Made by a program: the position numbers and the translations under genes. Shown in pieces: positions 1-64,000 of a DNA stretch of 64,000 bases. Source of the DNA: Cyclobacteriaceae bacterium (GTDB lineage: Bacteria; Bacteroidota; Bacteroidia; Cytophagales; Cyclobacteriaceae); contig JAHBTY010000001.1 of the NCBI GenBank assembly GCA_019638355.1, forward strand, positions 372,001 through 436,000, written 5' to 3'. Below the pieces are notes generated by a model. That model did no database searches. It was given only the letters and a program-made list of their open reading frames with translations, and was not told the origin of the DNA. The stretch's first letter is position 1; each line of letters starts with the position of its first letter.

Positions 1-891
1 ACTATTCTTACTTAGTTCATCAATACTGCACTCTTGCCCGCTGTTCCAGGCAATAGTTGTAAATAGAGAGTTTAGTTCTTGCACATCCTGAATGCCATAC
101 AAACCTGGCAAATCCCGTAGCAATACTTTATCGATAATATCTGCCCGCATAAAGCGGCTGGGGTTACTTTGTATCTCCTGATTAAAAATTACCTCTGGAT
201 AACCGCCAAAATTTATATAGTCAACAAAGTGTTTGTTTAATTCTGTAATGTTTGTTGTGGATGAGAATAAGGCAATGTTTCCTTTCCAGTTTATACTATC
301 CGGCTTAATCAGTACGGACAGATTTTTTAAGTGGATAAATTCATGGAAGGTTAATGGAGGAAGCATAAAATCTGTAAATCTTCCGGCTCCACTTTCAATA
401 CTTTTTAGTTTTAGTGCTGCTGCAGCAGAACCACTTGCCACAAAGCGAGTGCTACGATAAGAATCCACCATCGCTTTCAGGTGTACCTCCCATTCCTTCA
501 GGTATTGAATCTCATCCAAAAATATATACCAACCTTTTGCATCAGTATCTCCGGTGGCCTTTCTGGCCATTTCAAACAATGCATCTAATAGAATATTATT
601 ATAGATAGGGGTTTCTATCGATGCGTATAAAATTTTTTGTGGGGATACACCATCTGCAATCAATTGTTGAATGGTGTGATAAATCATTACGGTTTTACCC
701 ACTCGCCTTGGTCCCATTAGTACACATGCCCGGTGCACCGAGGTTTGATGTACGAGCGGATAAAACAGATTGAAGTAAAGTCGCGGCTTGAATGAACGAT
801 AATAGCTGTCTAGATTTCCAGTTGCCCACCACGGGTTTTCAAATTGCAGGCGGGCTATAATTTGGTCTTCAGAAAATGGATTTAACGACAT
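1..891 (-). CDS. AAA ATPase with DUF4143-type C-terminus (partial, runs off left edge)
   Basis: The reverse-strand reading frame opens with ATG at 891 and stays open to base 1 (297 codons), so the C-terminus lies outside the window. A Walker A motif GPRRVGKT (residues 60-67) is followed by a Walker B FLDEIQ (residues 124-129) and a sensor-I-like SGS at about residue 153. This order, together with the typical LPPLTFHEF stretch at about residue 178, matches the AAA_14 / DUF4143 family of standalone archaeal-type ATPases that are common and mostly uncharacterised in Bacteroidota. The family is soluble and its members are often found alone, as here. Function is unknown. Some relatives have been proposed to take part in nucleic-acid or stress-linked processes, but nothing in the context decides this. 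Confidence 0.85.
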   Translation of the reverse strand, partial: MSLNPFSEDQIIARLQFENPWWATGNLDSYYRSFKPRLYFNLFYPLVHQTSVHRACVLMGPRRVGKTVMIYHTIQQLIADGVSPQKILYASIETPIYNNILLDALFEMARKATGDTDAKGWYIFLDEIQYLKEWEVHLKAMVDSYRSTRFVASGSAAAALKLKSIESGAGRFTDFMLPPLTFHEFIHLKNLSVLIKPDSINWKGNIALFSSTTNITELNKHFVDYINFGGYPEVIFNQEIQSNPSRFMRADIIDKVLLRDLPGLYGIQDVQELNSLFTTIAWNSGQECSIDELSKNS

Positions 892-1078
892 AATAACCAA
901 ATTTATAGCAAATAAGGTTTCAAAAAAAATCTTATTTTACTTTCAGGTGTCTTATAAGGATATTTTAACAGTTTTTATGGCTTACGTGGCTCATCCCTCT
1001 GAGTGTCTTTTTTCTTAAGTTTTAGCAGAACTAAATTACAAGGACTACCAATTCAATAGCATCAATAAACCTGTTGCC

Positions 1079-1086
1079 TATCTTCG
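1079..1086 (+). promoter_or_regulatory. Putative -7 promoter element (TATCTTCG) for the M20 peptidase
   Basis: The octamer TATCTTCG matches the Bacteroidota TAnnTTTG consensus at all but one base and lies 25 bases before the chosen ATG at 1112. No TTG is visible at the expected -33 spacing, so this is only a moderate call. The ORF can also be opened by a TTG at 1091, which would fall at about the predicted transcription start. This favours the ATG at 1112. Confidence 0.4.
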
Positions 1087-1111
1087 CATTTTGGTGCTTC
1101 AAACTTTTGTT

Positions 1112-2470
1112 ATGATTAAAAACTACATTCAATCCAACCAACAACGCTTTTTAGACGAACTTTTTGAGTTGCTGCGTATTCCATCCGTAAGTGCCGACAG
1201 TCGCCACAAAGGTGATGTGCGCAAAGCAGCCGAGTACATCGTACAAAAATTAAAAGCAGCCGGTGCCGATACCGTTGAACTTTGCGAAACAGCAGGCCAC
1301 CCCATTGTGTATGGCGAAAAGCTGATTGATAAATCGTTGCCCACTGTTTTGGTTTATGGCCATTACGATGTGCAACCACCCGACCCGCTCGATCTATGGA
1401 CTTCGCCCCCGTTTGAACCCGTTGTTAAGGATGGAAAGATTTATGCGCGTGGTTCGTGCGATGATAAAGGTCAGTTCTATATGCACATCAAAGCATTTGA
1501 AGCCATGATGCAATTGAAACAACTTACCTGCAACATAAAATTTATGATTGAGGGTGAGGAAGAAGTAGGCTCCGATAACCTCGGCACATTTGTAAAAGAA
1601 AATCGCGATAAGCTGAAGGCCGATGTGATTTTGATTTCTGATACTTCGGTTATCTCGATGGATACTCCATCCATAACGGTTGGCTTGCGCGGATTAAGTT
1701 ACCTGGAAGTGGAGGTTACCGGTCCTAACCGCGATCTGCACTCGGGTGTGTACGGAGGTGCAGTTGCAAACCCCATCAACATTTTAAGCAAAATGATTGC
1801 TTCGCTGCACGATGAGAATGGTCACATTACCATTCCCGGGTTTTATGATAAGGTTGCTGATCTAACTGCAAGCGAGCGTGAAGCATTAAATAAAGCCCCG
1901 TTTAATCTCGATCGATACAAAAAAGAATTAGACATTGCCGATATACAAGGCGAAAAGGGTTACACCACATTAGAGCGCACCGGCATTCGTCCTACATTAG
2001 ATTGCAATGGTATTTGGGGTGGCTACACAGGTGAAGGTGCCAAAACGGTATTGCCATCCAAAGCTTACGCGAAAATTTCCATGCGTTTGGTGCCCAACCA
2101 AAACAACCACGAGATAACAGAATTGTTTACCAAACATTTTCAATCGCTGGCTCCTAAATCCGTAAAGGTAAAAGTAACAGCACTGCATGGTGGCGAACCA
2201 GCCGTAACACCCACTAATTCAAAAGCATTTACTGCTGCCAGCAAGGCATTTGAAGAAGTGTGGGGCAAAGCGCCTATACCCACACGCGATGGAGGCAGTA
2301 TTCCAATCGTGTCACTTTTCAAAAAAGAATTAGGCCTGGATACCGTGCTGATGGGCTTTGGTTTGGATAGCGATGCGATACACTCGCCCAACGAGCATTA
2401 TGGTATTAAAAACTTTTTGATTGGTATTGAAACGATTGTGGCGTTTTATAAATATTTCGCAAAGGCATAA
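1112..2470 (+). CDS. M20 family dipeptidase (CPG2/carnosinase-like metallopeptidase)
   Basis: This 452-residue cytosolic metallopeptidase should cleave dipeptides or short peptides using two zinc ions. The motifs expected of family M20 are present in order: GHYDVQP (H84, D86), CDDKGQ (D117), the catalytic and metal acidic run EGEEEVGS (147-154), a dimerisation (lid) domain at roughly 195-305 starting with the DLHSG stretch, and the late HSPNEH metal histidine near the C-terminus. No signal peptide is visible. The ATG at 1112 was preferred over an upstream TTG. It is convergent with the VOC gene, with 40 bp between them. Substrate cannot be read from sequence; DapE/ArgE-type functions are less likely because the length and the GHYDVQP signature fit the dipeptidase branch. 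Confidence 0.9.
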   Translation: MIKNYIQSNQQRFLDELFELLRIPSVSADSRHKGDVRKAAEYIVQKLKAAGADTVELCETAGHPIVYGEKLIDKSLPTVLVYGHYDVQPPDPLDLWTSPPFEPVVKDGKIYARGSCDDKGQFYMHIKAFEAMMQLKQLTCNIKFMIEGEEEVGSDNLGTFVKENRDKLKADVILISDTSVISMDTPSITVGLRGLSYLEVEVTGPNRDLHSGVYGGAVANPINILSKMIASLHDENGHITIPGFYDKVADLTASEREALNKAPFNLDRYKKELDIADIQGEKGYTTLERTGIRPTLDCNGIWGGYTGEGAKTVLPSKAYAKISMRLVPNQNNHEITELFTKHFQSLAPKSVKVKVTALHGGEPAVTPTNSKAFTAASKAFEEVWGKAPIPTRDGGSIPIVSLFKKELGLDTVLMGFGLDSDAIHSPNEHYGIKNFLIGIETIVAFYKYFAKA

Positions 2471-2482
2471 TTTGATTTAAAA

Positions 2483-2503
2483 GTCAGGTTTTAAAAGCCT
2501 GAT
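2483..2503. terminator. Weak bidirectional hairpin between convergent genes
   Basis: A short inverted repeat (TCAGG ... CCTGA arms around a TTTTAAAA centre) lies in the 40-bp gap between the convergent M20 and VOC genes. The flanking T-runs are short, so this is a low-confidence shared terminator. Confidence 0.35.
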
Positions 2504-2510
2504 TTACATT

Positions 2511-2900
2511 TCAAAGCATTTGCACCAATTGGATATTGTTGCCGCACGTATCATCCAGGATAGCCATTTTTACAGGCCCCATTTCTTTTGGCTCCATAGT
2601 AAACTTAACACCAAGCTTGGTTAGTCTGGTGTATTCTTTACCTAAGTCGGTAACCATAAACGAGGTATAAGGAATGCCCGCCTCCTTTAAAGATTTTTGG
2701 TAAACTCTGGCCGGTTCAAATCCCATTGGCTCCAGCAGCAACTCTACTCCATTTTGTTCAGCAGGCGAAACTACCGTGAGCCACTTGTGTTCGCCCATAG
2801 GTACCTCTGTTTTTTTTAGGAACCCCAATTTTTCGGTATAAAATTTTAGTGCTTTGTCCTGATTATCAACCGGCACACTCGTTACATGAATTTTTATCAT
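2511..2900 (-). CDS. VOC (glyoxalase/bleomycin resistance) superfamily protein
   Basis: This 129-residue protein has the size and fold signature of a single vicinal-oxygen-chelate domain: an N-terminal strand (IKIHVTSVPV) leading into DQDKALKFYTEKLGF, then a second half ending with a D-TCGNNIQLVQ strand. It resembles the glyoxalase-like proteins that bacteria use as small-molecule binding or resistance factors. Specific metal ligands cannot be assigned confidently from sequence alone. It lies 45 bp downstream of the AraC-type regulator on the same strand, so the two may be cotranscribed. In other bacteria this AraC-plus-VOC pairing is common and the regulator is usually the partner gene's controller, but that is inference here. 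Substrate unknown. Confidence 0.85.
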   Translation of the reverse strand: MIKIHVTSVPVDNQDKALKFYTEKLGFLKKTEVPMGEHKWLTVVSPAEQNGVELLLEPMGFEPARVYQKSLKEAGIPYTSFMVTDLGKEYTRLTKLGVKFTMEPKEMGPVKMAILDDTCGNNIQLVQML

Positions 2901-2945
2901 ACGTGTTAAATTATCACAAAAATTCAGATTCGAATTGAACCGTAC

Positions 2946-3359
2946 TTATTCCAGATTGCTTTTATAAAGGTTTTGATAAGCTATGGGAGAGTAACCTGTT
3001 GCTTTTTTAAACGCATTACAAAAAGTGGGTAAGCTATCGTACCCCACCTCTACACATGCCTGCGAAGCGGACAAACCATTTTTCAGAAGTTCCTTGCCCT
3101 TGTTGAGCCTGAGATTCTTTAAGTATTGTCTGGGCGAGGTTCCATAAACCATCTTAAAAATCCGGACATAATGAAAACGCGACATAAAGGCACTTGAAGC
3201 AATTCTGTCTAACTCAATTTTCTCTGAGAAATATTTCTCCATGAATGCCTTTGACTGTCTTACCTGAATGTAGTAGTAAGCAGGCAAATAACATTGGCTA
3301 ATTATTCGATCAAGCTGGAGCTCAAAGTAAGTTTTTGTCACTGGCGTTTCTTGATTCAT
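2946..3359 (-). CDS. AraC family transcriptional regulator (DNA-binding domain only)
   Basis: This 137-residue protein is essentially a two-helix-turn-helix AraC DNA-binding domain with a short N-terminal extension and no recognisable ligand domain. The first HTH is IELDRIASSAFMSRFHYVRIFK (about 48-69), and the second carries the AraC signature SLPTFCNAFKKATGYSP (about 107-124). The length is well below the 280-300 residues of full AraC regulators, and the ATG at 3359 opens the frame, so there is no sign of a lost N-terminal half. It is followed on the same strand by the VOC gene and is probably in one unit with it. Its effector, if any, is unknown. Confidence 0.9.
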   Translation of the reverse strand: MNQETPVTKTYFELQLDRIISQCYLPAYYYIQVRQSKAFMEKYFSEKIELDRIASSAFMSRFHYVRIFKMVYGTSPRQYLKNLRLNKGKELLKNGLSASQACVEVGYDSLPTFCNAFKKATGYSPIAYQNLYKSNLE

Positions 3360-3480
3360 ATATCACTACTGTCCGGTAAAAATAAGGGGAAAGTGTTTTA
3401 AAAACCGCTCATGCTTAGCGGAGTCTTCGCTATCTCATTCAAAAAATGAAAACTGTATTCAAATTATTTGACAATTCAAT

Positions 3481-3508
3481 CGCGGAGTCCGCCAGGCGAG
3501 ACTCCGCG
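3481..3508. repeat. REP-like palindrome (9-bp perfect arms)
   Basis: CGCGGAGTC (3481-3489) and its exact reverse complement GACTCCGCG (3500-3508) flank a 10-base centre. The element lies in the 216-bp non-coding gap between the AraC gene and the convergent end of the M14 gene. A related sequence, AGCGGAGTCTTCGCT, occurs about 65 bp upstream (near 3417). The GC-rich arms contrast with the AT-rich surroundings, as expected of a dispersed REP-type element. It may also serve as a transcription barrier. The rest of the gap shows no gene. Confidence 0.6.
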
Positions 3509-3575
3509 CGAAAGCAAACCTATTTTAGGACTATACACATCAATCGTTTCCAAAGTCCGGACTGCAATGACAGTA

Positions 3576-6146
3576 TCACTCCTCCGCTCCACCAAACCCT
3601 CCACTTGTCATTAACCCACCAAAGAAGATCGCGTTAAAAAATAGTTTATTGGTGCCATACCAATAACCACGGAAGGCGGGATCATCCACAAACAAAATGG
3701 CACGACCCTGCCCCACAGGGCTTATCTGCAACGAGGTTGAGTTTTTAATTTTCTCTAAGTTGGTGGCGTGTATGTAGCCGCTTAACAACGGACTGGCCGT
3801 GTATTTAATTACCGTGTTAAACGGACTCTTGGCCGGCTCTAAAAAAATACTCGTATTGCGCCACACGGGCAACTCGCGCGTGGTGTATCCAAAAGCCAAC
3901 GGATGGGTAATGTCCACATTGGCTTTATAAATAGATCCACCAATGGCACGCGAACCCTGGTAATCGCCAGCCGTAACATAATCCATGCGTTTAGTGCTTT
4001 TGGTCTCCTCCTCCTTGCGCAATTGTTCATCTACTATTTTGTTGTTAATCGCCCAGCTCACGGCATTCTTTAACAAGATAAGCGTGCCGCCTTGTTGTGC
4101 CCATGTTTTAATTTTAGTTGCTCCGCTTTCGCCCAACGCATTGTAGTTTCCGGAAGGTAAAATCAACGTAGTGTATTCATGCAAACGCAATTGGTTAAAC
4201 TGTGTGGTGTTTACTTTGGTAATAGGCATACTCAGTTTGCTATCGAGCAGGTACCATAACGCACCGGCATCGGTAGCAGCTACACCATCGCCAATCAACA
4301 TTACTACTTTGGGTTGTGGCACCGTACGGATGTTGTTGCTTCCCAAATCCACACCCTCCAAACTATAACCAGTAGTAACGCTCAGAACCTCCACCGTTGC
4401 CGTGGTGGAAGCCTCTTTCACAATGGCAAACAACTCATCGGCATTCAGGTGTTGATCGGCTACCGGAATTACCAACGTGCCGTAGCCAAAATTCTTTTTC
4501 ATGCCGTTGATGGTAGCGGTAAAAGGTTTGAAGGTAGTTTTTACAAATACGCCTTTGGTTAACAAATAATATAATGCGCGGGCAGCATTATATTCATTCC
4601 ACTCAATCAGGTATGCATAGCTCGATTTGGTTACGGCTGCAGGTGTTGCCACCAGGTTTTCAACCGTAACCCTTTCGCCTTTCGAAAACTTAACCGTTGC
4701 ATTCAGGGCATCATGTGGTAAGCCATAGGCGAGGGCCATCGTCCACGTGCTGGCATCGTAAAACACACTGTCGTGAAACGCAGTTACTTTTTCGAACATG
4801 CTGCGCACCATTCTATATTGTGTTTGGTCGGTGGTAACTACAAACGCTTTTCCCTTTTCGTATTTGTTGGAACCCACAGTAAGATCGGCACCCAGTTGAT
4901 GCGTTTCAATTTTATGTTTCACCAATAAATCCGCAAAAGCGCGGGTGCGACTTTGATCTTTACTATCGCCAAACACATACGCTTTAACAGCAGATTTTTT
5001 TCCTTCATCCAACGCAGACTTAAAATATTCCTGCTGATGTTTTAATAACAACTCACGGTTTTCTACTCCGGCTTTTACCGTTGCCAAACTGGTGCGCACA
5101 TGGTTGCGAATGGTAAAGGCAAACGTTACTTCTTTGGTAGAACTTTTTTGCACGTGCCCGCGCGAGCTGGCTTGTTCAAACACCAATCCCAACCCACCAT
5201 GAATATCCGGATAGGTAGAACCATAACCCGGATACGAGTTATCAAATGCTTCTTTGGAAAAATACAACGAGCCAATTTCGTCCAACGCGTGGGCAAAATA
5301 TTTTGCAAATAGTGGATTCAACACATCGTAGTTGGCGCGCGGCACTACCGGGTTTTCGCTGCCATACGGTTTGGTAGGCTCAAAAAAGTTGGTGGCATTG
5401 GTCCCCATCTCGTGGTAATCGGTACACACATTGGGCAACCATTGGTGAAAGAACGCTACCCGATTGCGACTCTCCACATGTGCCAGTGGCAACCAATCGC
5501 GATTAAGATCAAACCAATAATGATTGAAACGACCACCGGGCCACACTTCATTGTGTTCACGATCCATCGGATCGGAAACCGGAGGAAAGCCCTTGTGCAT
5601 GTTGGCCCAGTTGCTGTGGCGATCGCGGCCATCGGGATTATAATTCGGGTCGATGTGAATCACGGCATCTTTAAGTGTGCGCTCGGCTTCTGCGCCTTGT
5701 GCAGCAATTAAGTAATACGCGGTTAGCATCGCGGCTTCACTGCTGCTGGGCTCGTTCCCGTGTACATTATAACCATGCGTGATAATTACCGGCATGGTGG
5801 ATGTGTTTACCGACTGTGTGGGATCGGCCAACTTTAAATGTTCTTTGCGGATGTCTTCGATGCGTGCATAGTTTTCAACGCTGGTAATGGTAAGCACTAC
5901 CTGCGGCCTGCGCTCGTTGGTGTAACCGATTATCTGAAAATGTGCTTTGGGCGATAGGCGTGCCAACTCCTGAAAGTACGATACAATCCGATCGTGGCGT
6001 GTGTGCCAATCGCCAATGGGATAACCCAGAAATTGTTCGGGGGTCGGGATGGCAGGATCGAATGAAACTCCGGCCGGAAAGAAATAATCATTTTGGGCAA
6101 GCGCACAGGAGCTGATCACCAGCAAGCCCATCAAAAGTTTTTTCAT
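3576..6146 (-). CDS. Secreted M14 zinc carboxypeptidase with C-terminal GATase-like domain
   Basis: An 856-residue exported metallocarboxypeptidase. I start it at the ATG at 6146 because this gives a clean signal peptide (MKKLLMGLLVISSCALA); the frame could open 18 codons earlier. The peptidase domain (about 40-380) shows HGNE (H129, E132) as two zinc ligands, a likely third ligand in DYHEMG (H245), NRDW (substrate Arg) and the catalytic Glu in FEQASSRG (E324). The C-terminal half (about 590-750) looks like a ThuA/GATase-I-like flavodoxin-type domain (LILPSGNYNAL, then GGTLILLKN), an arrangement seen in Bacteroidota M14 proteins. It probably releases C-terminal residues from peptides in the periplasm or outside the cell. 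It stands alone, convergent with non-coding sequence. Confidence 0.9.
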   Translation of the reverse strand: MKKLLMGLLVISSCALAQNDYFFPAGVSFDPAIPTPEQFLGYPIGDWHTRHDRIVSYFQELARLSPKAHFQIIGYTNERRPQVVLTITSVENYARIEDIRKEHLKLADPTQSVNTSTMPVIITHGYNVHGNEPSSSEAAMLTAYYLIAAQGAEAERTLKDAVIHIDPNYNPDGRDRHSNWANMHKGFPPVSDPMDREHNEVWPGGRFNHYWFDLNRDWLPLAHVESRNRVAFFHQWLPNVCTDYHEMGTNATNFFEPTKPYGSENPVVPRANYDVLNPLFAKYFAHALDEIGSLYFSKEAFDNSYPGYGSTYPDIHGGLGLVFEQASSRGHVQKSSTKEVTFAFTIRNHVRTSLATVKAGVENRELLLKHQQEYFKSALDEGKKSAVKAYVFGDSKDQSRTRAFADLLVKHKIETHQLGADLTVGSNKYEKGKAFVVTTDQTQYRMVRSMFEKVTAFHDSVFYDASTWTMALAYGLPHDALNATVKFSKGERVTVENLVATPAAVTKSSYAYLIEWNEYNAARALYYLLTKGVFVKTTFKPFTATINGMKKNFGYGTLVIPVADQHLNADELFAIVKEASTTATVEVLSVTTGYSLEGVDLGSNNIRTVPQPKVVMLIGDGVAATDAGALWYLLDSKLSMPITKVNTTQFNQLRLHEYTTLILPSGNYNALGESGATKIKTWAQQGGTLILLKNAVSWAINNKIVDEQLRKEEETKSTKRMDYVTAGDYQGSRAIGGSIYKANVDITHPLAFGYTTRELPVWRNTSIFLEPAKSPFNTVIKYTASPLLSGYIHATNLEKIKNSTSLQISPVGQGRAILFVDDPAFRGYWYGTNKLFFNAIFFGGLMTSGGFGGAEE

Positions 6147-6309
6147 AGGGTTTAGGAAATTGAGTCCGTCAAAATACTCAATCAACTTGTTAGGCTGCAA
6201 TGTTTTGTGATGAAAGGCTTTCGATTATTTTTCACATGAAGAGCACAAGTGAAAAGCAGCTAGTTAAACCAATCACTATTTAACATGCGCTACCGAGCGC
6301 GAAGTAATA

Positions 6310-6357
6310 GAAAAAGCCAACAGCTATTTTCGAAATATGAAAACGTAGCCGTTGGCT
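6310..6357 (-). terminator. Rho-independent terminator of hpf
   Basis: On the reverse strand, AGCCAACGGCTA (6357-6346) pairs with TAGCTGTTGGCT (6326-6315) with one mismatch and is followed by TTTTT (6314-6310). It lies just after the hpf stop at 6376, so it should end the xerC-hpf transcript. Confidence 0.75.
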
Positions 6358-6375
6358 TCGAAACATGAAATCAAA

Positions 6376-6678
6376 TTACACCCTTCCGTTTTTGAGTTTG
6401 GTTTTGAATTTTTTGAGTTGGTTGCGTAAGGCTTCTGTAGCCTGATCGGTGGCTGCTTCAAATGATCGGGCTTGTTCTTTCGCAAACAGATGCTGGCCGG
6501 GCACATTCAATTTTATTTCTACGGTTTTATTTTCAACGCCTTCATTGTTAAGCCTCAGAAAAACTTCACCATCTACCATGCGGTCGTAAAATGTTTCAAG
6601 CTTGTCAACCTTTTTTTGAATGAAGTCGATGAGTTTCTGATCAGCATCGAAATGGATGGAATGCACTTGCAGTTTCAT
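6376..6678 (-). CDS. hpf: Ribosome hibernation-promoting factor, short form (RaiA/HPF family)
   Basis: A 100-residue protein of the HPF/RaiA/YfiA family, which binds the 30S decoding site in stationary phase and stalls or dimerises ribosomes. The sequence begins MKLQVHSIHFDAD, has the family's helix-rich FIQKKVDKLETFYDRM region and the basic end KFKTKLKNGRV, and lacks the long C-terminal dimerisation extension, so it is the short type. I start at 6678 rather than at 6702 because the shorter product begins directly at the first family strand. It follows xerC by 83 bp on the same strand. The order rpsU-xerC-hpf is a recurring Bacteroidota arrangement. Confidence 0.93.
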   Translation of the reverse strand: MKLQVHSIHFDADQKLIDFIQKKVDKLETFYDRMVDGEVFLRLNNEGVENKTVEIKLNVPGQHLFAKEQARSFEAATDQATEALRNQLKKFKTKLKNGRV

Positions 6679-6761
6679 AAGCGAAAAATTTAAGTTGAAC
6701 AATTAAACATTCCGGTTTTTTAAAGGCCCCGGTAGCCAGTTAGTAATCATCTAATCATAGG

Positions 6762-7646
6762 CTAAGCTTTAGGGTGTGCCTGGTCAAACACTTTTTTTAA
6801 TTTTTCCATGCTGTTATGCGTATAAACCTGGGTAGCAGCTAAACTGCTGTGACCTAATAAATCTTTCACAGCGTTTATTTCCGCTCCTTTGTTTAGCAAG
6901 TGGGTGGCATAGGTGTGGCGCAACACATGCGGGCTCTTCTTTTCAACAGTGGTAAACAGTTTCATATATTTTTTTACGGTGCGGTTTACCAGCATGGGAT
7001 ATAATTGATCTCCGGTTTGCGTAACCAACAAGCAACCATGTTCTTTTTTTTCAACTTCACGGTTACGTACTTCAACGTACGCCTCAATGATAGAAACGAG
7101 TTGAACGGAAAAAGGGATAACTCTTTCTTTATTTCGTTTACCCAATACTTTAAGTGTACGGTCGCGTAAATTTAGGTTACGTTCTTGAAGGGTTATTAAT
7201 TCAGCCAGGCGCATACCGGTTCCATACAACAATTCCAGAATTAGTTTATCGCGCAGGCCTTCATGCGAGTGTTCAAACTGAACCTGATCCAGTAGCCGGG
7301 TGGTATCCTGTTCGTTTACAAAGTGCGGTAATTTTTTCTTCGTTTTCAGAATTTTGATCTTCGCCATGGGATCGCGTACAATCACCTCTTGGCGAAGCAG
7401 AAATTTATAATACGAGCGCAAACAGGCGATTTTCCGGTTTACAGAGAGTGAGTCTAACTTTTGTTCTACCAAACTTACAATCCACGAACGCACCAGCCCA
7501 TAATTGGCTTCTTGTGGCGGTGTGCTGTCAAATTCATGCTTTAAAAAATCTTCAAACTGGGTAAGATCGGTACGGTAAGATTGTATCGTTTGGGGACTGT
7601 ACCTTTTTTGGTACTGGAGGTATTTTAAAAAAGTATCAACCATCAA
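6762..7646 (-). CDS. xerC: Tyrosine recombinase XerC/XerD type
   Basis: A 294-residue Xer-type site-specific recombinase for resolving chromosome dimers at dif. The N-terminal SAM-like core-binding domain (about 1-90) is followed by the catalytic domain with LYGTGMRLAEL (first Arg), HVLRHTYATHLL (H-x-x-R), LLGHSS (His) and VYTHNS (nucleophile Tyr). All five catalytic positions are intact. An ATG-ATG pair (7646 and 7643) opens the frame. It lies between rpsU and hpf, the place where Bacteroidota carry their Xer gene, so this is the housekeeping enzyme and not a phage integrase. Whether it is XerC or XerD cannot be settled without comparison; the symbol is a best guess. Confidence 0.92.
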   Translation of the reverse strand: MMVDTFLKYLQYQKRYSPQTIQSYRTDLTQFEDFLKHEFDSTPPQEANYGLVRSWIVSLVEQKLDSLSVNRKIACLRSYYKFLLRQEVIVRDPMAKIKILKTKKKLPHFVNEQDTTRLLDQVQFEHSHEGLRDKLILELLYGTGMRLAELITLQERNLNLRDRTLKVLGKRNKERVIPFSVQLVSIIEAYVEVRNREVEKKEHGCLLVTQTGDQLYPMLVNRTVKKYMKLFTTVEKKSPHVLRHTYATHLLNKGAEINAVKDLLGHSSLAATQVYTHNSMEKLKKVFDQAHPKA

Positions 7647-7680
7647 TTCAACTACACCTTGCTTGAAGTATGGTCAATGT

Positions 7681-7718
7681 AAAAAAAATCCCCCACAGGG
7701 AAAAACCTGTGGGGGATT
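7681..7718 (-). terminator. Strong rho-independent terminator of rpsU
   Basis: A perfect 13-bp inverted repeat (arms 7687-7699 and 7706-7718, AATCCCCCACAGG and its complement) with a 6-base loop runs on the reverse strand into eight Ts (7688-7681). It follows the rpsU stop at 7745 and separates rpsU from xerC. Confidence 0.9.
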
Positions 7719-7744
7719 GTGTATAGAATGTTAATTAACTAAGC

Positions 7745-7939
7745 CTAAGCGTTGTCCGAACCGTAAGTTTTTTGACGGTAAGCAGCCCTTATAATTTCGC
7801 TTCTTCTTTTTACCGATGGCTTGGTAAAGGAAGTTCTTTCGCGTAGCTCTCTTAAAATACCCGTTTTTTCAAACTTCTTTTTAAAGCGCTTCAGGGCCTT
7901 GTCAATCGATTCGTTCTCTTTAATGTTGATAATCAGCAT
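7745..7939 (-). CDS. rpsU: 30S ribosomal protein S21
   Basis: A 64-residue, highly basic ribosomal protein. The opening MLIINIKENESIDKALKRFKK and the following FEKTGILRELRERTSF match the S21 family closely. S21 of Bacteroidota matters for start-codon selection: it covers the anti-Shine-Dalgarno sequence of 16S rRNA together with S18 and S6, which fits the absence of Shine-Dalgarno sites in this window. It has its own promoter (7959-7990) and a strong terminator, making it a monocistronic high-expression unit upstream of xerC. Confidence 0.97.
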   Translation of the reverse strand: MLIINIKENESIDKALKRFKKKFEKTGILRELRERTSFTKPSVKRRSEIIRAAYRQKTYGSDNA

Positions 7940-7958
7940 TTTTCAATTATTTGGGCTG

Positions 7959-7990
7959 CAAATATAGTGTTCTCCATTTCAATTCTGCAA
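7959..7990 (-). promoter_or_regulatory. rpsU promoter (TTG-N21-TATATTTG)
   Basis: On the reverse strand a TTG (7990-7988) is followed after 21 bases by TATATTTG (7966-7959), a perfect match to the Bacteroidota TAnnTTTG -7 element, 19 bases before the rpsU ATG. The spacer is two bases longer than the usual 19. Confidence 0.65.
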
Positions 7991-7993
7991 GTT

Positions 7994-9145
7994 TCATTTC
8001 AAAATTGACCTTGAAATAACCAGTTTTTGAATTTCGGAGGTACCTTCACCAATCGTGCACAGCTTGGCATCGCGGTAGTATTTTTCGGCCGGAAAATCTT
8101 TGGTGTATCCGTAGCCGCCAAAAATCTGTACGCCTTCGTTGGCAACTTCAACGGCAATTTCTGAAGCGTATAATTTTGCCATGGCCGATTCGCGGTTAAC
8201 GCTTTTGCCCTTGTTTTTTAAATCAGCTGCCCGGTACGTAAGCAATGAGGCTGCTTCAATTTTGGTTGCCATATCGGCCAGTTTAAATGAAATACCTTGA
8301 AAGGCTGAGATGGGCTGATTGAATTGGTGGCGTTCTTTAGAATATTTCAAAGCGGCTTCATATGCCCCTTGCGCAATACCAAGACTTAATGCTGCAATAG
8401 AAATGCGGCCTCCATCCAAAACTTTTAAGGATTGAACAAATCCATCTCCCTCTTTACCTATAACCTGGCTTTTGTGAATGCGGCAATCTGTAAAGATCAA
8501 CTCGGCAGTTTCAGAAGCACGCATTCCCAACTTGTTTTCTTTTTTGCCGGCAGCAAATCCAGGCGTTCCTTTCTCAATAATAAAAGCAGTCATACCATGC
8601 GAGTCGCCCACTTTGCCGGTGCGCGCAATTACCACGGCCACATCGCCCGATTTACCATGGGTGATAAAATTTTTGGCTCCATTCAGCACGTAATAGTCTC
8701 CATCTTTAACAGCTACTGTGCGCATGTTGCCTGCATCCGATCCGGTATTGGGCTCTGTTAATCCCCACGCACCAATCCACTCCCCAGTTGCCAGTTTGGG
8801 TAAATACTTCTGCTTTTGCTCTTCGTTGGCATGTTGCAAAATGTGGCCTGTGCAAAGCGAATTATGAGCAGCAACGGAAAGCCCGATAGAACCGTCTATC
8901 TTGGCAATTTCTGCAATAGCCGTTACATATTCGTGGTAGCCAAAGCCACTGCCCCCGTACGCTTCTGGAACCAATACGCCCATCAGGCCCAGGTCACCCA
9001 TTTTTTTAAACAGCTCGATTGGAAAATGTTGGCTCTCATCCCACTCCATACTGAACGGGCTGATTTCCCGCTCGCCAAAATCACGAATCATCTGCGCGAT
9101 CATTTTCTGGTTTTCTGTAACCTCAAAACTCATGGTAGTTTCCAT
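7994..9145 (-). CDS. Acyl-CoA dehydrogenase
   Basis: A 383-residue flavoenzyme that should introduce the alpha-beta double bond into acyl-CoA, passing electrons to ETF. The family pattern is complete: an N-terminal helical domain, the FAD-binding [23 protein letters not shown] region (about 125-150), and the C-terminal [14 protein letters not shown] block, whose Glu is the probable catalytic base. The ATG at 9145 is chosen because the best promoter in the window (9167-9196) overlaps the more upstream start at 9169. An ATG at 9133 is also possible. The gene is monocistronic. Short- or medium-chain substrates are likely, but the exact acyl-CoA cannot be read. Confidence 0.93.
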
Positions 9146-9166
9146 TGCCAATAGATTTTTAAGTCG

Positions 9167-9196
9167 CAAATGTAACGGTTAATTCAATCAGACCAA
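9167..9196 (-). promoter_or_regulatory. Acyl-CoA dehydrogenase promoter, perfect Bacteroidota consensus
   Basis: Reverse strand: TTG (9196-9194), exactly 19 bases, then TACATTTG (9174-9167). This is a full match to TTG-N19-TAnnTTTG. The predicted start of transcription lies near 9160, leaving a leader of about 15 bases before the ATG at 9145 and excluding the ATG at 9169. Confidence 0.8.
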
Positions 9197-9266
9197 ACAA
9201 CTGTTAGGTTATTGAAAATAATCCAAAAGACTACGATAAAAGGCCTCTTTAACCTGCTTAAAGGTT

Positions 9267-9274
9267 TATTTTTG
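9267..9274 (+). promoter_or_regulatory. Putative -7 element (TATTTTTG) upstream of ugd
   Basis: TATTTTTG matches TAnnTTTG and is followed by C, as in most such promoters. It lies 31 bases before the ugd ATG at 9306. A clear TTG at the -33 spacing is not present. Confidence 0.5.
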
Positions 9275-9305
9275 CCCCTCTCAAACAAACATTAAACTTT
9301 TAACG

Positions 9306-10619
9306 ATGAAAATTGCTGTTGTTGGTACTGGTTACGTTGGATTGGTTACGGGTACTTGCTTTGCGGAAACCGGAAACACGGTTACGTGTGTGGATATTGA
9401 TCCGGAGAAAGTAAAAAAATTAAGTGGAGGCAAAATAACAATTTATGAACCAGGCCTCGAGCAATTGTTTGAGCGCAACCTGAATCAAGGGCGCTTATTT
9501 TTTACAACCAGCCTGGCTGAAGGAATAAAAGATGCGCAAATCATTTTTCTTGCACTGCCTACTCCTCCGGGCGAAGATGGTTCAGCCGATTTAAAATATA
9601 TACTGGGAGTTGCCTCTGACCTTGGGCCCTTATTAAAGCATTATACAGTTATTGTTGATAAAAGTACAGTGCCGGTAGGTACAGCCGATAAAGTTCGCGA
9701 ACGAATTGCAGCCAAAGCTACCACAGAATTTGATGTGGTGTCGAATCCGGAATTTTTACGCGAAGGTGTTGCGGTAGATGATTTTATGAAACCCGAGCGT
9801 GTGGTTATTGGAACCACTTCGGCCAAAGCCCGAAAAATTATGGAAACACTTTATGCCCCCTTTGTCCGGCAGGGAAATCCATTGGTGTTTATGGACGAGC
9901 GTTCGGCTGAACTTACCAAGTACGCGGCTAATTCATTCTTAGCAACTAAAATTTCATTCATGAATGAAATTGCAAACTTGTGCGAATTGGTAGGGGCCGA
10001 TGTAGATGCCGTGCGCAAAGGAATTGGTACCGATAGCCGCATAGGCAAACGCTTTTTGTTTCCAGGTATTGGTTATGGCGGAAGTTGCTTCCCGAAAGAT
10101 GTGCAGGCACTAGCCAAATCATCGGCCGATGTACACTATGAGTTTAAAATTTTGAATGCCGTAATGGATGTAAATGCCAACCAAAAAACAAAATTGATTC
10201 CCCGTATTAAAGATTACTATCGGGGCGATTTGAAAGGAAAAGTTTTTGCCATGTGGGGCTTGTCCTTTAAACCGCATACCGATGACATCCGTGAAGCACC
10301 CGCACTTTATAACATTGAAGAACTGCTCCGCGCTGGAGCCCATATTCAGGCGCATGATCCGGAATCCATGGAAAACGTACAGCGATTGCTGGGTAATAAA
10401 ATACAATTTACCAAAACTCCATACGAGGCTGCCGCAGGAGCCGATGCCATTTTTATTGCTACCGAATGGCCGGAATTTCGCACACCCGACTTCGATAAAA
10501 TTTCATCGCTGTTAAAAAGCAAAGTAATTTTTGACGGCCGCAACCTGTACGAACTTCAGCAAATGAAAGATTTGGGATATACTTACTTCAGCATCGGACG
10601 CGAAACTATTTATGGTTAA
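9306..10619 (+). CDS. ugd: UDP-glucose 6-dehydrogenase
   Basis: A 437-residue enzyme that oxidises UDP-glucose to UDP-glucuronate with two NAD+. It starts with the Rossmann motif [10 protein letters not shown], has [12 protein letters not shown] and the STVPVGT loop, and carries the catalytic Cys in YGGSCFPKD (C261). The full three-domain length is normal for the family. Its stop overlaps the start of the next gene by 8 bp, so the two are translationally coupled, and the product of this enzyme is the substrate of the next. Together they supply UDP-glucuronate and UDP-xylose for cell-surface polysaccharides. Confidence 0.95.
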
Positions 10620-11601
10620 AAAACGAGTATTAATAACCGGTGGTGCCGGCTTTTTAGGTTCGCATTTGTGCGATCGCTTCATTAAAGAAGGCTTTTATGT
10701 AATTGCGATGGACAACCTGATTACAGGCGATCTACGTAACATCGAACATTTATTCAAACTTCCTGATTTTGAATTTTATCATCACGATGTTTCAAAGTTT
10801 GTGCACGTGCCAGGCGAGTTGGATTACATTCTGCATTTTGCTTCGCCAGCCAGCCCGATTGATTATCTGAAAATTCCAATTCAAACATTAAAGGTTGGTT
10901 CGTTGGGAACTCATAACCTGCTTGGACTGGCGCGTGCTAAAAAAGCCCGAATCATTATTGCTTCAACTTCTGAAGTGTATGGTGACCCAACTGTACATCC
11001 GCAAACAGAAGAGTACTATGGTAACGTAAATACGGTTGGCCCACGCGGTGTGTACGATGAAGCCAAGCGTTTTCAAGAAGCGATTACCATGGCGTACCAT
11101 ACCTTTCATGGATTGGAAACCCGCATTGTGCGCATCTTCAATACCTATGGCCCACGCATGCGCCTTAATGATGGCCGTGTGTTGCCGGCATTTATCGGGC
11201 AGGCTTTGCGCGGAGAAGATCTCACTATTTTTGGCGATGGTTCACAAACCCGTTCGTTCTGTTATGTAGATGATTTAGTAGAGGGTATCTACCGGTTATT
11301 AATGTCAGACTATGCGCAGCCGGTTAATATTGGTAACCCAAGCGAAATCACCATTAAAGAATTTGCCGAAGAGATTATTAAGCTAACCAACACTACCCAA
11401 AAAGTAGTGTATAAGGATTTGCCCAAAGACGATCCGAAGCAACGTCAACCCGACATTACCAAAGCAAAACAGATTTTAGGTTGGGAGCCGAAGGTATCGC
11501 GGGCAGAAGGTTTGAAAATCACATACGAATATTTCAAATCGCTGCCTAAAGAAGTATTGTACCTGCGCGATCATAAGAGTTTTGACAGCTACAATAAGTA
11601 G
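10612..11601 (+). CDS. UDP-glucuronate decarboxylase (UDP-xylose synthase), SDR family
   Basis: A 329-residue extended short-chain dehydrogenase. [11 protein letters not shown] is the NAD-binding loop, STSEVYGDP and YDEAKRFQE hold the catalytic Ser/Thr, Tyr and Lys, and NTYGPRM is the typical downstream stretch of UXS enzymes. UXS turns UDP-glucuronate into UDP-xylose with a 4-keto intermediate. The identification is stronger because the gene overlaps ugd, which makes its substrate. A dTDP-glucose 4,6-dehydratase is the main alternative but fits the neighbour less well. No terminator is obvious before the rimP promoter only 4 bases past the stop. Confidence 0.9.
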
Positions 11602-11604
11602 CTA

Positions 11605-11634
11605 TTGCGTGAAAGTATTTTTTTAATACCTTTG
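11605..11634 (+). promoter_or_regulatory. rimP-nusA-infB promoter, perfect Bacteroidota consensus
   Basis: TTG (11605-11607), exactly 19 bases, then TACCTTTG (11627-11634): a complete match to TTG-N19-TAnnTTTG. It begins 4 bases after the UXS stop, so the rimP operon has an independent promoter. The transcript would begin near 11641 and carry a leader of about 60 bases. Confidence 0.8.
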
Positions 11635-11655
11635 CACCACTTCTTGAAAAAATCA

Positions 11656-11683
11656 AAAGAGGGGACTTTTAAGTCCCCTCTTT
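11656..11683 (+). terminator. Leader hairpin (13-bp perfect arms) between the rimP promoter and rimP
   Basis: AAAGAGGGGACTT (11656-11668) and its exact complement AAGTCCCCTCTTT (11671-11683) flank only two bases. The right arm runs into TTTGTTTA. It lies inside the predicted rimP leader, so it could be a terminator for the upstream ugd-UXS transcript, an attenuator of rimP-nusA-infB, or both. Confidence 0.7.
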
Positions 11684-11700
11684 GTTTATAGAAATTTTTG

Positions 11701-12168
11701 ATGGACACCGCAGAGAAAATAAAAGAACTGGCCGAATCACACCTGAAGGATGCCGCCCACTTTGTAGTGGATGTGGTAATCAGTAAACATAAACCACACA
11801 AGGTTTCGGTTTTTGTAGATGGCGACAACGGAATTACCATCGACCATTGTTCTGATTTGAGCCGCGCCCTTTCCGAAGATTTAGATAAACTGGATTTGAT
11901 CAAGGAAAACTACATGCTGGAGGTAGGCACACCAGGCTTAGACCAGCCCCTGAAATTGAAACGCCAGTATGTAAAAAATATAGGTCGTGGTTTAAAGGTG
12001 GTAGGTAAAGATAAAAGTATTCGCCAGGGCAAATTGATAGCAGCCAATGAAACTTTGGTAAACCTGGAAATTGAAACAGTAGTAAAGGGCAAGAAAACAG
12101 AACTAAAAGCGGTAGAAATACCCTATAGCGAAATAGAAAAAGCAATTGTAATGGTCTCTTTTAAATAG
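11701..12168 (+). CDS. rimP: Ribosome maturation factor RimP
   Basis: A 155-residue RimP, which binds S12 and is needed for 30S maturation. Recognisable are VVDVVISKHKPHKVSVFVDGDNGI, the SRALSEDLD helix and the VGTPGLDQPLK block that is diagnostic of the family. I use the ATG at 11701; a TTG immediately before it is not needed. It is the first gene of the conserved rimP-nusA-infB cluster, with nusA starting 9 bp after its stop. A strong promoter and a leader hairpin precede it. Confidence 0.95.
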   Translation: MDTAEKIKELAESHLKDAAHFVVDVVISKHKPHKVSVFVDGDNGITIDHCSDLSRALSEDLDKLDLIKENYMLEVGTPGLDQPLKLKRQYVKNIGRGLKVVGKDKSIRQGKLIAANETLVNLEIETVVKGKKTELKAVEIPYSEIEKAIVMVSFK

Positions 12169-12177
12169 TTACTAACT

Positions 12178-13419
12178 ATGGATGCGTCAACACTGATTGA
12201 ATCGTTTGCAGATTTTGCGAAACAAAAAAACATCGATCGCCCCACCATGATCCGGATTCTGGAAGATGTGTTCCGGAACATGATTCGTAAAAAATATGTG
12301 GAAGACGATAACTTCGACATCATTGTAAATGCCGACAAGGGTGATTTGGAAATCTGGCGCTTCCGCGAGATTGTGGATGACGATTCAGAAGACATCTGGG
12401 ATCACGACAAAATCAGCTTAACCGAAGCCCGCAAAATCGAAGAAGATTTTGAAGTAGGTGAAGAAGTTGCCGAGCAGGTTTACCTGGAAGACTTTGGCCG
12501 CAGGGCCGTAACCACCGCGCGCCAAACGCTGATGCAAAAGGTAAAAGACCTGGAGAAAGATATCCTCTATCAAAAGTATAAAGACCTGGTAGGCGAAATT
12601 ATTACCGGTGAAGTTTACCAGGTACTTAGTCGCGAAGTGTTATTGATTGATGCGGAAGGGAATGAAATCTCCATTCCGCGCAACGAACAAATTCCAAAAG
12701 ATCGCTATCGCAAAGGCGAAAATGTGCGAGCAGTGGTGCACAAAGTAGATATGGTAAATGGTAGCCCTAAAATTATTTTATCCCGCACCGCACCCGCATT
12801 TGTAGAGCGTTTGTTTGAACAAGAAGTTCCAGAAGTATATGATGGTTTAATTACCATTAAAAAGGTTGTGCGCGAGCCAGGCGAGCGAGCCAAAGTAGCA
12901 GTTGAATCATACGATGATCGCATTGACCCGGTAGGCGCATGTGTGGGTATGAAAGGGTCACGCATACATTCCATCGTGCGCGAACTTCAAAACGAAAATA
13001 TTGATGTAATCAATTACACTGAAAACCTGGAGTTGTACATACAACGCGCACTTAGTCCGGCAAAAATTGTAAGTATCAAAATTGATAAAGAGAATAACCG
13101 CGTATCGGTGTTTTTAAAACCCGATCAGGTTTCATTGGCTATAGGCAAAGGAGGGCTTAATATAAAATTAGCCAGCCGCCTGGTAGGTATGGAAATAGAT
13201 GTGTTCCGCGAAACCGATGGCGAGCAGGAAGAAGATGTTGATTTGGATGAGTTTAGTGATGAAATTGAAGGGTGGGTGATAGACGAACTTAAACGCATCG
13301 GGCTTGACTCGGCCAAGAGTGTACTCAATTTAAATAAAGAAGAATTAGTACGCAGAACCGATCTGGAAGAAGAGACCATCGAGAGTGTGTTAGCAGTTTT
13401 AAAGAAGGAGTTTGAATAG
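12178..13419 (+). CDS. nusA: Transcription termination/antitermination protein NusA
   Basis: A 413-residue NusA. The N-terminal RNA-polymerase-binding domain (about 1-130) is followed by an S1 domain (about 135-200, GEIITGEVYQV), then KH1 and KH2 (about 230-345, including GACVGMKGSRIHSIVREL and AIGKGGLNIKLA). A short acidic linker leads to one helix-hairpin-helix-like end (VIDELKRIGLDSAKSVL). It lacks the duplicated acidic repeats of E. coli NusA, as is usual in Bacteroidota. It binds RNA polymerase to modulate pausing, termination and antitermination. It sits between rimP and infB, a widely conserved order. Confidence 0.96.
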   Translation: MDASTLIESFADFAKQKNIDRPTMIRILEDVFRNMIRKKYVEDDNFDIIVNADKGDLEIWRFREIVDDDSEDIWDHDKISLTEARKIEEDFEVGEEVAEQVYLEDFGRRAVTTARQTLMQKVKDLEKDILYQKYKDLVGEIITGEVYQVLSREVLLIDAEGNEISIPRNEQIPKDRYRKGENVRAVVHKVDMVNGSPKIILSRTAPAFVERLFEQEVPEVYDGLITIKKVVREPGERAKVAVESYDDRIDPVGACVGMKGSRIHSIVRELQNENIDVINYTENLELYIQRALSPAKIVSIKIDKENNRVSVFLKPDQVSLAIGKGGLNIKLASRLVGMEIDVFRETDGEQEEDVDLDEFSDEIEGWVIDELKRIGLDSAKSVLNLNKEELVRRTDLEEETIESVLAVLKKEFE

Positions 13420-13472
13420 GCTTAACAATAATAAAATCGGGTTAAAACAATTTAAATAGCGATATTTGGGGC

Positions 13473-16130
13473 ATGGCAGAAGAAAAAGGCATAAGACTGG
13501 GGCAAGCATCTCGCAAACTCAATGTGGGCCACAATACCATTTTGGATTTTTTGGCCAAGAAGGGTTTTAGCGTAGAAAATAACCCCAATGCAAAGCTTAC
13601 GGCCGAGCAATTTGCTATGCTCTCTAAAGAGTTTGCCTCTTCAGCATCTGAAAAAGCAGAAGCATCGGGCTTAACCATTGGAATTAAATTGAACGAACCT
13701 CCCCCGGCCAAAGTTGAACCCGAAGTGGTTCGCAAAAAAACAGATGAGGAGGAAAGTGTTTTGATTAAAAACCTGGGCTCGAAAGAAATTGTAAAGCCAA
13801 AAGATGAACCTAAGTCTGAAAAAGTAGAGGTAGAAAAACCAAAACTTGAAGGCATTAAGGTGCTCGGTAAAATAGAACTCGATAAAGACAAGAAGAAACC
13901 CAAAAAAGAAGAAAAGCCCGAGGTTGAGGAAAAGCCGGTAGTAACAGAACCAGTTGTTGAAAAGGAAAAGGTTGTAGAACCTACTACTCAACCCGAACTC
14001 GAAACCATTAAAGCAAAAGCAGACAAACTTCAAGGCCTGAAAGTAGTTGATAGAATAGCCTTGCCGGTAGAGAAGAAAAAAGAACCGGTTGCTTCTTCTG
14101 ATCTCCACAAAAACTCACAACAAAAACGTCCGCGTAAGCGATTGGATACCGGTAAGCCGGTAGCACCGGCCGGTGGTAATCAGCAGCGCGGACAAAAAGC
14201 ATTTCAACCGCGGCAGCAAAAAGCTGAACCTACCGATAAGGAAATTCAGGATCAGATTCGTGCCACGCTTGCCAAGCTCAGTGGAAACCAAAAGAAAGTT
14301 ACAGGGGCCAAGTACCGTAAAGAAAAGCGTCAGGCTATTTCCGATGCGGAGGAAGAACGTTTGTTGCAAGAACAGGAATCTTCTAAAACACTAAAGGTAA
14401 CCGAATTCATTTCGGCAAACGACTTGGCTTCGCTTATGAATGTTTCTGTAAACGATGTTATCTCAACCTGTATGGGCTTGGGTATGTTCGTTTCTATAAA
14501 TCAACGCCTGGATGCCGAAGCAATTACCGTGATTGCCGATGAGTTTGGCTATGATGTTCAGTTTACGACCACCGAAGAAGAAACAGAAGAAATACAAGAG
14601 CAGGATGCAGAAGAAGATTTACAGGCCCGCGCTCCCATTGTAACCATCATGGGGCACGTAGATCATGGTAAAACTTCATTGCTGGATTACATTCGTAAAA
14701 CTAAAGTTACAGCATCAGAGGCAGGAGGCATCACCCAGCACATTGGGGCGTATGATGTAACCACCAAGAATGGAAACAAGATTGCCTTTTTGGATACACC
14801 AGGACACGAAGCGTTTACCGCCATGCGTGCACGCGGTGCAAAACTTACGGATATTGCAATTATTGTTGTTGCTGCCGATGATGATGTGATGCCACAAACC
14901 AAAGAAGCGATTAACCACGCACAGGTTGCAGGCGTTCCAATTATTATCGCCATTAATAAAATTGATAAGCCTGGCGCTAATCCTGAGAAAGTAAAAGAAT
15001 CGCTTTCTAAAATAAATATACTGGTAGAAGATTGGGGTGGTAAATACCAGTGCCAGGCTATCTCAGCAAAAACCGGACAAGGCATTGATGACTTGCTGGA
15101 GAAAGTATTATTGGAAGCTGAGTTGCTGAACCTGAAAGCAAATCCTGATAAAGCTGCAGTAGGATCTATTATTGAAGCTTCGCTGGATAAAGGCCGTGGT
15201 TATGTAACTACCTTAATGGTACAAGCCGGAAGTCTGAGTGTAGGCGATGTAATGGTGGCTGGATCAAACTTTGGGCGGGTAAAGGCAATGTTTGATGATA
15301 CCGGTAAACGCGTACAGAAAGTTGGCCCCTCTACACCGGTACAGGTATTAGGTTTGGATGGCGCACCACAGGCAGGTGAAAAATTTCAGGTAATGGAAAG
15401 CGACCGCGAGGCACGTGAGCTTGCCAACAAACGCGGCCAGATTTTGCGCGAACAAAGCATTCGCACCAAAAAACATATTACGCTGGATGAAATCGGAAGG
15501 CGTTTGGCTATCGGTTCATTCAAGCAACTGAATGTAATTGTGAAAGGTGATGTGGATGGTTCAGTAGAAGCATTGTCCGATTCATTGCTGAAACTTTCAA
15601 CCGAAAAAGTAGCAGTAGCGATTATCCATAAGGGAGTTGGTCAGATATCAGAATCGGACGTGTTGCTGGCTTCAGCTTCCGATGCAATTATTCTGGGCTT
15701 CCAGGTACGACCGTCTGCTTCGGCTAGAAGATTGGCCGAGAATGAAGAAATTGAAATCAGGTTGTATTCGATCATTTACGATGCCATCGATGAGATTAAG
15801 GCGGCCATGGAAGGTATGCTCGAGAAGGAGATGGAAGAAGTAATTGTAGGTAATGCCGAAGTGCGCGAAGTATTTAAGATTTCGAAAGTGGGCACCGTAG
15901 CCGGATGTATGGTTACCGATGGGTATATTAAACGCAACAACCCGATTCGCTTAATCCGCGAAGGTATTGTGGTGTACTCAGGCGAGATGACGGCACTCAA
16001 ACGCTTTAAAGACGATGCCAGCGAAGTAAAAGCAGGGTTTGATTGTGGTATCAGCATTAAAAACTTTGCCGATATTAAAATGGGCGATGTAATTGAAAGC
16101 TATGAAAACCGTGAGGTGAAGAAGATATAA
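13473..16130 (+). CDS. infB: Translation initiation factor IF-2
   Basis: An 885-residue IF-2, a GTPase that brings initiator tRNA to the 30S subunit. An IF2_N helical domain occupies about 1-55, then a Lys/Glu/Pro-rich linker to about residue 300, a second IF2_N-like domain (about 305-365), and the GTPase domain starting near 387 with GHVDHGKT (G1), DTPGHEAF (G3), NKID (G4) and SAKTGQ (G5). C-terminal domains II-IV follow to the end. The gene is complete and the length is typical of Bacteroidota. It closes the rimP-nusA-infB operon and is followed by a good terminator. Confidence 0.97.
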
Positions 16131-16152
16131 TCTCCAAAAAATTGGAATCAAC

Positions 16153-16187
16153 AAAAAAGCCTGGTCATTTCTGATCAGGCTTTTTTT
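16153..16187. terminator. Terminator of the rimP-nusA-infB operon, probably bidirectional
   Basis: AAAAAGCCTGGTCA pairs with TGATCAGGCTTTTT (one G-T pair) around a short loop, with seven Ts at 16181-16187 on the forward strand and an A-run on the other side. It separates infB from the convergent lemA gene and can serve both. Confidence 0.85.
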
Positions 16188-16216
16188 GATTTCTAACGAC
16201 TATAAGGATAAGCTAT

Positions 16217-16807
16217 TTACTTATTAAAAGCATCCTGCACACTTGGGGCATTCTCCGATCCGGCAGCAGCTTCAAAGCCTTTCTTCACGCTAAAATCTTC
16301 GCCACCGCCAAACAGGTTAAGCGCAAAGCGTTTAAAAAATCCGCGTACGTACGTGTTGTACTCTTTCACAGCCTCATTATACCGTTGCCGTGCTACGTTA
16401 ATCCGGTTTTCGGTGCCTTCTAATTGCGATTGTAATTCCTGAAAATTTTCTGTGGATCGGATTTGAGGATAAGCCTCAAACGCCAGGTTAATAGCAGTGT
16501 TGATTTTGCGGCCAGCTATTTCCAAATCCTCAGGAGTTTTTGCATCCACAATACCAGCACGTGCTTGCGTTACCGCGGTTAAAATGCCGCGTTCATTTTC
16601 TGCTGCTTCCTTTACTGTCGCAACCAGGTTAGGTATTAAATCGGCTCTACGTTGGTAAGTAGCCTGCACATTGGCAAAAGCCTCGTTTACCGATTCCTGC
16701 GATCCAACAGCTTTATCATAAACTCCGGTTCCCCACAAAAAGAAACCGCCACCAAATACCACAATTACACCTACAATTACTAAAACGGTAATTAGTCCTT
16801 TGCTCAT
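16217..16807 (-). CDS. LemA family membrane protein
   Basis: A 196-residue LemA-type protein: a single N-terminal transmembrane segment (about 5-25, rich in Val and Gly) followed by a long helical domain with the family signature NEAFANVQATYQRRADLIPNL and repeated QARAGI, RKINTAINLAFEAYPQI and EGTENRINVARQRYNEAVKEYN. LemA proteins are widespread, their function is not settled, and they often neighbour a TPM-domain gene, which is absent here. A putative -7 element lies at 16829-16836. It is convergent with infB and monocistronic as far as can be seen. Confidence 0.92.
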   Translation of the reverse strand: MSKGLITVLVIVGVIVVFGGGFFLWGTGVYDKAVGSQESVNEAFANVQATYQRRADLIPNLVATVKEAAENERGILTAVTQARAGIVDAKTPEDLEIAGRKINTAINLAFEAYPQIRSTENFQELQSQLEGTENRINVARQRYNEAVKEYNTYVRGFFKRFALNLFGGGEDFSVKKGFEAAAGSENAPSVQDAFNK

Positions 16808-16828
16808 ATAAATTATTTGTTATCGATG

Positions 16829-16836
16829 CAAAACTA
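16829..16836 (-). promoter_or_regulatory. Putative -7 element (TAGTTTTG) of lemA
   Basis: On the reverse strand TAGTTTTG, followed by C, matches TAnnTTTG and lies 21 bases before the lemA ATG. No TTG is found at the expected -33 distance. Confidence 0.45.
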
Positions 16837-16887
16837 CTGATTTATAAGAAATTTAGGGGTGGCAGTGATTATTCGCCCTCAAAATTT

Positions 16888-18180
16888 CTATTTCCCCATC
16901 CATAATTTCACATAAAGTCTATCTGGATCATATTTTTTAACCTGGCTTTCAATATTAAAATACCGGTCTTCTCGAGGGTCGTTACCCACCCCGGCAACAT
17001 AAGCCCAGTTTAGCCAGTTGCTGCATACATCATAGTCAATCAATTGGCTTTCGAACCAGGCTGCGCCCCAGCGCCAATCAATTCCAAGATCTTTGGTTAA
17101 AAAACTGGCTACATTTTGGCGGCCGCGATTACTCATAAAGCCAGTAAGCAGCAACTCTTTCATGTTAGCATCTACAAAGTCAACACCGGTTTTACCTAAT
17201 CGCCATGCATTAAATTTTTCAAAGTCATATTTCCAGTTAATTTGTTTGTTGCTGATTCCGTGACCCTGAAAAATCATGGAGCCATACTTTTGCGCACCAA
17301 ACCGAAAGTAATCACGCCACAGCAATTCAAAAATCAGCCAATAGGTTGATTGATTAGTAACACGTTCTTGTTCATACTTTTTTACCTCATGATAAATTGT
17401 GCGGGGCGAGATGCAACCAACTGCAAGTGCAGCAGAAAGTTTAGAGGAGTAATCAGCACCGATTAATCCGTTGCGGGTTTCTTTATAAACTTTAAGCAAG
17501 TCTTTATCCCAAATATATTCTTTCAATTGCTGGTGCGCTGCTGCTTCACCACCCTTGTAGGTTATAACACTACGATGGTCCGGTGTTATGGCTGGTAGTC
17601 CTAACAGATTCAGGTTGGGAATTATACCGGGTTCAAGTTGGGGCAAGGGTTTGATTTCAGGCTTTTCAAATTGTTGTCGTATTGTCCAATCGCGTTCTAC
17701 TTGTTTACGAAACAAGGTAAACTGATTGGGTAGGTTAGTTACCGCTATGGGTAAATCTTCCGGGTGAATGAGTGTGGAAGTGGCAAAAGTTTGAATGCCC
17801 ACCTCTTTACTGCCAAGGATGTGGGTCAAAGCATTAAGAATACTTACTTCTTCACTTGCCACCTCGCTACTGGTAAAGACGTGTGAAAATTTATTTTTGG
17901 CACAAATTTCAGGTATAATGAACTCTGGTAAACCAAATCGAACAATCAGATTTGAGCCTTTTTGCATTAATTCTTCCCGTAAGGCGGTTACCGAATCGAT
18001 TAAAAATTGGGTTCGGAAAGATCCGGAGCGCGGAAACCCCAGCTTATGAGGTGCAAACTGCCGGGGGTCAAAAACGTAAAGCGGAATTACGCAATCAGCT
18101 TGCTGGCAGGCGCGGTACCAGGTTTCGTTATCGAGTAAACGCAGATCGTTTTTAAACCAAACCAGAATGGTGGTGGGCAT
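16888..18180 (-). CDS. Cryptochrome/photolyase family protein, CRY-DASH type
   Basis: A 430-residue FAD-dependent blue-light protein. It has an N-terminal photolyase alpha/beta domain (ILVWFKNDLRLLDN at the start) and a helical FAD domain with ELLWRDYFRF, TGFMSNRGRQNVASF and WRWGAAWFESQLIDYD. The block GVGNDPREDRYFN near the C-terminus is characteristic of the CRY-DASH branch, whose members repair cyclobutane pyrimidine dimers preferentially in single-stranded DNA and may signal. Bacterial CRY-DASH proteins of this length are usual. Neighbours (lemA, asd) give no functional hint. A class I CPD photolyase is the alternative, judged less likely because of the DASH block. Confidence 0.88.
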   Translation of the reverse strand: MPTTILVWFKNDLRLLDNETWYRACQQADCVIPLYVFDPRQFAPHKLGFPRSGSFRTQFLIDSVTALREELMQKGSNLIVRFGLPEFIIPEICAKNKFSHVFTSSEVASEEVSILNALTHILGSKEVGIQTFATSTLIHPEDLPIAVTNLPNQFTLFRKQVERDWTIRQQFEKPEIKPLPQLEPGIIPNLNLLGLPAITPDHRSVITYKGGEAAAHQQLKEYIWDKDLLKVYKETRNGLIGADYSSKLSAALAVGCISPRTIYHEVKKYEQERVTNQSTYWLIFELLWRDYFRFGAQKYGSMIFQGHGISNKQINWKYDFEKFNAWRLGKTGVDFVDANMKELLLTGFMSNRGRQNVASFLTKDLGIDWRWGAAWFESQLIDYDVCSNWLNWAYVAGVGNDPREDRYFNIESQVKKYDPDRLYVKLWMGK

Positions 18181-18213
18181 GGTTGAAGAACACGTATGAT
18201 GGGATTTGGTTTA

Positions 18214-18250
18214 ATGAAAATAAAGATGGCTCGTGCGGACACGAGCCATC
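18214..18250 (-). terminator. Rho-independent terminator of asd
   Basis: GATGGCTCGTG (18225-18235) and CACGAGCCATC (18240-18250) form a perfect 11-bp stem with a 4-base loop. Read on the reverse strand, it follows the asd stop at 18279 and runs into TTTATTTTCATT. It also lies between asd and the photolyase gene start. Confidence 0.85.
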
Positions 18251-18278
18251 GAAATTAGAATTGTAAATTTTTATAAAC

Positions 18279-19274
18279 CTAAGACACCATACTCTTCTCC
18301 ATCAAAAACTCAGCAATCTGCACGGCATTGGTGGCGGCACCTTTGCGCAAGTTGTCGGATACCACCCACATGTTTAACGTATTGGGTTGAGATTCATCTC
18401 TGCGCAAGCGGCCCACAAACACTTCATCTTTTCCTTGCGCGTTAATAGGCATTGGGTACACGTTATTCTTCACATCATCCTGCACAATAACTCCCGGTGT
18501 ATGCTCCAACATTTCGCGTACAGCTTTTAGATCAAAGTCATTATGAAATTCTACGTTTACTGCTTCAGAGTGTCCGCCAATAGCTGGGATACGAACAGTG
18601 GTGGAGGTTACGCCAATGGTTTGATCTTCCAGAATCTTGCGGGTTTCATTCACCATCTTCATTTCTTCTTTGGTATATCCATTATCTAAAAATGAATCGA
18701 TGTGTGGTAACGCATTCATATCAATCTTATGCGGATATACTTTAATGCCATTGGTAATTCCTTGGCGCTCTTCCATCATTTGTTGCACGGCATCTTTGCC
18801 CGTGCCGGTAACGGATTGATAGGTAGAAACTACAATACGTTTGATTTTATATTTTTTATGTAACGGAGCCAGTGCCATTACCATTTGAATGGTGGAACAA
18901 TTGGGGTTGGCAATAATCAGGTCTTCGTTGGTAAGTGTATGGCCATTTATTTCGGGTACCACTAGCTTTTTTGTGGGATCCATTCGCCACGCTGAAGAGT
19001 TGTCAATTACAACGGTTCCCTTTTCGGCAAACCTGGGTGCCCAGTCCAAAGAAGTGCCACCACCGGCTGAAAATATGGCTATATCCGGAGCCAATGCTAC
19101 GGTTTCTTCCATGCTTTTAATGGTGTATTCCTTGCCCTTAAACTTTATCTTCTGGCCTACCGATTTGGCAGATGCCACTAAATACAATTCATCAAATTCT
19201 ACCTGGCGCTCTTCCAGCACCTTTAGCACCTCCTGGCCTACCAGGCCGGTTGCTCCAACTACTGCTAATGTCAT
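18279..19274 (-). CDS. asd: Aspartate-semialdehyde dehydrogenase
   Basis: A 331-residue NADPH-dependent enzyme that makes aspartate semialdehyde, the branch point for lysine, diaminopimelate, threonine and methionine. The Rossmann motif VVGATGLVGQEVL begins at residue 4, the catalytic Cys is in NPNCSTIQ, and the substrate Arg and His are in the RIPAIGGHSEAVN region. I start at 19274 because the predicted promoter (-7 at 19299-19306) lies upstream of it and the longer frame (from 19316) would begin in the promoter. Monocistronic, with its own terminator. It is divergent, by 49 bp, from the lamin-tail gene. Confidence 0.95.
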   Translation of the reverse strand: MTLAVVGATGLVGQEVLKVLEERQVEFDELYLVASAKSVGQKIKFKGKEYTIKSMEETVALAPDIAIFSAGGGTSLDWAPRFAEKGTVVIDNSSAWRMDPTKKLVVPEINGHTLTNEDLIIANPNCSTIQMVMALAPLHKKYKIKRIVVSTYQSVTGTGKDAVQQMMEERQGITNGIKVYPHKIDMNALPHIDSFLDNGYTKEEMKMVNETRKILEDQTIGVTSTTVRIPAIGGHSEAVNVEFHNDFDLKAVREMLEHTPGVIVQDDVKNNVYPMPINAQGKDEVFVGRLRRDESQPNTLNMWVVSDNLRKGAATNAVQIAEFLMEKSMVS

Positions 19275-19298
19275 TTTATTTGTATTTTTAAAGAGGTG

Positions 19299-19306
19299 CA
19301 AACATA
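19299..19306 (-). promoter_or_regulatory. asd promoter -7 element (TATGTTTG)
   Basis: Reverse-strand TATGTTTG followed by C is a perfect TAnnTTTG match, 24 bases before the asd ATG. It lies in the 49-bp divergent gap, so the start of the lamin-tail gene must share very limited space. Confidence 0.55.
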
Positions 19307-19323
19307 CTGCTTGCAACTATGCT

Positions 19324-21915
19324 ATGAAAAAATTAAGCGCCATTATAGCACAGGTATTTTTCTTTGCGAGCGTTTGTTTGGCTCAGGTAAACGACAATTT
19401 TTTAGATGGCGATTTTACAAATAACCCCATGTGGGTACCAGGCGCACCCGATAGCTGGGTAATAGATGCGGGTAAGTTGCGATCAAATGTTTCAATAGCC
19501 AACGCTTCGTTTTACATCACAACACCATCGGCCAAAGCCACCCAAGCCCAATGGGAGTTTTGGGTTAATCTGCAATTCAACACATCCAGCGCCAACTATG
19601 TGGATGTTTTTCTAATGGCAGATCAATCCAATTTACTCAGCACATCACTTAATGGCTACTTTGTGCGCATTGGTGGTACACCCGATGATGTGAGTTTGTA
19701 CAAAGTAGTGAATGGTATAACCACCATGCTCATCAATGGTGCCGATGGCGTAACCAACTCGTCCAACAACACATTGCGGATTAAAGTAATTCGCGATGCC
19801 GATAACCTCTGGACACTACAACGCGATGCCACGGGCGGAATGAATTTTGGTACCGAGGGCACGGTTACCGATAATGCACTTTCAACTTCTCAATTTTTTG
19901 GAATTCGTGTGCAACAATCTACCGCCAGTTTTTTCAACCGCCATTTCTTTGACGACATATATGCCGGTGATATTATTTTTGATACGGAGCCTCCCGTATT
20001 GCAACATATAACAGTAGTTTCTCAAAATCAACTGCAGGTGGTTTTTAATGAAGTGGTGGAGTTAACCTCAGCGCAAGCCATAAACCATTACACGGCTTCC
20101 AACGGCTTGGGTAATCCAATAAGTGCGTTGCTGCAACCTGACGAAAAAACCGTACTGCTTACGTTTGCTCAAAACTTTCAAAACGCAGTTACCATACAAC
20201 TAACGATTAGAAGTGTACAGGATATTTATGGCAATGGAATGATTGAAAACACATTGCCGTTTACATATTACTTCTTTGCACCCGTTACGGCCAAAGACAT
20301 TATACTTACCGAAATTTTTGCTGACCCAACACCACAGGTAGGCTTGCCCGATGCCGAGTTTGTAGAACTATATAACCGAAGTACAGGGCCGGTTAATCTT
20401 GCCGGTTGGCGGTTTACGGATGGTAGTTCCACAGCAACCTTACCATCGCGTATTGTTTTGCCGGGCCAGTATCTGATCTTAACTTCTGCTACAAATGCTT
20501 CGGTTTTCACCGGATTTGGCCCGGTGGTGGGCTTGGCAAATTTTCCAACCTTAAACAATGCCGGTGAGGCTTTAATGCTACGCGCGCCCGATAACCACCT
20601 TATCGATTCGGTAAACTTTAACCTTGCCTGGTATAACGATGAAGATAAACAGGCCGGAGGCTGGACGCTGGAGTTGATTGATGTTAACAATACGTGTGGT
20701 GAAGAAACCAATTGGACAGCAAGCGAAGCTTCTGCTGGCGGAACACCCGGTGCAGTTAATTCTGTAAACACCAACAAACCCGACTTAACCGGGCCGCGTT
20801 TACAGGCCATAGCTGTTATAACCGATTCGGAATTGTTGCTGACATTTGATGAAAAGATAGAAAAGCCAATCAACATTCAACCCTTTTCTATTGCGCCCCC
20901 GGTAAGTGTTACAAGCGCACAATTTGTATCAACTTCATTGCGCCAGGTTAAACTTACATTAGACGGTAGCCTAATGCCAAAGCAACTTTATACACTTACT
21001 ATTACCAGTTTGCGCGATTGTGCCGGAAATGAAATTCAAGCAGCATACAACTACAAGATTTTTGCCTTACCGGAAGCAGCCGCACCGGGGGATGTACTCA
21101 TAAATGAAATTCTTTTTAACCCGCGGCCGGGCGGGGTAGATTTTGTTGAGTTAGTAAACACCTCAACCAAATACATCAACCTTAAAAACTGGTTGTTAGC
21201 CAACTTTGTGAACAACAGCATCACAAACACCCGCATTATCACTTCAGGCGATTACATACTTCCACCAGCTTCTTATGTAGTAGTTACCTCAAACGGCAGC
21301 ATACTAAAGAATCAATATCCATTAGCCATAGAAGAAAATTTTATAGTAGCTACTATCCCGGCCATGAATGATGATACGGGTTCCGTTGCGTTAGCATCGG
21401 ATACAGGCATAAACCACGATTACCTGATTTATGCAGCAGATTTTCATGCACCAATTCTTAAAGATAAAGAAGGTGTATCGTTAGAACGAATTGCCACTTC
21501 AGGTGCTACCAACAACCGAAACAACTGGAAATCGGCAAGCAGTGCTTCGGGCTTTGCAACACCTGGCTATATCAACTCAAACTCAAAACCCGATTTTGAT
21601 CTGGATGGAAACCAGGTGCAGGTTGATCCTGAAATATTTTCGCCTGACCGGCCCGGCCAGAATTTTACCCAGGTTCATTATAGGTTTGATCAAACCGGTT
21701 GGGTGGCCAACATTAAAATTGCCGACCAGCAAGGGCGGGTTATAAAAGAACTTGCCAATAACGAAACGCTGGGTTATGAGGGTTTTATCCGATGGGATGG
21801 CGACCGCGATGATGGTACCCAGGCCCGCATGGGCTACTACTTTGTATGGTTTGAGGTATTTCAATTAGACGGCCAGGTAAAAACCTTTCGCAAGCGCGTA
21901 GTTCTGGCACGTTAA
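19324..21915 (+). CDS. Secreted multidomain protein with two lamin-tail domains
   Basis: An 863-residue exported protein. The frame can be read from 18889, but that part is antisense to asd; the ATG at 19324 gives a proper signal peptide (MKKLSAIIAQVFFFASVCLA). The modules seen are a jelly-roll-like N-terminal domain (about 25-215), an Ig-like sandwich (about 220-310), a first lamin-tail domain (about 320-440, DIILTEIFADPTPQVGLPDAEFV is its opening region), another Ig-like domain (about 455-570), a second lamin-tail domain (about 575-715, starting DVLINEILFNPRPGG), and a FlgD-like C-terminal domain (about 765-863, WDGDRDDG). Such C-terminal domains in Bacteroidota serve type IX secretion or anchoring, which I infer here. 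A surface adhesion or structural role is plausible. Confidence 0.85.
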   Translation: MKKLSAIIAQVFFFASVCLAQVNDNFLDGDFTNNPMWVPGAPDSWVIDAGKLRSNVSIANASFYITTPSAKATQAQWEFWVNLQFNTSSANYVDVFLMADQSNLLSTSLNGYFVRIGGTPDDVSLYKVVNGITTMLINGADGVTNSSNNTLRIKVIRDADNLWTLQRDATGGMNFGTEGTVTDNALSTSQFFGIRVQQSTASFFNRHFFDDIYAGDIIFDTEPPVLQHITVVSQNQLQVVFNEVVELTSAQAINHYTASNGLGNPISALLQPDEKTVLLTFAQNFQNAVTIQLTIRSVQDIYGNGMIENTLPFTYYFFAPVTAKDIILTEIFADPTPQVGLPDAEFVELYNRSTGPVNLAGWRFTDGSSTATLPSRIVLPGQYLILTSATNASVFTGFGPVVGLANFPTLNNAGEALMLRAPDNHLIDSVNFNLAWYNDEDKQAGGWTLELIDVNNTCGEETNWTASEASAGGTPGAVNSVNTNKPDLTGPRLQAIAVITDSELLLTFDEKIEKPINIQPFSIAPPVSVTSAQFVSTSLRQVKLTLDGSLMPKQLYTLTITSLRDCAGNEIQAAYNYKIFALPEAAAPGDVLINEILFNPRPGGVDFVELVNTSTKYINLKNWLLANFVNNSITNTRIITSGDYILPPASYVVVTSNGSILKNQYPLAIEENFIVATIPAMNDDTGSVALASDTGINHDYLIYAADFHAPILKDKEGVSLERIATSGATNNRNNWKSASSASGFATPGYINSNSKPDFDLDGNQVQVDPEIFSPDRPGQNFTQVHYRFDQTGWVANIKIADQQGRVIKELANNETLGYEGFIRWDGDRDDGTQARMGYYFVWFEVFQLDGQVKTFRKRVVLAR

Positions 21916-22025
21916 AAACATTGAATTGTAGTGCGCCAGGGCAACTACTTCTATTTTATTTCAATAACTGGTTACCTGTAGCGATTTGTTCGGGCCATTA
22001 CATTTTTTGTTTCAACCCATAGCCG

Positions 22026-22033
22026 TATTTTTG
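22026..22033 (+). promoter_or_regulatory. Putative -7 element (TATTTTTG) of the DksA-like gene
   Basis: TATTTTTG, followed by CCC, matches TAnnTTTG and lies 39 bases before the ATG at 22073. A TTG lies 16 bases upstream of it, shorter than the canonical 19. The element lies within the longer reading frame starting at 21986, which supports the ATG at 22073 as the true start. Confidence 0.5.
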
Positions 22034-22072
22034 CCCATCTTTTTCAAAACCCTTATAAAAAGGAACTGTTTT

Positions 22073-22804
22073 ATGGCCAAATCAAAGAAAAAACCAGCCA
22101 AGCCTGCTAAAAAAGCCGCCAAAGCTAAACCAGCCGCAAAGGCTAAACCGGCTGCCAAACCTAAGGCAGCCAAAAAAGCACCTGCAAAGAAAGTGGCTCC
22201 CAAAAAAGTAGTTGCAAAAAAAGCCACCCCCAAGGCAGCACCTAAAAAAGTGGTGAAGAAAGAAGCAAAGCCTGTACTAAAAAAGGCTTCAGAACCAACA
22301 CCCAAAAAAGAACCCCGGCCAATTGCGCCACCGGTTAAGTTATCGCCCTCGCAACTCAATATTTTCCCAATCATAAATCAGCGCCCTATTGCCCATAAGC
22401 CGGCCAAAGCAATTGTGGTTAACGAAGACAAAACCCGCTATAGTGATGATGAGTTGAAAGAGTTTGAAACGTTGATTAACGGCAAGCTGGATAAGGCCCG
22501 GGAAGAGTTTCGTATTTTGAAAGAAACATTAAACCGTAATAACGATGCCGGTACCGATTCAACTTCGGGTGGAAATACCAAAGTACTGGAAGATGGTGCC
22601 GAAACAGCAGAGAAAGAAAATCTGAGCCAGTTGGCTGCGCGCCAACTTAAATACATCACCAATCTTGAAAATGCGCTGGTTCGTATTAAGAATCGCACGT
22701 ATGGCATTTGTTCCGTTACCGGGAAACTAATTCCCAAAGAACGTTTGATTGCCGTACCACACACCACGCAATCCATCGAAGCCAAAATGATGAAACAAGA
22801 TTAA
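22073..22804 (+). CDS. DksA/TraR-like regulator with histone H1-like Lys/Ala/Pro tail
   Basis: A 243-residue protein in two parts. Residues 1-85 are almost only Lys, Ala, Pro and Val, in KKP / AAKAKPAAKP-type repeats like a eukaryotic histone H1 tail. Residues 115-243 form a coiled-coil hairpin and the DksA/TraR C-terminal region (NRTYGICSVTGKLIPKERL). Of the four zinc-finger cysteines of DksA only one (C213) remains, so the finger is probably metal-free. DksA proteins bind the RNA polymerase secondary channel; the basic tail should bind nucleic acid. The variant is recurrent in Bacteroidota. I start at 22073 on the grounds of the promoter and the AKSKKK opening. Confidence 0.85.
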   Translation: MAKSKKKPAKPAKKAAKAKPAAKAKPAAKPKAAKKAPAKKVAPKKVVAKKATPKAAPKKVVKKEAKPVLKKASEPTPKKEPRPIAPPVKLSPSQLNIFPIINQRPIAHKPAKAIVVNEDKTRYSDDELKEFETLINGKLDKAREEFRILKETLNRNNDAGTDSTSGGNTKVLEDGAETAEKENLSQLAARQLKYITNLENALVRIKNRTYGICSVTGKLIPKERLIAVPHTTQSIEAKMMKQD

Positions 22805-22908
22805 TCAAAAAAACGCAATTGACATTAGGCAGTTGACAGCGGTTTGGATTCATTGTTGAACAGGATTGTCAAATTGTTAGCTGCCACTTTTTAATTTTTT
22901 ATAGCTAT

Positions 22909-23475
22909 ATGGATTTTCTGCAGAACCACATTGAAGCATTGATTTTTTGTTCGCCTACACCAGCAAAGGTTGCTGATATTAAAGCCTGCCTTTCTGAAAT
23001 GTTTAATGCCGATGTACCTGAGGAAGACATACAAGGTGCACTTACCCGCATCGAAGCAAAATTTCAGGGCGAAGAATATTCGTTTCAATTATACAAAGCT
23101 GCAGGTGGATACCAATTTTTAACCAAGCCTGCGTATCAATCCAGCATTGGTATTATGTTAAAACAACAGTCTAAAAAAAGATTGTCAACCTCTGCTATGG
23201 AAACGCTTTCCATTATCGCCTACAAGCAACCCATTTCTAAAACTGATGTAGAGAATATTCGCGGTGTTAATTGCGATTATGCAGTGCAGAAATTATTGGA
23301 TAAAGGTCTGATTGAAATTCAGGGAAAAGCTGAAACAATTGGCCGGCCCATTCTTTACGGCACCAGCCCTAAGTTTATGGAATACTTCGGTATTAACGAT
23401 ATAAACGAACTGCCTACACCGAAAGACTTTACCAGCGAGGTAAATACCATTGGCGAAAGCCCCGAAAATCAATAA
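22909..23475 (+). CDS. scpB: Segregation and condensation protein B
   Basis: A 188-residue ScpB, the winged-helix partner that binds ScpA and Smc to condense the chromosome. The family pattern is visible in FLQNHIEALIFCSPTPAKVADI at the start, then SAMETLSIIAYKQPISKTDVENIRG, and a second winged helix ending TIGRPILYGTSPKFMEYFGI. The gene is complete. It is followed, after 114 bp, by the RsuA-type pseudouridine synthase, a neighbour pair kept in very many bacteria. ScpA and Smc are not in the window. Confidence 0.95.
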   Translation: MDFLQNHIEALIFCSPTPAKVADIKACLSEMFNADVPEEDIQGALTRIEAKFQGEEYSFQLYKAAGGYQFLTKPAYQSSIGIMLKQQSKKRLSTSAMETLSIIAYKQPISKTDVENIRGVNCDYAVQKLLDKGLIEIQGKAETIGRPILYGTSPKFMEYFGINDINELPTPKDFTSEVNTIGESPENQ

Positions 23476-23589
23476 TTTTTTTTTAGATATTACCTGGTGG
23501 AATTGAAATTCCACTTTATCATTTTTTAATCCGACCTTTAGTACCGGCCAATTTACCAACAGTTAATTGGTCATTAACCTGTTATCGCT

Positions 23590-25035
23590 ATGGCACGTCC
23601 GCGCAAATCATCCGCTACTTCATTTGGTAAACGCACAAATGCAGAAAAATCATTTCGCACCCGAAAGAAAAAACCCGAAGGCAGATTTACCACCGAGAAC
23701 CCGCGCAAAAAATTTGAACGCAGCGAGGGCACGGAACGCACAACCCGGTTTGGCCGATCAGCAGGGAAACCAGTATTCGGAAAATCAGATTCTGATTCCA
23801 ATGAAGGCTCGTTTAAAAAACGATCTTTTCAATCCGACAAGCCAGGAGGCAAAAGAAGTGGTGGGTTTGTAAAACCATCTACCGGATTTACTAAAAGGAG
23901 ATTTGAAGATGGTGATGATAAACCATTTAAGAAGCGGTCGTTTCAACAGGACAGCCTCCGGTTTGAAAAGAAAGTTGGCTACGAAAAGAAACGATTTAAT
24001 GATACGGATAACACCCGTTCATTCAAAAAGAGTGGCGGCTTTGATCGGGAAACAGACGGGCCCAATCGTTTTGAAAAGAAACGATTTGATAGTGAAACAG
24101 GAAATGAAAAGCCGATATTCAAAAAAAGGGAGAGTGGCCGGGTTGATTTGAGAAGTAGTGGCCCGGCACGTTTTACTAAAAAACCTTTCGGGCGAAAGCA
24201 AGAGGGTGATGATCAAAAAGAAGGCAGTTCATACGGTCTTCCATACAAACGCAAACCATATAATAAGCAACGCGATGTTACTTCGCCCAAGCGGGGGCCA
24301 AAACTTGATGCTCCAAAGACTGATTCGGATTTAATCCGATTGAATAAATTTATTGCCAATAGCGGTGTAGGTAGCAGGCGCGAGGCAGACGAATTAATAA
24401 AAATGGGATTAGTTACCGTTAATGGTGAAGTAATTACCGAAATGGGGCACAAGGTAAAACGCACCGATGATGTACGCTACGAAGGAAAAAAACTCAAGGC
24501 CGAAAAACCTGTGTATATTTTATTAAATAAACCCAAAGGATTTATTACTACTACAGACGATCCGCAAGAACGCAAAACCGTAATGAACCTGGTGGCCAAT
24601 GCCGGGCCTGAACGAATTTACCCGGTTGGTCGATTGGATAGAAATACGACAGGTTTGTTATTGCTAACCAACGATGGCGACCTGGCGGATAAACTTACAC
24701 ACCCATCTTATAATGTAAAAAAAATCTATCGGGTAGAGTTGGATAAACCCATCACAAAAAGTGATTTTGAAAAAATTAAGGCGGGCGTTCATTTAGAGGA
24801 GGGCCGCGCGGTGGTAGATGATCTGGCCATTGTGGATGGCGATAATCGAACCATTGGAATAGAATTACACATTGGATGGAATAGAATTGTTCGAAGAATT
24901 TTTGAGTCGCTGGGGTACGTGGTTGAAAAACTAGATCGTGTGGTGTATGCTGGTTTGGATAAAAAGGATCTTAACCGGGGCGAATGGCGATTTTTAAAGG
25001 CAGAGGAGATAATTAAACTTAAACATTTTAAATAA
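23590..25035 (+). CDS. RsuA/RluB-family 16S/23S rRNA pseudouridine synthase with long basic disordered head
   Basis: A 481-residue protein. Residues 1-245 are a low-complexity, Lys/Arg/Phe/Gly-rich region with recurrent FKKRSF and FEKKRF hexamers. An S4 RNA-binding domain follows (about 247-290, IRLNKFIANSGVGSRREADELI), then the catalytic domain with the active-site Asp in GRLDRNTTGLLLLTNDGD (D350). The family uses this Asp to isomerise uridine in rRNA. The enzyme domain has normal length; the extension is the odd part, and is probably an RNA-binding or phase-separating tail. It is the downstream neighbour of scpB, which fits RluB. Which rRNA site is modified cannot be told. Confidence 0.9.
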   Translation: MARPRKSSATSFGKRTNAEKSFRTRKKKPEGRFTTENPRKKFERSEGTERTTRFGRSAGKPVFGKSDSDSNEGSFKKRSFQSDKPGGKRSGGFVKPSTGFTKRRFEDGDDKPFKKRSFQQDSLRFEKKVGYEKKRFNDTDNTRSFKKSGGFDRETDGPNRFEKKRFDSETGNEKPIFKKRESGRVDLRSSGPARFTKKPFGRKQEGDDQKEGSSYGLPYKRKPYNKQRDVTSPKRGPKLDAPKTDSDLIRLNKFIANSGVGSRREADELIKMGLVTVNGEVITEMGHKVKRTDDVRYEGKKLKAEKPVYILLNKPKGFITTTDDPQERKTVMNLVANAGPERIYPVGRLDRNTTGLLLLTNDGDLADKLTHPSYNVKKIYRVELDKPITKSDFEKIKAGVHLEEGRAVVDDLAIVDGDNRTIGIELHIGWNRIVRRIFESLGYVVEKLDRVVYAGLDKKDLNRGEWRFLKAEEIIKLKHFK

Positions 25036-25068
25036 AGCCCATTAAAAACTTACACCGCCATTGGCGCG

Positions 25069-25076
25069 TATGTTTG
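25069..25076 (+). promoter_or_regulatory. Putative -7 element (TATGTTTG) upstream of coaX
   Basis: TATGTTTG matches TAnnTTTG and lies 70 bases before the coaX ATG, in the 110-bp gap after the pseudouridine synthase. No clear TTG at -33. Confidence 0.4.
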
Positions 25077-25145
25077 TCGCGAACACGCCTTTCAATGCAA
25101 CGCACTTAATGAAAAATCTATTTAATTAAATTTAGAATCGGGCAC

Positions 25146-25913
25146 ATGCTTTTGGCATTAGATATTGGCAATAGTGATGTAACTGTTGGTTTGTGGAAAG
25201 ACAATAGTTGGAAACATGTGTGGCGAATTTCATCTCGCCCCGATCTTCCTGAATTATATTACGGTGTAAAAATCCGCGATTACTTTTTTGAATCGGGCAA
25301 TGCTGTAGATCAGGTAAAGACTATTGTGTTAAGCAGCGTAGTTCCGGCTATGAACGACAAGATGAAAAATGTATCGCGAACATTGTTCGAGAAAGATCCG
25401 GTAATACTTGGGCCTAAAGTATATGCTTTATTGCCGATGCAAATTCTTAACCCATTCGAAATTGGATCGGATCTGGTGGCCAATGCAGCAGCAGCTTATT
25501 TTAAATACAAACAAACCTGCATTGTAGTTGATTTTGGTACCGCTCTTACATTTACCACCGTATCAGCCGCAGGCGAAATACTGGGTGTGTCAATTGCTCC
25601 GGGTTTAAAAACGGCCATTCGTGCCCTCTCGCAAAACACAGCTAAGTTGTTCGATGTTCCGCTTGAGATGCCGACTTCTTCACTTGGAAAAAATACCATC
25701 ACGGCTATTCAATCCGGAATATTAATCGGGTATGAAGGATTAGTTAAAAATGTAGTGGCACAAATTCAATCCGAATTAAATGAGCCCGCTATTGTTATTG
25801 CAACCGGTGGGCTTTCTTCTGTTATTACCCCGTTGGCTGGTTTCTTTCATTCTATAGAGCCACATCTAACATTAGATGGCCTGCGCATGGTTGGCGAGCA
25901 TATTAGTGCTTGA
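25146..25913 (+). CDS. coaX: Type III pantothenate kinase
   Basis: A 255-residue CoaX, the first enzyme of coenzyme A synthesis. It opens with LALDIGNSDVTVGLW (the ATPase-superfamily phosphate-binding loop of acetate/sugar kinases), has VDFGTALTF and the SIAPGLKTA stretch, and ends with the ATGGLS motif region. Type III kinases need a monovalent cation and are not inhibited by CoA. The gene is complete and is followed by a strong terminator. Confidence 0.93.
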   Translation: MLLALDIGNSDVTVGLWKDNSWKHVWRISSRPDLPELYYGVKIRDYFFESGNAVDQVKTIVLSSVVPAMNDKMKNVSRTLFEKDPVILGPKVYALLPMQILNPFEIGSDLVANAAAAYFKYKQTCIVVDFGTALTFTTVSAAGEILGVSIAPGLKTAIRALSQNTAKLFDVPLEMPTSSLGKNTITAIQSGILIGYEGLVKNVVAQIQSELNEPAIVIATGGLSSVITPLAGFFHSIEPHLTLDGLRMVGEHISA

Positions 25914-26059
25914 TTTGTGTGAACGGTTTCCACTCCTGTAACTATTTGTCCATTCCCCAGTATTAATAAAACAATCGAGATAATGGGGCCGTTTCTTTGC
26001 ATCAATAGGACCCCAGTCGTCTCATGAATATATATGATTGAGGGGTTGGGTTTAGGTTA

Positions 26060-26088
26060 GGCCTGGTCGGGGGACCAGGCCTTTTTTA
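26060..26088 (+). terminator. Terminator after coaX
   Basis: GGCCTGGTC (26060-26068) and GACCAGGCC (26073-26081) form a perfect 9-bp stem with a GGGG loop, followed by a T-rich run. It stands about 145 bp after the coaX stop and just before the convergent stop of the lipoprotein gene. The 175-bp gap contains no gene I can recognise. Confidence 0.85.
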
Positions 26089-26089
26089 T

Positions 26090-26824
26090 TTAATACACCC
26101 GCGTACGCAAACTACCCGTATTCAATTGTATGCCAAGCGCAAATTGTAAGGGTACGTAATCGAAATACAGATCAGCAGATGCCTTTACATTTAATCCCAA
26201 CTGAAACATTCCTTGTAGATTTCCAACCAATGGAAACTTACCGGTTAAAGCCGGCTCAATAAAGAGTCGTGGTTTCTCATTGGGCTTAACAGTTTCAGTA
26301 TCAAATGCCGGATTATTGTCGTTAGAAGAAAACTCTGAAAAATCCACTATGGAGATGCGCGGGGTAAAAGCGAGATTGAACCTGCGGTTGTTTTGCCCGA
26401 ACGAAGGTTGAATAAAAATCCGGCTATAACTGCCGGTGGCAACTAAATCTTTTTGACCGAATCTTTGTGAAAAAAAATAGTATTGCGCGTAGCTGGTGCC
26501 TTTACCCAATCCATAACCTGCAAAAATTTCTATACGCGATCTGCGATTGGCTTTGTAATATCCAATACCACCTTCCACGAAAGTGTGCGAGCGGGTATAA
26601 CTGTCGGGTTCAGAAATTTTTTGACGCAGCAACGAACCATTTATCATAACAGCAATATTATCGGTTACGGCCAAAGCCGTTTGTACTTCGGCACCTGTAG
26701 AAGCAATAACCGTAGCCTGAAACTCGCCCTGTTCACGAAACAAGGGCACATTGCGGGTGGTGGGAATGTAAAGCGGTGAGCATCCGGCTGCAACCAGCAA
26801 TAACAGTAAAATAAAAAAACGCAT
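26090..26824 (-). CDS. Putative outer-membrane lipoprotein (beta-barrel-like), unknown function
   Basis: A 244-residue exported protein. The ATG at 26824 gives a lipoprotein signal peptide with a lipobox LLLVAAGCSP (lipidated Cys at about residue 15); the longer frame would begin at a TTG. The rest alternates hydrophobic and polar residues and has paired aromatic strands such as GIGYYKANRRSRIEIFAGYGLG and PSFGQNNRRFNLAFTPRIS, suggesting an eight-stranded outer-membrane barrel or a barrel-like shell. No enzymatic motif is seen. It is divergent from the nitroreductase gene (ATG at 26872), with a candidate promoter at 26856-26863 in the 47-bp gap. Confidence 0.75.
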   Translation of the reverse strand: MRFFILLLLLVAAGCSPLYIPTTRNVPLFREQGEFQATVIASTGAEVQTALAVTDNIAVMINGSLLRQKISEPDSYTRSHTFVEGGIGYYKANRRSRIEIFAGYGLGKGTSYAQYYFFSQRFGQKDLVATGSYSRIFIQPSFGQNNRRFNLAFTPRISIVDFSEFSSNDNNPAFDTETVKPNEKPRLFIEPALTGKFPLVGNLQGMFQLGLNVKASADLYFDYVPLQFALGIQLNTGSLRTRVY

Positions 26825-26855
26825 GGGGTGTTTGGTGTTCAAAAGTTAAATTAGC

Positions 26856-26863
26856 CAAAATTA
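26856..26863 (-). promoter_or_regulatory. Putative -7 element (TAATTTTG) of the lipoprotein gene
   Basis: Reverse-strand TAATTTTG followed by G matches TAnnTTTG and predicts a start of transcription near 26849, which is compatible with the ATG at 26824. Confidence 0.5.
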
Positions 26864-26871
26864 GAGATACA

Positions 26872-27462
26872 ATGAATTTTAATGTAGAAGAATTAAATCA
26901 ACTGATACGTTTTCGCAGATCGGTTTACCCGAAAGATTACTCAGGAGAAATTGTGCCAGAACACGTCATTAACCAGATGTTGGAGAATGCCAATTGGGCA
27001 CCTAACCATAAACTTACCGAACCGTGGCGCTTTGTTGTGTTTAGTGGCGAAGGCCTGAAGAAACTGGCTGCATTTCAAAGCGAGTGTTACAAACAAGTTA
27101 CCGAAGCAAACGGTACATTTCAACCAGATCGGTATCAATCGCTGCAAAGCAAGCCCATGGAATCATCGCATATTATAGCCATTGGTATGAAACGCGATGC
27201 AGCCAAACGTTTGCCCGAGTGGGAAGAACTAGGGGCTGTGTTTTGTGCTGTGCAGAATATGTATTTAACTGCTGCTGCTTACGGTGCCGGTTGCTACCTG
27301 GGCACCGGAGGCATTACCAACTTTGAACAAGCCAAACCTTTTTTTGGATTAGGAACCGATGATAAACTGTGTGGCTTTCTGCATGTAGGTATGCCAAAAG
27401 GTGCAGTGCCCGATGGAAGACGTAAACCTGTTGCCGATAAAATTATCTGGGTGAAGGATTAA
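26872..27462 (+). CDS. Nitroreductase family protein
   Basis: A 196-residue FMN-dependent oxidoreductase of the nitroreductase superfamily. The opening FNVEELNQLIRFRRSVYPKDY gives the FMN-phosphate-binding RRS, followed by NANWAPNHKLTEPWRFVV and the LGAVFCAVQNMYLTAAAYGAG stretch that is typical of the fold, with the glycine-rich GTGGITN near the C-terminus. It should reduce quinones, nitroaromatics or similar with NAD(P)H; the substrate is not predictable. Complete, no signal peptide. It is divergent from the lipoprotein gene and precedes the propeller lipoprotein by 28 bp. Confidence 0.9.
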   Translation: MNFNVEELNQLIRFRRSVYPKDYSGEIVPEHVINQMLENANWAPNHKLTEPWRFVVFSGEGLKKLAAFQSECYKQVTEANGTFQPDRYQSLQSKPMESSHIIAIGMKRDAAKRLPEWEELGAVFCAVQNMYLTAAAYGAGCYLGTGGITNFEQAKPFFGLGTDDKLCGFLHVGMPKGAVPDGRRKPVADKIIWVKD

Positions 27463-27490
27463 ATTGTACCTTGAAAAAACTTCGCACAAA

Positions 27491-28852
27491 ATGAAACTCC
27501 AAAACTCAATTCGAAGTGCTTCCCCTCTCCCTCGCTTCACCGGAGGTGAGGCATTACTCGCGCTTCTTATAACTTCGCTATTCGCATTTAATGCTTGTAC
27601 TACTGGAGTTCCTGAAAACAACCCACCCACCTTCACCGTCACCAAAACTGATAAGTTTTTATTCAACTCGTTCGTGGATTGCAACATGGCCGAGGTTTGG
27701 GTGGGCGATACGTTCCGCATTTTTCCGGGTAAGTATGGTGAAGATACCTTGTGGGGTTATTCTGATAACCTGCGTTTTGGTAATGGTGCGAATGCCGATG
27801 AAGCGTTTGCCAACAAGTTTGAAGATTTAATTATGCCCAACATGCCGAAGAATGTAAAGCCAACCGAAGAAGGCTTACACGGTGCGGTGTGGTTTGAAAC
27901 GGTTTATCAGGATAAAAATGATGCCAGCGGAAAAACATTATATGCAGTTTATCACAACGAAAACTATCCGCAGAATTTTCCTTACAATGAACAAACCGGA
28001 CAAGGCTATATTTATAAATACTGGCCGCAAGGATTAACCGGAGTTACATCGCCAGCAGCCGTGTGTCGAATTGGTATAATGAAATCTACTGATGGCGGTT
28101 ATAGCTGGGATAATCGCGGAATCTTTATTGAAGATTTACAACCGCGTATGATTTTAAAACCACACAACACCTCCAATACATTTGCAGGTGGTGTGGGCGA
28201 TCCTTCGGCAGTAGCCAGTGGCGAGTACCTGTATTTATTTTATGGCGAATACGGTTATCCCGGAGTATATGACTCGGCTGCATACGATCCTGTCAAAGAA
28301 TGGAGTGGCCAATGTATAAGTGTGGCGCGCATTAAACTTTCTGATTTGGATAATCCGGTTGGTAAAGCCAGGCGGTGGGATGGAAGTGGATTTAATGTTT
28401 TGCCCGATGGAGTAGGTACGCCCGTTAAGTCGTTGCAGATTCCGATGGAAGAAGGCGGTGGCCCGGCATCGGCTCCTGATAAAATGTTTCATTGGGGCCC
28501 ATCGGTAAGTTGGAATACGTATTTGAATTGCTGGGTTATGATGATGGGGCGTGTGGAAAGTTCATCGTGGAAAGGCAGTGCGATTTATATTTCATTCAAC
28601 TTCAATGAAGATTTAACGGCAGGCGATAATTCACAGCAATGGACTAAACCACAACAAGTGTTGGATATTCCGGAACACACACTTTGGTATCCTTCTTTGC
28701 AACCCATGAACACACCCGAAGACATTGAAAACAAATACACATGTGTGCGATTAGGCAAACGCGCCCGCTTGTTCTTTAAAGATATGTTTACCAACGAAGC
28801 CGGGTTTCAGAGTGAGTATAAGTCTGAGTATATAATAGAGTTTGAAAAATAA
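27491..28852 (+). CDS. Lipoprotein with DUF4185/GH43-like propeller features, unknown function
   Basis: A 453-residue exported protein. I start at the ATG at 27491 rather than the TTG 27 bases upstream. The N-terminal stretch is unusual: after MKLQNSIRS comes a peptide encoded by a repeat-like sequence (27522-27552), and then LLALLITSLFAFNACTTG with a lipobox Cys. The mature protein has blade-like repeats (SYSWDNRG, GVGDPSAV..YLYLFYGEYGYPG, WGPSVSWNTYLNCWVMMMG, SSSWKGSAIYISFN) in the manner of five-bladed sugar-active propellers of the DUF4185 or GH43/GH117 types. No clear catalytic triad can be assigned from sequence alone. The genes on either side give no pathway. Confidence 0.65.
   Translation: MKLQNSIRSASPLPRFTGGEALLALLITSLFAFNACTTGVPENNPPTFTVTKTDKFLFNSFVDCNMAEVWVGDTFRIFPGKYGEDTLWGYSDNLRFGNGANADEAFANKFEDLIMPNMPKNVKPTEEGLHGAVWFETVYQDKNDASGKTLYAVYHNENYPQNFPYNEQTGQGYIYKYWPQGLTGVTSPAAVCRIGIMKSTDGGYSWDNRGIFIEDLQPRMILKPHNTSNTFAGGVGDPSAVASGEYLYLFYGEYGYPGVYDSAAYDPVKEWSGQCISVARIKLSDLDNPVGKARRWDGSGFNVLPDGVGTPVKSLQIPMEEGGGPASAPDKMFHWGPSVSWNTYLNCWVMMMGRVESSSWKGSAIYISFNFNEDLTAGDNSQQWTKPQQVLDIPEHTLWYPSLQPMNTPEDIENKYTCVRLGKRARLFFKDMFTNEAGFQSEYKSEYIIEFEK
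27522..27552 (+). repeat. REP-like element embedded in a lipoprotein signal peptide
   Basis: CCCCTCTCCCTCGC...GGAGGTGAGGC, inside the N-terminal coding part of the propeller lipoprotein, resembles two non-coding copies in the window (28864-28880 in the spacer before the dehydratase, and 46369-46401 on the reverse strand in a repeat-rich gap). All end in GGTGAGGC. It contributes residues PLPRFTGGEA. Confidence 0.5.
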
Positions 28853-28863
28853 ACTTAAATGAT

Positions 28864-28880
28864 CTCACCGGGGGTGAGGC
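28864..28880. repeat. REP-like palindrome CTCACC-GGG-GGTGAGGC
   Basis: CTCACC and GGTGAG are exact inverted arms around GGG, followed by GC. The element lies immediately after the propeller lipoprotein stop and overlaps the first codons of the longer possible frame of the dehydratase. It shares GGTGAGGC with the copies at 27522-27552 and 46369-46401. Confidence 0.5.
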
Positions 28881-28885
28881 AACCT

Positions 28886-29836
28886 ATGAGCATAGATCGT
28901 TACAGTATTGAACAAGCGCATGAACGTATTAAACCGTACATTCATCGCACACCGGTGTTAACTTCAAAAAGTATTAATGAAGCAACCGGCTGCCACGTTT
29001 ACCTGAAGTGCGAAAATTTTCAGAAGATAGGGGCCTTTAAAGCCCGGGGCGCCATGAACGCAGCATTATCATTAGATGCTGAACAACGTGCGCTGGGTTT
29101 GGCCACGCACTCATCGGGTAATCATGCGCAGGCATTGGCGCGCGCTGCAAAAATTCTGAATACCAAATCGTACATCGTAATGCCGCGCACAGCCCCCGAA
29201 ATAAAGAAACGCGGAGTGCGTGGGTATGGTGGCGAAATTTTTGAATGTGAACCCACGTTGCAATCACGCGAAGCAACATTAAAAGAAGTAATAAAGAAGA
29301 CGGGCGCAACGGAAATCCATCCGTTTAATAATTACGATGTAATAGAAGGCCAGGCTACTGCCGCCAAAGAATTGTTTGCCGATGTACGCGAGCTGGATGT
29401 GATTATGGCGCCAGTTGGTGGAGGTGGTTTACTAAGCGGAACCGCATTAGCTGCAAAATATTTTTCGCCTGACACAAAAGTAATTGCGGGAGAACCAGCT
29501 GGATCGGATGATGCCTATCGCTCTATGCAAAGCGGAAAGATAGAACAAGCACAATCACAAACCATAGCCGATGGTTTGCTTACTACGTTGGGCGACAAAA
29601 CCTTTCCAATCATTCAAAAACACGTAAGTGAAATCATTACCGCTACCGATGCTGAAATTATTGCAGCCATGCGATTGGTGTGGGAACGGGTTAAAATTAT
29701 TATCGAGCCATCATGCGCAGTACCATTGGCTGCATTAATAAAAGAGAAAGACCGGTTTAAAGGTCAGCGGGTAGGGATTATTCTTTCAGGGGGGAATGTG
29801 GATTTGGAGAAGGTGTTGGGGTTGATGGTGCAATAA
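28886..29836 (+). CDS. Threonine/serine dehydratase (PLP fold II; serine-racemase-like)
   Basis: A 316-residue pyridoxal-phosphate enzyme. The Schiff-base lysine is in the GAFKARGA motif (K52), the phosphate cup in SSGNHAQALA, and a glycine-rich loop GGGGLLSG follows. Members of this branch deaminate threonine or serine to the 2-keto acid, or racemise serine. No C-terminal ACT domain is present, so this is a catabolic or racemising type and not the isoleucine-feedback biosynthetic enzyme. I start at 28886 (MSIDRYSIEQ); the ATG at 28859 would add nine residues encoded by the palindromic repeat. Confidence 0.9.
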   Translation: MSIDRYSIEQAHERIKPYIHRTPVLTSKSINEATGCHVYLKCENFQKIGAFKARGAMNAALSLDAEQRALGLATHSSGNHAQALARAAKILNTKSYIVMPRTAPEIKKRGVRGYGGEIFECEPTLQSREATLKEVIKKTGATEIHPFNNYDVIEGQATAAKELFADVRELDVIMAPVGGGGLLSGTALAAKYFSPDTKVIAGEPAGSDDAYRSMQSGKIEQAQSQTIADGLLTTLGDKTFPIIQKHVSEIITATDAEIIAAMRLVWERVKIIIEPSCAVPLAALIKEKDRFKGQRVGIILSGGNVDLEKVLGLMVQ

Positions 29837-29936
29837 GTAGTTATTTGGCGAACGTTCTCTTCCTTGAAGTGTACAGGTATTTTTAATCCTTTGAAATAAC
29901 CTGCACGCCAGTGCGTTCATATTCAAACCTAACTCT

Positions 29937-32432
29937 ATGAAAGTATTTTGCTTGTTGCTGGTAGCTACTTTTTTTATAAGTACAGGATTCAGCCAAACAA
30001 ATTCTATAATTCAGAATTTTTCGGTTTATCCGGTAAGAAGTATTCAAGCTTCTGATGAGGATTTTTCAGATCTACAGTTTCTAAAGGAAGTTCTAAAAGA
30101 AAAACGCATTGTATTGTTGGGCGAGCAATCGCATGGTGATGGCGCCACCTTCGAAGCAAAAGTAAGACTCATCAAATTTCTACATCAGGAAATGGGCTTT
30201 GATATGCTCAGCTTTGAAAGTGATTTGCTGGACGGTTATCGGGCTTGGCAACAAGTAAGAGATACCAATTACAAAGAGAGTCCACTTAGAGAAAGTATTT
30301 ATTCTATCTGGTCAGAAAGCAAAGAGGGCGAGGCATTAATAAAATATGTACACGAACAGACGTCAACCAATAAACCACTTATAGTTACGGGTTTTGATTG
30401 TCAGGGCAGTACACTCTTGCCAGATGGATTGTTGGCTGAAATAAAAGAGACAATAGGAAATCTTACTCTTTCGGAGGAAGAAGTGGCTTCAATAGAACAA
30501 GTACAAGAGGCGGGGGCCGAATTCCTTGTCGACAATGAAGCAGACTCCGTGCTATTTTTTACAGCGATTAAAAAAGTATCAGCATCGCTTAAAAAATCTT
30601 TAGTGGCTGATAGCACTATGCTAAAATCAATATTACAACAATCATTAGCGGGCTGGGTGCAAATGATCCAGTGGCAGATAGATAAGCTTCGCGAACGTGA
30701 TGTAAAAGTTCAAAACCCGCGCGACTTACAAATGGCACTTAATCTCATCTATCTAACAAAACTATATCCCAACAAAAAAATTATTGCGTGGGGAGCATCG
30801 TATCATTTTGCCAATGAGATAGAGCGCTGGGAAAACACATTGCTTACAAAACAATTCATCAAAAGGATGGACAGCCTTCAACATAGCCACGAACCTACTG
30901 ATTTAAATGAAAGCCTGAATGGAGCTGTGCCTATGGGTAGGATACTTAAGAAGCATTTTGGCGAATCGCTTTATAGCTTGGCATTTTCTTCGTTTGACGG
31001 AGCGTTTGGAATGCTAGGATTTAACCCTGTTTCGTTGGGAGCAGTTCAGCCTCCGCAAGGAAGTATTGAACAAGCGTTGGTGGCCGGCAACCAGCCGCTC
31101 GCACTCGTCAACTACAATGCAAAAACAAATCAAAAATTTTATTCTTCGGCCTTGGGCAATCTGCCTATGTATGCGCCATGGCAATTTATTTTTGATGGAT
31201 TATTTTTCATCAAAACATCATATCCACCTTCCTTTCCTGAGCACGAGGTAAGTCAAACAAAAGAGGCCATTGAAAAAGTAACAGTTTATACCACTACAGG
31301 AAGTGCTCGCCTGATTGATGCGGTAACAAAAAAAGGAATAGAGTATGCAAACATTTCATTGGTAAATACAACCAAAGGTGTGGCTACTAATGCTGCAGGT
31401 GAATTTACTTTTATAATGCCGGGCGCAAAGCCTACCGATCTTGTTGTTCTTTCTTCTATTGGCTATGAAACCGATACGCTTTCTGTTCGTGAGCTAACTA
31501 GCCGAAAAGAGTTTTTGCTCAACCCTAAAACGTATCTGTTGGCTGAAATGGAGATCAGATCAAAGCCACTTTCCGCACGCGAAATTATTAAACAGGCCGA
31601 AAAGAAGATAAAGGACAACTACATACAACAACCGCACGAACAGGAATTTTTTTATCGTGTAAGTGACTACAAAGAAGACTCTGTTCTATCTAATGAGGAA
31701 GCGGCCGTACTGGTGTACGATCCGGTAGGATATAAATCTACAGGTAACGTAAGCAAACGCATGAAGGGAAAAATTCTACAGTTCAGGAATACTACCGATA
31801 ATAGCGATAAGGATATCTGGTCGGGTGTGGGTTCACTCTGGAAAATTTACACACATGATGTCGTTTTAGACAAAGATAATGTATTGCATCGTTCTGGTTT
31901 TTACGACCTCACCCTGATAGGCATTGCTGCATACGAAAACAAGCGAGTGTATGAAATTGCCTTTACCTGCAAACGGCCGGGAGCTTTTACAACTGGCTTT
32001 GGTTACCCTTCTCCCATCAGCGCAACGGGCAAAATCTATGTTGAAGTAGGTTCATTTGCTGTGTTGAAAGTTGAAACACTTATTTACAGAAGGCCATATC
32101 AAGGCAAGAAAAACCCACACCTTCGGCAAGATCCATACGGCCATCAGTTGGTTCAAACCTATAAAGTGGTAGATGGGAAGTACATGCTAAACTATTCGCG
32201 CCATGTGCATTTTGGAAAATGGCATAACAGTAAAGAAAACTGGTCTTATCGTAGTTTGTCAGTACGAGAGTTGCTTTCAACCGAAGTAAACCTGCAACCG
32301 GTTAGTAGTAGTATGGGATCACTTACGAGTATAAAATCAAGACCTATTGAAAAAGATGTCGATTTCTGGAATCATCACAATACAGTTATACATGATGATG
32401 TTAAGGATTTGCTGAAATTGATTGAAAGGTGA
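29937..32432 (+). CDS. Secreted erythromycin-esterase-like protein fused to carboxypeptidase-regulatory-like domain
   Basis: An 831-residue exported protein with a signal peptide (FCLLLVATFFISTGFS, residues 4-19). Residues about 50-435 follow the erythromycin-esterase/succinoglycan-type fold: VLLGEQSHGDGATFEAKVRLI carries the conserved His and Glu, and IIAWGASYHFA a second His. A carboxypeptidase-regulatory-like beta sandwich at about 465-535 (GVATNAAGEFTFI, DLVVLSSIGYETDTL) follows, and a 290-residue C-terminal part of the kind seen in Bacteroidota outer-membrane DUF5686-like proteins. The catalytic domain is probably a hydrolase; macrolide resistance cannot be inferred. The combination with the sandwich suggests attachment to a cell-surface assembly. 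Confidence 0.8.
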   Translation: MKVFCLLLVATFFISTGFSQTNSIIQNFSVYPVRSIQASDEDFSDLQFLKEVLKEKRIVLLGEQSHGDGATFEAKVRLIKFLHQEMGFDMLSFESDLLDGYRAWQQVRDTNYKESPLRESIYSIWSESKEGEALIKYVHEQTSTNKPLIVTGFDCQGSTLLPDGLLAEIKETIGNLTLSEEEVASIEQVQEAGAEFLVDNEADSVLFFTAIKKVSASLKKSLVADSTMLKSILQQSLAGWVQMIQWQIDKLRERDVKVQNPRDLQMALNLIYLTKLYPNKKIIAWGASYHFANEIERWENTLLTKQFIKRMDSLQHSHEPTDLNESLNGAVPMGRILKKHFGESLYSLAFSSFDGAFGMLGFNPVSLGAVQPPQGSIEQALVAGNQPLALVNYNAKTNQKFYSSALGNLPMYAPWQFIFDGLFFIKTSYPPSFPEHEVSQTKEAIEKVTVYTTTGSARLIDAVTKKGIEYANISLVNTTKGVATNAAGEFTFIMPGAKPTDLVVLSSIGYETDTLSVRELTSRKEFLLNPKTYLLAEMEIRSKPLSAREIIKQAEKKIKDNYIQQPHEQEFFYRVSDYKEDSVLSNEEAAVLVYDPVGYKSTGNVSKRMKGKILQFRNTTDNSDKDIWSGVGSLWKIYTHDVVLDKDNVLHRSGFYDLTLIGIAAYENKRVYEIAFTCKRPGAFTTGFGYPSPISATGKIYVEVGSFAVLKVETLIYRRPYQGKKNPHLRQDPYGHQLVQTYKVVDGKYMLNYSRHVHFGKWHNSKENWSYRSLSVRELLSTEVNLQPVSSSMGSLTSIKSRPIEKDVDFWNHHNTVIHDDVKDLLKLIER

Positions 32433-32539
32433 ACTTATATAAGATGAATTATTATCTCTCAAGTGGAGGAAAATCTTTATTATTCTTTTTCTTCCGAAAG
32501 GATGCCTTGATTGAAGTTTCAACTGCGCTTAAGCGGTAA

Positions 32540-33403
32540 TTATTCTTGAATTACCAACCGGTATCCAAAGCCATGCACATTTAAAATCTGGATGGTGGAA
32601 TCATCTTTTAATTTCTTCCTCAAACGCGAAACAAAAACATCGAGACTGCGACTGATCAGCACGCCATTATCTTGCCACACTTCTTTCATTAAAACTTCGC
32701 GTGCAATAGGCTGGTTAATTTGCTGTGCAAACAATTTAAGCAACTGCGATTCTTTATCAGATAAATCTATTGATGCATTACCAAACTTTAAAATTCTTTT
32801 TGCTTCATAAAATTCATACTTACCAAGTTGCATGGTCGGCACTTCGGGTTCAGGTATGTTTTTCTTTTGCACAAAAGAGCGGCCTACAAAACCAATAACC
32901 ACCAAACTTATAAGTGCTAATCCAAACAAGTAAGAATTGTTTTGTGGTGTATCAGCTTGAAGAAAGGATAAAACAATGGTGTAACATCCTTCGGGCTGTT
33001 CGCGCCCCAGGCAAGGTACTAATGTGGTTTGCTCCAATTTACCAATCTGAAAGCCATACACAATTTCGTTGGTGTTGCAGGCTAATACATTCACCGTATA
33101 ATCCAACCAAACAGGCGTAGCTTCTAAACTTTGTTGCACAATGTTCACCAACGAATCGGGCACAAAGGCAAACGGACTTTGAAACTCGAGGCTATAAATA
33201 GTGCCACTAAGTTGCTTTACTGGTAGCACCCGCGAAGTTGAATCGCCCGCATGCAATAACAACCTGTGGCCCACATTACGCAAGGCAATGGCTATTTCCT
33301 TTTCGGGAAAATTGTTTTGAGGTTGAGTAATAATTGTACCAGCCGAAAGCAGAAAAACACTAATGGCAATTAGCCCTACAACAATCAATGCGCTACGCTT
33401 CAT
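32540..33403 (-). CDS. Membrane-tethered winged-helix transcriptional regulator
   Basis: A 287-residue protein. A hydrophobic N-terminal segment (about 5-25), a periplasmic-type domain (about 26-155, with Cys109, Cys131 and Cys140), a second transmembrane helix (about 157-177) and a C-terminal OmpR/PhoB-type winged helix (about 195-285, RSLDVFVSRLRKKL followed by HGFGYRL). There is no receiver domain, so the usual response-regulator logic does not apply. This resembles ToxR or CadC in principle but the DNA-binding domain is at the C-terminus. The extracellular region should sense a signal and transmit it to DNA. It is divergent from the YceI gene, a candidate target. Confidence 0.85.
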   Translation of the reverse strand: MKRSALIVVGLIAISVFLLSAGTIITQPQNNFPEKEIAIALRNVGHRLLLHAGDSTSRVLPVKQLSGTIYSLEFQSPFAFVPDSLVNIVQQSLEATPVWLDYTVNVLACNTNEIVYGFQIGKLEQTTLVPCLGREQPEGCYTIVLSFLQADTPQNNSYLFGLALISLVVIGFVGRSFVQKKNIPEPEVPTMQLGKYEFYEAKRILKFGNASIDLSDKESQLLKLFAQQINQPIAREVLMKEVWQDNGVLISRSLDVFVSRLRKKLKDDSTIQILNVHGFGYRLVIQE

Positions 33404-33408
33404 ACCTG

Positions 33409-33440
33409 CAAAGGTAGCCGGGTAAAATGGGCCAAAGCAA
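33409..33440 (-). promoter_or_regulatory. Promoter with -7 TACCTTTG for the membrane regulator, giving little or no 5' leader
   Basis: Reverse-strand TTG (33440-33438), 21 bases, then TACCTTTG (33416-33409). The predicted start of transcription is about at the ATG (33403), so the message may be leaderless. Confidence 0.5.
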
Positions 33441-33534
33441 AGATTTACGCCTGTTTAACACTTTTTTACACTTGAAATGGTAAGCCCTGGGAACATGGCC
33501 GTTACGTTTGTTGAAACAAAAACCACAAGTTATT

Positions 33535-34209
33535 ATGAGAGTGATGATGCTATTGTTGATGTGTGTAGGAATTGCACAGGCGCAGTCCAAACCCGGAATT
33601 ATTCCCCTGTCGGAATTTGGTACCAGTTGGTTGTGGAGATCGCAAACGGGCTTAACAAAAGACACAAACTGGGAGTTGAACCAAAAAGAAAGTAAACTGA
33701 TGTGGATGGGAAAACCCATTGTAGGTAGTGGGCACGAAGGAACTATTCAATTTATTTCAGGCTCTATCGTTACTTCCTCTTCCGGGCAAATTACAAAAGG
33801 TGAATTAGTGGTGGATATGAATACGATAAAGAACACCGACATGAAACCCGATGATGGTGGTAAAGACCTGGAAGAGCATTTAAAGAATGATGATTTCTTT
33901 TCGGTGGCAAAATTTCCCCGCGCTAATTTTTCAATTTTGAAAGTAGTGCCCAATGCTACTAACAAAACCACAGGCCAAATTAAAATAACCGGCTTACTCA
34001 CCATTAAAGGAATTACCAATCAGGTAGAGTTTACAGCTACTACAGTCAACGGCAAAGAGAACATTTCAGTAAAAGGCGATCTCGTTATTGATCGTACCAA
34101 ATGGGATATTAACTATCAATCCAAATCCATCTTTAAAAGTTTGAAGGATGGGATTATTTCTGATGAGATTAAGATTTCGGTTGATCTGAAATTTTTTAAA
34201 GGATGCTAA
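33535..34209 (+). CDS. YceI-family lipid-binding protein (first copy)
   Basis: A 224-residue exported protein. The ATG at 33535 gives a short signal peptide (VMMLLLMCVGIAQA). The YceI lipocalin-like domain is recognised by WELNQKESKLMWMGKPIVGSGHEGTIQFISGS, then DMNTIKNTD, DDFFSVAKFPRANFSI and GLLTIKGITNQVEF. YceI proteins bind isoprenoid or quinone-like lipids in the periplasm. A second YceI gene occurs at 61057. The 3' end overlaps the WD40 gene by 7 bp, so the two are cotranscribed. The gene is divergent from the membrane regulator. Confidence 0.9.
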   Translation: MRVMMLLLMCVGIAQAQSKPGIIPLSEFGTSWLWRSQTGLTKDTNWELNQKESKLMWMGKPIVGSGHEGTIQFISGSIVTSSSGQITKGELVVDMNTIKNTDMKPDDGGKDLEEHLKNDDFFSVAKFPRANFSILKVVPNATNKTTGQIKITGLLTIKGITNQVEFTATTVNGKENISVKGDLVIDRTKWDINYQSKSIFKSLKDGIISDEIKISVDLKFFKGC

Positions 34210-35162
34210 GGTTGTTTCTATTTTACATTTTTGGAATAAGCCCAGGTCTTTGTCAAAACCTGATTCCAATTTCAGATAAAGCCTATCTCCAAACACCAAA
34301 AGGCCAATGGACATTGGATTGGAATGCAAATGATTTATTAGCATCAGGAGGTGATGATAGCCTGGTAAGGATTTATAATGCAATTAACCTTAAATTGATA
34401 AAGGTTTACAAAACGAATGGAATGATCAGGCAAGTACGATGGCATCCGAACGAAGCCTTATTATTAGTTTCGGGCGTAACAATTAGCGTTTTAAATCTTG
34501 TAACAAATAAATCCATTCCACTACAAAATGTGAAGTACGGTGCGCGTGCCATTGATTGGAGTTATGACGGAGAACACATAGCTGCTGCTGATGGGAACGG
34601 TACAGTGCATATATGGAATAGGGAAGGTTTTAAAGAAAATATACTCCTGGGGAATGATCAAAAAAGTTACCTGTCGTTGGACTGGCATCCGCATCAAAAT
34701 TTGATATTAACCGGTGGTGAGGATATCCGAATTTTTAAGATCGAAACGGGTCTGCAAAAGGCAATAAAGCATAGGACAGAAGCTACCGGTGTGTTGGTGG
34801 TTAGGTGGCATCCTTCCGGAAAATTTTTTGTAATTGGTGATTATGGGCATCATGATGAAGGCATTGAATCATTGATCCAATTTTGGAGTCCTGAAGGTAA
34901 TCTGCTAAAAACAATTCGCGCCAGCAAAAAAGAATACAGAACATTAGCCTGGAGTTATGATGGCAAACTACTCGCAACCTCAGGTGATGCATTGCGCATC
35001 TGGAATGAAAGCGGTGAATTAATCTTTGAAGATAAATCGGGCACTAGTAATGATATTTGGGGTATGGCCTGGAATAGGATCAATACTAAATTGGCCTGCA
35101 TTGATTTTGATGGTAATCTTAAAATCTGGTCTGCCAAGAATTGGAAGCTGGTTAACCAATAA
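34203..35162 (+). CDS. Exported WD40-repeat protein
   Basis: A 319-residue protein with a short hydrophobic N-terminus (LRLFLFYIFGISPGLC) and about seven WD40 blades, several with recognisable closing residues: VRIYNA, VHIWNR, LRIWNE and LKIWSA. A single beta propeller of this size is a protein-interaction scaffold. It starts inside the 3' end of the YceI gene, showing translational coupling, so the YceI lipid-binding protein and the propeller probably work in the same periplasmic process. Tandem terminators follow it. Confidence 0.85.
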   Translation: MLRLFLFYIFGISPGLCQNLIPISDKAYLQTPKGQWTLDWNANDLLASGGDDSLVRIYNAINLKLIKVYKTNGMIRQVRWHPNEALLLVSGVTISVLNLVTNKSIPLQNVKYGARAIDWSYDGEHIAAADGNGTVHIWNREGFKENILLGNDQKSYLSLDWHPHQNLILTGGEDIRIFKIETGLQKAIKHRTEATGVLVVRWHPSGKFFVIGDYGHHDEGIESLIQFWSPEGNLLKTIRASKKEYRTLAWSYDGKLLATSGDALRIWNESGELIFEDKSGTSNDIWGMAWNRINTKLACIDFDGNLKIWSAKNWKLVNQ

Positions 35163-35218
35163 TGGTTTAAAGCACAAATATTGAGATTAATAATTGATGG
35201 ATTAATTTTTTTGAAGAG

Positions 35219-35246
35219 AGGCTGTCTCAAGAGGGCAGCCTTTTTT
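35219..35246 (+). terminator. Terminator after the WD40 gene
   Basis: AGGCTGTC (35219-35226) pairs with GGCAGCCT (35234-35241, including one G-T pair) and is followed by TTTTTT. Confidence 0.85.
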
Positions 35247-35256
35247 GATTTTGGTG

Positions 35257-35297
35257 AAAAAAAGAGCCATCTCTACTTTTGAGGCGGCCTCTTTTTT
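35257..35297 (+). terminator. Second tandem terminator
   Basis: A-rich arm AAAAAAAGAGCC (35257-35268) pairs with GGCCTCTTTTTT (35286-35297) with one bulge, ending in a T-run. Two terminators in a row before the 7TM-DISM gene suggest tight insulation of that gene's promoter. Confidence 0.65.
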
Positions 35298-35415
35298 AAC
35301 GCACTTAAATATATACCCGTAAACCTAATAGCTGCTCCTCGTTTGTATTTGGTTGGATTCTCTCACTTTCATTTATTTATGTGAATTAACTTATCTTTAT
35401 TTGATATAAGTATTT

Positions 35416-36660
35416 ATGCGAGTTGTTTTGTTCTTCCTGCTCATTCCAATTTACTATTTTTCATCCGCAGCAGCTTTGCCTGTGGTTTCAAAGGGCGAAT
35501 TAGATTTAACCACCTGGAATACCCAACAATTACCCGCGATTTCCCTGGCGGGCGAGTGGCGATTTTACTGGCAGGCATTGCTAACATTCAACCAGTTGGA
35601 TTCTGAACCTTATGCTTTGGCCCAGCTTACCATCCCGTGGAATGAACAGAAGATTGACGGAAAGGCTCTACCCAAAAATGGTTATGCCACCTATGCATTA
35701 AAAATAAAACTACCACCTACTACCCAGGAAGTGGCTTTTGTGGTGCCAGCTGTTTTTAACAGCTATGCGTTTTGGGTTAATGATAAATTAATTTGCAGCA
35801 GTGGGCAACCCGGGCGAAACGAAGCCGAAACTACTCCGAAATGGAAACCACAAACGGTGCGGGTACCTGTAAACTCACCCAACATGGTAGTGCTATTTCA
35901 AATTGCAAACTTTCAAAATACGCGTGGTGGCTGTGCAGAAGTTATGCGAATAGGTGATGCAGCATACTTAACCAGGCTGAGTACTATTTATTATACTACA
36001 GGCAAAGCATTGGTAGTTTTTTGTGCATTACTCTTTGTTGCCGGAATAGCAGTTTATTATTTAACTGAAGCAAAAGGATATTTACACCTGGCATTTTTAG
36101 GTTTTGCTTATATGCTTCGTTTTCTTTTCTCTGATTTGTATCTCGCTTCCGACTTTGAAATTAATTTACCGTGGTTGGTAGCGGCAAAAATCGAATATGC
36201 AACAGTACCTTTAATTGTTTTTGCAGCAGCTACTTTTGTGTCGGGGATTTATCCAAAAGAGTTTAAGAGAGCGGCTCGTATATTTTTTCAAGCGAGTAGT
36301 TTCTTTGCCTTGCTTGGCATTATACTGGTACCATCTGCTGCCTTAACCCCCATGTTACTTTTATTGCAGGTGCTGGGGTTATCCCTTGCCGCATATAGTG
36401 CCATCAGTATTTTTAGAGCCATCGTAATCAATCGCACGGGCGCATGGGTAACTGCGTTAAGTATGGGTGTATTGATTGCTGTTGCTTCTTATAATGTTTA
36501 TACTTTCATCATGGTGATTGATCTTAACCGCACATTCATTCATATTGGCTATGCTTGTGCCCTGGGTCTTTCTGCATTCTCGCTCATGTATCGCACACCA
36601 GTCCGGTTAAAGCAGGAGGATAGTGAAATGCTTCGCTACGAAGATTTGTACGGAAAATAA
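35416..36660 (+). CDS. 7TM-DISM receptor-like membrane protein without an output domain
   Basis: A 414-residue membrane protein. A signal peptide (residues 1-19) leads to a DISMED2-type jelly-roll sensor (about 25-180, GEWRFYWQALL and the WVNDKLICSSGQPGR loop typical of galactose-binding-like folds) and then about seven transmembrane helices (about 190-395). In most 7TM-DISM proteins a histidine kinase, GGDEF or LuxR domain follows; here only about 20 residues remain. It must pass its signal by contact with another protein, or is a truncated receptor. No partner gene is next to it: the downstream MBL gene is convergent. Confidence 0.85.
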   Translation: MRVVLFFLLIPIYYFSSAAALPVVSKGELDLTTWNTQQLPAISLAGEWRFYWQALLTFNQLDSEPYALAQLTIPWNEQKIDGKALPKNGYATYALKIKLPPTTQEVAFVVPAVFNSYAFWVNDKLICSSGQPGRNEAETTPKWKPQTVRVPVNSPNMVVLFQIANFQNTRGGCAEVMRIGDAAYLTRLSTIYYTTGKALVVFCALLFVAGIAVYYLTEAKGYLHLAFLGFAYMLRFLFSDLYLASDFEINLPWLVAAKIEYATVPLIVFAAATFVSGIYPKEFKRAARIFFQASSFFALLGIILVPSAALTPMLLLLQVLGLSLAAYSAISIFRAIVINRTGAWVTALSMGVLIAVASYNVYTFIMVIDLNRTFIHIGYACALGLSAFSLMYRTPVRLKQEDSEMLRYEDLYGK

Positions 36661-36819
36661 TCTTCCGGTACACAACTGTTATTTCTCCGCCTTTTCAACG
36701 AGTTAAATATATTGTTGATTGAATACGGTAGCATCAAAATACCGCCACCAATCTTACTGGTTAGCCACTTTATGTTATAGTTAAGTTCAGGTTGCTTCTT
36801 CATAACTATGGCTCTCTCT

Positions 36820-37665
36820 TCAATTCATCGGAAAATACATTCCCAATTTTAATGACTTGTAAACAATACCTACTTTCTCTGCCTCTCGCTCAAACTCCCC
36901 CACGTCAGCCGTATTAAACTTAAACAAATCATAATGATGCGGAATTACCAACCGTGCACCAATTTCTTTTCCGAGTAGTGCAGCTTCTTTGCAATTCAAA
37001 TTTCCAGCTACACCCCGGCTGGGGTCGTTACCATTGATCGGTAAAAAAGCTACATCTACATGAAACGGTTCTAAAATCTTCACCATATCATCATGCCACA
37101 ATGTATCGCCACTGTGGTAAACCGTAAACTTTCCGAACTGTACCACAAAACCCATAAACTTGCAGCGACCTTCTGCATCGCGTTCTATCTCGTTATGTGC
37201 AGCGGGTACACCATGAAAGATAAAGTCATTCACGGTTTTTACTTCACCATCGTTCAGTCCAATCGGAAAATCCAGATCGCACTTGACGCGATCAACCACA
37301 AAACCTCTGTTCGCTTCCGGAATTACAAATTGAATTTTAGGATTTACCTGAAACAACGGTATTAATGTTTCTGCATCCAGATGATCGGTATGATTATGAC
37401 TGGATGTAACCACATCAATACAATCCAACAACTGCGGCTCTATCACCAACTCGCTGATGCGCTCGTGCGGTTTATTCGTGTTCGCATATTTTTTGCTAAG
37501 CGAATCCGACAAGTACGGGTCGAACAGTAAACACTTTTTGTTCCATTGAATTAAAAAACCACTTTGCCCCAGCCACCAGATATCGAACGAATCAACACTG
37601 CCCGCGCTTTTTGCATTGCGGATTTCTGCTGCGAGAGTGGGGCCGGAGTTGTGGGGTTTGATCAT
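36820..37665 (-). CDS. Metallo-beta-lactamase-fold hydrolase (UlaG/YtnP-like)
   Basis: A 281-residue soluble protein. The metal-binding HNHTDHLD (H-x-H-x-D-H) is followed by further ligands in VYHSGDTLWHDD (His, Asp) and VIPHHYDLF (His). The start WWLGQSGFLIQW resembles the UlaG-like L-ascorbate-6-phosphate lactonase branch. It is the last gene in a reverse-strand run headed by an SDR, separated from the MetE-like gene by 54 bp. The 158-bp gap after it and before the convergent 7TM-DISM gene holds no recognisable feature. Substrate is unknown; a sugar-acid lactone is a reasonable guess in view of the neighbours. Confidence 0.85.
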   Translation of the reverse strand: MIKPHNSGPTLAAEIRNAKSAGSVDSFDIWWLGQSGFLIQWNKKCLLFDPYLSDSLSKKYANTNKPHERISELVIEPQLLDCIDVVTSSHNHTDHLDAETLIPLFQVNPKIQFVIPEANRGFVVDRVKCDLDFPIGLNDGEVKTVNDFIFHGVPAAHNEIERDAEGRCKFMGFVVQFGKFTVYHSGDTLWHDDMVKILEPFHVDVAFLPINGNDPSRGVAGNLNCKEAALLGKEIGARLVIPHHYDLFKFNTADVGEFEREAEKVGIVYKSLKLGMYFPMN

Positions 37666-37719
37666 ACGCTGATGTTTCCAGTTGCCGGTTCCCAGTTACC
37701 GGGAACAGGAAACCGATAA

Positions 37720-38751
37720 CTATTTTAAATCCTCTCTAACCTTCTTCGCCCCCTTCACCATATTCACCAACTTCTGTCGCGAGGCCCAACGTGCGGTTTG
37801 ACTTAATCCGCAATCGGGCGCCACGGCTAACTTTTCTGCTGGTACGTATTGCAAACATTTTTTTATACGCTGTACCACATCATCTTCCGTTTCGATATAA
37901 TAATTCTTCACATCAATAATGCCCACCGCTACATCCATCTTCTCGGCAAAGGTTGCCAGCAATTCTATTTCAGCAAACTCACGATTTGCCATTTCAATGT
38001 GTACTTCATTCACCGTAAGGTTTAAGAAATCGGGTAACATCGGCTTAAGACTTCTATACCCAACCGGGCGACCTTTAAAATTTCCAAAACATAAATGTGT
38101 AGATAAACGACACTTGCCTACTACTCCTGCAACTGTTCTGTTAAAAATATCTACAAAGCGTTTGGTGTCTTCTTTGTAGGCATAACAACTCATGGACGGT
38201 TCATCTACCGTAATCTCGGTGCAACCCGCAGCCACTAAATCTTCCAACTCCTTTTTAATGAAGGGAAGTAATGCTTCGGTAATGGCAAAGCGATCCTTGT
38301 ATTTTTCATTCGGTAATAATCTGCCGCTTAGTGTGTAGGGGCCAGGCACACTGGTTTTTAACACCGGACCTTTAGGCGCAAGTTTTTGTAAGCGTTTAAA
38401 TTCTTTTACAGCACCCAACCCATTCGGAGCGGTGAGTGCATCTATAATAGAATTTTTTCCTCGTTGGTCGTGCGCAGGCGGGCCGAACTTGCGCAACTCA
38501 TCGGTGTTTTCTTTTATTCCTTTGATGAATCCATAAAACGAAAGGTTAAAATCCAATCGGGTTTGTTCACCATCAGTAATCACATCTAAACCGGCAGCTA
38601 CCTGATCGTGAATCGCTGCAATCACAGCATCTTCAATCAATTCTTCTTTATCGGCATTGCCAAACTCGTTGAGATGTTTAACCGAAAACTCAAGCCATCC
38701 CGGAAACGGATAGCTGCCCACAACTGTGGTGCGAATAGGTAGAGGTTGCAT
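37720..38751 (-). CDS. Core-type cobalamin-independent methionine-synthase-like methyltransferase (MetE C-terminal domain)
   Basis: A 343-residue enzyme matching only the C-terminal catalytic barrel of MetE, not the full 750-residue enzyme. The zinc ligands are in THLCFGN (H219, C221), a Glu near 253 and C314 in PDCGLSQ. Standalone barrels of this kind, known as core MetE, occur in archaea and many bacteria and do not need a folate N-terminal domain; their methyl donor differs among species. It lies 3 bp after the SIS gene stop on the same strand, so both are translated from one message. Whether it makes methionine or acts on another thiol cannot be decided. Confidence 0.88.
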   Translation of the reverse strand: MQPLPIRTTVVGSYPFPGWLEFSVKHLNEFGNADKEELIEDAVIAAIHDQVAAGLDVITDGEQTRLDFNLSFYGFIKGIKENTDELRKFGPPAHDQRGKNSIIDALTAPNGLGAVKEFKRLQKLAPKGPVLKTSVPGPYTLSGRLLPNEKYKDRFAITEALLPFIKKELEDLVAAGCTEITVDEPSMSCYAYKEDTKRFVDIFNRTVAGVVGKCRLSTHLCFGNFKGRPVGYRSLKPMLPDFLNLTVNEVHIEMANREFAEIELLATFAEKMDVAVGIIDVKNYYIETEDDVVQRIKKCLQYVPAEKLAVAPDCGLSQTARWASRQKLVNMVKGAKKVREDLK

Positions 38752-38754
38752 AGT

Positions 38755-39540
38755 TTATTTTTTAGTACCTACATGTTCATACAATTTTGCTAACCGGTGT
38801 GCGTGTTCATCGTACGCACTTTCAAAAAGCTCGGTAGCTTTTTCTTTGCCAGCAATATTGGTGGCGGTTAATACTTTGGGTGGTTGCCCCGCCTCGGTAA
38901 GCAAGCGTGCTACTTCGGCTTTGATGCAATTGATAATCATGGCGCCACCCACCGTTGATCCGGGTGCCACCGGAGTTTCCAATCCTTTAATGTAGATCAT
39001 CGAATCGCCAACAGGCGCACCGGTATCTAAAACCAGATCAGAAAAGTTGCTGAGTTTTTTACCATCGCTGCGTTTGCTTTCGCTTTTACCGGAGTGTTGT
39101 TGTGTGATGATGGAAACTACTTTTATCTTTTTCTGCTGAAACAGTTCGGCCATTTCTACGGGTACGATGTTGGTACCGCTGGATGAAATGATAAGGGCAC
39201 AATCAATTGAAGAAATATCAAAGTTGCGTAAGATGCGATCGGCCAATCCAGAAACATTTTCAAGAAACATGGCCTGCCGCTGGCCGTTGGCACCTACTAC
39301 CAAATTATGAAATGTAAGGGATAGTTCCACAATCGGATTGAATCCTGGAAAGGAACCATAACGAGGCCACATTTCTTCCACCATAATGCGGCTGTGGCCG
39401 GAACCAAATACATGCACCATGCGGCCGTGCAGAATAGTTTGCGCAAACCACTTAGCCGCTTGTTGAATGTTGGCTTCTTGTGAGACCACAGTATCGGCAA
39501 TTTTTTTACTGAGAGAAATATATTCCTGAATGACGCTCAT
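38755..39540 (-). CDS. SIS-domain sugar isomerase-like protein
   Basis: A 261-residue protein with one SIS domain. GSGHSRIMVEEMWPRYG and IISSSGTNIVPVEMAELFQQKKIKVV form the sugar-phosphate-binding loop and are followed by the GAPVGDSMIYIKGLETPVAPGSTVGGAM stretch. It belongs to the UPF0309 sugar-isomerase-domain family, whose true substrate is not established. It stands in an operon with a ROK kinase and an SDR, which suits the processing of an amino sugar or sugar acid phosphate. A promoter and a hairpin (39561-39615) precede it, so it may also be transcribed on its own. Confidence 0.88.
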   Translation of the reverse strand: MSVIQEYISLSKKIADTVVSQEANIQQAAKWFAQTILHGRMVHVFGSGHSRIMVEEMWPRYGSFPGFNPIVELSLTFHNLVVGANGQRQAMFLENVSGLADRILRNFDISSIDCALIISSSGTNIVPVEMAELFQQKKIKVVSIITQQHSGKSESKRSDGKKLSNFSDLVLDTGAPVGDSMIYIKGLETPVAPGSTVGGAMIINCIKAEVARLLTEAGQPPKVLTATNIAGKEKATELFESAYDEHAHRLAKLYEHVGTKK

Positions 39541-39560
39541 TTTGATTTGTGTACTTGATG

Positions 39561-39589
39561 TAAAAATACATTAAATGTGTGGTTCTCAA
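39561..39589 (-). promoter_or_regulatory. Putative SIS promoter (TTG-N18-TATTTTTA)
   Basis: Reverse strand TTG (39589-39587), 18 bases, TATTTTTA (39568-39561): one mismatch to TAnnTTTG. It lies 20 bases before the SIS ATG. Confidence 0.5.
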
Positions 39590-39592
39590 TTT

Positions 39593-39615
39593 GACACATT
39601 TACTTGTAAAGTGTC
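39593..39615. promoter_or_regulatory. Palindrome upstream of the SIS promoter, possible activator site
   Basis: GACAC-A-TTTAC-TT-GTAAA-GTGTC: ten-base arms with one bulged A and a two-base centre. It lies directly upstream of the -33 element at 39587-39589, as expected for an activator site; there is no T-run on either side, so it is not a good terminator. Confidence 0.5.
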
Positions 39616-39685
39616 AATAGAGTTAAGTTCATAAATTATAACCAAAGTTTTGGTCGTATCAGTTAAAACTTTTACAGAATCAATA

Positions 39686-40228
39686 TCAGCGCTTCGGTGT
39701 AATTCGTTTAATTTTTTCTCGAATAGACCATACTTTTCTATTACATCTAAATCGCAGAGGAGCAAGAACTCCGGTAAAAGTTGATTGGACTCTTAGATTC
39801 TTATCTTGATAATAAATTTTTTCATATGGATTGACTAATCTGTAATAAAGAGAGAGTGTAATTACCGTTCCTAAGAATTGAACCATTGAAATACCAGCTA
39901 TCGCAAATGGAAGAAATGAAAACAGTCTGAAATAATATTTTTCAAAGGATGATTCACTATTCCATTTTATTATTGGGAAAGCAATTACTCCAGATAGTAA
40001 AAATCCAAGAATAATGATTCGAGGAGTCCAATAACCAATAAATGTTATGCTAAAAAATGCGTTTAGTATAGTAATAATTGCTGTGAATAAAAGTAAAGAA
40101 TAGTGAAAGCTCTTAATTTTTTTAGAAAACTTTAGACCAGCCCGCCATTCAACTTTTTTATTCCAGATGTAAATTATTAATCCATAAATTAAAATGAATG
40201 CTCCCGAATAAATAAAAATCGAACTCAT
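39686..40228 (-). CDS. Small integral membrane protein, unknown function, AT-rich
   Basis: A 180-residue protein that I do not recognise. The ATG at 40228 was chosen over 40264, which would overlap the ROK gene. It has about four transmembrane helices (about 2-20, 40-62, 68-90 and 112-138) and a basic C-terminus (RFRCNRKVWSIREKIKRITPKR). Codons are much richer in A and T than those of the flanking ROK and SIS genes, so it looks inserted into the operon. No domain or motif assigns a role; the basic tail may face the cytoplasm. Confidence 0.55.
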   Translation of the reverse strand: MSSIFIYSGAFILIYGLIIYIWNKKVEWRAGLKFSKKIKSFHYSLLLFTAIITILNAFFSITFIGYWTPRIIILGFLLSGVIAFPIIKWNSESSFEKYYFRLFSFLPFAIAGISMVQFLGTVITLSLYYRLVNPYEKIYYQDKNLRVQSTFTGVLAPLRFRCNRKVWSIREKIKRITPKR

Positions 40229-40244
40229 TCTGTTTTCTATTGTA

Positions 40245-41129
40245 TTAAATTTTTGAAAGTGCAAATCCGGCTGCGCCTAACGCTCCGGCAAGATCGGAAA
40301 AGTGCGCGAGTTGAATCTCCGTTTTTTTACCACCGGGTTGCCATTCAAATTCATTCACAAACTGTTGCAACGGCTTCATTAAGGTTTCTTCGGCTTTTGA
40401 AATACCGCCACCAATAATTACTACTTCGGGTGAGAGAATATTAATGAACGAAGCAATGCTTGCTGCCAGTTTGCGCACCGAAGTAAGCCAGACTTCTGTT
40501 GCAAAATCATCTCCCTTTTGATAAGCCTGCACCAGATCCCACGTAGTTTTAAATTTGCCTTTGGTTCTCGCTTCGATAGAAAGATTACCAATCGCATCTT
40601 CCAGACTACCGGGCATGTTGGTTACGTCTTTGTTGTTATCCATCGCATCCACGGTAGTGTGGCCTAAATGTCCGGCCATTTGCCCAACACCCTGATATAA
40701 TTTTCCGTCAATTAAAATTCCACCGCCTACACCCGTGCCCAGTGTGAGAATGAATGCATACTTTTTATTCTTCGCTGCACCGAATTGCGCTTCGGCCATT
40801 AATGCTGCATGCGCATCGTTCAATACATAAATGCGCTCACCTGTAAAATCACTCCAGTTAAAATTTTCCAAGCCGGGTAAGCGACCCGGCATAAATTCAA
40901 TACACGTATTGGTTGCATCGGCCAGGCCCGGAGCCGATAAACCAAAAGCATGAATGTGTGGAGTTTCTTTTTTGAGTTGTGAGATGATTTGTTTTACGGA
41001 TTGTTTCCAGTGTGCATCATTTTGTTCATCCGTATCCTGCCGGATTTCTTTCAGAATGGTGCCATCGGCCTTTACCAGAATGGCTTTGATGTGCGTGCAA
41101 CCCAAATCAATTCCAATGGCGTATTCCAT
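40245..41129 (-). CDS. ROK-family sugar kinase with degenerate zinc motif
   Basis: A 294-residue ROK kinase. The phosphate loop GIDLGCTHIKA starts at residue 6, and GTGVGGGILIDGKLYQG and the HLGHTT stretch follow. The family's CxCGxxGCxE zinc cluster is replaced by NMPGSLEDAIG: the final Glu remains but the three cysteines are gone. It should phosphorylate glucose, N-acetylglucosamine or a similar hexose. The ATG at 41129 is 2 bases after the SDR stop; the alternative start is a TTG. Neighbouring SIS and SDR genes indicate a short sugar pathway. Confidence 0.88.
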   Translation of the reverse strand: MEYAIGIDLGCTHIKAILVKADGTILKEIRQDTDEQNDAHWKQSVKQIISQLKKETPHIHAFGLSAPGLADATNTCIEFMPGRLPGLENFNWSDFTGERIYVLNDAHAALMAEAQFGAAKNKKYAFILTLGTGVGGGILIDGKLYQGVGQMAGHLGHTTVDAMDNNKDVTNMPGSLEDAIGNLSIEARTKGKFKTTWDLVQAYQKGDDFATEVWLTSVRKLAASIASFINILSPEVVIIGGGISKAEETLMKPLQQFVNEFEWQPGGKKTEIQLAHFSDLAGALGAAGFALSKI

Positions 41130-41131
41130 AA

Positions 41132-41911
41132 TCAATATTGTCCTTCGCTTAGATCCCAGCCGCCATCAATGGTCAATACTTGTCCGGTTGTAAAACGAGA
41201 TTGATCGGACATAAAATAAACCGCAGCCCCATCCAGGTCTTCCGGTTTGCCAATGCGGCCACCATCCAACGGTTGCTTTGTTTTAATGAACGATAAAATA
41301 GTTTCATCATTTGCTGCTCGTTGCGCCATAGGTGTTTGTACCAGTGCCGGGGCCAATACATTGATCCGAATATTATCTTTTGCGTAATAAGCCGCGGTTG
41401 ATTTGGTAAAACCAATCACTGCGGCTTTGGTAGCTGCATACGCATGTGTTACAAAATGTTGTGGTGAAGGAGAGAACCCCAGTACTGAACCCATATTGAG
41501 AATACTTCCACTTGTTTTTTGTTTCAAGAAAGTTTGTACGGCAGCCTGATTGGAAAGCATGAGTGATGTGAGATTAAGTTCAAACGTTTTGTTCCAACCT
41601 TCCAATGTAAGTTCGTGCAGAGGGCCATCGCCAAACTTACGCCCACTGCCACCGGCTACATGATATAAGCCATCAAAACTTTTAAATTTTTTTATACAAG
41701 TTGCGATAGCTTGTTGTGCTGCTCCGGGTTGTGTCGCATCATTGACAAGGGCAACCGAATTTTTTCCAAGCTGCTGTTGTGCTTCGTTTACACTATCGGT
41801 ACTGCGGCCAACCACAACTACATTGGCACCTTCGCGCGCAAATGCTTTTGCTGCCGATAGCCCGAGGCCTGTTGTGCCACCAATGATTACGAGGGATTTA
41901 TTTTGAAGCAT
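41132..41911 (-). CDS. Short-chain dehydrogenase/reductase
   Basis: A 259-residue classical SDR. GGTTGLGLSAAKAF is the NAD(P) loop, VGRSTDSV the cofactor-specificity region, GSVLGFS supplies the catalytic Ser and YAATKAAVIGF the Tyr and Lys. A C-terminal DGGWD completes the fold. It is the first gene of the SDR-ROK-membrane protein-SIS-MetE-MBL run. Its substrate is probably a sugar or polyol, judging from its neighbours, but any secondary alcohol is possible. Palindromes at 41952-41995 and 42090-42103 lie upstream. Confidence 0.9.
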   Translation of the reverse strand: MLQNKSLVIIGGTTGLGLSAAKAFAREGANVVVVGRSTDSVNEAQQQLGKNSVALVNDATQPGAAQQAIATCIKKFKSFDGLYHVAGGSGRKFGDGPLHELTLEGWNKTFELNLTSLMLSNQAAVQTFLKQKTSGSILNMGSVLGFSPSPQHFVTHAYAATKAAVIGFTKSTAAYYAKDNIRINVLAPALVQTPMAQRAANDETILSFIKTKQPLDGGRIGKPEDLDGAAVYFMSDQSRFTTGQVLTIDGGWDLSEGQY

Positions 41912-41951
41912 TTAAATTTCTTTTCACTATTTATACTACGAGTTCAAATCA

Positions 41952-41995
41952 GGCGTCTGACGGTTGTTGATAAAGATTTAAATCCGTCTGACGCC
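41952..41995. repeat. 12-bp inverted repeat with one T-T mismatch
   Basis: GGCGTCTGACGG (41952-41963) and CCGTCTGACGCC (41984-41995) are inverted copies with a central mismatch and a 20-base loop. They lie between the SDR start (41911) and the end of the gene at 42132, so they may stop transcription of the upstream gene. Confidence 0.5.
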
Positions 41996-42089
41996 TTCTA
42001 ACATTGTTTGTGTTTGCGATGTGGCCGCTATCGAAGCTGCGACTTCTCCACGAACACAAATGTTGTTTAAATAAATGTACTAAAATTTA

Positions 42090-42103
42090 ACCGGTCGACC
42101 GGT
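42090..42103. promoter_or_regulatory. Perfect 14-bp palindrome ACCGGTCGACCGGT, possible operator
   Basis: The 14-base sequence is its own exact reverse complement and resembles TetR-family operators in its GC-rich, half-site-repeated build. It lies in the gap between the Imm10-like gene and the SDR operon. No TetR-family gene is in the window. Confidence 0.5.
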
Positions 42104-42131
42104 CATAGCGCAAACATGTTGTTGGGAGCAT

Positions 42132-42500
42132 TTATCTCTTTAATCTTTTATTTATTAATTCTAATTCGTCAATTATTTTATTGTATTCAGTTTTTCCATC
42201 TATACTGTCCTCAATAACAACAGCGTAAGTCTTTAGTGCATCTTGTCCATGTAAGTTTAGTCTAAATACAATTTTGTCGTTCTGAATTATGACTTCGCTG
42301 AGTCCGTCATAACAGCCGTAACCTTGGTCGTTTAGTTCTATGTGAAAATTACTTGTATCTGAGTCTTCTCTTTGGATTATGAAATAGTCGTTACCTTGTC
42401 GAAATGCAGTAACAATTACGTTGTCGATGTCGTCACAAAAGATGTCGTCCGGTTTGATAGTTGTCATTGTCCCAAGATAATTTCGCCCAACTAAAGACAT
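42132..42500 (-). CDS. Hypothetical protein, possibly Imm10-like immunity protein
   Basis: A 122-residue protein, AT-rich compared with its neighbours. The block DQGYGCYDGLSEVIIQNDKIVFRL resembles the conserved centre of Imm10-type immunity proteins, as I remember it, but I cannot confirm this without a profile search. No secretion signal or transmembrane segment is seen. It lies 10 bp after the DUF2231 cytochrome gene, probably in the same transcript, with no toxin gene next to it. If it is an immunity protein, it is an orphan that protects against toxins of other cells. Confidence 0.5.
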   Translation of the reverse strand: MSLVGRNYLGTMTTIKPDDIFCDDIDNVIVTAFRQGNDYFIIQREDSDTSNFHIELNDQGYGCYDGLSEVIIQNDKIVFRLNLHGQDALKTYAVVIEDSIDGKTEYNKIIDELELINKRLKR

Positions 42501-42510
42501 AAATTCAAGT

Positions 42511-43851
42511 TTACTTTAAAATAGTAGTATCCGTTTCCAGGGTTGGCACCACATAATTTCCAATCTCAACTTTTGTGTTGGGAAATACTTGCTGTAAATC
42601 TGCCAAGTCAGTTGCTTTTACTTCGGTTCCATAAATATAGAGTGAATGCAGGTCTTTTAATTCACGCAAGAATTTTATTCCGGTAGCGGTAACTTTTGTT
42701 TGGTTGAGGTTTAAATACTGAAGTTGTTTTAAGGAATTAAGTGTGGTGAGCGCAACATCAGTAATGGCAGTTCGCTCCAGACTAAGCTTGGTGAGTTGTG
42801 TTAATTGCGCGACTTGATTCAGATGGGAATCATCAACCGGAAGGTCGCCTGCTTTTAGCCAGACAAGTTGTTGTTTTAATTTCACCAACAGATCGAAAGA
42901 AGAATCAATAGCTGTAACATTTACAAGATTCACCGAAAGGTAATTACTACCATCTGCTACGGGCAACACAACAGCGCCTAATCGACTTAATGATTGAATA
43001 ATTTTTTGATCGGCTGCATCCGTATTTCCTTCCGGAACTTCTGCCATAGAAGTTGCTTTAGTAGAAATGATTTTTTGTAACGCAGTCAACTGATTGCTTT
43101 CTATAACCGATTTGTTAAAATCAGCACCGGATGAAATCCAGAGTTTTAAAATTTCAATCTCGGTTGGTGTGAGTTGTGCTTTTTCTTTGGGCGGCATGTG
43201 GTCGTCATCGTCAAGTGGCAATAAGGTTCTGTTGATCATTTCGCTTTCATCAACTTTGCCAGCCACCAACACAACACCACCTTTACCACCTTTCAAAATA
43301 TGTTCGGGTGCGTCTAATCGTAGTTTGCCTTTCTGTTTACCAGAACCGTGGCACGCATAACATTTCGAATCCAAAATCGGTTTAACCAGATCATTGTAAA
43401 AGTGTGCTTGTTGTAGATTCACCTGTGCCAGATCAACATCTTCACTATTGTCTTCAAATAAAAATCCCTCACCGTGGGTAAGTGTTCCACCCAGATGACC
43501 GGTAGCAATAATTAAAACCAACATCAACACCGATAAAAATTTATAGATGCGTTTGAATTGTTTTTGTCCACGTGCCCACGCATATACACCCGTAATCAGC
43601 GTAAGCGCGATGCCGGCAAACTGGTGCAGCTTAACAGATTGCCATTCATAGTCGCTATTCTCTTTAAGCAAGAGGCCGCTCACCATTGAAGTAAGTGCTG
43701 CAAAAAATCCTAACCATAAAATAATCCGGATCGATCGCCTGAGTGATTTGTAGGGTTTGCGAAAAGGCAGCCATTCAAATAATACTACCAGCAACAAAAT
43801 GCCGATGGGTAAATGAACAAGTAACGGATGTAGGCGACCGATGAACTCCAT
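42511..43851 (-). CDS. DUF2231 membrane domain fused to planctomycete-type cytochrome c and leucine-rich repeats
   Basis: A 446-residue protein. Four hydrophobic segments (about 8-30, 42-62, 75-93, 105-121) form a DUF2231-like membrane part with conserved His residues. A PSCyt1-type heme domain follows (C164-x-x-C167-H168, then a late HMPP at 218-221 as likely axial Met). The C-terminus (about 320-430) contains LRR-type strands (LTKLSLERTAI, LQYLNLNQTKV, LHSLYIYGTEV). It is the fourth gene of the DUF1501/PSD1 set and probably accepts electrons from it at the membrane. The three-part layout is known in Bacteroidota but not characterised as far as I know. Confidence 0.85.
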   Translation of the reverse strand: MEFIGRLHPLLVHLPIGILLLVVLFEWLPFRKPYKSLRRSIRIILWLGFFAALTSMVSGLLLKENSDYEWQSVKLHQFAGIALTLITGVYAWARGQKQFKRIYKFLSVLMLVLIIATGHLGGTLTHGEGFLFEDNSEDVDLAQVNLQQAHFYNDLVKPILDSKCYACHGSGKQKGKLRLDAPEHILKGGKGGVVLVAGKVDESEMINRTLLPLDDDDHMPPKEKAQLTPTEIEILKLWISSGADFNKSVIESNQLTALQKIISTKATSMAEVPEGNTDAADQKIIQSLSRLGAVVLPVADGSNYLSVNLVNVTAIDSSFDLLVKLKQQLVWLKAGDLPVDDSHLNQVAQLTQLTKLSLERTAITDVALTTLNSLKQLQYLNLNQTKVTATGIKFLRELKDLHSLYIYGTEVKATDLADLQQVFPNTKVEIGNYVVPTLETDTTILK

Positions 43852-43858
43852 TTTAATA

Positions 43859-44776
43859 TTATGAATAACGCTTTCGCAAAACTTCCATCATATGTACATT
43901 AATTGCCCATTGATCGGCAACCGGTTGGCGGGTGTAGGGCAAAGCCGGCATGTAATCTACCGGACCAAACTCTGTTAAGAATGTTATTTGTTTGCCTGCT
44001 TGCTTTTTTGATTCAACAATTTTATCCCACCACGCAAAGTGTGTTTTAACCGCATAGTCCCATTCAGGAGCGCGCGGATCATTTACCTGTGGACCTTCGG
44101 GGTGGCCAATGCGCGCATGAATATGATCGGTACGATTGAGTGCAAGATTGATAGTCTCGGCCTGATCTTCCAGGTATGATTCATGCACATTGCACCAATG
44201 TGAGATATCGAGTGTTAACCGCAAGCTGGGCACACGTTTGATTAACTCCTCCGTAACCGGTGCCGAGTACAGGCCCCTTCCGCGATGGGTTTCGTGATAG
44301 ATGGGAACTCCGCTTTGCGCAGAAACGGTAATCGAATGTTTAATCAGTTTTTCTTTCTGATCGGCCGTAAAGTAATCTTTGCCGCTGTGGCAGTTGATAT
44401 AAGCCGGTTTGGCGGTAGCCGCATCTGATAAGAATTGATTGAACTGGGCTTCATGCTTTGCAAAATCTTTTTCGCCACTGCCATAGAGAAACCCGATCTT
44501 AAGATTGTGTTTGGCTAACGCATCAAATAACTTCTTGCGTTCTGTTGCATCACCTGGCCACCAGATTTCGCAACCATCGTAACCGGCAGCTTTTGCCTTC
44601 GCACAAAATTCATTGTACGAACCGTTGAAACCCCAGTTGGTTGCAAAGATCAGCAGTGAGTAACCCGCTTGTGTTGAATGCGTAAGTGGATTTGCAAAAC
44701 TCTCCAACGTATTCATCATTAATCCGGTACTGGCCAATGCTGTTGTTCTCATAAAAATTCTTCTATTAATTTTCAT
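43859..44776 (-). CDS. Tat-exported sugar phosphate isomerase/epimerase-like TIM-barrel protein
   Basis: A 305-residue protein of the xylose-isomerase-like / AP endonuclease 2 TIM-barrel family. The N-terminus has a twin-arginine signal (INRRIFMRTTALA). Recognisable barrel elements are DGCEIWWPGD, PAYINCHSG, VPIYHETHRGRG, LTLDISHWCNVH and FLTEFGPVDYM, which place the likely metal ligands. The start codon overlaps the stop of the DUF1501 gene by one base (TGATG), so the two are coupled. Placement in the DUF1501/PSD1 set suggests epimerisation or isomerisation of a sugar in the periplasm. Confidence 0.85.
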   Translation of the reverse strand: MKINRRIFMRTTALASTGLMMNTLESFANPLTHSTQAGYSLLIFATNWGFNGSYNEFCAKAKAAGYDGCEIWWPGDATERKKLFDALAKHNLKIGFLYGSGEKDFAKHEAQFNQFLSDAATAKPAYINCHSGKDYFTADQKEKLIKHSITVSAQSGVPIYHETHRGRGLYSAPVTEELIKRVPSLRLTLDISHWCNVHESYLEDQAETINLALNRTDHIHARIGHPEGPQVNDPRAPEWDYAVKTHFAWWDKIVESKKQAGKQITFLTEFGPVDYMPALPYTRQPVADQWAINVHMMEVLRKRYS

Positions 44777-46266
44777 CACCCAAGTATTTCGTGAATTACT
44801 TTTCCATGGACATCTGTTAAGCGGAACGGGCGACCTTGAAATTCGTAGGTAAGTTTTTCATGATCGAAACCTAACTGATGCAAGATGGTAGCCTGCAAAT
44901 CGAACGGAGTTGTTTTGCCGTTGATGGCCGAGTAACCGATCTCATCTGTTTCGCCATAGGTGAATCCTTTTTTGATTCCACCACCCGCCATCCAAATGGT
45001 AAAAGCTTCGGTGTGATGGTCGCGCCCTTTAAATGGATTTTTTTTGCCTTCGCGATTTTCAGCCATGGGCGTGCGACCAAACTCACCACCCCACACTACT
45101 AATGTTTCATCTAACAAGCCGCGTTGTTTCAAATCCAATACCAACGCTGTCATGGCTTTATCAACCGTGCGGCATTTGTTTACAAAGCCCACATCAATCG
45201 CAAGATTAGAATCGGTACCATGGCTATCCCAACCCCAATCAAAAATCTGTACGAAGCGCACACCTTTCTCTACCAGCTTTCGCGCAAGCAGAATGTTGTT
45301 GGCCAGACTTACTTTACCTGGTTTGGTGCCGTACATTTCATGAATGTACTTCGGTTCATCATTGATGTTCATTACTTCGGGCACAGAGATCTGCATGCGG
45401 TATGCCATTTCATATTGCGCTATGCGCGATAGAATTTCCGGATCGCCTTTTTCTACGTAATGAATTTTATTCACTTCGTTAATAGCATCGATGGATGCTT
45501 TGCGCAGAGGGCGGGTAATGTGTTCCGGATCTTTGATGAATAGAACAGGATCACCTTCACTGCGGCATTGTACACCCTGATAAACCGAGGGAAGAAATCC
45601 ACTGCCCCACACACTTTTGCCGGCATCGGGATTGGTGCCACCCGAAGTAAGCACTACAAAGCCCGGTAAGTTTTGATTTTCACTTCCCAAACCATACGTT
45701 ACCCAGGAGCCCATACTCGGTCGGCCTAAACGTGCACTTCCGGTATGCATTAATAGTTGTGCCGGGCCATGATTAAACTGATCGGTTTGCATGGCCTTGA
45801 GAAAAGTAACTTCATCTACGATGGAAGAAAAGTGGGGCAGGTTTTCCGATACCCATGCTCCACTTTGTCCGTATTGTTTAAAGCTTGCCTGCGGCCCCAA
45901 CATTTTTGGTACACCACGAATGAAGGCAAACTTTTTTCCTTCCAGCAACGACTGCGGGCAATCTTGGCCATCGAGTTTGTGTAGCGCAGGTTTGTAATCG
46001 AACAACTCTAACTGCGAAGGCGCACCGGCCATGTGTAAATAAATTACAGACTTGGCTTTGGGAATAAACTGTGGTGCTTTGGGTGCAAGTGGGTTAGTTG
46101 AAAACAAGGCCGCGTATTTGTCTTGCTTCTCGTACGGATTACAACTACCAAATACAGATGCAAGCGCAAGTCCGCCCATGCCTGCAATACATTCGCGCAG
46201 GAAATGTCGCCTCGTAGTTTCTTCGAGTTGCTTACGCTGAAGTTCTTGGATAATTTTTTCGTTCAT
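44776..46266 (-). CDS. DUF1501 family Tat-exported protein (sulfatase-like fold)
   Basis: A 496-residue protein. The N-terminus has ETTRRHFLRECIAGMGG, a twin-arginine motif at residues 19-20, and a lipobox-like Cys at about 42 (FGSCNP), so it may be an exported lipoprotein. The DUF1501 family shares the alkaline-phosphatase-like fold with sulfatases and is always near PSD1 proteins in Planctomycetes. Motifs seen include GAPSQLELFDYKP, WDSHGTDSNLAI, GEFGRTPM and GRDHHTEAFT, whose His/Asp residues probably bind metals. The exact reaction is unknown. It forms an operon with the TIM barrel and the DUF2231 gene downstream. Confidence 0.88.
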   Translation of the reverse strand: MNEKIIQELQRKQLEETTRRHFLRECIAGMGGLALASVFGSCNPYEKQDKYAALFSTNPLAPKAPQFIPKAKSVIYLHMAGAPSQLELFDYKPALHKLDGQDCPQSLLEGKKFAFIRGVPKMLGPQASFKQYGQSGAWVSENLPHFSSIVDEVTFLKAMQTDQFNHGPAQLLMHTGSARLGRPSMGSWVTYGLGSENQNLPGFVVLTSGGTNPDAGKSVWGSGFLPSVYQGVQCRSEGDPVLFIKDPEHITRPLRKASIDAINEVNKIHYVEKGDPEILSRIAQYEMAYRMQISVPEVMNINDEPKYIHEMYGTKPGKVSLANNILLARKLVEKGVRFVQIFDWGWDSHGTDSNLAIDVGFVNKCRTVDKAMTALVLDLKQRGLLDETLVVWGGEFGRTPMAENREGKKNPFKGRDHHTEAFTIWMAGGGIKKGFTYGETDEIGYSAINGKTTPFDLQATILHQLGFDHEKLTYEFQGRPFRLTDVHGKVIHEILG

Positions 46267-46273
46267 GGTTAGT

Positions 46274-46295
46274 AGGTCTGTGTGGACACAGACCT
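46274..46295. repeat. Perfect 10-bp hairpin AGGTCTGTGT / ACACAGACCT
   Basis: The arms 46274-46283 and 46286-46295 are exact inverted copies with a GG centre. First of three hairpins built on a TGTGTCC-like core in the 275-bp gap between the DUF1501 and PSD1 genes. Confidence 0.75.
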
Positions 46296-46329
46296 TGTGT
46301 TATTTAATTTTTTATCTCTTCCTGTTCTC

Positions 46330-46360
46330 ATGGTTTGTGTCCTGTGTCCTCACAAACCAT
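46330..46360. repeat. Perfect 10-bp hairpin ATGGTTTGTG / CACAAACCAT
   Basis: Arms 46330-46339 and 46351-46360 with an 11-base loop containing a duplicated TGTCC. Its arms are identical to those of the hairpin at 46506-46529. Confidence 0.8.
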
Positions 46361-46368
46361 CTTGTTTT

Positions 46369-46401
46369 GCCTCACCCAAATCCCGATCCGCAGAGAGGGA
46401 C
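46369..46401 (-). repeat. REP-like element, reverse-strand copy ending GGGTGAGGC
   Basis: On the reverse strand, GTCCCTCTCT ... GGGTGAGGC has the same two conserved ends as the copy in the lipoprotein gene at 27522-27552. It is a degenerate copy. Confidence 0.45.
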
Positions 46402-46505
46402 TTGAGTTCGGAGTAGATTATTCAAATACAACGAAATCAATTTCTTTTAAAACTACTTAGCGATCTTTGCGTCTCTGCGGTTTAATCTATCAAATTCCCT
46501 ATTTC

Positions 46506-46529
46506 ATGGTTTGTGTCCTCACAAACCAT
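46506..46529. repeat. Perfect 10-bp hairpin, second copy ATGGTTTGTG / CACAAACCAT
   Basis: Arms 46506-46515 and 46520-46529 around TCCT. It lies directly after the PSD1 stop (46542, reverse strand), so it can serve as that gene's transcription end. Confidence 0.8.
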
Positions 46530-46541
46530 TCTCTACATAAT

Positions 46542-49226
46542 TCAATTTTTTGTTACCACTTCATCCAGATTAAGAATGGCGGCTGCTACTAAACTCAATG
46601 CCTTTAATTGTGGTTCCTCTTCTTTCTTATTTCGAACCTTCATCATCGTTCCGCCCTGATATTCTTTTATTCCTTCTGCATACAATTTTTCAAATGCTGC
46701 CAATTTTCGTTCGGTAATCTTCTGGCCGGTTGCCAGTTCATACGCTAATCCAATCTGTTCCTTTACGGATGATTGGGTTTGCATTTTCAATGCGAGGTGA
46801 TGTGCCGCTTCTACATACACCGAATCATTCAACGTTACCAAAGCCTGCAAAGGGGTGTTGGTGCGAATACGTCTTGCGGTGCACACTTCGCGCGAAGCAC
46901 CATCAAACGTAAGCATCGATGGATAAGGAGCGGTGCGTTTTAAATAAGTATATAATGATCTGCGATGTTTATCCTCGCCTTCACTCATCTTCCAATCTTG
47001 TCCGTTCCAGGGCGATTTCCAAATGCCAGCCGGTTGATAGGGCATTACACTGGGTCCATACATTTTAGTACTCAACAATCCACTTACCGCCAACGCCTGA
47101 TCGCGTAGCTGTTCGGCTGATAAGCGTACGCGTGGTGCACGTGCATATAATTTATTGAGTGGGTCTTTCTCCAATAATTCTTCATTTACATCTGAGCTTT
47201 GTTGATACGTGGCAGACAATACGATTTCACGCATTAGTTTTTTTAAACTCCAGTTGTAATCGTGTACTAACTTCCATGCCAGGTGATCTAATAATTCCGG
47301 ATGAGTTGGCGGGATGCCTTGTGTGCCGAGATCTTCCACGGTTTCGGCTAACCCAATTCCAAATAATTGTTCCCACACACGATTAACAATTGTACGTGCT
47401 GTCAAGGGATGATTCGGGTCTGTTATCCACTGAGCGAGTCCTAATCTGTTTGCGGGTGCATCTTTAGGAAATGGATTAAGTGTATGCGGAACTGCGGCTT
47501 CAACCACTTCACCTTTTACCAACCAATTGCCACGTTCAAAAACATGCGTGGGGCGTTTCATCTTAGCAGGATTATCAAACATGATGGGCGTGGTGGGTAG
47601 TTCTTTACGAACCAGTTCCCAAAATGTTTTACGCTTGTCAGGATAGTTACGATCCCAATCATCCGTAAAATAAAACCAGTCGAAGATCATACCACTGTCG
47701 TCTGCATTTTTCAGGTTGGGACTGCTGTATGTAAAGTATAAATTGTGTGTTCCATCAACTGGAGTAAATTCGAAATCTACTATCTGCCATTTGTTTGAAG
47801 TGTTTTTTACAGCAATGGATTTGAGTAGCGGACCAGTAACGCTATCCAGATGAATATTCCAAACTCCGCCATTTACCCAACTGGAATTACGATAAATAAG
47901 CCGGTTGTTGCCAGTAAGATCTACATTGGGCAAACGGCATTGCGCGTTATTACGAAAGATGAGCCATTTGGTATCGGTAAGTTCGCTGTTAATAAACTGA
48001 TCGGCTTGGATAGAGTTGATACTGGGCTGCCAGGTTTTAGCAAAGCGATAAACTTCTTGAGCTTTTTCAGTTGAGATGTTTTTGTTGACCCAGTTGGTAA
48101 GCGCAGTAAGTTTTTCGGTGTCTTCTTTTTCAAAATGGCGCAGCAAAGGATATTCGGCTTCGGTATCTTCATCGCGCGTGTTGTTAAAGAAAGCCATGAA
48201 CTTATAATACTCCTCGTGCGTAAATGGATCGTACGGGTGACTATGGCATTGCACGCAAGCAAATGTTGTTCCCATCAACGCTTCCCACGTTGTGTTAACA
48301 CGATCCAACACGGCCGCAGTTCGAAACTCTTCGTTATCGGTACCACCTTCATCGTTGGTCATGGTGTTGCGATGAAAGGCCGTAGCGATGTATTGTTCAT
48401 CGGTTGGATTATCGAGTAAATCGCCTGCTAACTGTTCGGTGATAAACTGATTGTAAGGCATATCAGCATTAAGTGCGTTAATCACCCAATCGCGGTAACG
48501 CCAGATGGCGCGACTATCATCCCGTTCGTAGCCTTTGGTATCGGCATAGCGGGCAAGGTCTAACCACATGCTGGTCCAGCGTTCGCCATACTGGTTGGAA
48601 GCCAAAAGTTCATCAACTAATTCTTCAAAAGCTTTCGGATCATTAGAATTCAAAAATCGTTTTGTGATTGGTTCGGGAGCGGGAATGCCAATTAAATCGA
48701 GGCTTACCCTGCGCAGCAAGGTAGCTTTATCAGCTGCAGCGGAAGGTTGTAAATTATGTTCATTCAGTTTTTGAAGAATGAAAGCATCGACATCGTTCAT
48801 TGCCCAACTCGTTTTTTCAGGAACGGTTTGTTCTTTGACCGCTACGTAAGCCCAATGATCGCCCCACGCTGCGCCTTCTTCAATCCATTGCGTAAGAATG
48901 TTTATTTCATCCTGTGTAAGCGGGTCTTTTTTGTAAGGCATGCGCTCTTGTGGATCGGTTGCCGTAATGCGTTTTACTAATTCGCTGTGGGCGGCATCAC
49001 CAGGTATAATCGCATACTTGCCCGACTCGGCTTTTGCCAATGCTTCCTGCCGAAACAGCAAACTGAATTCAGCCTCGCGCTTTACACCACCGTGGCATGC
49101 AATACATTTTTTATTGAGGATGGGTTTTACCTGGGTGTTGTAGTCAATCTTTGATTCAGGAAAAAAATACCACACCAGAGCTACTGTAATCACAATTAGT
49201 AGTATCAGGTAATAAGTTTTCCGCAT
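46542..49226 (-). CDS. PSCyt1-DUF1549-DUF1553 planctomycete-type cytochrome c protein (PSD1 family)
   Basis: An 894-residue exported protein with a signal anchor (about 5-22). A PSCyt1 heme domain comes first (C41-x-x-C44-H45). A DUF1549 domain follows (about 145-350, WALNDVDAFIL region to FACVQCHSHPYDPF with a second CxxCH), then a jelly-roll-like stretch (about 400-540) and a DUF1553 domain (about 605-870, RLGLAQWITDPNHPLTARTIVNRVW and ASREVCTARRIRTNTPLQAL). These proteins always travel with DUF1501 genes, as here. They are thought to be extracytoplasmic oxidoreductases used in polysaccharide breakdown, but the substrate is not established. Confidence 0.9.
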   Translation of the reverse strand: MRKTYYLILLIVITVALVWYFFPESKIDYNTQVKPILNKKCIACHGGVKREAEFSLLFRQEALAKAESGKYAIIPGDAAHSELVKRITATDPQERMPYKKDPLTQDEINILTQWIEEGAAWGDHWAYVAVKEQTVPEKTSWAMNDVDAFILQKLNEHNLQPSAAADKATLLRRVSLDLIGIPAPEPITKRFLNSNDPKAFEELVDELLASNQYGERWTSMWLDLARYADTKGYERDDSRAIWRYRDWVINALNADMPYNQFITEQLAGDLLDNPTDEQYIATAFHRNTMTNDEGGTDNEEFRTAAVLDRVNTTWEALMGTTFACVQCHSHPYDPFTHEEYYKFMAFFNNTRDEDTEAEYPLLRHFEKEDTEKLTALTNWVNKNISTEKAQEVYRFAKTWQPSINSIQADQFINSELTDTKWLIFRNNAQCRLPNVDLTGNNRLIYRNSSWVNGGVWNIHLDSVTGPLLKSIAVKNTSNKWQIVDFEFTPVDGTHNLYFTYSSPNLKNADDSGMIFDWFYFTDDWDRNYPDKRKTFWELVRKELPTTPIMFDNPAKMKRPTHVFERGNWLVKGEVVEAAVPHTLNPFPKDAPANRLGLAQWITDPNHPLTARTIVNRVWEQLFGIGLAETVEDLGTQGIPPTHPELLDHLAWKLVHDYNWSLKKLMREIVLSATYQQSSDVNEELLEKDPLNKLYARAPRVRLSAEQLRDQALAVSGLLSTKMYGPSVMPYQPAGIWKSPWNGQDWKMSEGEDKHRRSLYTYLKRTAPYPSMLTFDGASREVCTARRIRTNTPLQALVTLNDSVYVEAAHHLALKMQTQSSVKEQIGLAYELATGQKITERKLAAFEKLYAEGIKEYQGGTMMKVRNKKEEEPQLKALSLVAAAILNLDEVVTKN

Positions 49227-49405
49227 GTTGGTACGTGAAGTGAGAACTTGTATAAGGAAAGTTACATGATTTGGTTGTAAAACAAGATACCGGAGGTGGA
49301 AAACCGGATACTCTAATTGAACTACAGATTAAGTGATCATACCCTAAATCGTGGCTATCGAAAAGGGATGGAGAGAATAATGAAATCTTTTAAAACGATT
49401 TTAAC

Positions 49406-50851
49406 TCACTTCGCTTGCGAGGCAATCAGAATTTTTTCCCGCTGTGTGATGGAATTGTTTGCTCTGCCTGAAACAACTTTGCGGCAATTGGGATGGCCAC
49501 ACGTACACACAAAAGATGGGATGGTGTCGTCCAACAAGTCGGCATAATCTAAGGTAAGTTCTTCTTCGGCCTCTATATCGCGCAAAGCAATTAAGTTAAG
49601 GCCATGGTAACTGGTGTTGGGTGCACAACAATGATTTTGTGGTGCCCAGTTTTCAGGTTTATGATCCCATAAAATATAAACCTCATCGGAGATGGGGTAG
49701 GCATAATGCCTAAACTCTTCGCGCTGTTGCGGTGTCCAGTTTTGTTCAACGTACCGTTTGGTAACAAGCCGTTGTGCGGCTTCTTCAAACTTAAAAATAG
49801 TTTCACCTTTGCGGATGAGCTTTTGCGCCACAATACCATAACCGTTTATGGAGTTACCTTTAACCCGATACTTTTTCTGTTTGGCCGCATAGCGGGCTTT
49901 GCCTTCTTCAATAATGTGTTTTAGGAATCCAGCCTTACCAATCGGATCAAATTGCAGAATGTAATCGGCTGAGCCTTCGTATCCATCTTCGTAAAATACC
50001 GAACAGGTAAAGTTTATTTCCAGAAAATAGATTTCCTGTTTTTCATTTACCCGAAAATCCAACCGCGCATAACCCACGCCTGAAAAGCCGGTAAAGATTT
50101 TTTCGGCAGCCAGCCTCAGGCGTGCTTCCAATTCAGCATCGGCACAAGGTTTATTTACATCGGTATGCAACTCTGATGTTTTGAGCGCATAGGTTTTAAA
50201 AGCATAGCCTTTCGGAAATTTGTATTCAACCGGCTTAAAGGCAACAGCACCATACTTCGGTTGAATGTTGGCTGCTACCAATACGGTAAACTCCTGTCCG
50301 GCTATGTATTCTTCAATCAATATTTCGTCATACCCTTCGGTTAACAAACTTTCTACTTTAAGTTTTAGATGCGGAAGATCCCGGACAAGCGATTCATCGT
50401 CCACACCTAAGCTATCACCCGCTTTGGCGGGTTTTACAAATAGTGGAAATTTTAAATGACTTACTTTAGCTTCCAGGTTGTGGCTTCCTGTAACTTCTGC
50501 ATAAAGTGGTGTGGAAACACCGGCACAATAGGCCACATACTTCATTAATGATTTGGGTGGATCATATAAAACAGCATTAGGCCCGGTATAGGGCAGGTTC
50601 AATGCATCCATTGAGTTAATTACATCAATAGATGGTACCGACCAATCCAAATAACCTTCGCATAGGTTTACATAAATATCGTACTTCTGCTTACGCAGCT
50701 CTTTCAGTTGTTTGTAGGTAGTAAGCTTATTCAGAAACACATGATCTACCTGATCATTGGGCAACAGTGGCGCCAGGTTGCGGGGTGGATCATAATTTTT
50801 ATAATCCACTTCGGTGGTGCTGTAATCCGGTTGTAAAACACAAACTTTCAT
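49406..50851 (-). CDS. ATP-grasp ligase fused to a SET-domain methyltransferase
   Basis: A 481-residue cytosolic fusion. Residues 1-315 are a D-Ala-D-Ala-ligase-like ATP-grasp: a pre-ATP-grasp domain with YVNLCEGYLD, K140 (FVKPA), E180/E181 (ILIEEY) and the metal motif FLEIN (E278, N280) followed by FTC. Residues 328-462 are a SET domain with INGYGIVA, NHCCAPN (406-412), ELTLDY (Tyr436) and post-SET cysteines C449, C451 and C456. Both active sites look intact. The protein should join an amino acid or peptide to a carboxylate with ATP, and methylate a lysine or amine with S-adenosylmethionine. It follows the second ATP-grasp gene by 80 bp. Confidence 0.87.
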   Translation of the reverse strand: MKVCVLQPDYSTTEVDYKNYDPPRNLAPLLPNDQVDHVFLNKLTTYKQLKELRKQKYDIYVNLCEGYLDWSVPSIDVINSMDALNLPYTGPNAVLYDPPKSLMKYVAYCAGVSTPLYAEVTGSHNLEAKVSHLKFPLFVKPAKAGDSLGVDDESLVRDLPHLKLKVESLLTEGYDEILIEEYIAGQEFTVLVAANIQPKYGAVAFKPVEYKFPKGYAFKTYALKTSELHTDVNKPCADAELEARLRLAAEKIFTGFSGVGYARLDFRVNEKQEIYFLEINFTCSVFYEDGYEGSADYILQFDPIGKAGFLKHIIEEGKARYAAKQKKYRVKGNSINGYGIVAQKLIRKGETIFKFEEAAQRLVTKRYVEQNWTPQQREEFRHYAYPISDEVYILWDHKPENWAPQNHCCAPNTSYHGLNLIALRDIEAEEELTLDYADLLDDTIPSFVCTCGHPNCRKVVSGRANNSITQREKILIASQAK

Positions 50852-50931
50852 CTTGTGAAATTTATGTTTAGGATGGGGTGTGGGTATAAGCTGGTAATAG
50901 CCAAATGCCTTAATGCTTGGTGAAAGACTCG

Positions 50932-52023
50932 TTAGCTGGAAACGGAACTGCGCAGCAGCGCATCGTCCAGTACTTCTACAATCAGGTTGGTGAAGGTTTT
51001 ATTGCTTACGCGTAAAATAGCGCCTATGGAGGTATAGTTTTCGTCTTCGCTTAAGCCGCACTGGGCATTAATTTCCAATACAAACAGTTTACCGGTTTTC
51101 TTATCCATTCTAAAATCCAACCGCGCATACCCAACTCCTTTTACGGCCTTGAAGGCATCAATGCTTAACGCTCTTAACTGTTGGGCCAGATCAGGACAGG
51201 TAACAGGTGCATATTCATATAAAAACCCGTTGTCGGGTGGGGGGGTTTCTTCATCATAAGCTTCCCATAAGCGCTCGAACGAAAGAAACTGTTCTTTTTC
51301 GGGTAAGCCTTTATGAAATACGCGTTCAATAGGCTGGTAGAAACGAATTTGCTCGGGCTTATGATGCGAACCAACCAATAGCGTAGTAAACTCACGCCCG
51401 ATTATAAACTGCTCGGCCAATAAACCGGCTGTATTTAAATCCCAACCTTTAAAGCCTTCGTGTAGTTCGTTGAGTACGCTCTTAAGCTGGCGTTTGCCGT
51501 TAACTACATTCTTTACACTTATACCCATACTGCCGGCCGATACAGCGGGTTTAACTATAATGGGTTTACCAACTTTCTTGAAAAGATCCGGATCGATGTG
51601 TCCGTTTAGCTTTTGCCAGCCTGGCATAGAAACCCCGGCCTTATCAAAAGCTTCTTTCATGGTAATTTTAGAGGTAGTTACATTATAGAAGTATGAATCG
51701 GAACCGGTATAGGTGATTCCGCTTTCATCCAATGCATGTATTACCGATACTCCGGGTACATTATTGATTTCGTCACCATCGCACAGATTGAGTACAATGC
51801 TTTGTTTTTGGGTGTACCGCTTAACACGATCGATGGATTCTGCAATATTATGTACCGTAACGTTTACCCACTCCCATTCGCAATTGATTTCAGCGAACAC
51901 ACGAGTGTATTCTTCAATGCTTTGGGTATAGTCGTAGTAAAATTTTAGAGTAGGGTCTTCCGTCTCCAGATAAGGAGCAAATATCCAGATTTTATAGGCG
52001 GCTGTATTGTTGAGTAACGTCAT
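50932..52023 (-). CDS. D-Ala-D-Ala-ligase-like ATP-grasp protein
   Basis: A 363-residue ATP-grasp ligase related to the fused one next door. It shares VLNLCDGDE (compare YVNLCEGYLD in the neighbour), K158 in IIVKPAVSAGSMG, E204 in LLAEQFIIGREFT, D303 in RLDFRM and the metal motif VLEINAQCG (E317, N319). Both proteins have a Cys three residues after the Asn, which is not seen in housekeeping Ddl. It should form an amide bond between an acyl phosphate and an amine. As the first gene of the pair, it is preceded by an AT-rich region with repeated operator-like motifs. Cell-wall Ddl proper is excluded by the pairing with SET and by these deviations. Confidence 0.85.
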   Translation of the reverse strand: MTLLNNTAAYKIWIFAPYLETEDPTLKFYYDYTQSIEEYTRVFAEINCEWEWVNVTVHNIAESIDRVKRYTQKQSIVLNLCDGDEINNVPGVSVIHALDESGITYTGSDSYFYNVTTSKITMKEAFDKAGVSMPGWQKLNGHIDPDLFKKVGKPIIVKPAVSAGSMGISVKNVVNGKRQLKSVLNELHEGFKGWDLNTAGLLAEQFIIGREFTTLLVGSHHKPEQIRFYQPIERVFHKGLPEKEQFLSFERLWEAYDEETPPPDNGFLYEYAPVTCPDLAQQLRALSIDAFKAVKGVGYARLDFRMDKKTGKLFVLEINAQCGLSEDENYTSIGAILRVSNKTFTNLIVEVLDDALLRSSVSS

Positions 52024-52047
52024 AAGCCCAACAGCCGCAGGGGATGC

Positions 52048-52058
52048 AGTAAAGTACT
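52048..52058. promoter_or_regulatory. Operator-like motif AGTAAAGTACT, copy 1
   Basis: AGTA-AAG-TACT, a short imperfect palindrome, 25 bases upstream of the ATP-grasp ATG. The exact 11-base sequence returns at 52101-52111, 53 bp farther upstream (about five helical turns), so a protein bound at both sites would face the same side of the DNA. Confidence 0.45.
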
Positions 52059-52081
52059 ATTTGCCATAGCTTATGCAATTT

Positions 52082-52126
52082 CAATAAATATTATTATTAA
52101 AGTAAAGTACTTGTCAATATTTATTG
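52082..52126. repeat. 11-bp perfect inverted repeat CAATAAATATT / AATATTTATTG
   Basis: Arms 52082-52092 and 52116-52126, separated by 23 bases that include the second AGTAAAGTACT copy. It is the most AT-rich stretch of the neighbourhood and lies between the GH127 stop (52170) and the ATP-grasp start (52023). It may be an operator, a nucleoid-protein site or the GH127 transcription end. Confidence 0.55.
52101..52111. promoter_or_regulatory. Operator-like motif AGTAAAGTACT, copy 2
   Basis: Exact repeat of the 52048-52058 motif, lying within the loop of the 52082-52126 inverted repeat. Confidence 0.45.
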
Positions 52127-52169
52127 TTAAAGATTTTGAGTTAACCTAACACCAGGAAGGCTTTAGCCA

Positions 52170-54506
52170 TTACTTCTTTACTATGCGTGCGACATAAACA
52201 GCACCCACTCGCTTACCCGGTAATGCCATCAGCTTAACCGTAATGGTTTGTTTACCTTTTAGTTTATCTTGTGCCAACGTATAAGCTACATCAAAGAATC
52301 GGCCTGCATCGTTATTGTTTAGTTCTTGTGTTCCGATCTTTTCTCCATCTACCAGTATATCGAACATTTTACGTCCGCGTTCGCTGCCCCAATAAGTAAA
52401 CATCAGGATGTTCTCTGTTTCGGGGTTTACTTTCATCTCGAATGAAAACCACCCGTGTTCATCGGCTTCGCGATAGGTACGATCGTTGGCTTCGCCTACG
52501 CGGCTATGTTCACCAAGCACATGATGGTCGCGCTCGGGTTGCATTTCACCTAAGCGTAGTACATCGATGGTGCGGGCTTCCAGTTCGCGCAGGCGTTGTT
52601 GTTCGGCTTCGTAAGCGGCTTGTTGCTGTGCCCATGTTTGGGTTGTAAACTGATCCCAGTACACGCTGTAATAATTATCGGTAAAGGTATAGAGCGGTTT
52701 AAAAACAATTCCGCTTGCCGATGCCAGCCCGGTTGTTTGGAATGTTAACGACTTATCGGCTGTGGCTTGCATCCAGGTGTCAATAGGTTTGTATTCATTA
52801 ACCAATACCGGAATGCCAGTGGCCGGATCGGGTTTTTTGGAGCCTAGATCACCAGCCAATACCACCGGGCCATACAAGGCTGCAATTCTGTTTTTATTAT
52901 CGGGCATGGCTTCGGTGTAAAGGTGCATGGGTAGCGATAACGTTACTTCATCGCCTTTTTTCCAGGTGCGATTAATTACCCAATAGCCATTTTCTTCCTT
53001 GGGTGCGATTACCTTTTTATTAACCATAACCTGTGGGCTGGCCGACCATACCGGTTTGCGAATGCGAAGTGCGAATTTTCTTGCTTGTACTTCTTTTAGG
53101 GTGAGGGTTACTTCATCCCCGTAAGGGAAGGCAGTTTGTTGCGAGAGCTGCAGGCCGATATCCCTCCAGTTCAGGTTAGAGGCAATGAAAAGGTTTACAT
53201 ACAGGCTACCATCTGTACCACCACTGTAAATGGCCTCGCCATACTTTACGTGGTTTTCGATACCCGAACCTACACAACACCAAAATGCATCGAACGGAGT
53301 GCTGAAGTCTTTCTTTGCACCCATGCGCAAGGGTGTGAAGTAACACATCATACCGGTTTGCGGATGTTGCGATGATAGAATGTTGTTGTAAAGGGCGCGT
53401 TCGTAAAAGTGGAATAACGCTGCATGGGGTTGCCAACTGAATAAGTGCCGCGTTAACTTCAGCATATTATATGTATTACAGGTTTCGGCTGTATTCTCGC
53501 TCAGGTGCTGCGAAAGTTTATCAGGTGCCGATAGATATTCGTATTCGCTGTTGCCGCCCATTACATAGGTATGATGGTTAACCATAGCCTTCCAGAAAAA
53601 CTCTGCGATGGTTTTATCGCGTGGGGTTTGGGTAAGTTCGTAGCGCCTGGCAGCACCAATAATTTTAGGAATCTGTGTATTGGAGTGTTTGCCGCTTAAC
53701 TGATCAGTTTCTGCAGCCAACGGATCCATCACAGCCTTGTGATAAAACCGATCGGCAGCAGCCAGGTACTTTTTATTGCCGGTAATGGCATACACGTTCA
53801 ACAGGGCCTCGTTCATTCCGCCAAACTCGCAGTTGAGCATATTCTGTAATTGTTCGTCATTCAGTTTGGCGGTAAGTTCATCGGCCCAATCGGCAAACCG
53901 GATAACGACATCTTTAGCTTGTTGATTGCCGGTATAAAGATAGGCATCCATTAATCCGCTATACACTTTATGCAACGTGTACCAGGGCGACCACAATCCA
54001 TTAAGATCGAAGCCTGCAGTGCGGATGTTGCCTTTCGCTACATCATTCCACACACTGTCTTCGCGCGGAATGCTGCCGATGTAACCCGTTTTACGTGCTA
54101 CCTGACAAAGCGCCAGCTCGTTTACTATATAATCAGAGCGTTGTTTGAAACGCTGATCGCCAGTAGCCGCATACTGTAAGGCGCAAGCCGAAAGGTAATG
54201 ACCAAGTGTATGGCCGCTTAAGGTTTCACTTTCCCAGCCGGTATAGATTTCGCCTTTTGGTTTAAGCCCGGCAAACAAATGAAAGCGATGAAGCAGCCGA
54301 TCGGGTTCCAGCTGCAGCAAGTATTCGACATCGCGCTGCATGGCATTTTTGAAAGGCCCATCCAATAGGGTGATATCGCCCAACGGCAATGCATAGGTTT
54401 GAGCCACCTGTGTTTTTACCTGCATGTTCGTTTCACGCGAGAGCGGTACATAGTTTTGGGCATAGACTGAAGCCGAGATGAAGAGAAGCAAAAAACCGTG
54501 GCGCAT
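52170..54506 (-). CDS. Glycoside hydrolase family 127 (beta-L-arabinofuranosidase-like), exported
   Basis: A 778-residue exported protein with a signal peptide (HGFLLLFISASVYAQ, residues 3-17). The alpha/alpha barrel is followed by beta-sandwich domains. The zinc-thiolate site of GH127 is present: ETC (E341, C343) and FWCCVGSG (C410, C411), where the second-last cysteine corresponds to the known nucleophile. The GH127 enzyme HypBA1 removes beta-1,2-linked L-arabinofuranose; other members act on related arabinosides. Residues about 660-778 add a carbohydrate-binding-like domain. It stands alone on its strand, divergent from the amidase. Confidence 0.9.
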   Translation of the reverse strand: MRHGFLLLFISASVYAQNYVPLSRETNMQVKTQVAQTYALPLGDITLLDGPFKNAMQRDVEYLLQLEPDRLLHRFHLFAGLKPKGEIYTGWESETLSGHTLGHYLSACALQYAATGDQRFKQRSDYIVNELALCQVARKTGYIGSIPREDSVWNDVAKGNIRTAGFDLNGLWSPWYTLHKVYSGLMDAYLYTGNQQAKDVVIRFADWADELTAKLNDEQLQNMLNCEFGGMNEALLNVYAITGNKKYLAAADRFYHKAVMDPLAAETDQLSGKHSNTQIPKIIGAARRYELTQTPRDKTIAEFFWKAMVNHHTYVMGGNSEYEYLSAPDKLSQHLSENTAETCNTYNMLKLTRHLFSWQPHAALFHFYERALYNNILSSQHPQTGMMCYFTPLRMGAKKDFSTPFDAFWCCVGSGIENHVKYGEAIYSGGTDGSLYVNLFIASNLNWRDIGLQLSQQTAFPYGDEVTLTLKEVQARKFALRIRKPVWSASPQVMVNKKVIAPKEENGYWVINRTWKKGDEVTLSLPMHLYTEAMPDNKNRIAALYGPVVLAGDLGSKKPDPATGIPVLVNEYKPIDTWMQATADKSLTFQTTGLASASGIVFKPLYTFTDNYYSVYWDQFTTQTWAQQQAAYEAEQQRLRELEARTIDVLRLGEMQPERDHHVLGEHSRVGEANDRTYREADEHGWFSFEMKVNPETENILMFTYWGSERGRKMFDILVDGEKIGTQELNNNDAGRFFDVAYTLAQDKLKGKQTITVKLMALPGKRVGAVYVARIVKK

Positions 54507-54652
54507 GGTTTAAAATTTAAGATGTTGGAAGGTACTAAAATTGGTGAAGTGGCCAGGTAGAGTTCGGTATAAGACGAGGGATCATTTTTGTTGAGCGGTT
54601 AGGGTACCAAAAACGCACACCGTAACTTTCATTTTCTAATTCCAACTTGATT

Positions 54653-56221
54653 ATGAAATCGGCACGTGTATTATTCCTGACAATAGTTGTTTTGCTGGCC
54701 TGTGAACAACCTCGGCAAAAAACAAAACCCAACCATCAATACCTGGAAGAAATAACTATACCGCAGTTGCAGGTGGGTTATCAGAAAAGCACGTTTACCA
54801 TTGAACAGGTAGTAAAAGATTACCTGCAGCGCATTGAAGATTTAGATAAAAACGGGCCTGCACTTAACTCTATTATTTATATAAATCCCAGGGCAGTAGA
54901 AATAGCCCGAACGCTGGATGCCGAACTGCAAGCCGGTAAAAGCCGGGGGTTATTACACGGCATTCCGGTTATTATTAAAGATAACCTGAATACAGCCGAT
55001 ATGCCCACTACGGCCGGGGCAACGGTATTGCGCGATTCCTATCCCCCTGATGATAGCTTTTTGGTAAAGAAACTGCGCGATGCCGGGGCCGTAATTATTG
55101 CGAAAGCAAACTTAAGCGAGTGGGCCAACTTTCGGGCCGATATGAGTAGTAGCGGTTGGAGCGGTATGTTGGGGCAAACCAAAAATCCCTATGTGTTAGA
55201 CCGCAACCCATGTGGTTCCAGTTCCGGTTCGGGTGTGGCAGCTGCGGCAAATTTATGCGCCATTGCTATCGGTACCGAAACCAATGGTTCGATTGTGTGC
55301 CCATCCAACGCCAATGGGTTGGTAGGATTAAAGCCCACCGTTGGGTTGTTGAGTCGTAGCGGAATTATTCCCATTTCGTTTACACAAGACACAGCCGGCC
55401 CCATGGGGCGCACCGTTACCGATGTGGCAATAACGTTAGGTGCCTTAGTGGGTGTAGATTCACTAGATGAAAAAACATTGGCATCAGCCGGTAAGTATAA
55501 AAGCAACTATACATCGCACCTAAAAGCCGATGGTTTAAAAGGCAAGCGCATTGGGTGGCTGAAAAATGTAAGCGGCTACCATGCAGCAGTGGATACACTT
55601 ATGAAAAAAGCTGTTGCGGATATTCGCACACAAGGAGCAGAGGTGGTGGAGATAGATTTTACTATGGAACGCGGTACGGGAGGTAATTCATTTACTGTAC
55701 TGTTGTATGAGTTTAAAGACGGACTTATAAAGTATTTCGCCAGCCTGGGCGATAAAGCCCGCGTACACAACCTGGCTGAGTTGATGGAGTTCAATAAAAA
55801 AGATACTATTGAGTTAAAATACTTCGATCAACAGTTATTAAAACTGGCACACGAGAAGGGCACGCTGCAAGACAAAGAATACCTGGATGCCTTAGCGAAC
55901 ATGCAAAAAGCCACCCGCGAAAATGGTATCGATAAATTATTAAAGGAAAATAACCTGCATGCGTTAATGGCGCCCACCGGTGCACCTGCGTGGAAAACGG
56001 ATTTGATTGATGGTGATCATTTTCTTGGGGGCAGCTCTTCGCTGGCCGCAATTTCAGGTTATCCTTCCATTACCGTGCCCATGGGTTTTGCCGATGTATT
56101 ACCGGTTGGGGTTTCATTCTTTAGTACCGCCTGGCAAGAGGCGATCTTGATTGAAATTGCCTACGGTTACGAACAAGCCACCAAACATCGGAAGGCACCA
56201 ACGTTTATTGTGAGTAAGTAA
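54653..56221 (+). CDS. Amidase-signature family lipoprotein
   Basis: A 522-residue amidase. The ATG at 54653 gives MKSARVLFLTIVVLLACEQP with a lipobox Cys, so the protein is anchored in the cell envelope; the longer frame starts with TTG. The Ser-cisSer-Lys triad of the amidase-signature family is visible as the Lys in IPVIIKDNLNT (about residue 106) and the serines in NPCGSSSGSGVAAA (about 186-199), with ETNGSIVCP following. Substrates may be peptide amides or fatty acid amides; GatA is excluded by the lipid anchor and by the lack of gatB/C. Divergent from GH127. Confidence 0.9.
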   Translation: MKSARVLFLTIVVLLACEQPRQKTKPNHQYLEEITIPQLQVGYQKSTFTIEQVVKDYLQRIEDLDKNGPALNSIIYINPRAVEIARTLDAELQAGKSRGLLHGIPVIIKDNLNTADMPTTAGATVLRDSYPPDDSFLVKKLRDAGAVIIAKANLSEWANFRADMSSSGWSGMLGQTKNPYVLDRNPCGSSSGSGVAAAANLCAIAIGTETNGSIVCPSNANGLVGLKPTVGLLSRSGIIPISFTQDTAGPMGRTVTDVAITLGALVGVDSLDEKTLASAGKYKSNYTSHLKADGLKGKRIGWLKNVSGYHAAVDTLMKKAVADIRTQGAEVVEIDFTMERGTGGNSFTVLLYEFKDGLIKYFASLGDKARVHNLAELMEFNKKDTIELKYFDQQLLKLAHEKGTLQDKEYLDALANMQKATRENGIDKLLKENNLHALMAPTGAPAWKTDLIDGDHFLGGSSSLAAISGYPSITVPMGFADVLPVGVSFFSTAWQEAILIEIAYGYEQATKHRKAPTFIVSK

Positions 56222-56308
56222 TTCAAAATTTAAGATTCAAAATTCAACATTGGGATTTTGAATCTTGAGCGGACGTTTCCCGTTTACAATCCCAAAACTG
56301 GTTTTATC

Positions 56309-56518
56309 ATGTTCATTAAGAAAATAGACATCCTCAACTTTATTACGGATTATCGTAAAGCTCCTAACGAGATTAAATCGCTTTCGGAGTTAAAGGCTCA
56401 CCTTAAGGTAACAGACGATACCACGCTGCTGCCCATGCTGGAAGAAATGAAACAACTGCGCACGCTGCGCGAAGTGGAAAAGAATGGTGAACGGGCTTTT
56501 CAGGTTACTGCTAAATAG
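56309..56518 (+). CDS. Small conserved-looking protein, possible winged-helix fold
   Basis: A 69-residue cytosolic protein. I start at the ATG at 56309 (MFIKKIDILNF) because the longer frame begins with TTG and encodes a low-complexity N-terminus from a repeat-rich spacer. Its pattern of helices (LNFITDYRKAPNEIKSLSELKAHLK and TLLPMLEEMKQLRTL) followed by a strand (REVEKNGERAFQV) would fit a small winged helix. No family could be named. It is convergent with the beta-lactamase/D-aminoacylase gene. Confidence 0.55.
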   Translation: MFIKKIDILNFITDYRKAPNEIKSLSELKAHLKVTDDTTLLPMLEEMKQLRTLREVEKNGERAFQVTAK

Positions 56519-56618
56519 TTATTAGTAGTTAGTTCATAGTCCTTAGTCTTGAGTATTTAGTAGTTGCAATCTGAACAACCACACTAAAGACTATCTACTC
56601 ATGACTAACTACTATTAA
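56518..56618. repeat. Long imperfect inverted repeat between convergent genes
   Basis: GTTATTAGTAGTTAGTTCAT (about 56518-56537) and ATGACTAACTACTATTAAC (about 56600-56618) are near-complementary arms around an inner second pairing of TAGTCTT-type repeats. They fill the 96-bp gap between two convergent genes and can stop transcription from both sides. Simple TAGTAG-type repetition lowers certainty. Confidence 0.55.
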
Positions 56619-59098
56619 CGTCTAATCAACACCCCCGGATAATTCGTTACTGGTTTCTGATCAGCGTACACCAGTTTACCATTTACCCAAACGGATTCAA
56701 TGCCGGTAGATAAGGCAGTTGGATTTTCGATGGTAGCATGATCAATCACTGTTTCCGGATTGAATAAAACAAGGTCAGCAAAATAACCCGGTGCAATTAA
56801 CCCTCGGTTTTTGAGGCCCACATTTTCAGCCGCCAGGCTGGTCATTTTTTGAATGGCCGTTTCCAATGGCATTAATTTTTGTTCGCGCACATAGCGACCC
56901 AATACTCGCGTAAACGATCCATGTCCGCGCGGATGCCCGCGCATAGTACCATCCGAACAAATGCTGGTATAAGGCCACTTCATAAAATTACTAATGTCGG
57001 TTTCGCTCATACTCTTCGCCACAATGGTGGCGCTTTGTTCCGGGGCTGCGCTTTCGCGGATGATGCGAAGTAGTGTTTGCGCTGAACTTTCTTTGTTGAT
57101 TGCAGCAATTTCACTTACAGTTTTCCCTTGCCAGGCCGGTTGTGGTGAGTAACGCACCATTACCGAAGCTGCCGGATCGAACAACTCGCGTGTAGCAAAC
57201 TCAGCACTTGCCAGGTTTTCAAAATCTTTTTTAGGGAAGAGTACGCGCGGTGTGGAGTTCCACATCGTGTAGGGGTAAATATCGGCTGTGATGTTGATGC
57301 CTTGTTGCCGCGCCATTTCCAATTGACGCAGTATTTTTTCGGAGTTACCCCACTTGCTGCGCATGGCAATTTTAATGTGTGTAATCTGCACGGGTATTTT
57401 CGCTTCGTAGCCGATGTGAATGATTTCATCAATGGCATCTTCCAAATCCACATCTTCGCTGCGCAGGTGGCTGATGTAGCGGCCTCTACTTTCAGCCGCA
57501 ACTTTGGCCAGTGCCACCACTTCATCGCGCGAGCTGTAAAATCCTGCTTCATACTCAAGTCCGGTGCTCAACCCCAATGAGCCTTTCTCCATTTCACGCT
57601 TTAGCAATACTTTCATTGAATCAATCTCCAAAGCTGTTGCTTTGCGCAATAAATTTTTGCCCATCACTTTTTTCCGCAAGGAAGCGTGCCCTGTAAAGGA
57701 AGCCACATTTACACTTACTGGAATTTTCTTGATGGCTTGCTGAATAGAATCCATGGAATCAGATCCTCCATCTTGCCCCACTACAATCGTAGTTATACCC
57801 TGACTGGTTACGGCAACGGCCGCTGGATTTTTTTCAAGTCCACCATCGTGGTGGCTATGGTTATCGATAAATCCAGGTGCAAGTATGTTGCCCTTGCCAT
57901 CGGTAATGCTTTCGCCATTAAAAGTTGTAAGTGCGCCCACCTGCCAGATGCGGTTGTTCAGCACACGCACACTTCCGGCAAAAGCCGGAAGCCCGGTGCC
58001 ATCAATAATTTTTACATTGGTGATCAGGTGTGTTTTCGGAAGTGTAATAGGTTTTCCTTCCCAAATGTTTTTTACTACTGCATGAGCACGAAAGTTGGAA
58101 GAGTTATCCAATACAATTATGGTTTGGTTTTTATCGAGGTAGCGTGTAATCTCCGTGCCAAAGCCAACCCAGCCTCCGGTATGCGAAACAATTTTTCCAG
58201 ACTCACGAATAAACCACCCGAAACCATATTCCGTGTTTTTGCCATTGTTAAGTTTGCCTGGGGTAATGGCTTCGGCAAACGTAGTTTTCTTCACCAGTTT
58301 ATCGGTGTAAAGGGCTTGATCCCACACATATAAATCTTCTACAGATGCATACACGTTACCATCGCCCACAATGCCATCGAAGCGAACCAGATCGTTCAGG
58401 TTGTAGTTAGCTCCGTCATAGTCCAATCCAAATACGCGCGAAGATGGAGATGTTTTTATTTTCAAATGATACACATACGTGTTTTTCAATTTAAGCGGAC
58501 TTGCAATGTGTTTGGCAAAAAACTGATCGGCTGAATGCCCCGAAACTTTTTCGATGATGGAAGCGAGTGTGGTATAGTTGGTATTGCTGTATTGCCACTG
58601 CGTACCGGGTTCAAACACAAGCGGTGTTTTTTTAAGCGCCAACAACTCCAGCATGGATTGATTGGTGAGGGTATCCAACGGATTCATATCGCCTTGTGCG
58701 ATGTCGAAATATTCAGCCAGACCAGAGGTTTGATTCATCAACTGGCGAATGGTGATGTTACTATATGGAAAAGCGGGCAGGTGCTTTTGCACAGCATCGT
58801 CATAATTCAGTTTGCCTTGTTCTTTCAACTGCATCGTCATCATGGTATAAAACTGCTTGCTTACCGAGGCCAGGTTAAAAGCCGAAGCGGTAGTAAGCGG
58901 TTGCTGCGTTTGCGGATGAGTAATGCCAAACGCTTTTTTATAAAGTACTTTTCCTTTCTCGCCAATCAATACCGTGCCATTGAACAAATGGTATTGATGC
59001 AGGTAAGTAAGCACCGAATCGATGCGGGTTATTTTTGATTGATGCTGGCTGTTGGCAAACACCGGAAGCAAAACGAGAAAAAGTAAAATGCGTTTCAT
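56615..59098 (-). CDS. Serine beta-lactamase-like / D-aminoacylase amidohydrolase fusion
   Basis: An 827-residue exported protein (signal peptide MKRILLFLVLLPVFANS). Residues 20-350 are a class C beta-lactamase-like serine hydrolase with S78-x-x-K81 (SVSK), Y170-S-N172 (YSN) and HTG at about 306-308. Residues 365-827 are an amidohydrolase of the N-acyl-D-amino-acid deacylase type, with the metal ligands in DNHSHHD (H414, H416), VQITHIK, and SDG near GTMRGHPRGHGSF. The GNCG cysteine of the classical D-aminoacylases is GQDG here. Two hydrolases on one chain suggest successive cuts of D-amino-acid peptides such as cell-wall fragments. Confidence 0.88.
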   Translation of the reverse strand: MKRILLFLVLLPVFANSQHQSKITRIDSVLTYLHQYHLFNGTVLIGEKGKVLYKKAFGITHPQTQQPLTTASAFNLASVSKQFYTMMTMQLKEQGKLNYDDAVQKHLPAFPYSNITIRQLMNQTSGLAEYFDIAQGDMNPLDTLTNQSMLELLALKKTPLVFEPGTQWQYSNTNYTTLASIIEKVSGHSADQFFAKHIASPLKLKNTYVYHLKIKTSPSSRVFGLDYDGANYNLNDLVRFDGIVGDGNVYASVEDLYVWDQALYTDKLVKKTTFAEAITPGKLNNGKNTEYGFGWFIRESGKIVSHTGGWVGFGTEITRYLDKNQTIIVLDNSSNFRAHAVVKNIWEGKPITLPKTHLITNVKIIDGTGLPAFAGSVRVLNNRIWQVGALTTFNGESITDGKGNILAPGFIDNHSHHDGGLEKNPAAVAVTSQGITTIVVGQDGGSDSMDSIQQAIKKIPVSVNVASFTGHASLRKKVMGKNLLRKATALEIDSMKVLLKREMEKGSLGLSTGLEYEAGFYSSRDEVVALAKVAAESRGRYISHLRSEDVDLEDAIDEIIHIGYEAKIPVQITHIKIAMRSKWGNSEKILRQLEMARQQGINITADIYPYTMWNSTPRVLFPKKDFENLASAEFATRELFDPAASVMVRYSPQPAWQGKTVSEIAAINKESSAQTLLRIIRESAAPEQSATIVAKSMSETDISNFMKWPYTSICSDGTMRGHPRGHGSFTRVLGRYVREQKLMPLETAIQKMTSLAAENVGLKNRGLIAPGYFADLVLFNPETVIDHATIENPTALSTGIESVWVNGKLVYADQKPVTNYPGVLIRR

Positions 59099-59273
59099 AT
59101 TGATATAATGAATGCCTAAGGTAGGAAATAGGAACCAAAGATTGATTTGCGAAGGAATTACAAGAGGATGATTGATTCGAATATCTACTATTTAACAGGA
59201 CTTGAAATTGAATTTATGCCTTGGGCAAAGGCGATGGAAATCTCAAAATGTTTTGAGGGGTACTTTAAAATTA

Positions 59274-59292
59274 ACAGGTTGCGTAAACCTGT
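59274..59292 (-). terminator. Weak hairpin at the end of the DUF4097-like gene
   Basis: ACAGGTT (59274-59280) pairs with AACCTGT (59286-59292) around GCGTA. On the reverse strand it is followed by TAATTTTAAAG. It overlaps the stop codon of the DUF4097-like gene, and the rest of the 193-bp gap shows no feature that I recognise. Confidence 0.4.
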
Positions 59293-60155
59293 CAGCGGGT
59301 CAATCGCACCCGCGCATCATCGGCTCGTATTTCCACACGGGCACTACCGGTGGAGGTTGCAACCCGGGTTCTGTTTTCTGATCGTTCTACAAACTCAAAG
59401 CCGGTACCGGCATGAATGCTTGAATCGTCATGGCGGATTTCGAATTTGCCACCACCGCCTAACACTTTCATGGCTACCAATCCATCTTGAGCGGAGATAA
59501 AATAATTTCCATTCTCCACCAGTGTGGTTTCAACAATAAAATCTCCGTCATCAATTTCAACAGCAATCTTTTCGAAGCTTGCGTTTTTTATATGAATGTC
59601 GGCATCGTCAGCATCTACTTTAAGTTCGCCCTGGCCCATATCCATTCGTAAATCGCCATCGTCTAATTTTATATGGAAGAAGTTTCCTTTGCAACCAAGC
59701 AACTCTATATCGGCATCGTCAGCATCTAACTCAATTGCACCGTTAACCGACTTAATGATATAATCGCCATCATCGCCATTAATGTTCAGGCTTATGCCGT
59801 CCGGTACGTCTATTGTAATGGTGTACTTTTCGCTATGATAGCCCACAATTCCAGAAACAGAACCACGCTTATACTCGCGTATAGAAAGGTTGCCACTCTC
59901 TTCACTAATATCCACCCGAAACTCCTGTTCGCCAAAGGTTAGTCCTTTTACATTTACTTCGCGATCAATTTTTACGTGGGCTGTTGCGCGGGCCGAACCG
60001 GTTATGATAACTTTTGCATCGGATGCTTTTAGCCTAAGCGTGCCCGTAGCATTTATTTTGTATTCCTGATCAAGGTGATAATTACCAAACTTTTCAGATT
60101 GGGCACTGGCTGCAGTTACCGCAACAAATAACAGCAGTATAGGCAAGTTTTTCAT
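59292..60155 (-). CDS. DUF4097-like secreted beta-strand-repeat protein
   Basis: A 287-residue exported protein (MKNLPILLLFVAVTAASAQ). The body is an alternating-strand solenoid with a striking run of DGDY-, DDADIEL-, DDGDLRM-, DDADIHI-, DDGDFIVE-type repeats at 18-25 residue intervals, the signature of DUF4097-like beta-helical proteins. Such proteins are often adhesins or envelope structural proteins. The ATG at 60155 is chosen to start the signal peptide. It is the last gene of the 61642-to-59292 reverse operon. Confidence 0.82.
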   Translation of the reverse strand: MKNLPILLLFVAVTAASAQSEKFGNYHLDQEYKINATGTLRLKASDAKVIITGSARATAHVKIDREVNVKGLTFGEQEFRVDISEESGNLSIREYKRGSVSGIVGYHSEKYTITIDVPDGISLNINGDDGDYIIKSVNGAIELDADDADIELLGCKGNFFHIKLDDGDLRMDMGQGELKVDADDADIHIKNASFEKIAVEIDDGDFIVETTLVENGNYFISAQDGLVAMKVLGGGGKFEIRHDDSSIHAGTGFEFVERSENRTRVATSTGSARVEIRADDARVRLTR

Positions 60156-60211
60156 ACGGGTGGGTTTACATGACATATGACGCACACCCCAAACCGAAGG
60201 TTGCAGCCAGG

Positions 60212-61060
60212 TTAGTAAGTAATTACCTTTTTACCATTTATCTGCTCTACGCGAACGGCATTTGTATCGGAACATTCCAGTATCCATAGTTCGCCTGCAG
60301 GCGAAACCAAACCACCAGTGGGAGTCCACGGGACGGGGGTACGCCACACAATTTCTTCCTTGCCCGATGCATCGAACTTTTTTACCACGCGGTTGCTGGC
60401 TACAGCCGTATAAATGTTGCCCTGTGCATCATCCCACACGCCAAATACAGCATTTTGATTATCAACTGTTGATTTAGTCCAATTTCTATTGGCAATCTGT
60501 TTTGCTACTTTCTTTACATTACCCTGTTTATCAATCTTTACAACATCCTGAAAATCGGCAAACAATAATTCACCTTTTGGATTCACATAGATCCATCGGA
60601 TATTTTCAAAACAGGCATCGCTCACGGTAGTCTTATTTCTCCGACTATCCATACGCACCACATGCTGGCAAGGCTTGCCGCGATTGGCCCAAAACATATT
60701 ACCAAAATGATCGCGCGCAAAACTGTAGTCCTCCAAAAAACCTTTTGTGTTAGGTTTAATTTTTTCAAATCGCCCCGCAGCAGAATAGCGCCATACGTAA
60801 TGACCCCATGAATCGGTAGAACCTTCGTACCATAAATGTTCGCCATAAAGATTATCGTTGGCATCCAAAAATAATTCATGTGTGTGTACATTGGGAATAA
60901 CTACCGACTTGCGCCCACTCGCATCAATTTTAAGAACCCGTTCAGTATCGGTATAAAAAACGTTGCCTTTGCTATCCATCACAATACCCACGCCCGGGTG
61001 CGCAACCAATTGCGTGACCATGCAAACAAAAAACAGTGTAACTGAAATTTTCATGATCAT
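60212..61060 (-). CDS. Exported six-bladed beta-propeller protein (NHL/SMP-30-like)
   Basis: A 282-residue exported protein (MKISVTLFFVCMVTQLVA). The start ATG at 61060 overlaps the YceI stop (ATGA); an ATG at 61054 would give a standard signal peptide. Blade repeats of the NHL/SMP-30 type are seen: GIVMDSKGNVFYTDTERVLKI, LFLDANDNLYGEHLW, WDDAQGNIYTAVASNRVVKKFD and LVSPAGELWILECSD. Members bind divalent metals or act as lactonases, but metal ligands cannot be assigned. Its coupling to YceI and an intradiol-dioxygenase-like lipoprotein suggests a joint role in the envelope. Confidence 0.82.
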   Translation of the reverse strand: MIMKISVTLFFVCMVTQLVAHPGVGIVMDSKGNVFYTDTERVLKIDASGRKSVVIPNVHTHELFLDANDNLYGEHLWYEGSTDSWGHYVWRYSAAGRFEKIKPNTKGFLEDYSFARDHFGNMFWANRGKPCQHVVRMDSRRNKTTVSDACFENIRWIYVNPKGELLFADFQDVVKIDKQGNVKKVAKQIANRNWTKSTVDNQNAVFGVWDDAQGNIYTAVASNRVVKKFDASGKEEIVWRTPVPWTPTGGLVSPAGELWILECSDTNAVRVEQINGKKVITY

Positions 61061-61635
61061 TTCGCTTTTATAATAATATTCATTCGAACCATGTCATGAA
61101 CCAATTCGTCCTTCAGGCCTTTATAGGCAACGCCAAATTGCTGCCGGTCGAAACGCAGATCGGCTTGCGCGATAAAAAGTTTATCGGTTTGTGTGGTGGG
61201 CTCTACTTCTATTTTCCATCGTTTAGTAATTCCTTTGATCGTTAAGTTACCCAATACAAGATTGCGGGTCGGGTTATCCGGATGGACTCTCACTTCGGTT
61301 ATTTCAAACCTGGCAGTTGGGTATTTCGCCACATCAAAGAAATCTTCACCTTTTAAATGTGTTTCCAGTTTCTTCTTTGGGATCGGGTCCGAGTCGGGAA
61401 TATCGGTACACGTAATGGTAGTCATGTCAATAATAAAATAACCACCTATTAGCTTCTGGTCTTTCAGTTTTACTTTCCCTTCTTTAATTTTTACAGTGCC
61501 CTGATGTAAACCCACCACTTTTGTGCCCGTCCATGTTACCTTTGATTCGGAAGTTAGTACGCTCAATTCGGTTTGGGCACAAATACGGCTAACTGCTACC
61601 GTGAGGATAATCGCCAAGATGTTTTTCATATGCAT
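61057..61635 (-). CDS. YceI-family lipid-binding protein (second copy)
   Basis: A 192-residue exported protein. It opens with KNILAIILTVAVSRICA and has the YceI pattern: VTWTGTKVVGLHQGTVKIKEG, DMTTITCTD, EDFFDVAKYPTARFEI and GNLTIKGITKRW. This copy shares the core signature with the one at 33535, but it belongs to a different operon. It follows the intradiol-dioxygenase-like lipoprotein by 6 bp and overlaps the propeller by 4 bp. Quinone- or isoprenoid-type ligands are expected in this family. Confidence 0.9.
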   Translation of the reverse strand: MHMKNILAIILTVAVSRICAQTELSVLTSESKVTWTGTKVVGLHQGTVKIKEGKVKLKDQKLIGGYFIIDMTTITCTDIPDSDPIPKKKLETHLKGEDFFDVAKYPTARFEITEVRVHPDNPTRNLVLGNLTIKGITKRWKIEVEPTTQTDKLFIAQADLRFDRQQFGVAYKGLKDELVHDMVRMNIIIKAK

Positions 61636-61641
61636 TTTGTT

Positions 61642-62256
61642 TTAATAATTGCGAATATTCAATCCGAGTGTAATATCCCGCTTGCCTTGCCAAACTCCGG
61701 CTGCATTTTTTGTGAGACTGATTATTCCGGAGCCTCCGCGATTCACTACTTTGGATTTTTCATGATCGGTTAAGAATGGGTCGTCCTCAAACTGAAACTC
61801 ATCTATCCAGTAGTAGCCTTTGTTCGGTTCATAAACAATGGGATGAATATGCTGCGGGCTGTTGCTGTTTGGGTACGATGCCGGGCGAATAGTTTTAAAT
61901 TCATACTCACCTTTTGCATTTGTTTGAACCCACCCCCGTATGTGCCCATGCCGCACCGCCTGTGTTTGATTGTTGCCTTTAGAGTACAAACCCTTTGAGT
62001 CTGTTTGATACACATACAAAATCACTCCGGGGGCAGGTGTTTTACCGTCCGGTTTATAAATAACACCACGAATCACCAAAGGGTCACCGGGTTCGGTATC
62101 ACCAACAAGGTTCGTTTTTGACTCAATACGGGCCGGCATTCCATCAAACATTAATTGGCAATCTTCGCACGGGCCGCCAATTTGCTTTTTGGTATGCGTT
62201 TGGGCGCAATTGCTTAACGCGATTATCAATCCGAAAAAGACATAAAGAAGTTTCAT
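61642..62256 (-). CDS. Intradiol ring-cleavage dioxygenase-like lipoprotein
   Basis: A 204-residue protein (MKLLYVFFGLIIALSNC with lipobox, lipidated at about residue 17). The beta-sandwich fold of protocatechuate/catechol dioxygenases is visible in GDPLVIRGVIYKPDGKTPAPGVILYVYQTDSKGLY and AVRHGHIRGWVQTNAKGEYEFKTIRPASYPN, with the iron ligand candidates Tyr in YPNSNSP and His in QHIHP. The family's two Tyr and two His ligands are thus plausible. It lies on the envelope side, which is unusual for a catabolic dioxygenase. It is the first gene of an operon with YceI, a propeller and a DUF4097-like protein. Function as a periplasmic dioxygenase is inferred. Confidence 0.8.
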   Translation of the reverse strand: MKLLYVFFGLIIALSNCAQTHTKKQIGGPCEDCQLMFDGMPARIESKTNLVGDTEPGDPLVIRGVIYKPDGKTPAPGVILYVYQTDSKGLYSKGNNQTQAVRHGHIRGWVQTNAKGEYEFKTIRPASYPNSNSPQHIHPIVYEPNKGYYWIDEFQFEDDPFLTDHEKSKVVNRGGSGIISLTKNAAGVWQGKRDITLGLNIRNY

Positions 62257-62377
62257 TGTGGTATTATGTTTAGCGAAATGTACGGGCCTCCCTGCTATCG
62301 GTTTTAAGAACCTGATCTATGGTGGTGCATTCTTGACGAACAGCACAATCTGCGCACGGTGAAACTCCGAAAACCTG

Positions 62378-62385
62378 TACTTTTG
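62378..62385 (+). promoter_or_regulatory. -7 element TACTTTTG only 4 bases before the histidine kinase ATG
   Basis: TACTTTTG matches TAnnTTTG. Transcription would begin near 62391, at the ATG (62390), giving a leaderless message. There is no TTG at the expected -33 distance. Confidence 0.4.
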
Positions 62386-62389
62386 AAAT

Positions 62390-63406
62390 ATGTCGCGCTT
62401 CTTTTCGTATCGGTTAGATCATATTACTTTCTGGATACTTACCGTATTCTTTCATGGCTACACACGCTTGTCGTGGATCAATAAAGCAGGTATTAGCCAG
62501 TTTATACTTGAGTTGGTTATTCGAAACGGACTATTAGCCTGCGCGATTTACATCACTATACTTTTTGCAATACCACGCCTTACCAAGGGCAAACATGTGG
62601 TGGGTGTGCTTGGAATAATTTTCGCCATGCTGATTTATGTGGTGGGAAAAAACGCGCACGATGTTTATTTCTATGGCTATGTAGTGGGCGATCCGGAACG
62701 GCAACACTTTTTTTATAACACCTTTTACAATCTTTCGATTGTAATTTTTTACCTGGCCTTTGCAACCACTCTTTATTTAAGCAGGCAGTGGTATCTGCAA
62801 CGCGAAAAATTACGCCAGATTGAAATGGAAAAATTAAACACTGAACTGGAATACTTACGAGCCCAAATCAACCCACACTTTTTATTTAATTCCATTAACA
62901 CCATTTACTTTCAGATCGACAAACAAAATACAGCCGCCCGCGAAACGTTAGAAAAATTTTCAGAAATGTTGCGGTATCAACTTTATGAATGTACCGGGAC
63001 TTCTATAGCCCTTGAAAAAGAAATTCAATACCTTCAGAATTATATCACACTTCAAAAATTACGTCTAAGCAACCGGTATAATGTGGAACTGGAAACGGAT
63101 GCTGCCTTGAAAGAATTATTTATCCCTCCTTTGGTATTAATTCCTTTTGTTGAAAATGCATTTAAACATGTTTCGCATTTTACAGATAAACCAAATAAAA
63201 CCAGGTTTACCTTAGCGAAAACAGGAAACTCGTTACAATTTACTTCAGAAAATACTATCGATAGTTTCTCCAAAAAAGAAACCGGTGGTATCGGTTTGAA
63301 AAACGTAACCCGCAGGTTGGATTTATTATATGGCGAACGATATGAACTGGAAATAAAATCAGAAGGCGAAATGTTTCGCATTACGCTACAAATTCCATTT
63401 CTATGA
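62390..63406 (+). CDS. LytS/YehU-type sensor histidine kinase
   Basis: A 338-residue kinase. Four transmembrane segments (about 12-30, 38-62, 70-86, 112-131) are followed by the His_kinase domain with NPHFLFNSIN (the phosphorylated His is H163), and then a HATPase_c domain with PLVLIPFVENAFKH and GGIGLKN. There is no recognisable extracytoplasmic sensor; the membrane part senses. Its stop overlaps the response-regulator start (ATGA), so the two are coupled. LytS/LytTR pairs in Bacteroidota control polysaccharide or stress genes, but no target can be named here. Confidence 0.93.
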   Translation: MSRFFSYRLDHITFWILTVFFHGYTRLSWINKAGISQFILELVIRNGLLACAIYITILFAIPRLTKGKHVVGVLGIIFAMLIYVVGKNAHDVYFYGYVVGDPERQHFFYNTFYNLSIVIFYLAFATTLYLSRQWYLQREKLRQIEMEKLNTELEYLRAQINPHFLFNSINTIYFQIDKQNTAARETLEKFSEMLRYQLYECTGTSIALEKEIQYLQNYITLQKLRLSNRYNVELETDAALKELFIPPLVLIPFVENAFKHVSHFTDKPNKTRFTLAKTGNSLQFTSENTIDSFSKKETGGIGLKNVTRRLDLLYGERYELEIKSEGEMFRITLQIPFL

Positions 63407-64000
63407 AATTACGTTGCATCGTTATAGATGATGAGCCCATCGCCCGCAAGGGAATGGAAGAATATGTTGCCGATGTTTCGTACCTGAATCATGTTGGGAG
63501 TTTCGAAAATACTCAGGATGCTAAGGCTTATCTCTCCGCCCATGTGGTAGATTTAATTTTGCTCGACATTCGCATGCCCCGGCAGTCTGGCATTGACTTT
63601 CTGAAAGAACTGAAAGATCCTCCATTGGTAATTTTTACCACTGCGTTTCCGCAACACGCTTTAGAGAGTTACGAATTGAATGTGATTGATTATTTGGTTA
63701 AACCGATCTCGCCCGAGCGATTTAAAAAGGCTACTCAAAAAGCGTTTGATTATTACCAGCTAAAACATCCACAAACAAAACCTGACTTTTTTTTCATCAA
63801 GTGCAATCAGCAGGTAGAGAAAATTCTTTTTAACGAAGTGTTGTTTGTGGAAGCGATGCAAAACTACTGCATCATTCACACCTTAGCCCGTAAACTCATC
63901 TGCTACATTACGCTTACTGCCATGCTGGAAAAACTTCCGAAAGATCGGTTTATGAAAGTGCACAAATCGTTTATTGTAGCGTTGGATAAGGTAACGGGTA
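63403..64000 (+). CDS. LytTR-family response regulator (partial, runs off right edge)
   Basis: The frame from the ATG at 63403 stays open to base 64000 (199 codons and one base), so the C-terminus is missing. The receiver domain (about 1-115) has the acidic pair in IDDEP (residues 8-12), the phosphorylated Asp in LLDIRMP (D55), Thr in FTTAFP (near 80) and Lys in DYLVKP (K100). A LytTR DNA-binding domain follows from about residue 130 (LFVEAMQNYCIIHT, MKVHKSFIVALDKV). It is paired with the kinase upstream; the two share four bases. Confidence 0.93.
   Translation, partial: MKLRCIVIDDEPIARKGMEEYVADVSYLNHVGSFENTQDAKAYLSAHVVDLILLDIRMPRQSGIDFLKELKDPPLVIFTTAFPQHALESYELNVIDYLVKPISPERFKKATQKAFDYYQLKHPQTKPDFFFIKCNQQVEKILFNEVLFVEAMQNYCIIHTLARKLICYITLTAMLEKLPKDRFMKVHKSFIVALDKVTG

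What the first reader, a model, noticed from the sequence alone, without database searches (positions are those of the whole stretch)
49406..50851. ATP-grasp peptide-ligase domain fused to a complete SET methyltransferase domain
One chain carries a D-Ala-D-Ala-ligase-type ATP-grasp (K140, E180/E181, E278/N280) and a SET domain with intact NHxxxPN, Tyr436 and three post-SET cysteines. SET domains methylate lysine amines; ATP-grasp ligases make amide bonds. Together they could build and N-methylate a short peptide or tag a protein. The SET domain keeps all its catalytic marks, so a decayed relic is unlikely. Seen: both motif sets. Known: family functions. Inferred: the joint role.
Basis: partly seen in the sequence, partly recalled or inferred. 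Interest (0 to 1): 0.75.

Follow-up and report, generated by a model that had tools for sequence, protein, structure and literature searches.

The report
SET methyltransferase fused to ATP-grasp ligase
A bacterial gene joins an amino-acid-linking enzyme to a methyl-adding enzyme best known from histone biology, and it usually travels with a second linker and a second methyl-adder, which suggests an undescribed pathway for a small methylated peptide.

Summary
One intact minus-strand ORF (49406-50851, 481 aa) carries a D-Ala-D-Ala-ligase-like ATP-grasp (about 1-325) and a SET domain (about 326-470), both with their catalytic residues. It is no artefact: a species-genome scan returned 35 loci that encode it, 17 of 395 genomes across the phylum hold it, and both domains are under strong purifying selection. 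It is not the cell-wall ligase: the genome has a proper Ddl elsewhere, and both substrate-site motifs differ. It works in a set. A second ATP-grasp (LigA, 50932-52023) lies upstream in 31 of 35 loci and a small stand-alone SET protein (SetA) is linked in 16 of 35. SetA and the fusion co-occur (15 of 17 fusion genomes, 1 of 378 others) even when unlinked, as in this genome. SetA's nearest solved relative by sequence and fold is BurB, which methylates free methionine, not histones. Some lineages link a transporter; this genome does not show one. Best reading: a small-molecule pathway (SET methylation plus ATP-grasp amide bonds) making a short methylated peptide or solute. Substrates are unknown; protein tagging is the main rival. 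Interest 0.62.

The parts
49406..50851 (-). LigB:SET, the 481-aa ATP-grasp/SET fusion
   Evidence: single ORF; Pfam; full-length relatives
49877..50851 (-). ATP-grasp part, residues about 1-325, Ddl-like fold
   Evidence: Pfam; model well predicted here; the 50 Foldseek matches listed are Ddl or Van-type ligases
49442..49876 (-). SET part, residues about 326-470, with three post-SET cysteines
   Evidence: Pfam SET 337-436; nearest PDB sequence BurB; model confidence low in 340-410
49616..49636 (-). SET motif NHCCAPN, residues 406-412
   Evidence: N406 51/52, H407 and C409 52/52, N412 48/52
49544..49546 (-). SET tyrosine Y436
   Evidence: 52/52
50932..52023 (-). LigA, second ATP-grasp ligase, 363 aa, 80 bp upstream of the fusion
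   Evidence: Pfam Dala_Dala_lig_C 51 bits; same-strand upstream neighbour in 31 of 35 loci
52088..52117 (-). weak promoter-like site before LigA (TTGACA-16-AATAAT)
   Evidence: consensus match only; number of such sites in the region is at chance level, 8 against 7.6

Best explanation
The protein is a bifunctional enzyme of a small-molecule pathway. SetA, a BurB-like stand-alone SET enzyme, methylates a free amino acid (a methionine sulfur or an amine). LigA and the ATP-grasp half of the fusion each activate a carboxylate as acyl phosphate and couple it to an amine, giving a di- or tripeptide-like product. The fused SET domain adds a methyl group to substrate or product in the same chain. Where a transporter is linked, the short methylated product is probably moved across the membrane. 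Shown: gene content, conserved active-site residues, Ddl-like fold of the ligase half, co-occurrence of SetA and fusion, BurB as nearest solved relative. Inferred: free substrates, order of steps, methylated atom, transport, role.
For: LigA upstream on the same strand in 31 of 35 loci, gap under 100 bp in 28 of these. SetA linked in 16 of 35; SetA in 15 of 17 fusion genomes against 1 of 378 others; within the genus 10 both, 0 fusion only, 1 SetA only, 14 neither, and the exception G006 has SetA and the start of LigA at a contig end. SetA nearest to BurB by profile (4e-17 against 5e-9 for the next) and by fold (3e-9 against 3.8e-6). Ligase catalytic residues kept, both Ddl substrate-site motifs replaced, own Ddl elsewhere. 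Membrane protein of ABC type beside the cassette in 7 of 35 loci (6 same strand) and in L098, L101; a full ABC transporter in the distant subfamily (2 ORFs tested). Precedent: Ngg both acetylates glutamine and joins it to a second glutamine (PMC8070244, passages).
Against: No substrate or product is known. The window's own genome has no match to the transporter family PF13748 (0 of 1), and 28 of 35 loci show no such neighbour, so export is not general. BurB likeness is family-level; SetA and the fused SET are separate groups, and one BurB-shared residue (Thr) is Ser in the distant SetA. G247, G376, G515, G511 and G505 have the fusion without SetA and 15 of 15 distant genomes checked lack LigA. 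The SET half of the model is of low confidence, so the pocket was not examined. The co-occurrence counts ignore kinship (nine of the genomes are one genus).
Confidence: 0.5

Rival explanations
1. Protein modification: the ATP-grasp part attaches an amino acid or short peptide to a protein, and the SET part methylates the added group or a nearby lysine.
For: Classical SET enzymes act on protein lysines and some ATP-grasp enzymes (TTL, RimK; recalled) modify proteins. After BurB the next PDB relatives of both SETs are histone methyltransferases. TTLL12 joins a SET-like and a TTL (ATP-grasp) domain in eukaryotes (PMC3520985, passages).
Against: Ligase half is Ddl-like by sequence and fold, not RimK- or TTL-like. 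No conserved small target protein was seen beside the cassette among ORFs of 70 aa or more in 35 loci; shorter ORFs were not examined. TTLL12 lacks critical residues and was inactive in vitro.
Confidence: 0.22
2. The fused SET domain is a binding or regulatory module (for example a SAM sensor) and only the ligase is catalytic.
For: A SET-less ligase relative exists (G508, L149). A few distant members vary N406 (1 of 52) or N412 (4 of 52).
Against: H407, C409, Y436 and three cysteines are 52/52 and the SET part is as constrained as the ligase part.
Confidence: 0.1
3. A compatible solute is made: a methylated dipeptide kept inside the cell for osmotic or stress protection, as N-acetylglutaminylglutamine amide is in other bacteria. 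This is a version of the best explanation without export.
For: Ngg precedent (PMC8070244, passages); BurB leads to the solute DMSP (PMC12542666); no PF13748 transporter in the window's genome.
Against: Transporters linked in other lineages; no stress genes were looked for systematically.
Confidence: 0.15
4. A variant cell-wall D-Ala-D-Ala or D-Ala-D-Lac ligase.
For: Fold and Pfam family.
Against: 76.3 bits on TIGR01205 with cut-off 245.65; the genome's own Ddl scores 325.1; HGTDGEDG and EINTIPG motifs replaced.
Confidence: 0.03

Closest known systems
BurB (SET-domain methionine S-methyltransferase, PDB 9l4t, 9l4v; PMC12542666)
   Same: Nearest solved relative of SetA and of the fused SET by sequence and of SetA by fold; small bacterial SET with post-SET cysteines; works in a metabolite pathway.
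   Different: BurB is stand-alone and not joined to a ligase; methionine as substrate is untested here; BurB's partner enzymes were not searched for here.
Ngg, bifunctional N-acetylglutaminylglutamine synthetase (PMC8070244, passages)
   Same: One protein modifies an amino acid and joins it to another by an amide bond.
   Different: The modifying part acetylates (GNAT); here it is a SET domain. That the ligase part of Ngg is ATP-grasp is recalled, not seen.
TTLL12 (PMC3520985, passages)
   Same: SET-like plus ATP-grasp-type (TTL) domain in one chain.
   Different: Order reversed (SET-like first), TTL not Ddl type, critical residues missing, inactive in vitro; eukaryotic.
D-Ala-D-Ala ligase (Ddl)
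   Same: Fold and ATP-site residues of the ligase half and of LigA.
   Different: Far below family cut-offs and without the two substrate-site motifs.
Predicted operons with one or two ATP-grasp peptide ligases and amino-acid-modifying enzymes (PMC2922099, passages)
   Same: Idea of ATP-grasp ligases plus modifying enzymes making small peptides.
   Different: In the passages seen the modifying enzymes are cupin/oxygenase and other methylases; no SET domain is mentioned there.

Membership tests
D-Ala-D-Ala ligase | Curated family cut-off | tested here: not met
   TIGR01205 76.3 bits against 245.65; control, the genome's own Ddl: 325.1, and 394.8 against 262 on NF002528
D-Ala-D-Ala ligase | HGxxGEDG and ExNTxPG motifs (signatures recalled) | tested here: not met
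   NLCEGYLDW and EINFTCS in the fusion, HGTDGEDG and EINTIPG in the own Ddl
D-Ala-D-Ala ligase | Makes D-Ala-D-Ala | not testable with these tools
   needs an assay
ATP-grasp carboxylate-amine ligase | Fold and ATP/Mg residues | tested here: met
   Foldseek best E 1.1e-17; K140, E180, R263, D265, N280 52/52, E278 51/52
SET domain | Pfam cut-off and NHxxxxN/Tyr | tested here: met
   42.1 bits, cut-off 22.4; residues
SET domain | SAM-dependent methyl transfer | not testable with these tools
   needs an assay
BurB-like methionine S-methyltransferase (for SetA) | Nearest solved relative by sequence and by fold | tested here: met
BurB-like methionine S-methyltransferase (for SetA) | Methionine pocket | tested here: inconclusive
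   BurB Thr73, Gln75, His81, Pro85 align with residues invariant in 16 of 16 linked SetA (chain numbering taken to equal the paper's), but the paper says the amino acid is held by main chain, and the distant SetA has Ser for Thr
BurB-like methionine S-methyltransferase (for SetA) | Partner enzymes BurI, BurD, BurE | not tested
   no search made
TTLL12 | SET-like first, TTL second, critical residues missing | tested here: not met
   order reversed, residues kept
Ngg-type synthetase | GNAT domain | tested here: not met
   no GNAT family at E up to 0.01 in the fusion
Known or candidate anti-phage defence protein | Match to a PADLOC model | tested here: not met
   0 families for fusion, LigA and SetA at E up to 0.01

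The most novel reading that the evidence does not exclude
A new class of ribosome-independent small peptides in Bacteroidota, made by a SET/ATP-grasp assembly set (SetA, LigA, LigB:SET), in which SET domains act as small-molecule methyltransferases and the product carries a sulfonium or methylated-ammonium group. The fusion would be the first active enzyme known to join SET methylation and peptide-bond formation in one chain.
Probability: 0.4. Interest if true: 0.8.

Novelty: new variant of a known kind. Interest (0 to 1): 0.62.

Why it matters
SET domains are generally treated as protein lysine methyltransferases; BurB showed that one acts on a free amino acid. A conserved set that pairs two SET proteins with two ATP-grasp ligases would make small-molecule chemistry a recurring role of bacterial SET domains. 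It would also expose short modified peptides that searches built around large peptide-synthetase genes would probably overlook (inference). It is directly testable: three proteins, known cofactors, mass spectrometry.

Tried and rejected
Frameshift or misassembly joining two genes: rejected. Decayed SET: rejected. Cell-wall Ddl or Van ligase: rejected. Phage or defence gene: no PHROGs match for fusion and LigA, no PADLOC match. Plasmid-borne fusion: of 3 plasmid records with any match, 0 cover 80% of the query; the distant fusion gave 42 records, 0 at 80%. The amidase gene 54647-56221 as a pathway member: its relatives lie near 10 of 35 loci but on the opposite strand, and all in near relatives of the window (fusion 75-96% identical), so I read it as synteny. 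Bacteroidetes-type promoter motif (recalled consensus): 6 in the window against 3.7 expected, none by the cassette. Sigma-70-like sites: chance level.

Literature, ten searches., which needed all terms, returned 0 papers. In some searches I saw the listed papers only (20 of 40, 20 of 58, 15 of 77); no listed title or abstract start describes a bacterial SET/ATP-grasp fusion or operon. This covers open-licence PMC papers only; reviews of bacterial SET domains in subscription journals may mention such links (recalled possibility, not seen).

Limits. Other phyla were not sampled: one genome-contig scan found close relatives only, the genome search stayed in this phylum, so absence elsewhere is not claimed. 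One of the 35 loci (L039) is titled Williamsia; I take it as a mis-binned contig but did not test that.

Full report
What is there. The gene is one minus-strand ORF, 49406-50851, of 481 aa. Pfam finds a D-Ala-D-Ala-ligase C-terminal ATP-grasp at 125-280 and a SET domain at 337-436, both over their cut-offs. The AlphaFold2 model (33 rows, mean pLDDT 83.1, pTM 0.78) is good for about residues 1-330 and weak in part of the SET domain (block means 48-64 over much of 341-410). The 50 Foldseek matches listed, of 1588, are D-Ala-D-Ala ligases or Van-type relatives, best E 1.1e-17. The C-terminal 168 residues alone are nearest to BurB in the PDB (E 1.1e-9), then to MLL1 and ASH1L (about 1e-5).

It is real. 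Of 39 genomes searched (own included), 10 hold the full-length fusion at 63-100% identity, each with a second ATP-grasp next to it. The species-genome scan returned 35 loci at 56-96% identity, which overlap with the genomes. Of 395 genomes sampled over the phylum, 17 hold it full length: 6 at E below 1e-240 and 11 between 1e-129 and 1e-134. The eight of these 11 that I compared by BLAST are 36-38% identical to the query. In 52 rows (51 distinct) K140, E180, E187, R263, D265, N280, H407, C409, Y436, C449, C451 and C456 are invariant; E278 and N406 are 51/52, N412 48/52, E181 47/52. dN/dS in five pairs is 0.031-0.069 for the ligase part and 0.032-0.071 for the SET part; dS is above 1.5 in the three more distant pairs.

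It is not a cell-wall ligase. The fusion scores 76.3 bits on TIGR01205 (cut-off 245.65). A separate gene of the same genome (L150 479-1576) scores 325.1 there and 394.8 on NF002528 (cut-off 262). Aligned with that Ddl, the motif HGTDGEDG reads NLCEGYLDW in the fusion and NLCDGDEIN in LigA, and EINTIPG reads EINFTCS and EINAQCG. The ATP-site residues are kept and the substrate site is rebuilt.

It belongs to a set. In the 35 loci, LigA, a second ATP-grasp, lies upstream on the same strand in 31; the gap is under 100 bp in 28 of these and a 4-bp overlap in 8. Of the four others, L034 is cut by its contig, L051 has a LigA fragment beside the fusion, L055 has LigA with SetA on another contig of the same genome (G248), and L056 has no LigA in the stretch. 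A stand-alone SET protein of about 165 aa (SetA) is linked in 16 of 35: within 53 bp of LigA in 13, at 1.7-2.0 kb in 3. A six-TM protein of ABC type lies directly downstream on the same strand in 6 of 35 and on the other strand in 1; two of the seven were run through Pfam and are PF13748. L098 and L101 show one too. The window's own genome has no PF13748 match.

SetA and the fusion go together even when unlinked. SetA (E at most 1e-15) is in 16 of 395 phylum genomes, 15 of them among the 17 fusion genomes (Fisher p about 4e-24, which ignores kinship). Nine of the 15 are one genus, so the count by genus is fairer: 7 both, 2 fusion only, 1 SetA only, 160 neither. In the window's genus: 10 both, 0 fusion only, 1 SetA only, 14 neither. 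The one exception, G006, has SetA and the first 97 profile positions of LigA at a contig end, so its fusion is probably cut off by the assembly. The other SetA-only genome, G295, has a weaker match (8.6e-29) that is 33% identical to SetA. In the window's genome SetA is on contig C4, 59859-60314, among genes that also flank SetA in G008, G018 and G020 and, on one side, G009. In G024 SetA is hit as two pieces.

SetA looks like BurB. By profile its best PDB match is BurB at 4e-17, next MLL1 at 5e-9. Its model (pLDDT 88.7) matches BurB best by Foldseek (3.0e-9, TM 0.67-0.71), next a Set2 chain at 3.8e-6. BurB S-methylates free methionine and was not active on two related compounds (PMC12542666: abstract, introduction, results part 1 and mechanism section read). 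BurB Thr73, Gln75, His81 and Pro85 align with SetA residues invariant in 16 of 16; in the distant SetA the Thr is Ser. SetA and the fused SET form separate groups by BLAST score.

Distant subfamily. In nine genomes of one genus SetA lies beside the fusion in 9 of 9 by coordinates. A further short SET ORF (about 118-120 aa where fetched) lies beyond a large ORF in 8 of 9; the ninth contig (G182) ends at the fusion. The large ORF is a full ABC transporter in the two that I ran through Pfam. LigA orthologues (E at most 7e-149) are in 6 of 6 near-type fusion genomes checked and in 0 of 15 distant ones, whose only match is the fusion (or, in G508, the SET-less ligase) itself. G247, G376, G515, G511 and G505 have the fusion without SetA, and G508 has the ligase alone, ending at the domain border. 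In two orders, 1 of 116 and 5 of 114 genomes match, the 5 including G508. The constant unit is thus the ligase:SET; SetA, LigA and transporters join it in different lineages. In G247 the fusion lies near an N-formylglutamate amidohydrolase, a MATCAP peptidase and a glutathione-synthetase-like ATP-grasp.

How it most likely works. Established for ATP-grasp ligases: ATP phosphorylates a carboxylate and an amine attacks, giving an amide. Established for SET: methyl transfer from SAM. I infer that SetA methylates a free amino acid, that LigA and LigB form one or two amide bonds, that the fused SET methylates substrate or product, and that a transporter moves the product where one is linked. Ngg is a precedent for one protein that modifies an amino acid and joins it to another (PMC8070244, passages). 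A plasmid relative of the distant ligase part sits with diaminopropionate and diaminobutyrate genes (Thioflavicoccus). A plasmid SET gene related to SetA sits beside a polyketide synthase, a TauD dioxygenase and an aminotransferase (Eleftheria). Both fit small-molecule chemistry but are distant; other plasmid hits that I opened (Sinorhizobium, Streptomyces) show no SET/ATP-grasp pairing.

What stays open. Substrates, methylated atom, order of steps, transport and role. Protein tagging remains possible (0.22). Other phyla were not sampled. The literature searches named under Tried and rejected found no description of a bacterial SET/ATP-grasp fusion in what they listed; the eukaryotic TTLL12 is the only SET-plus-ATP-grasp protein met, with the order reversed and no activity in vitro (PMC3520985, passages).

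Noticed in passing
window 56615-59098 (-): 827-aa ORF with a beta-lactamase-type domain (33-335) followed by amidohydrolase matches (up to 811): another two-enzyme chain.
   Followed up: no
window 42511-49226 (-): Planctomycete-type genes downstream of the cassette: PSCyt1/PSCyt2/PSD1 (46542-49226), DUF1501 (44776-46266), a TIM-barrel protein (43859-44779) and PSCyt1/DUF2231 (42511-43851); relatives of the first three lie near 4-5 of 35 fusion loci.
   Followed up: partly
window 54647-56221 (+): Amidase whose relatives lie upstream, on the opposite strand, in 10 of 35 fusion loci; read as synteny.
   Followed up: partly
window 37723-38751 (-): Cobalamin-independent methionine synthase-like protein of 343 aa.
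   Followed up: no
L139:7817-8815 (own genome, contig C6): Two further small SET genes lie tail to tail in the same genome; the Pfam search found five SET places in the genome in all.
   Followed up: no
L149:7124-8182: SET-less relative of the fusion (352 aa, G508), ending at the domain border; not tested whether it is a natural split or a truncation.
   Followed up: partly
L091:4041-12099: Distant fusion near a glutathione-synthetase-like ATP-grasp, a MATCAP peptidase, an N-formylglutamate amidohydrolase and a gamma-glutamyltranspeptidase.
   Followed up: partly
L131:5782-12240: Eleftheria terrae plasmid: SET gene beside polyketide synthase, TauD dioxygenase, aminotransferase and aldehyde dehydrogenase genes.
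   Followed up: partly
L128:2467-7948: Thioflavicoccus plasmid: ATP-grasp ligase with diaminopropionate and diaminobutyrate genes and a KamA-type radical SAM gene.
   Followed up: partly
G024:C1:739458-739807: SetA hit as two pieces in different frames: a possible frameshift or sequence error.
   Followed up: no
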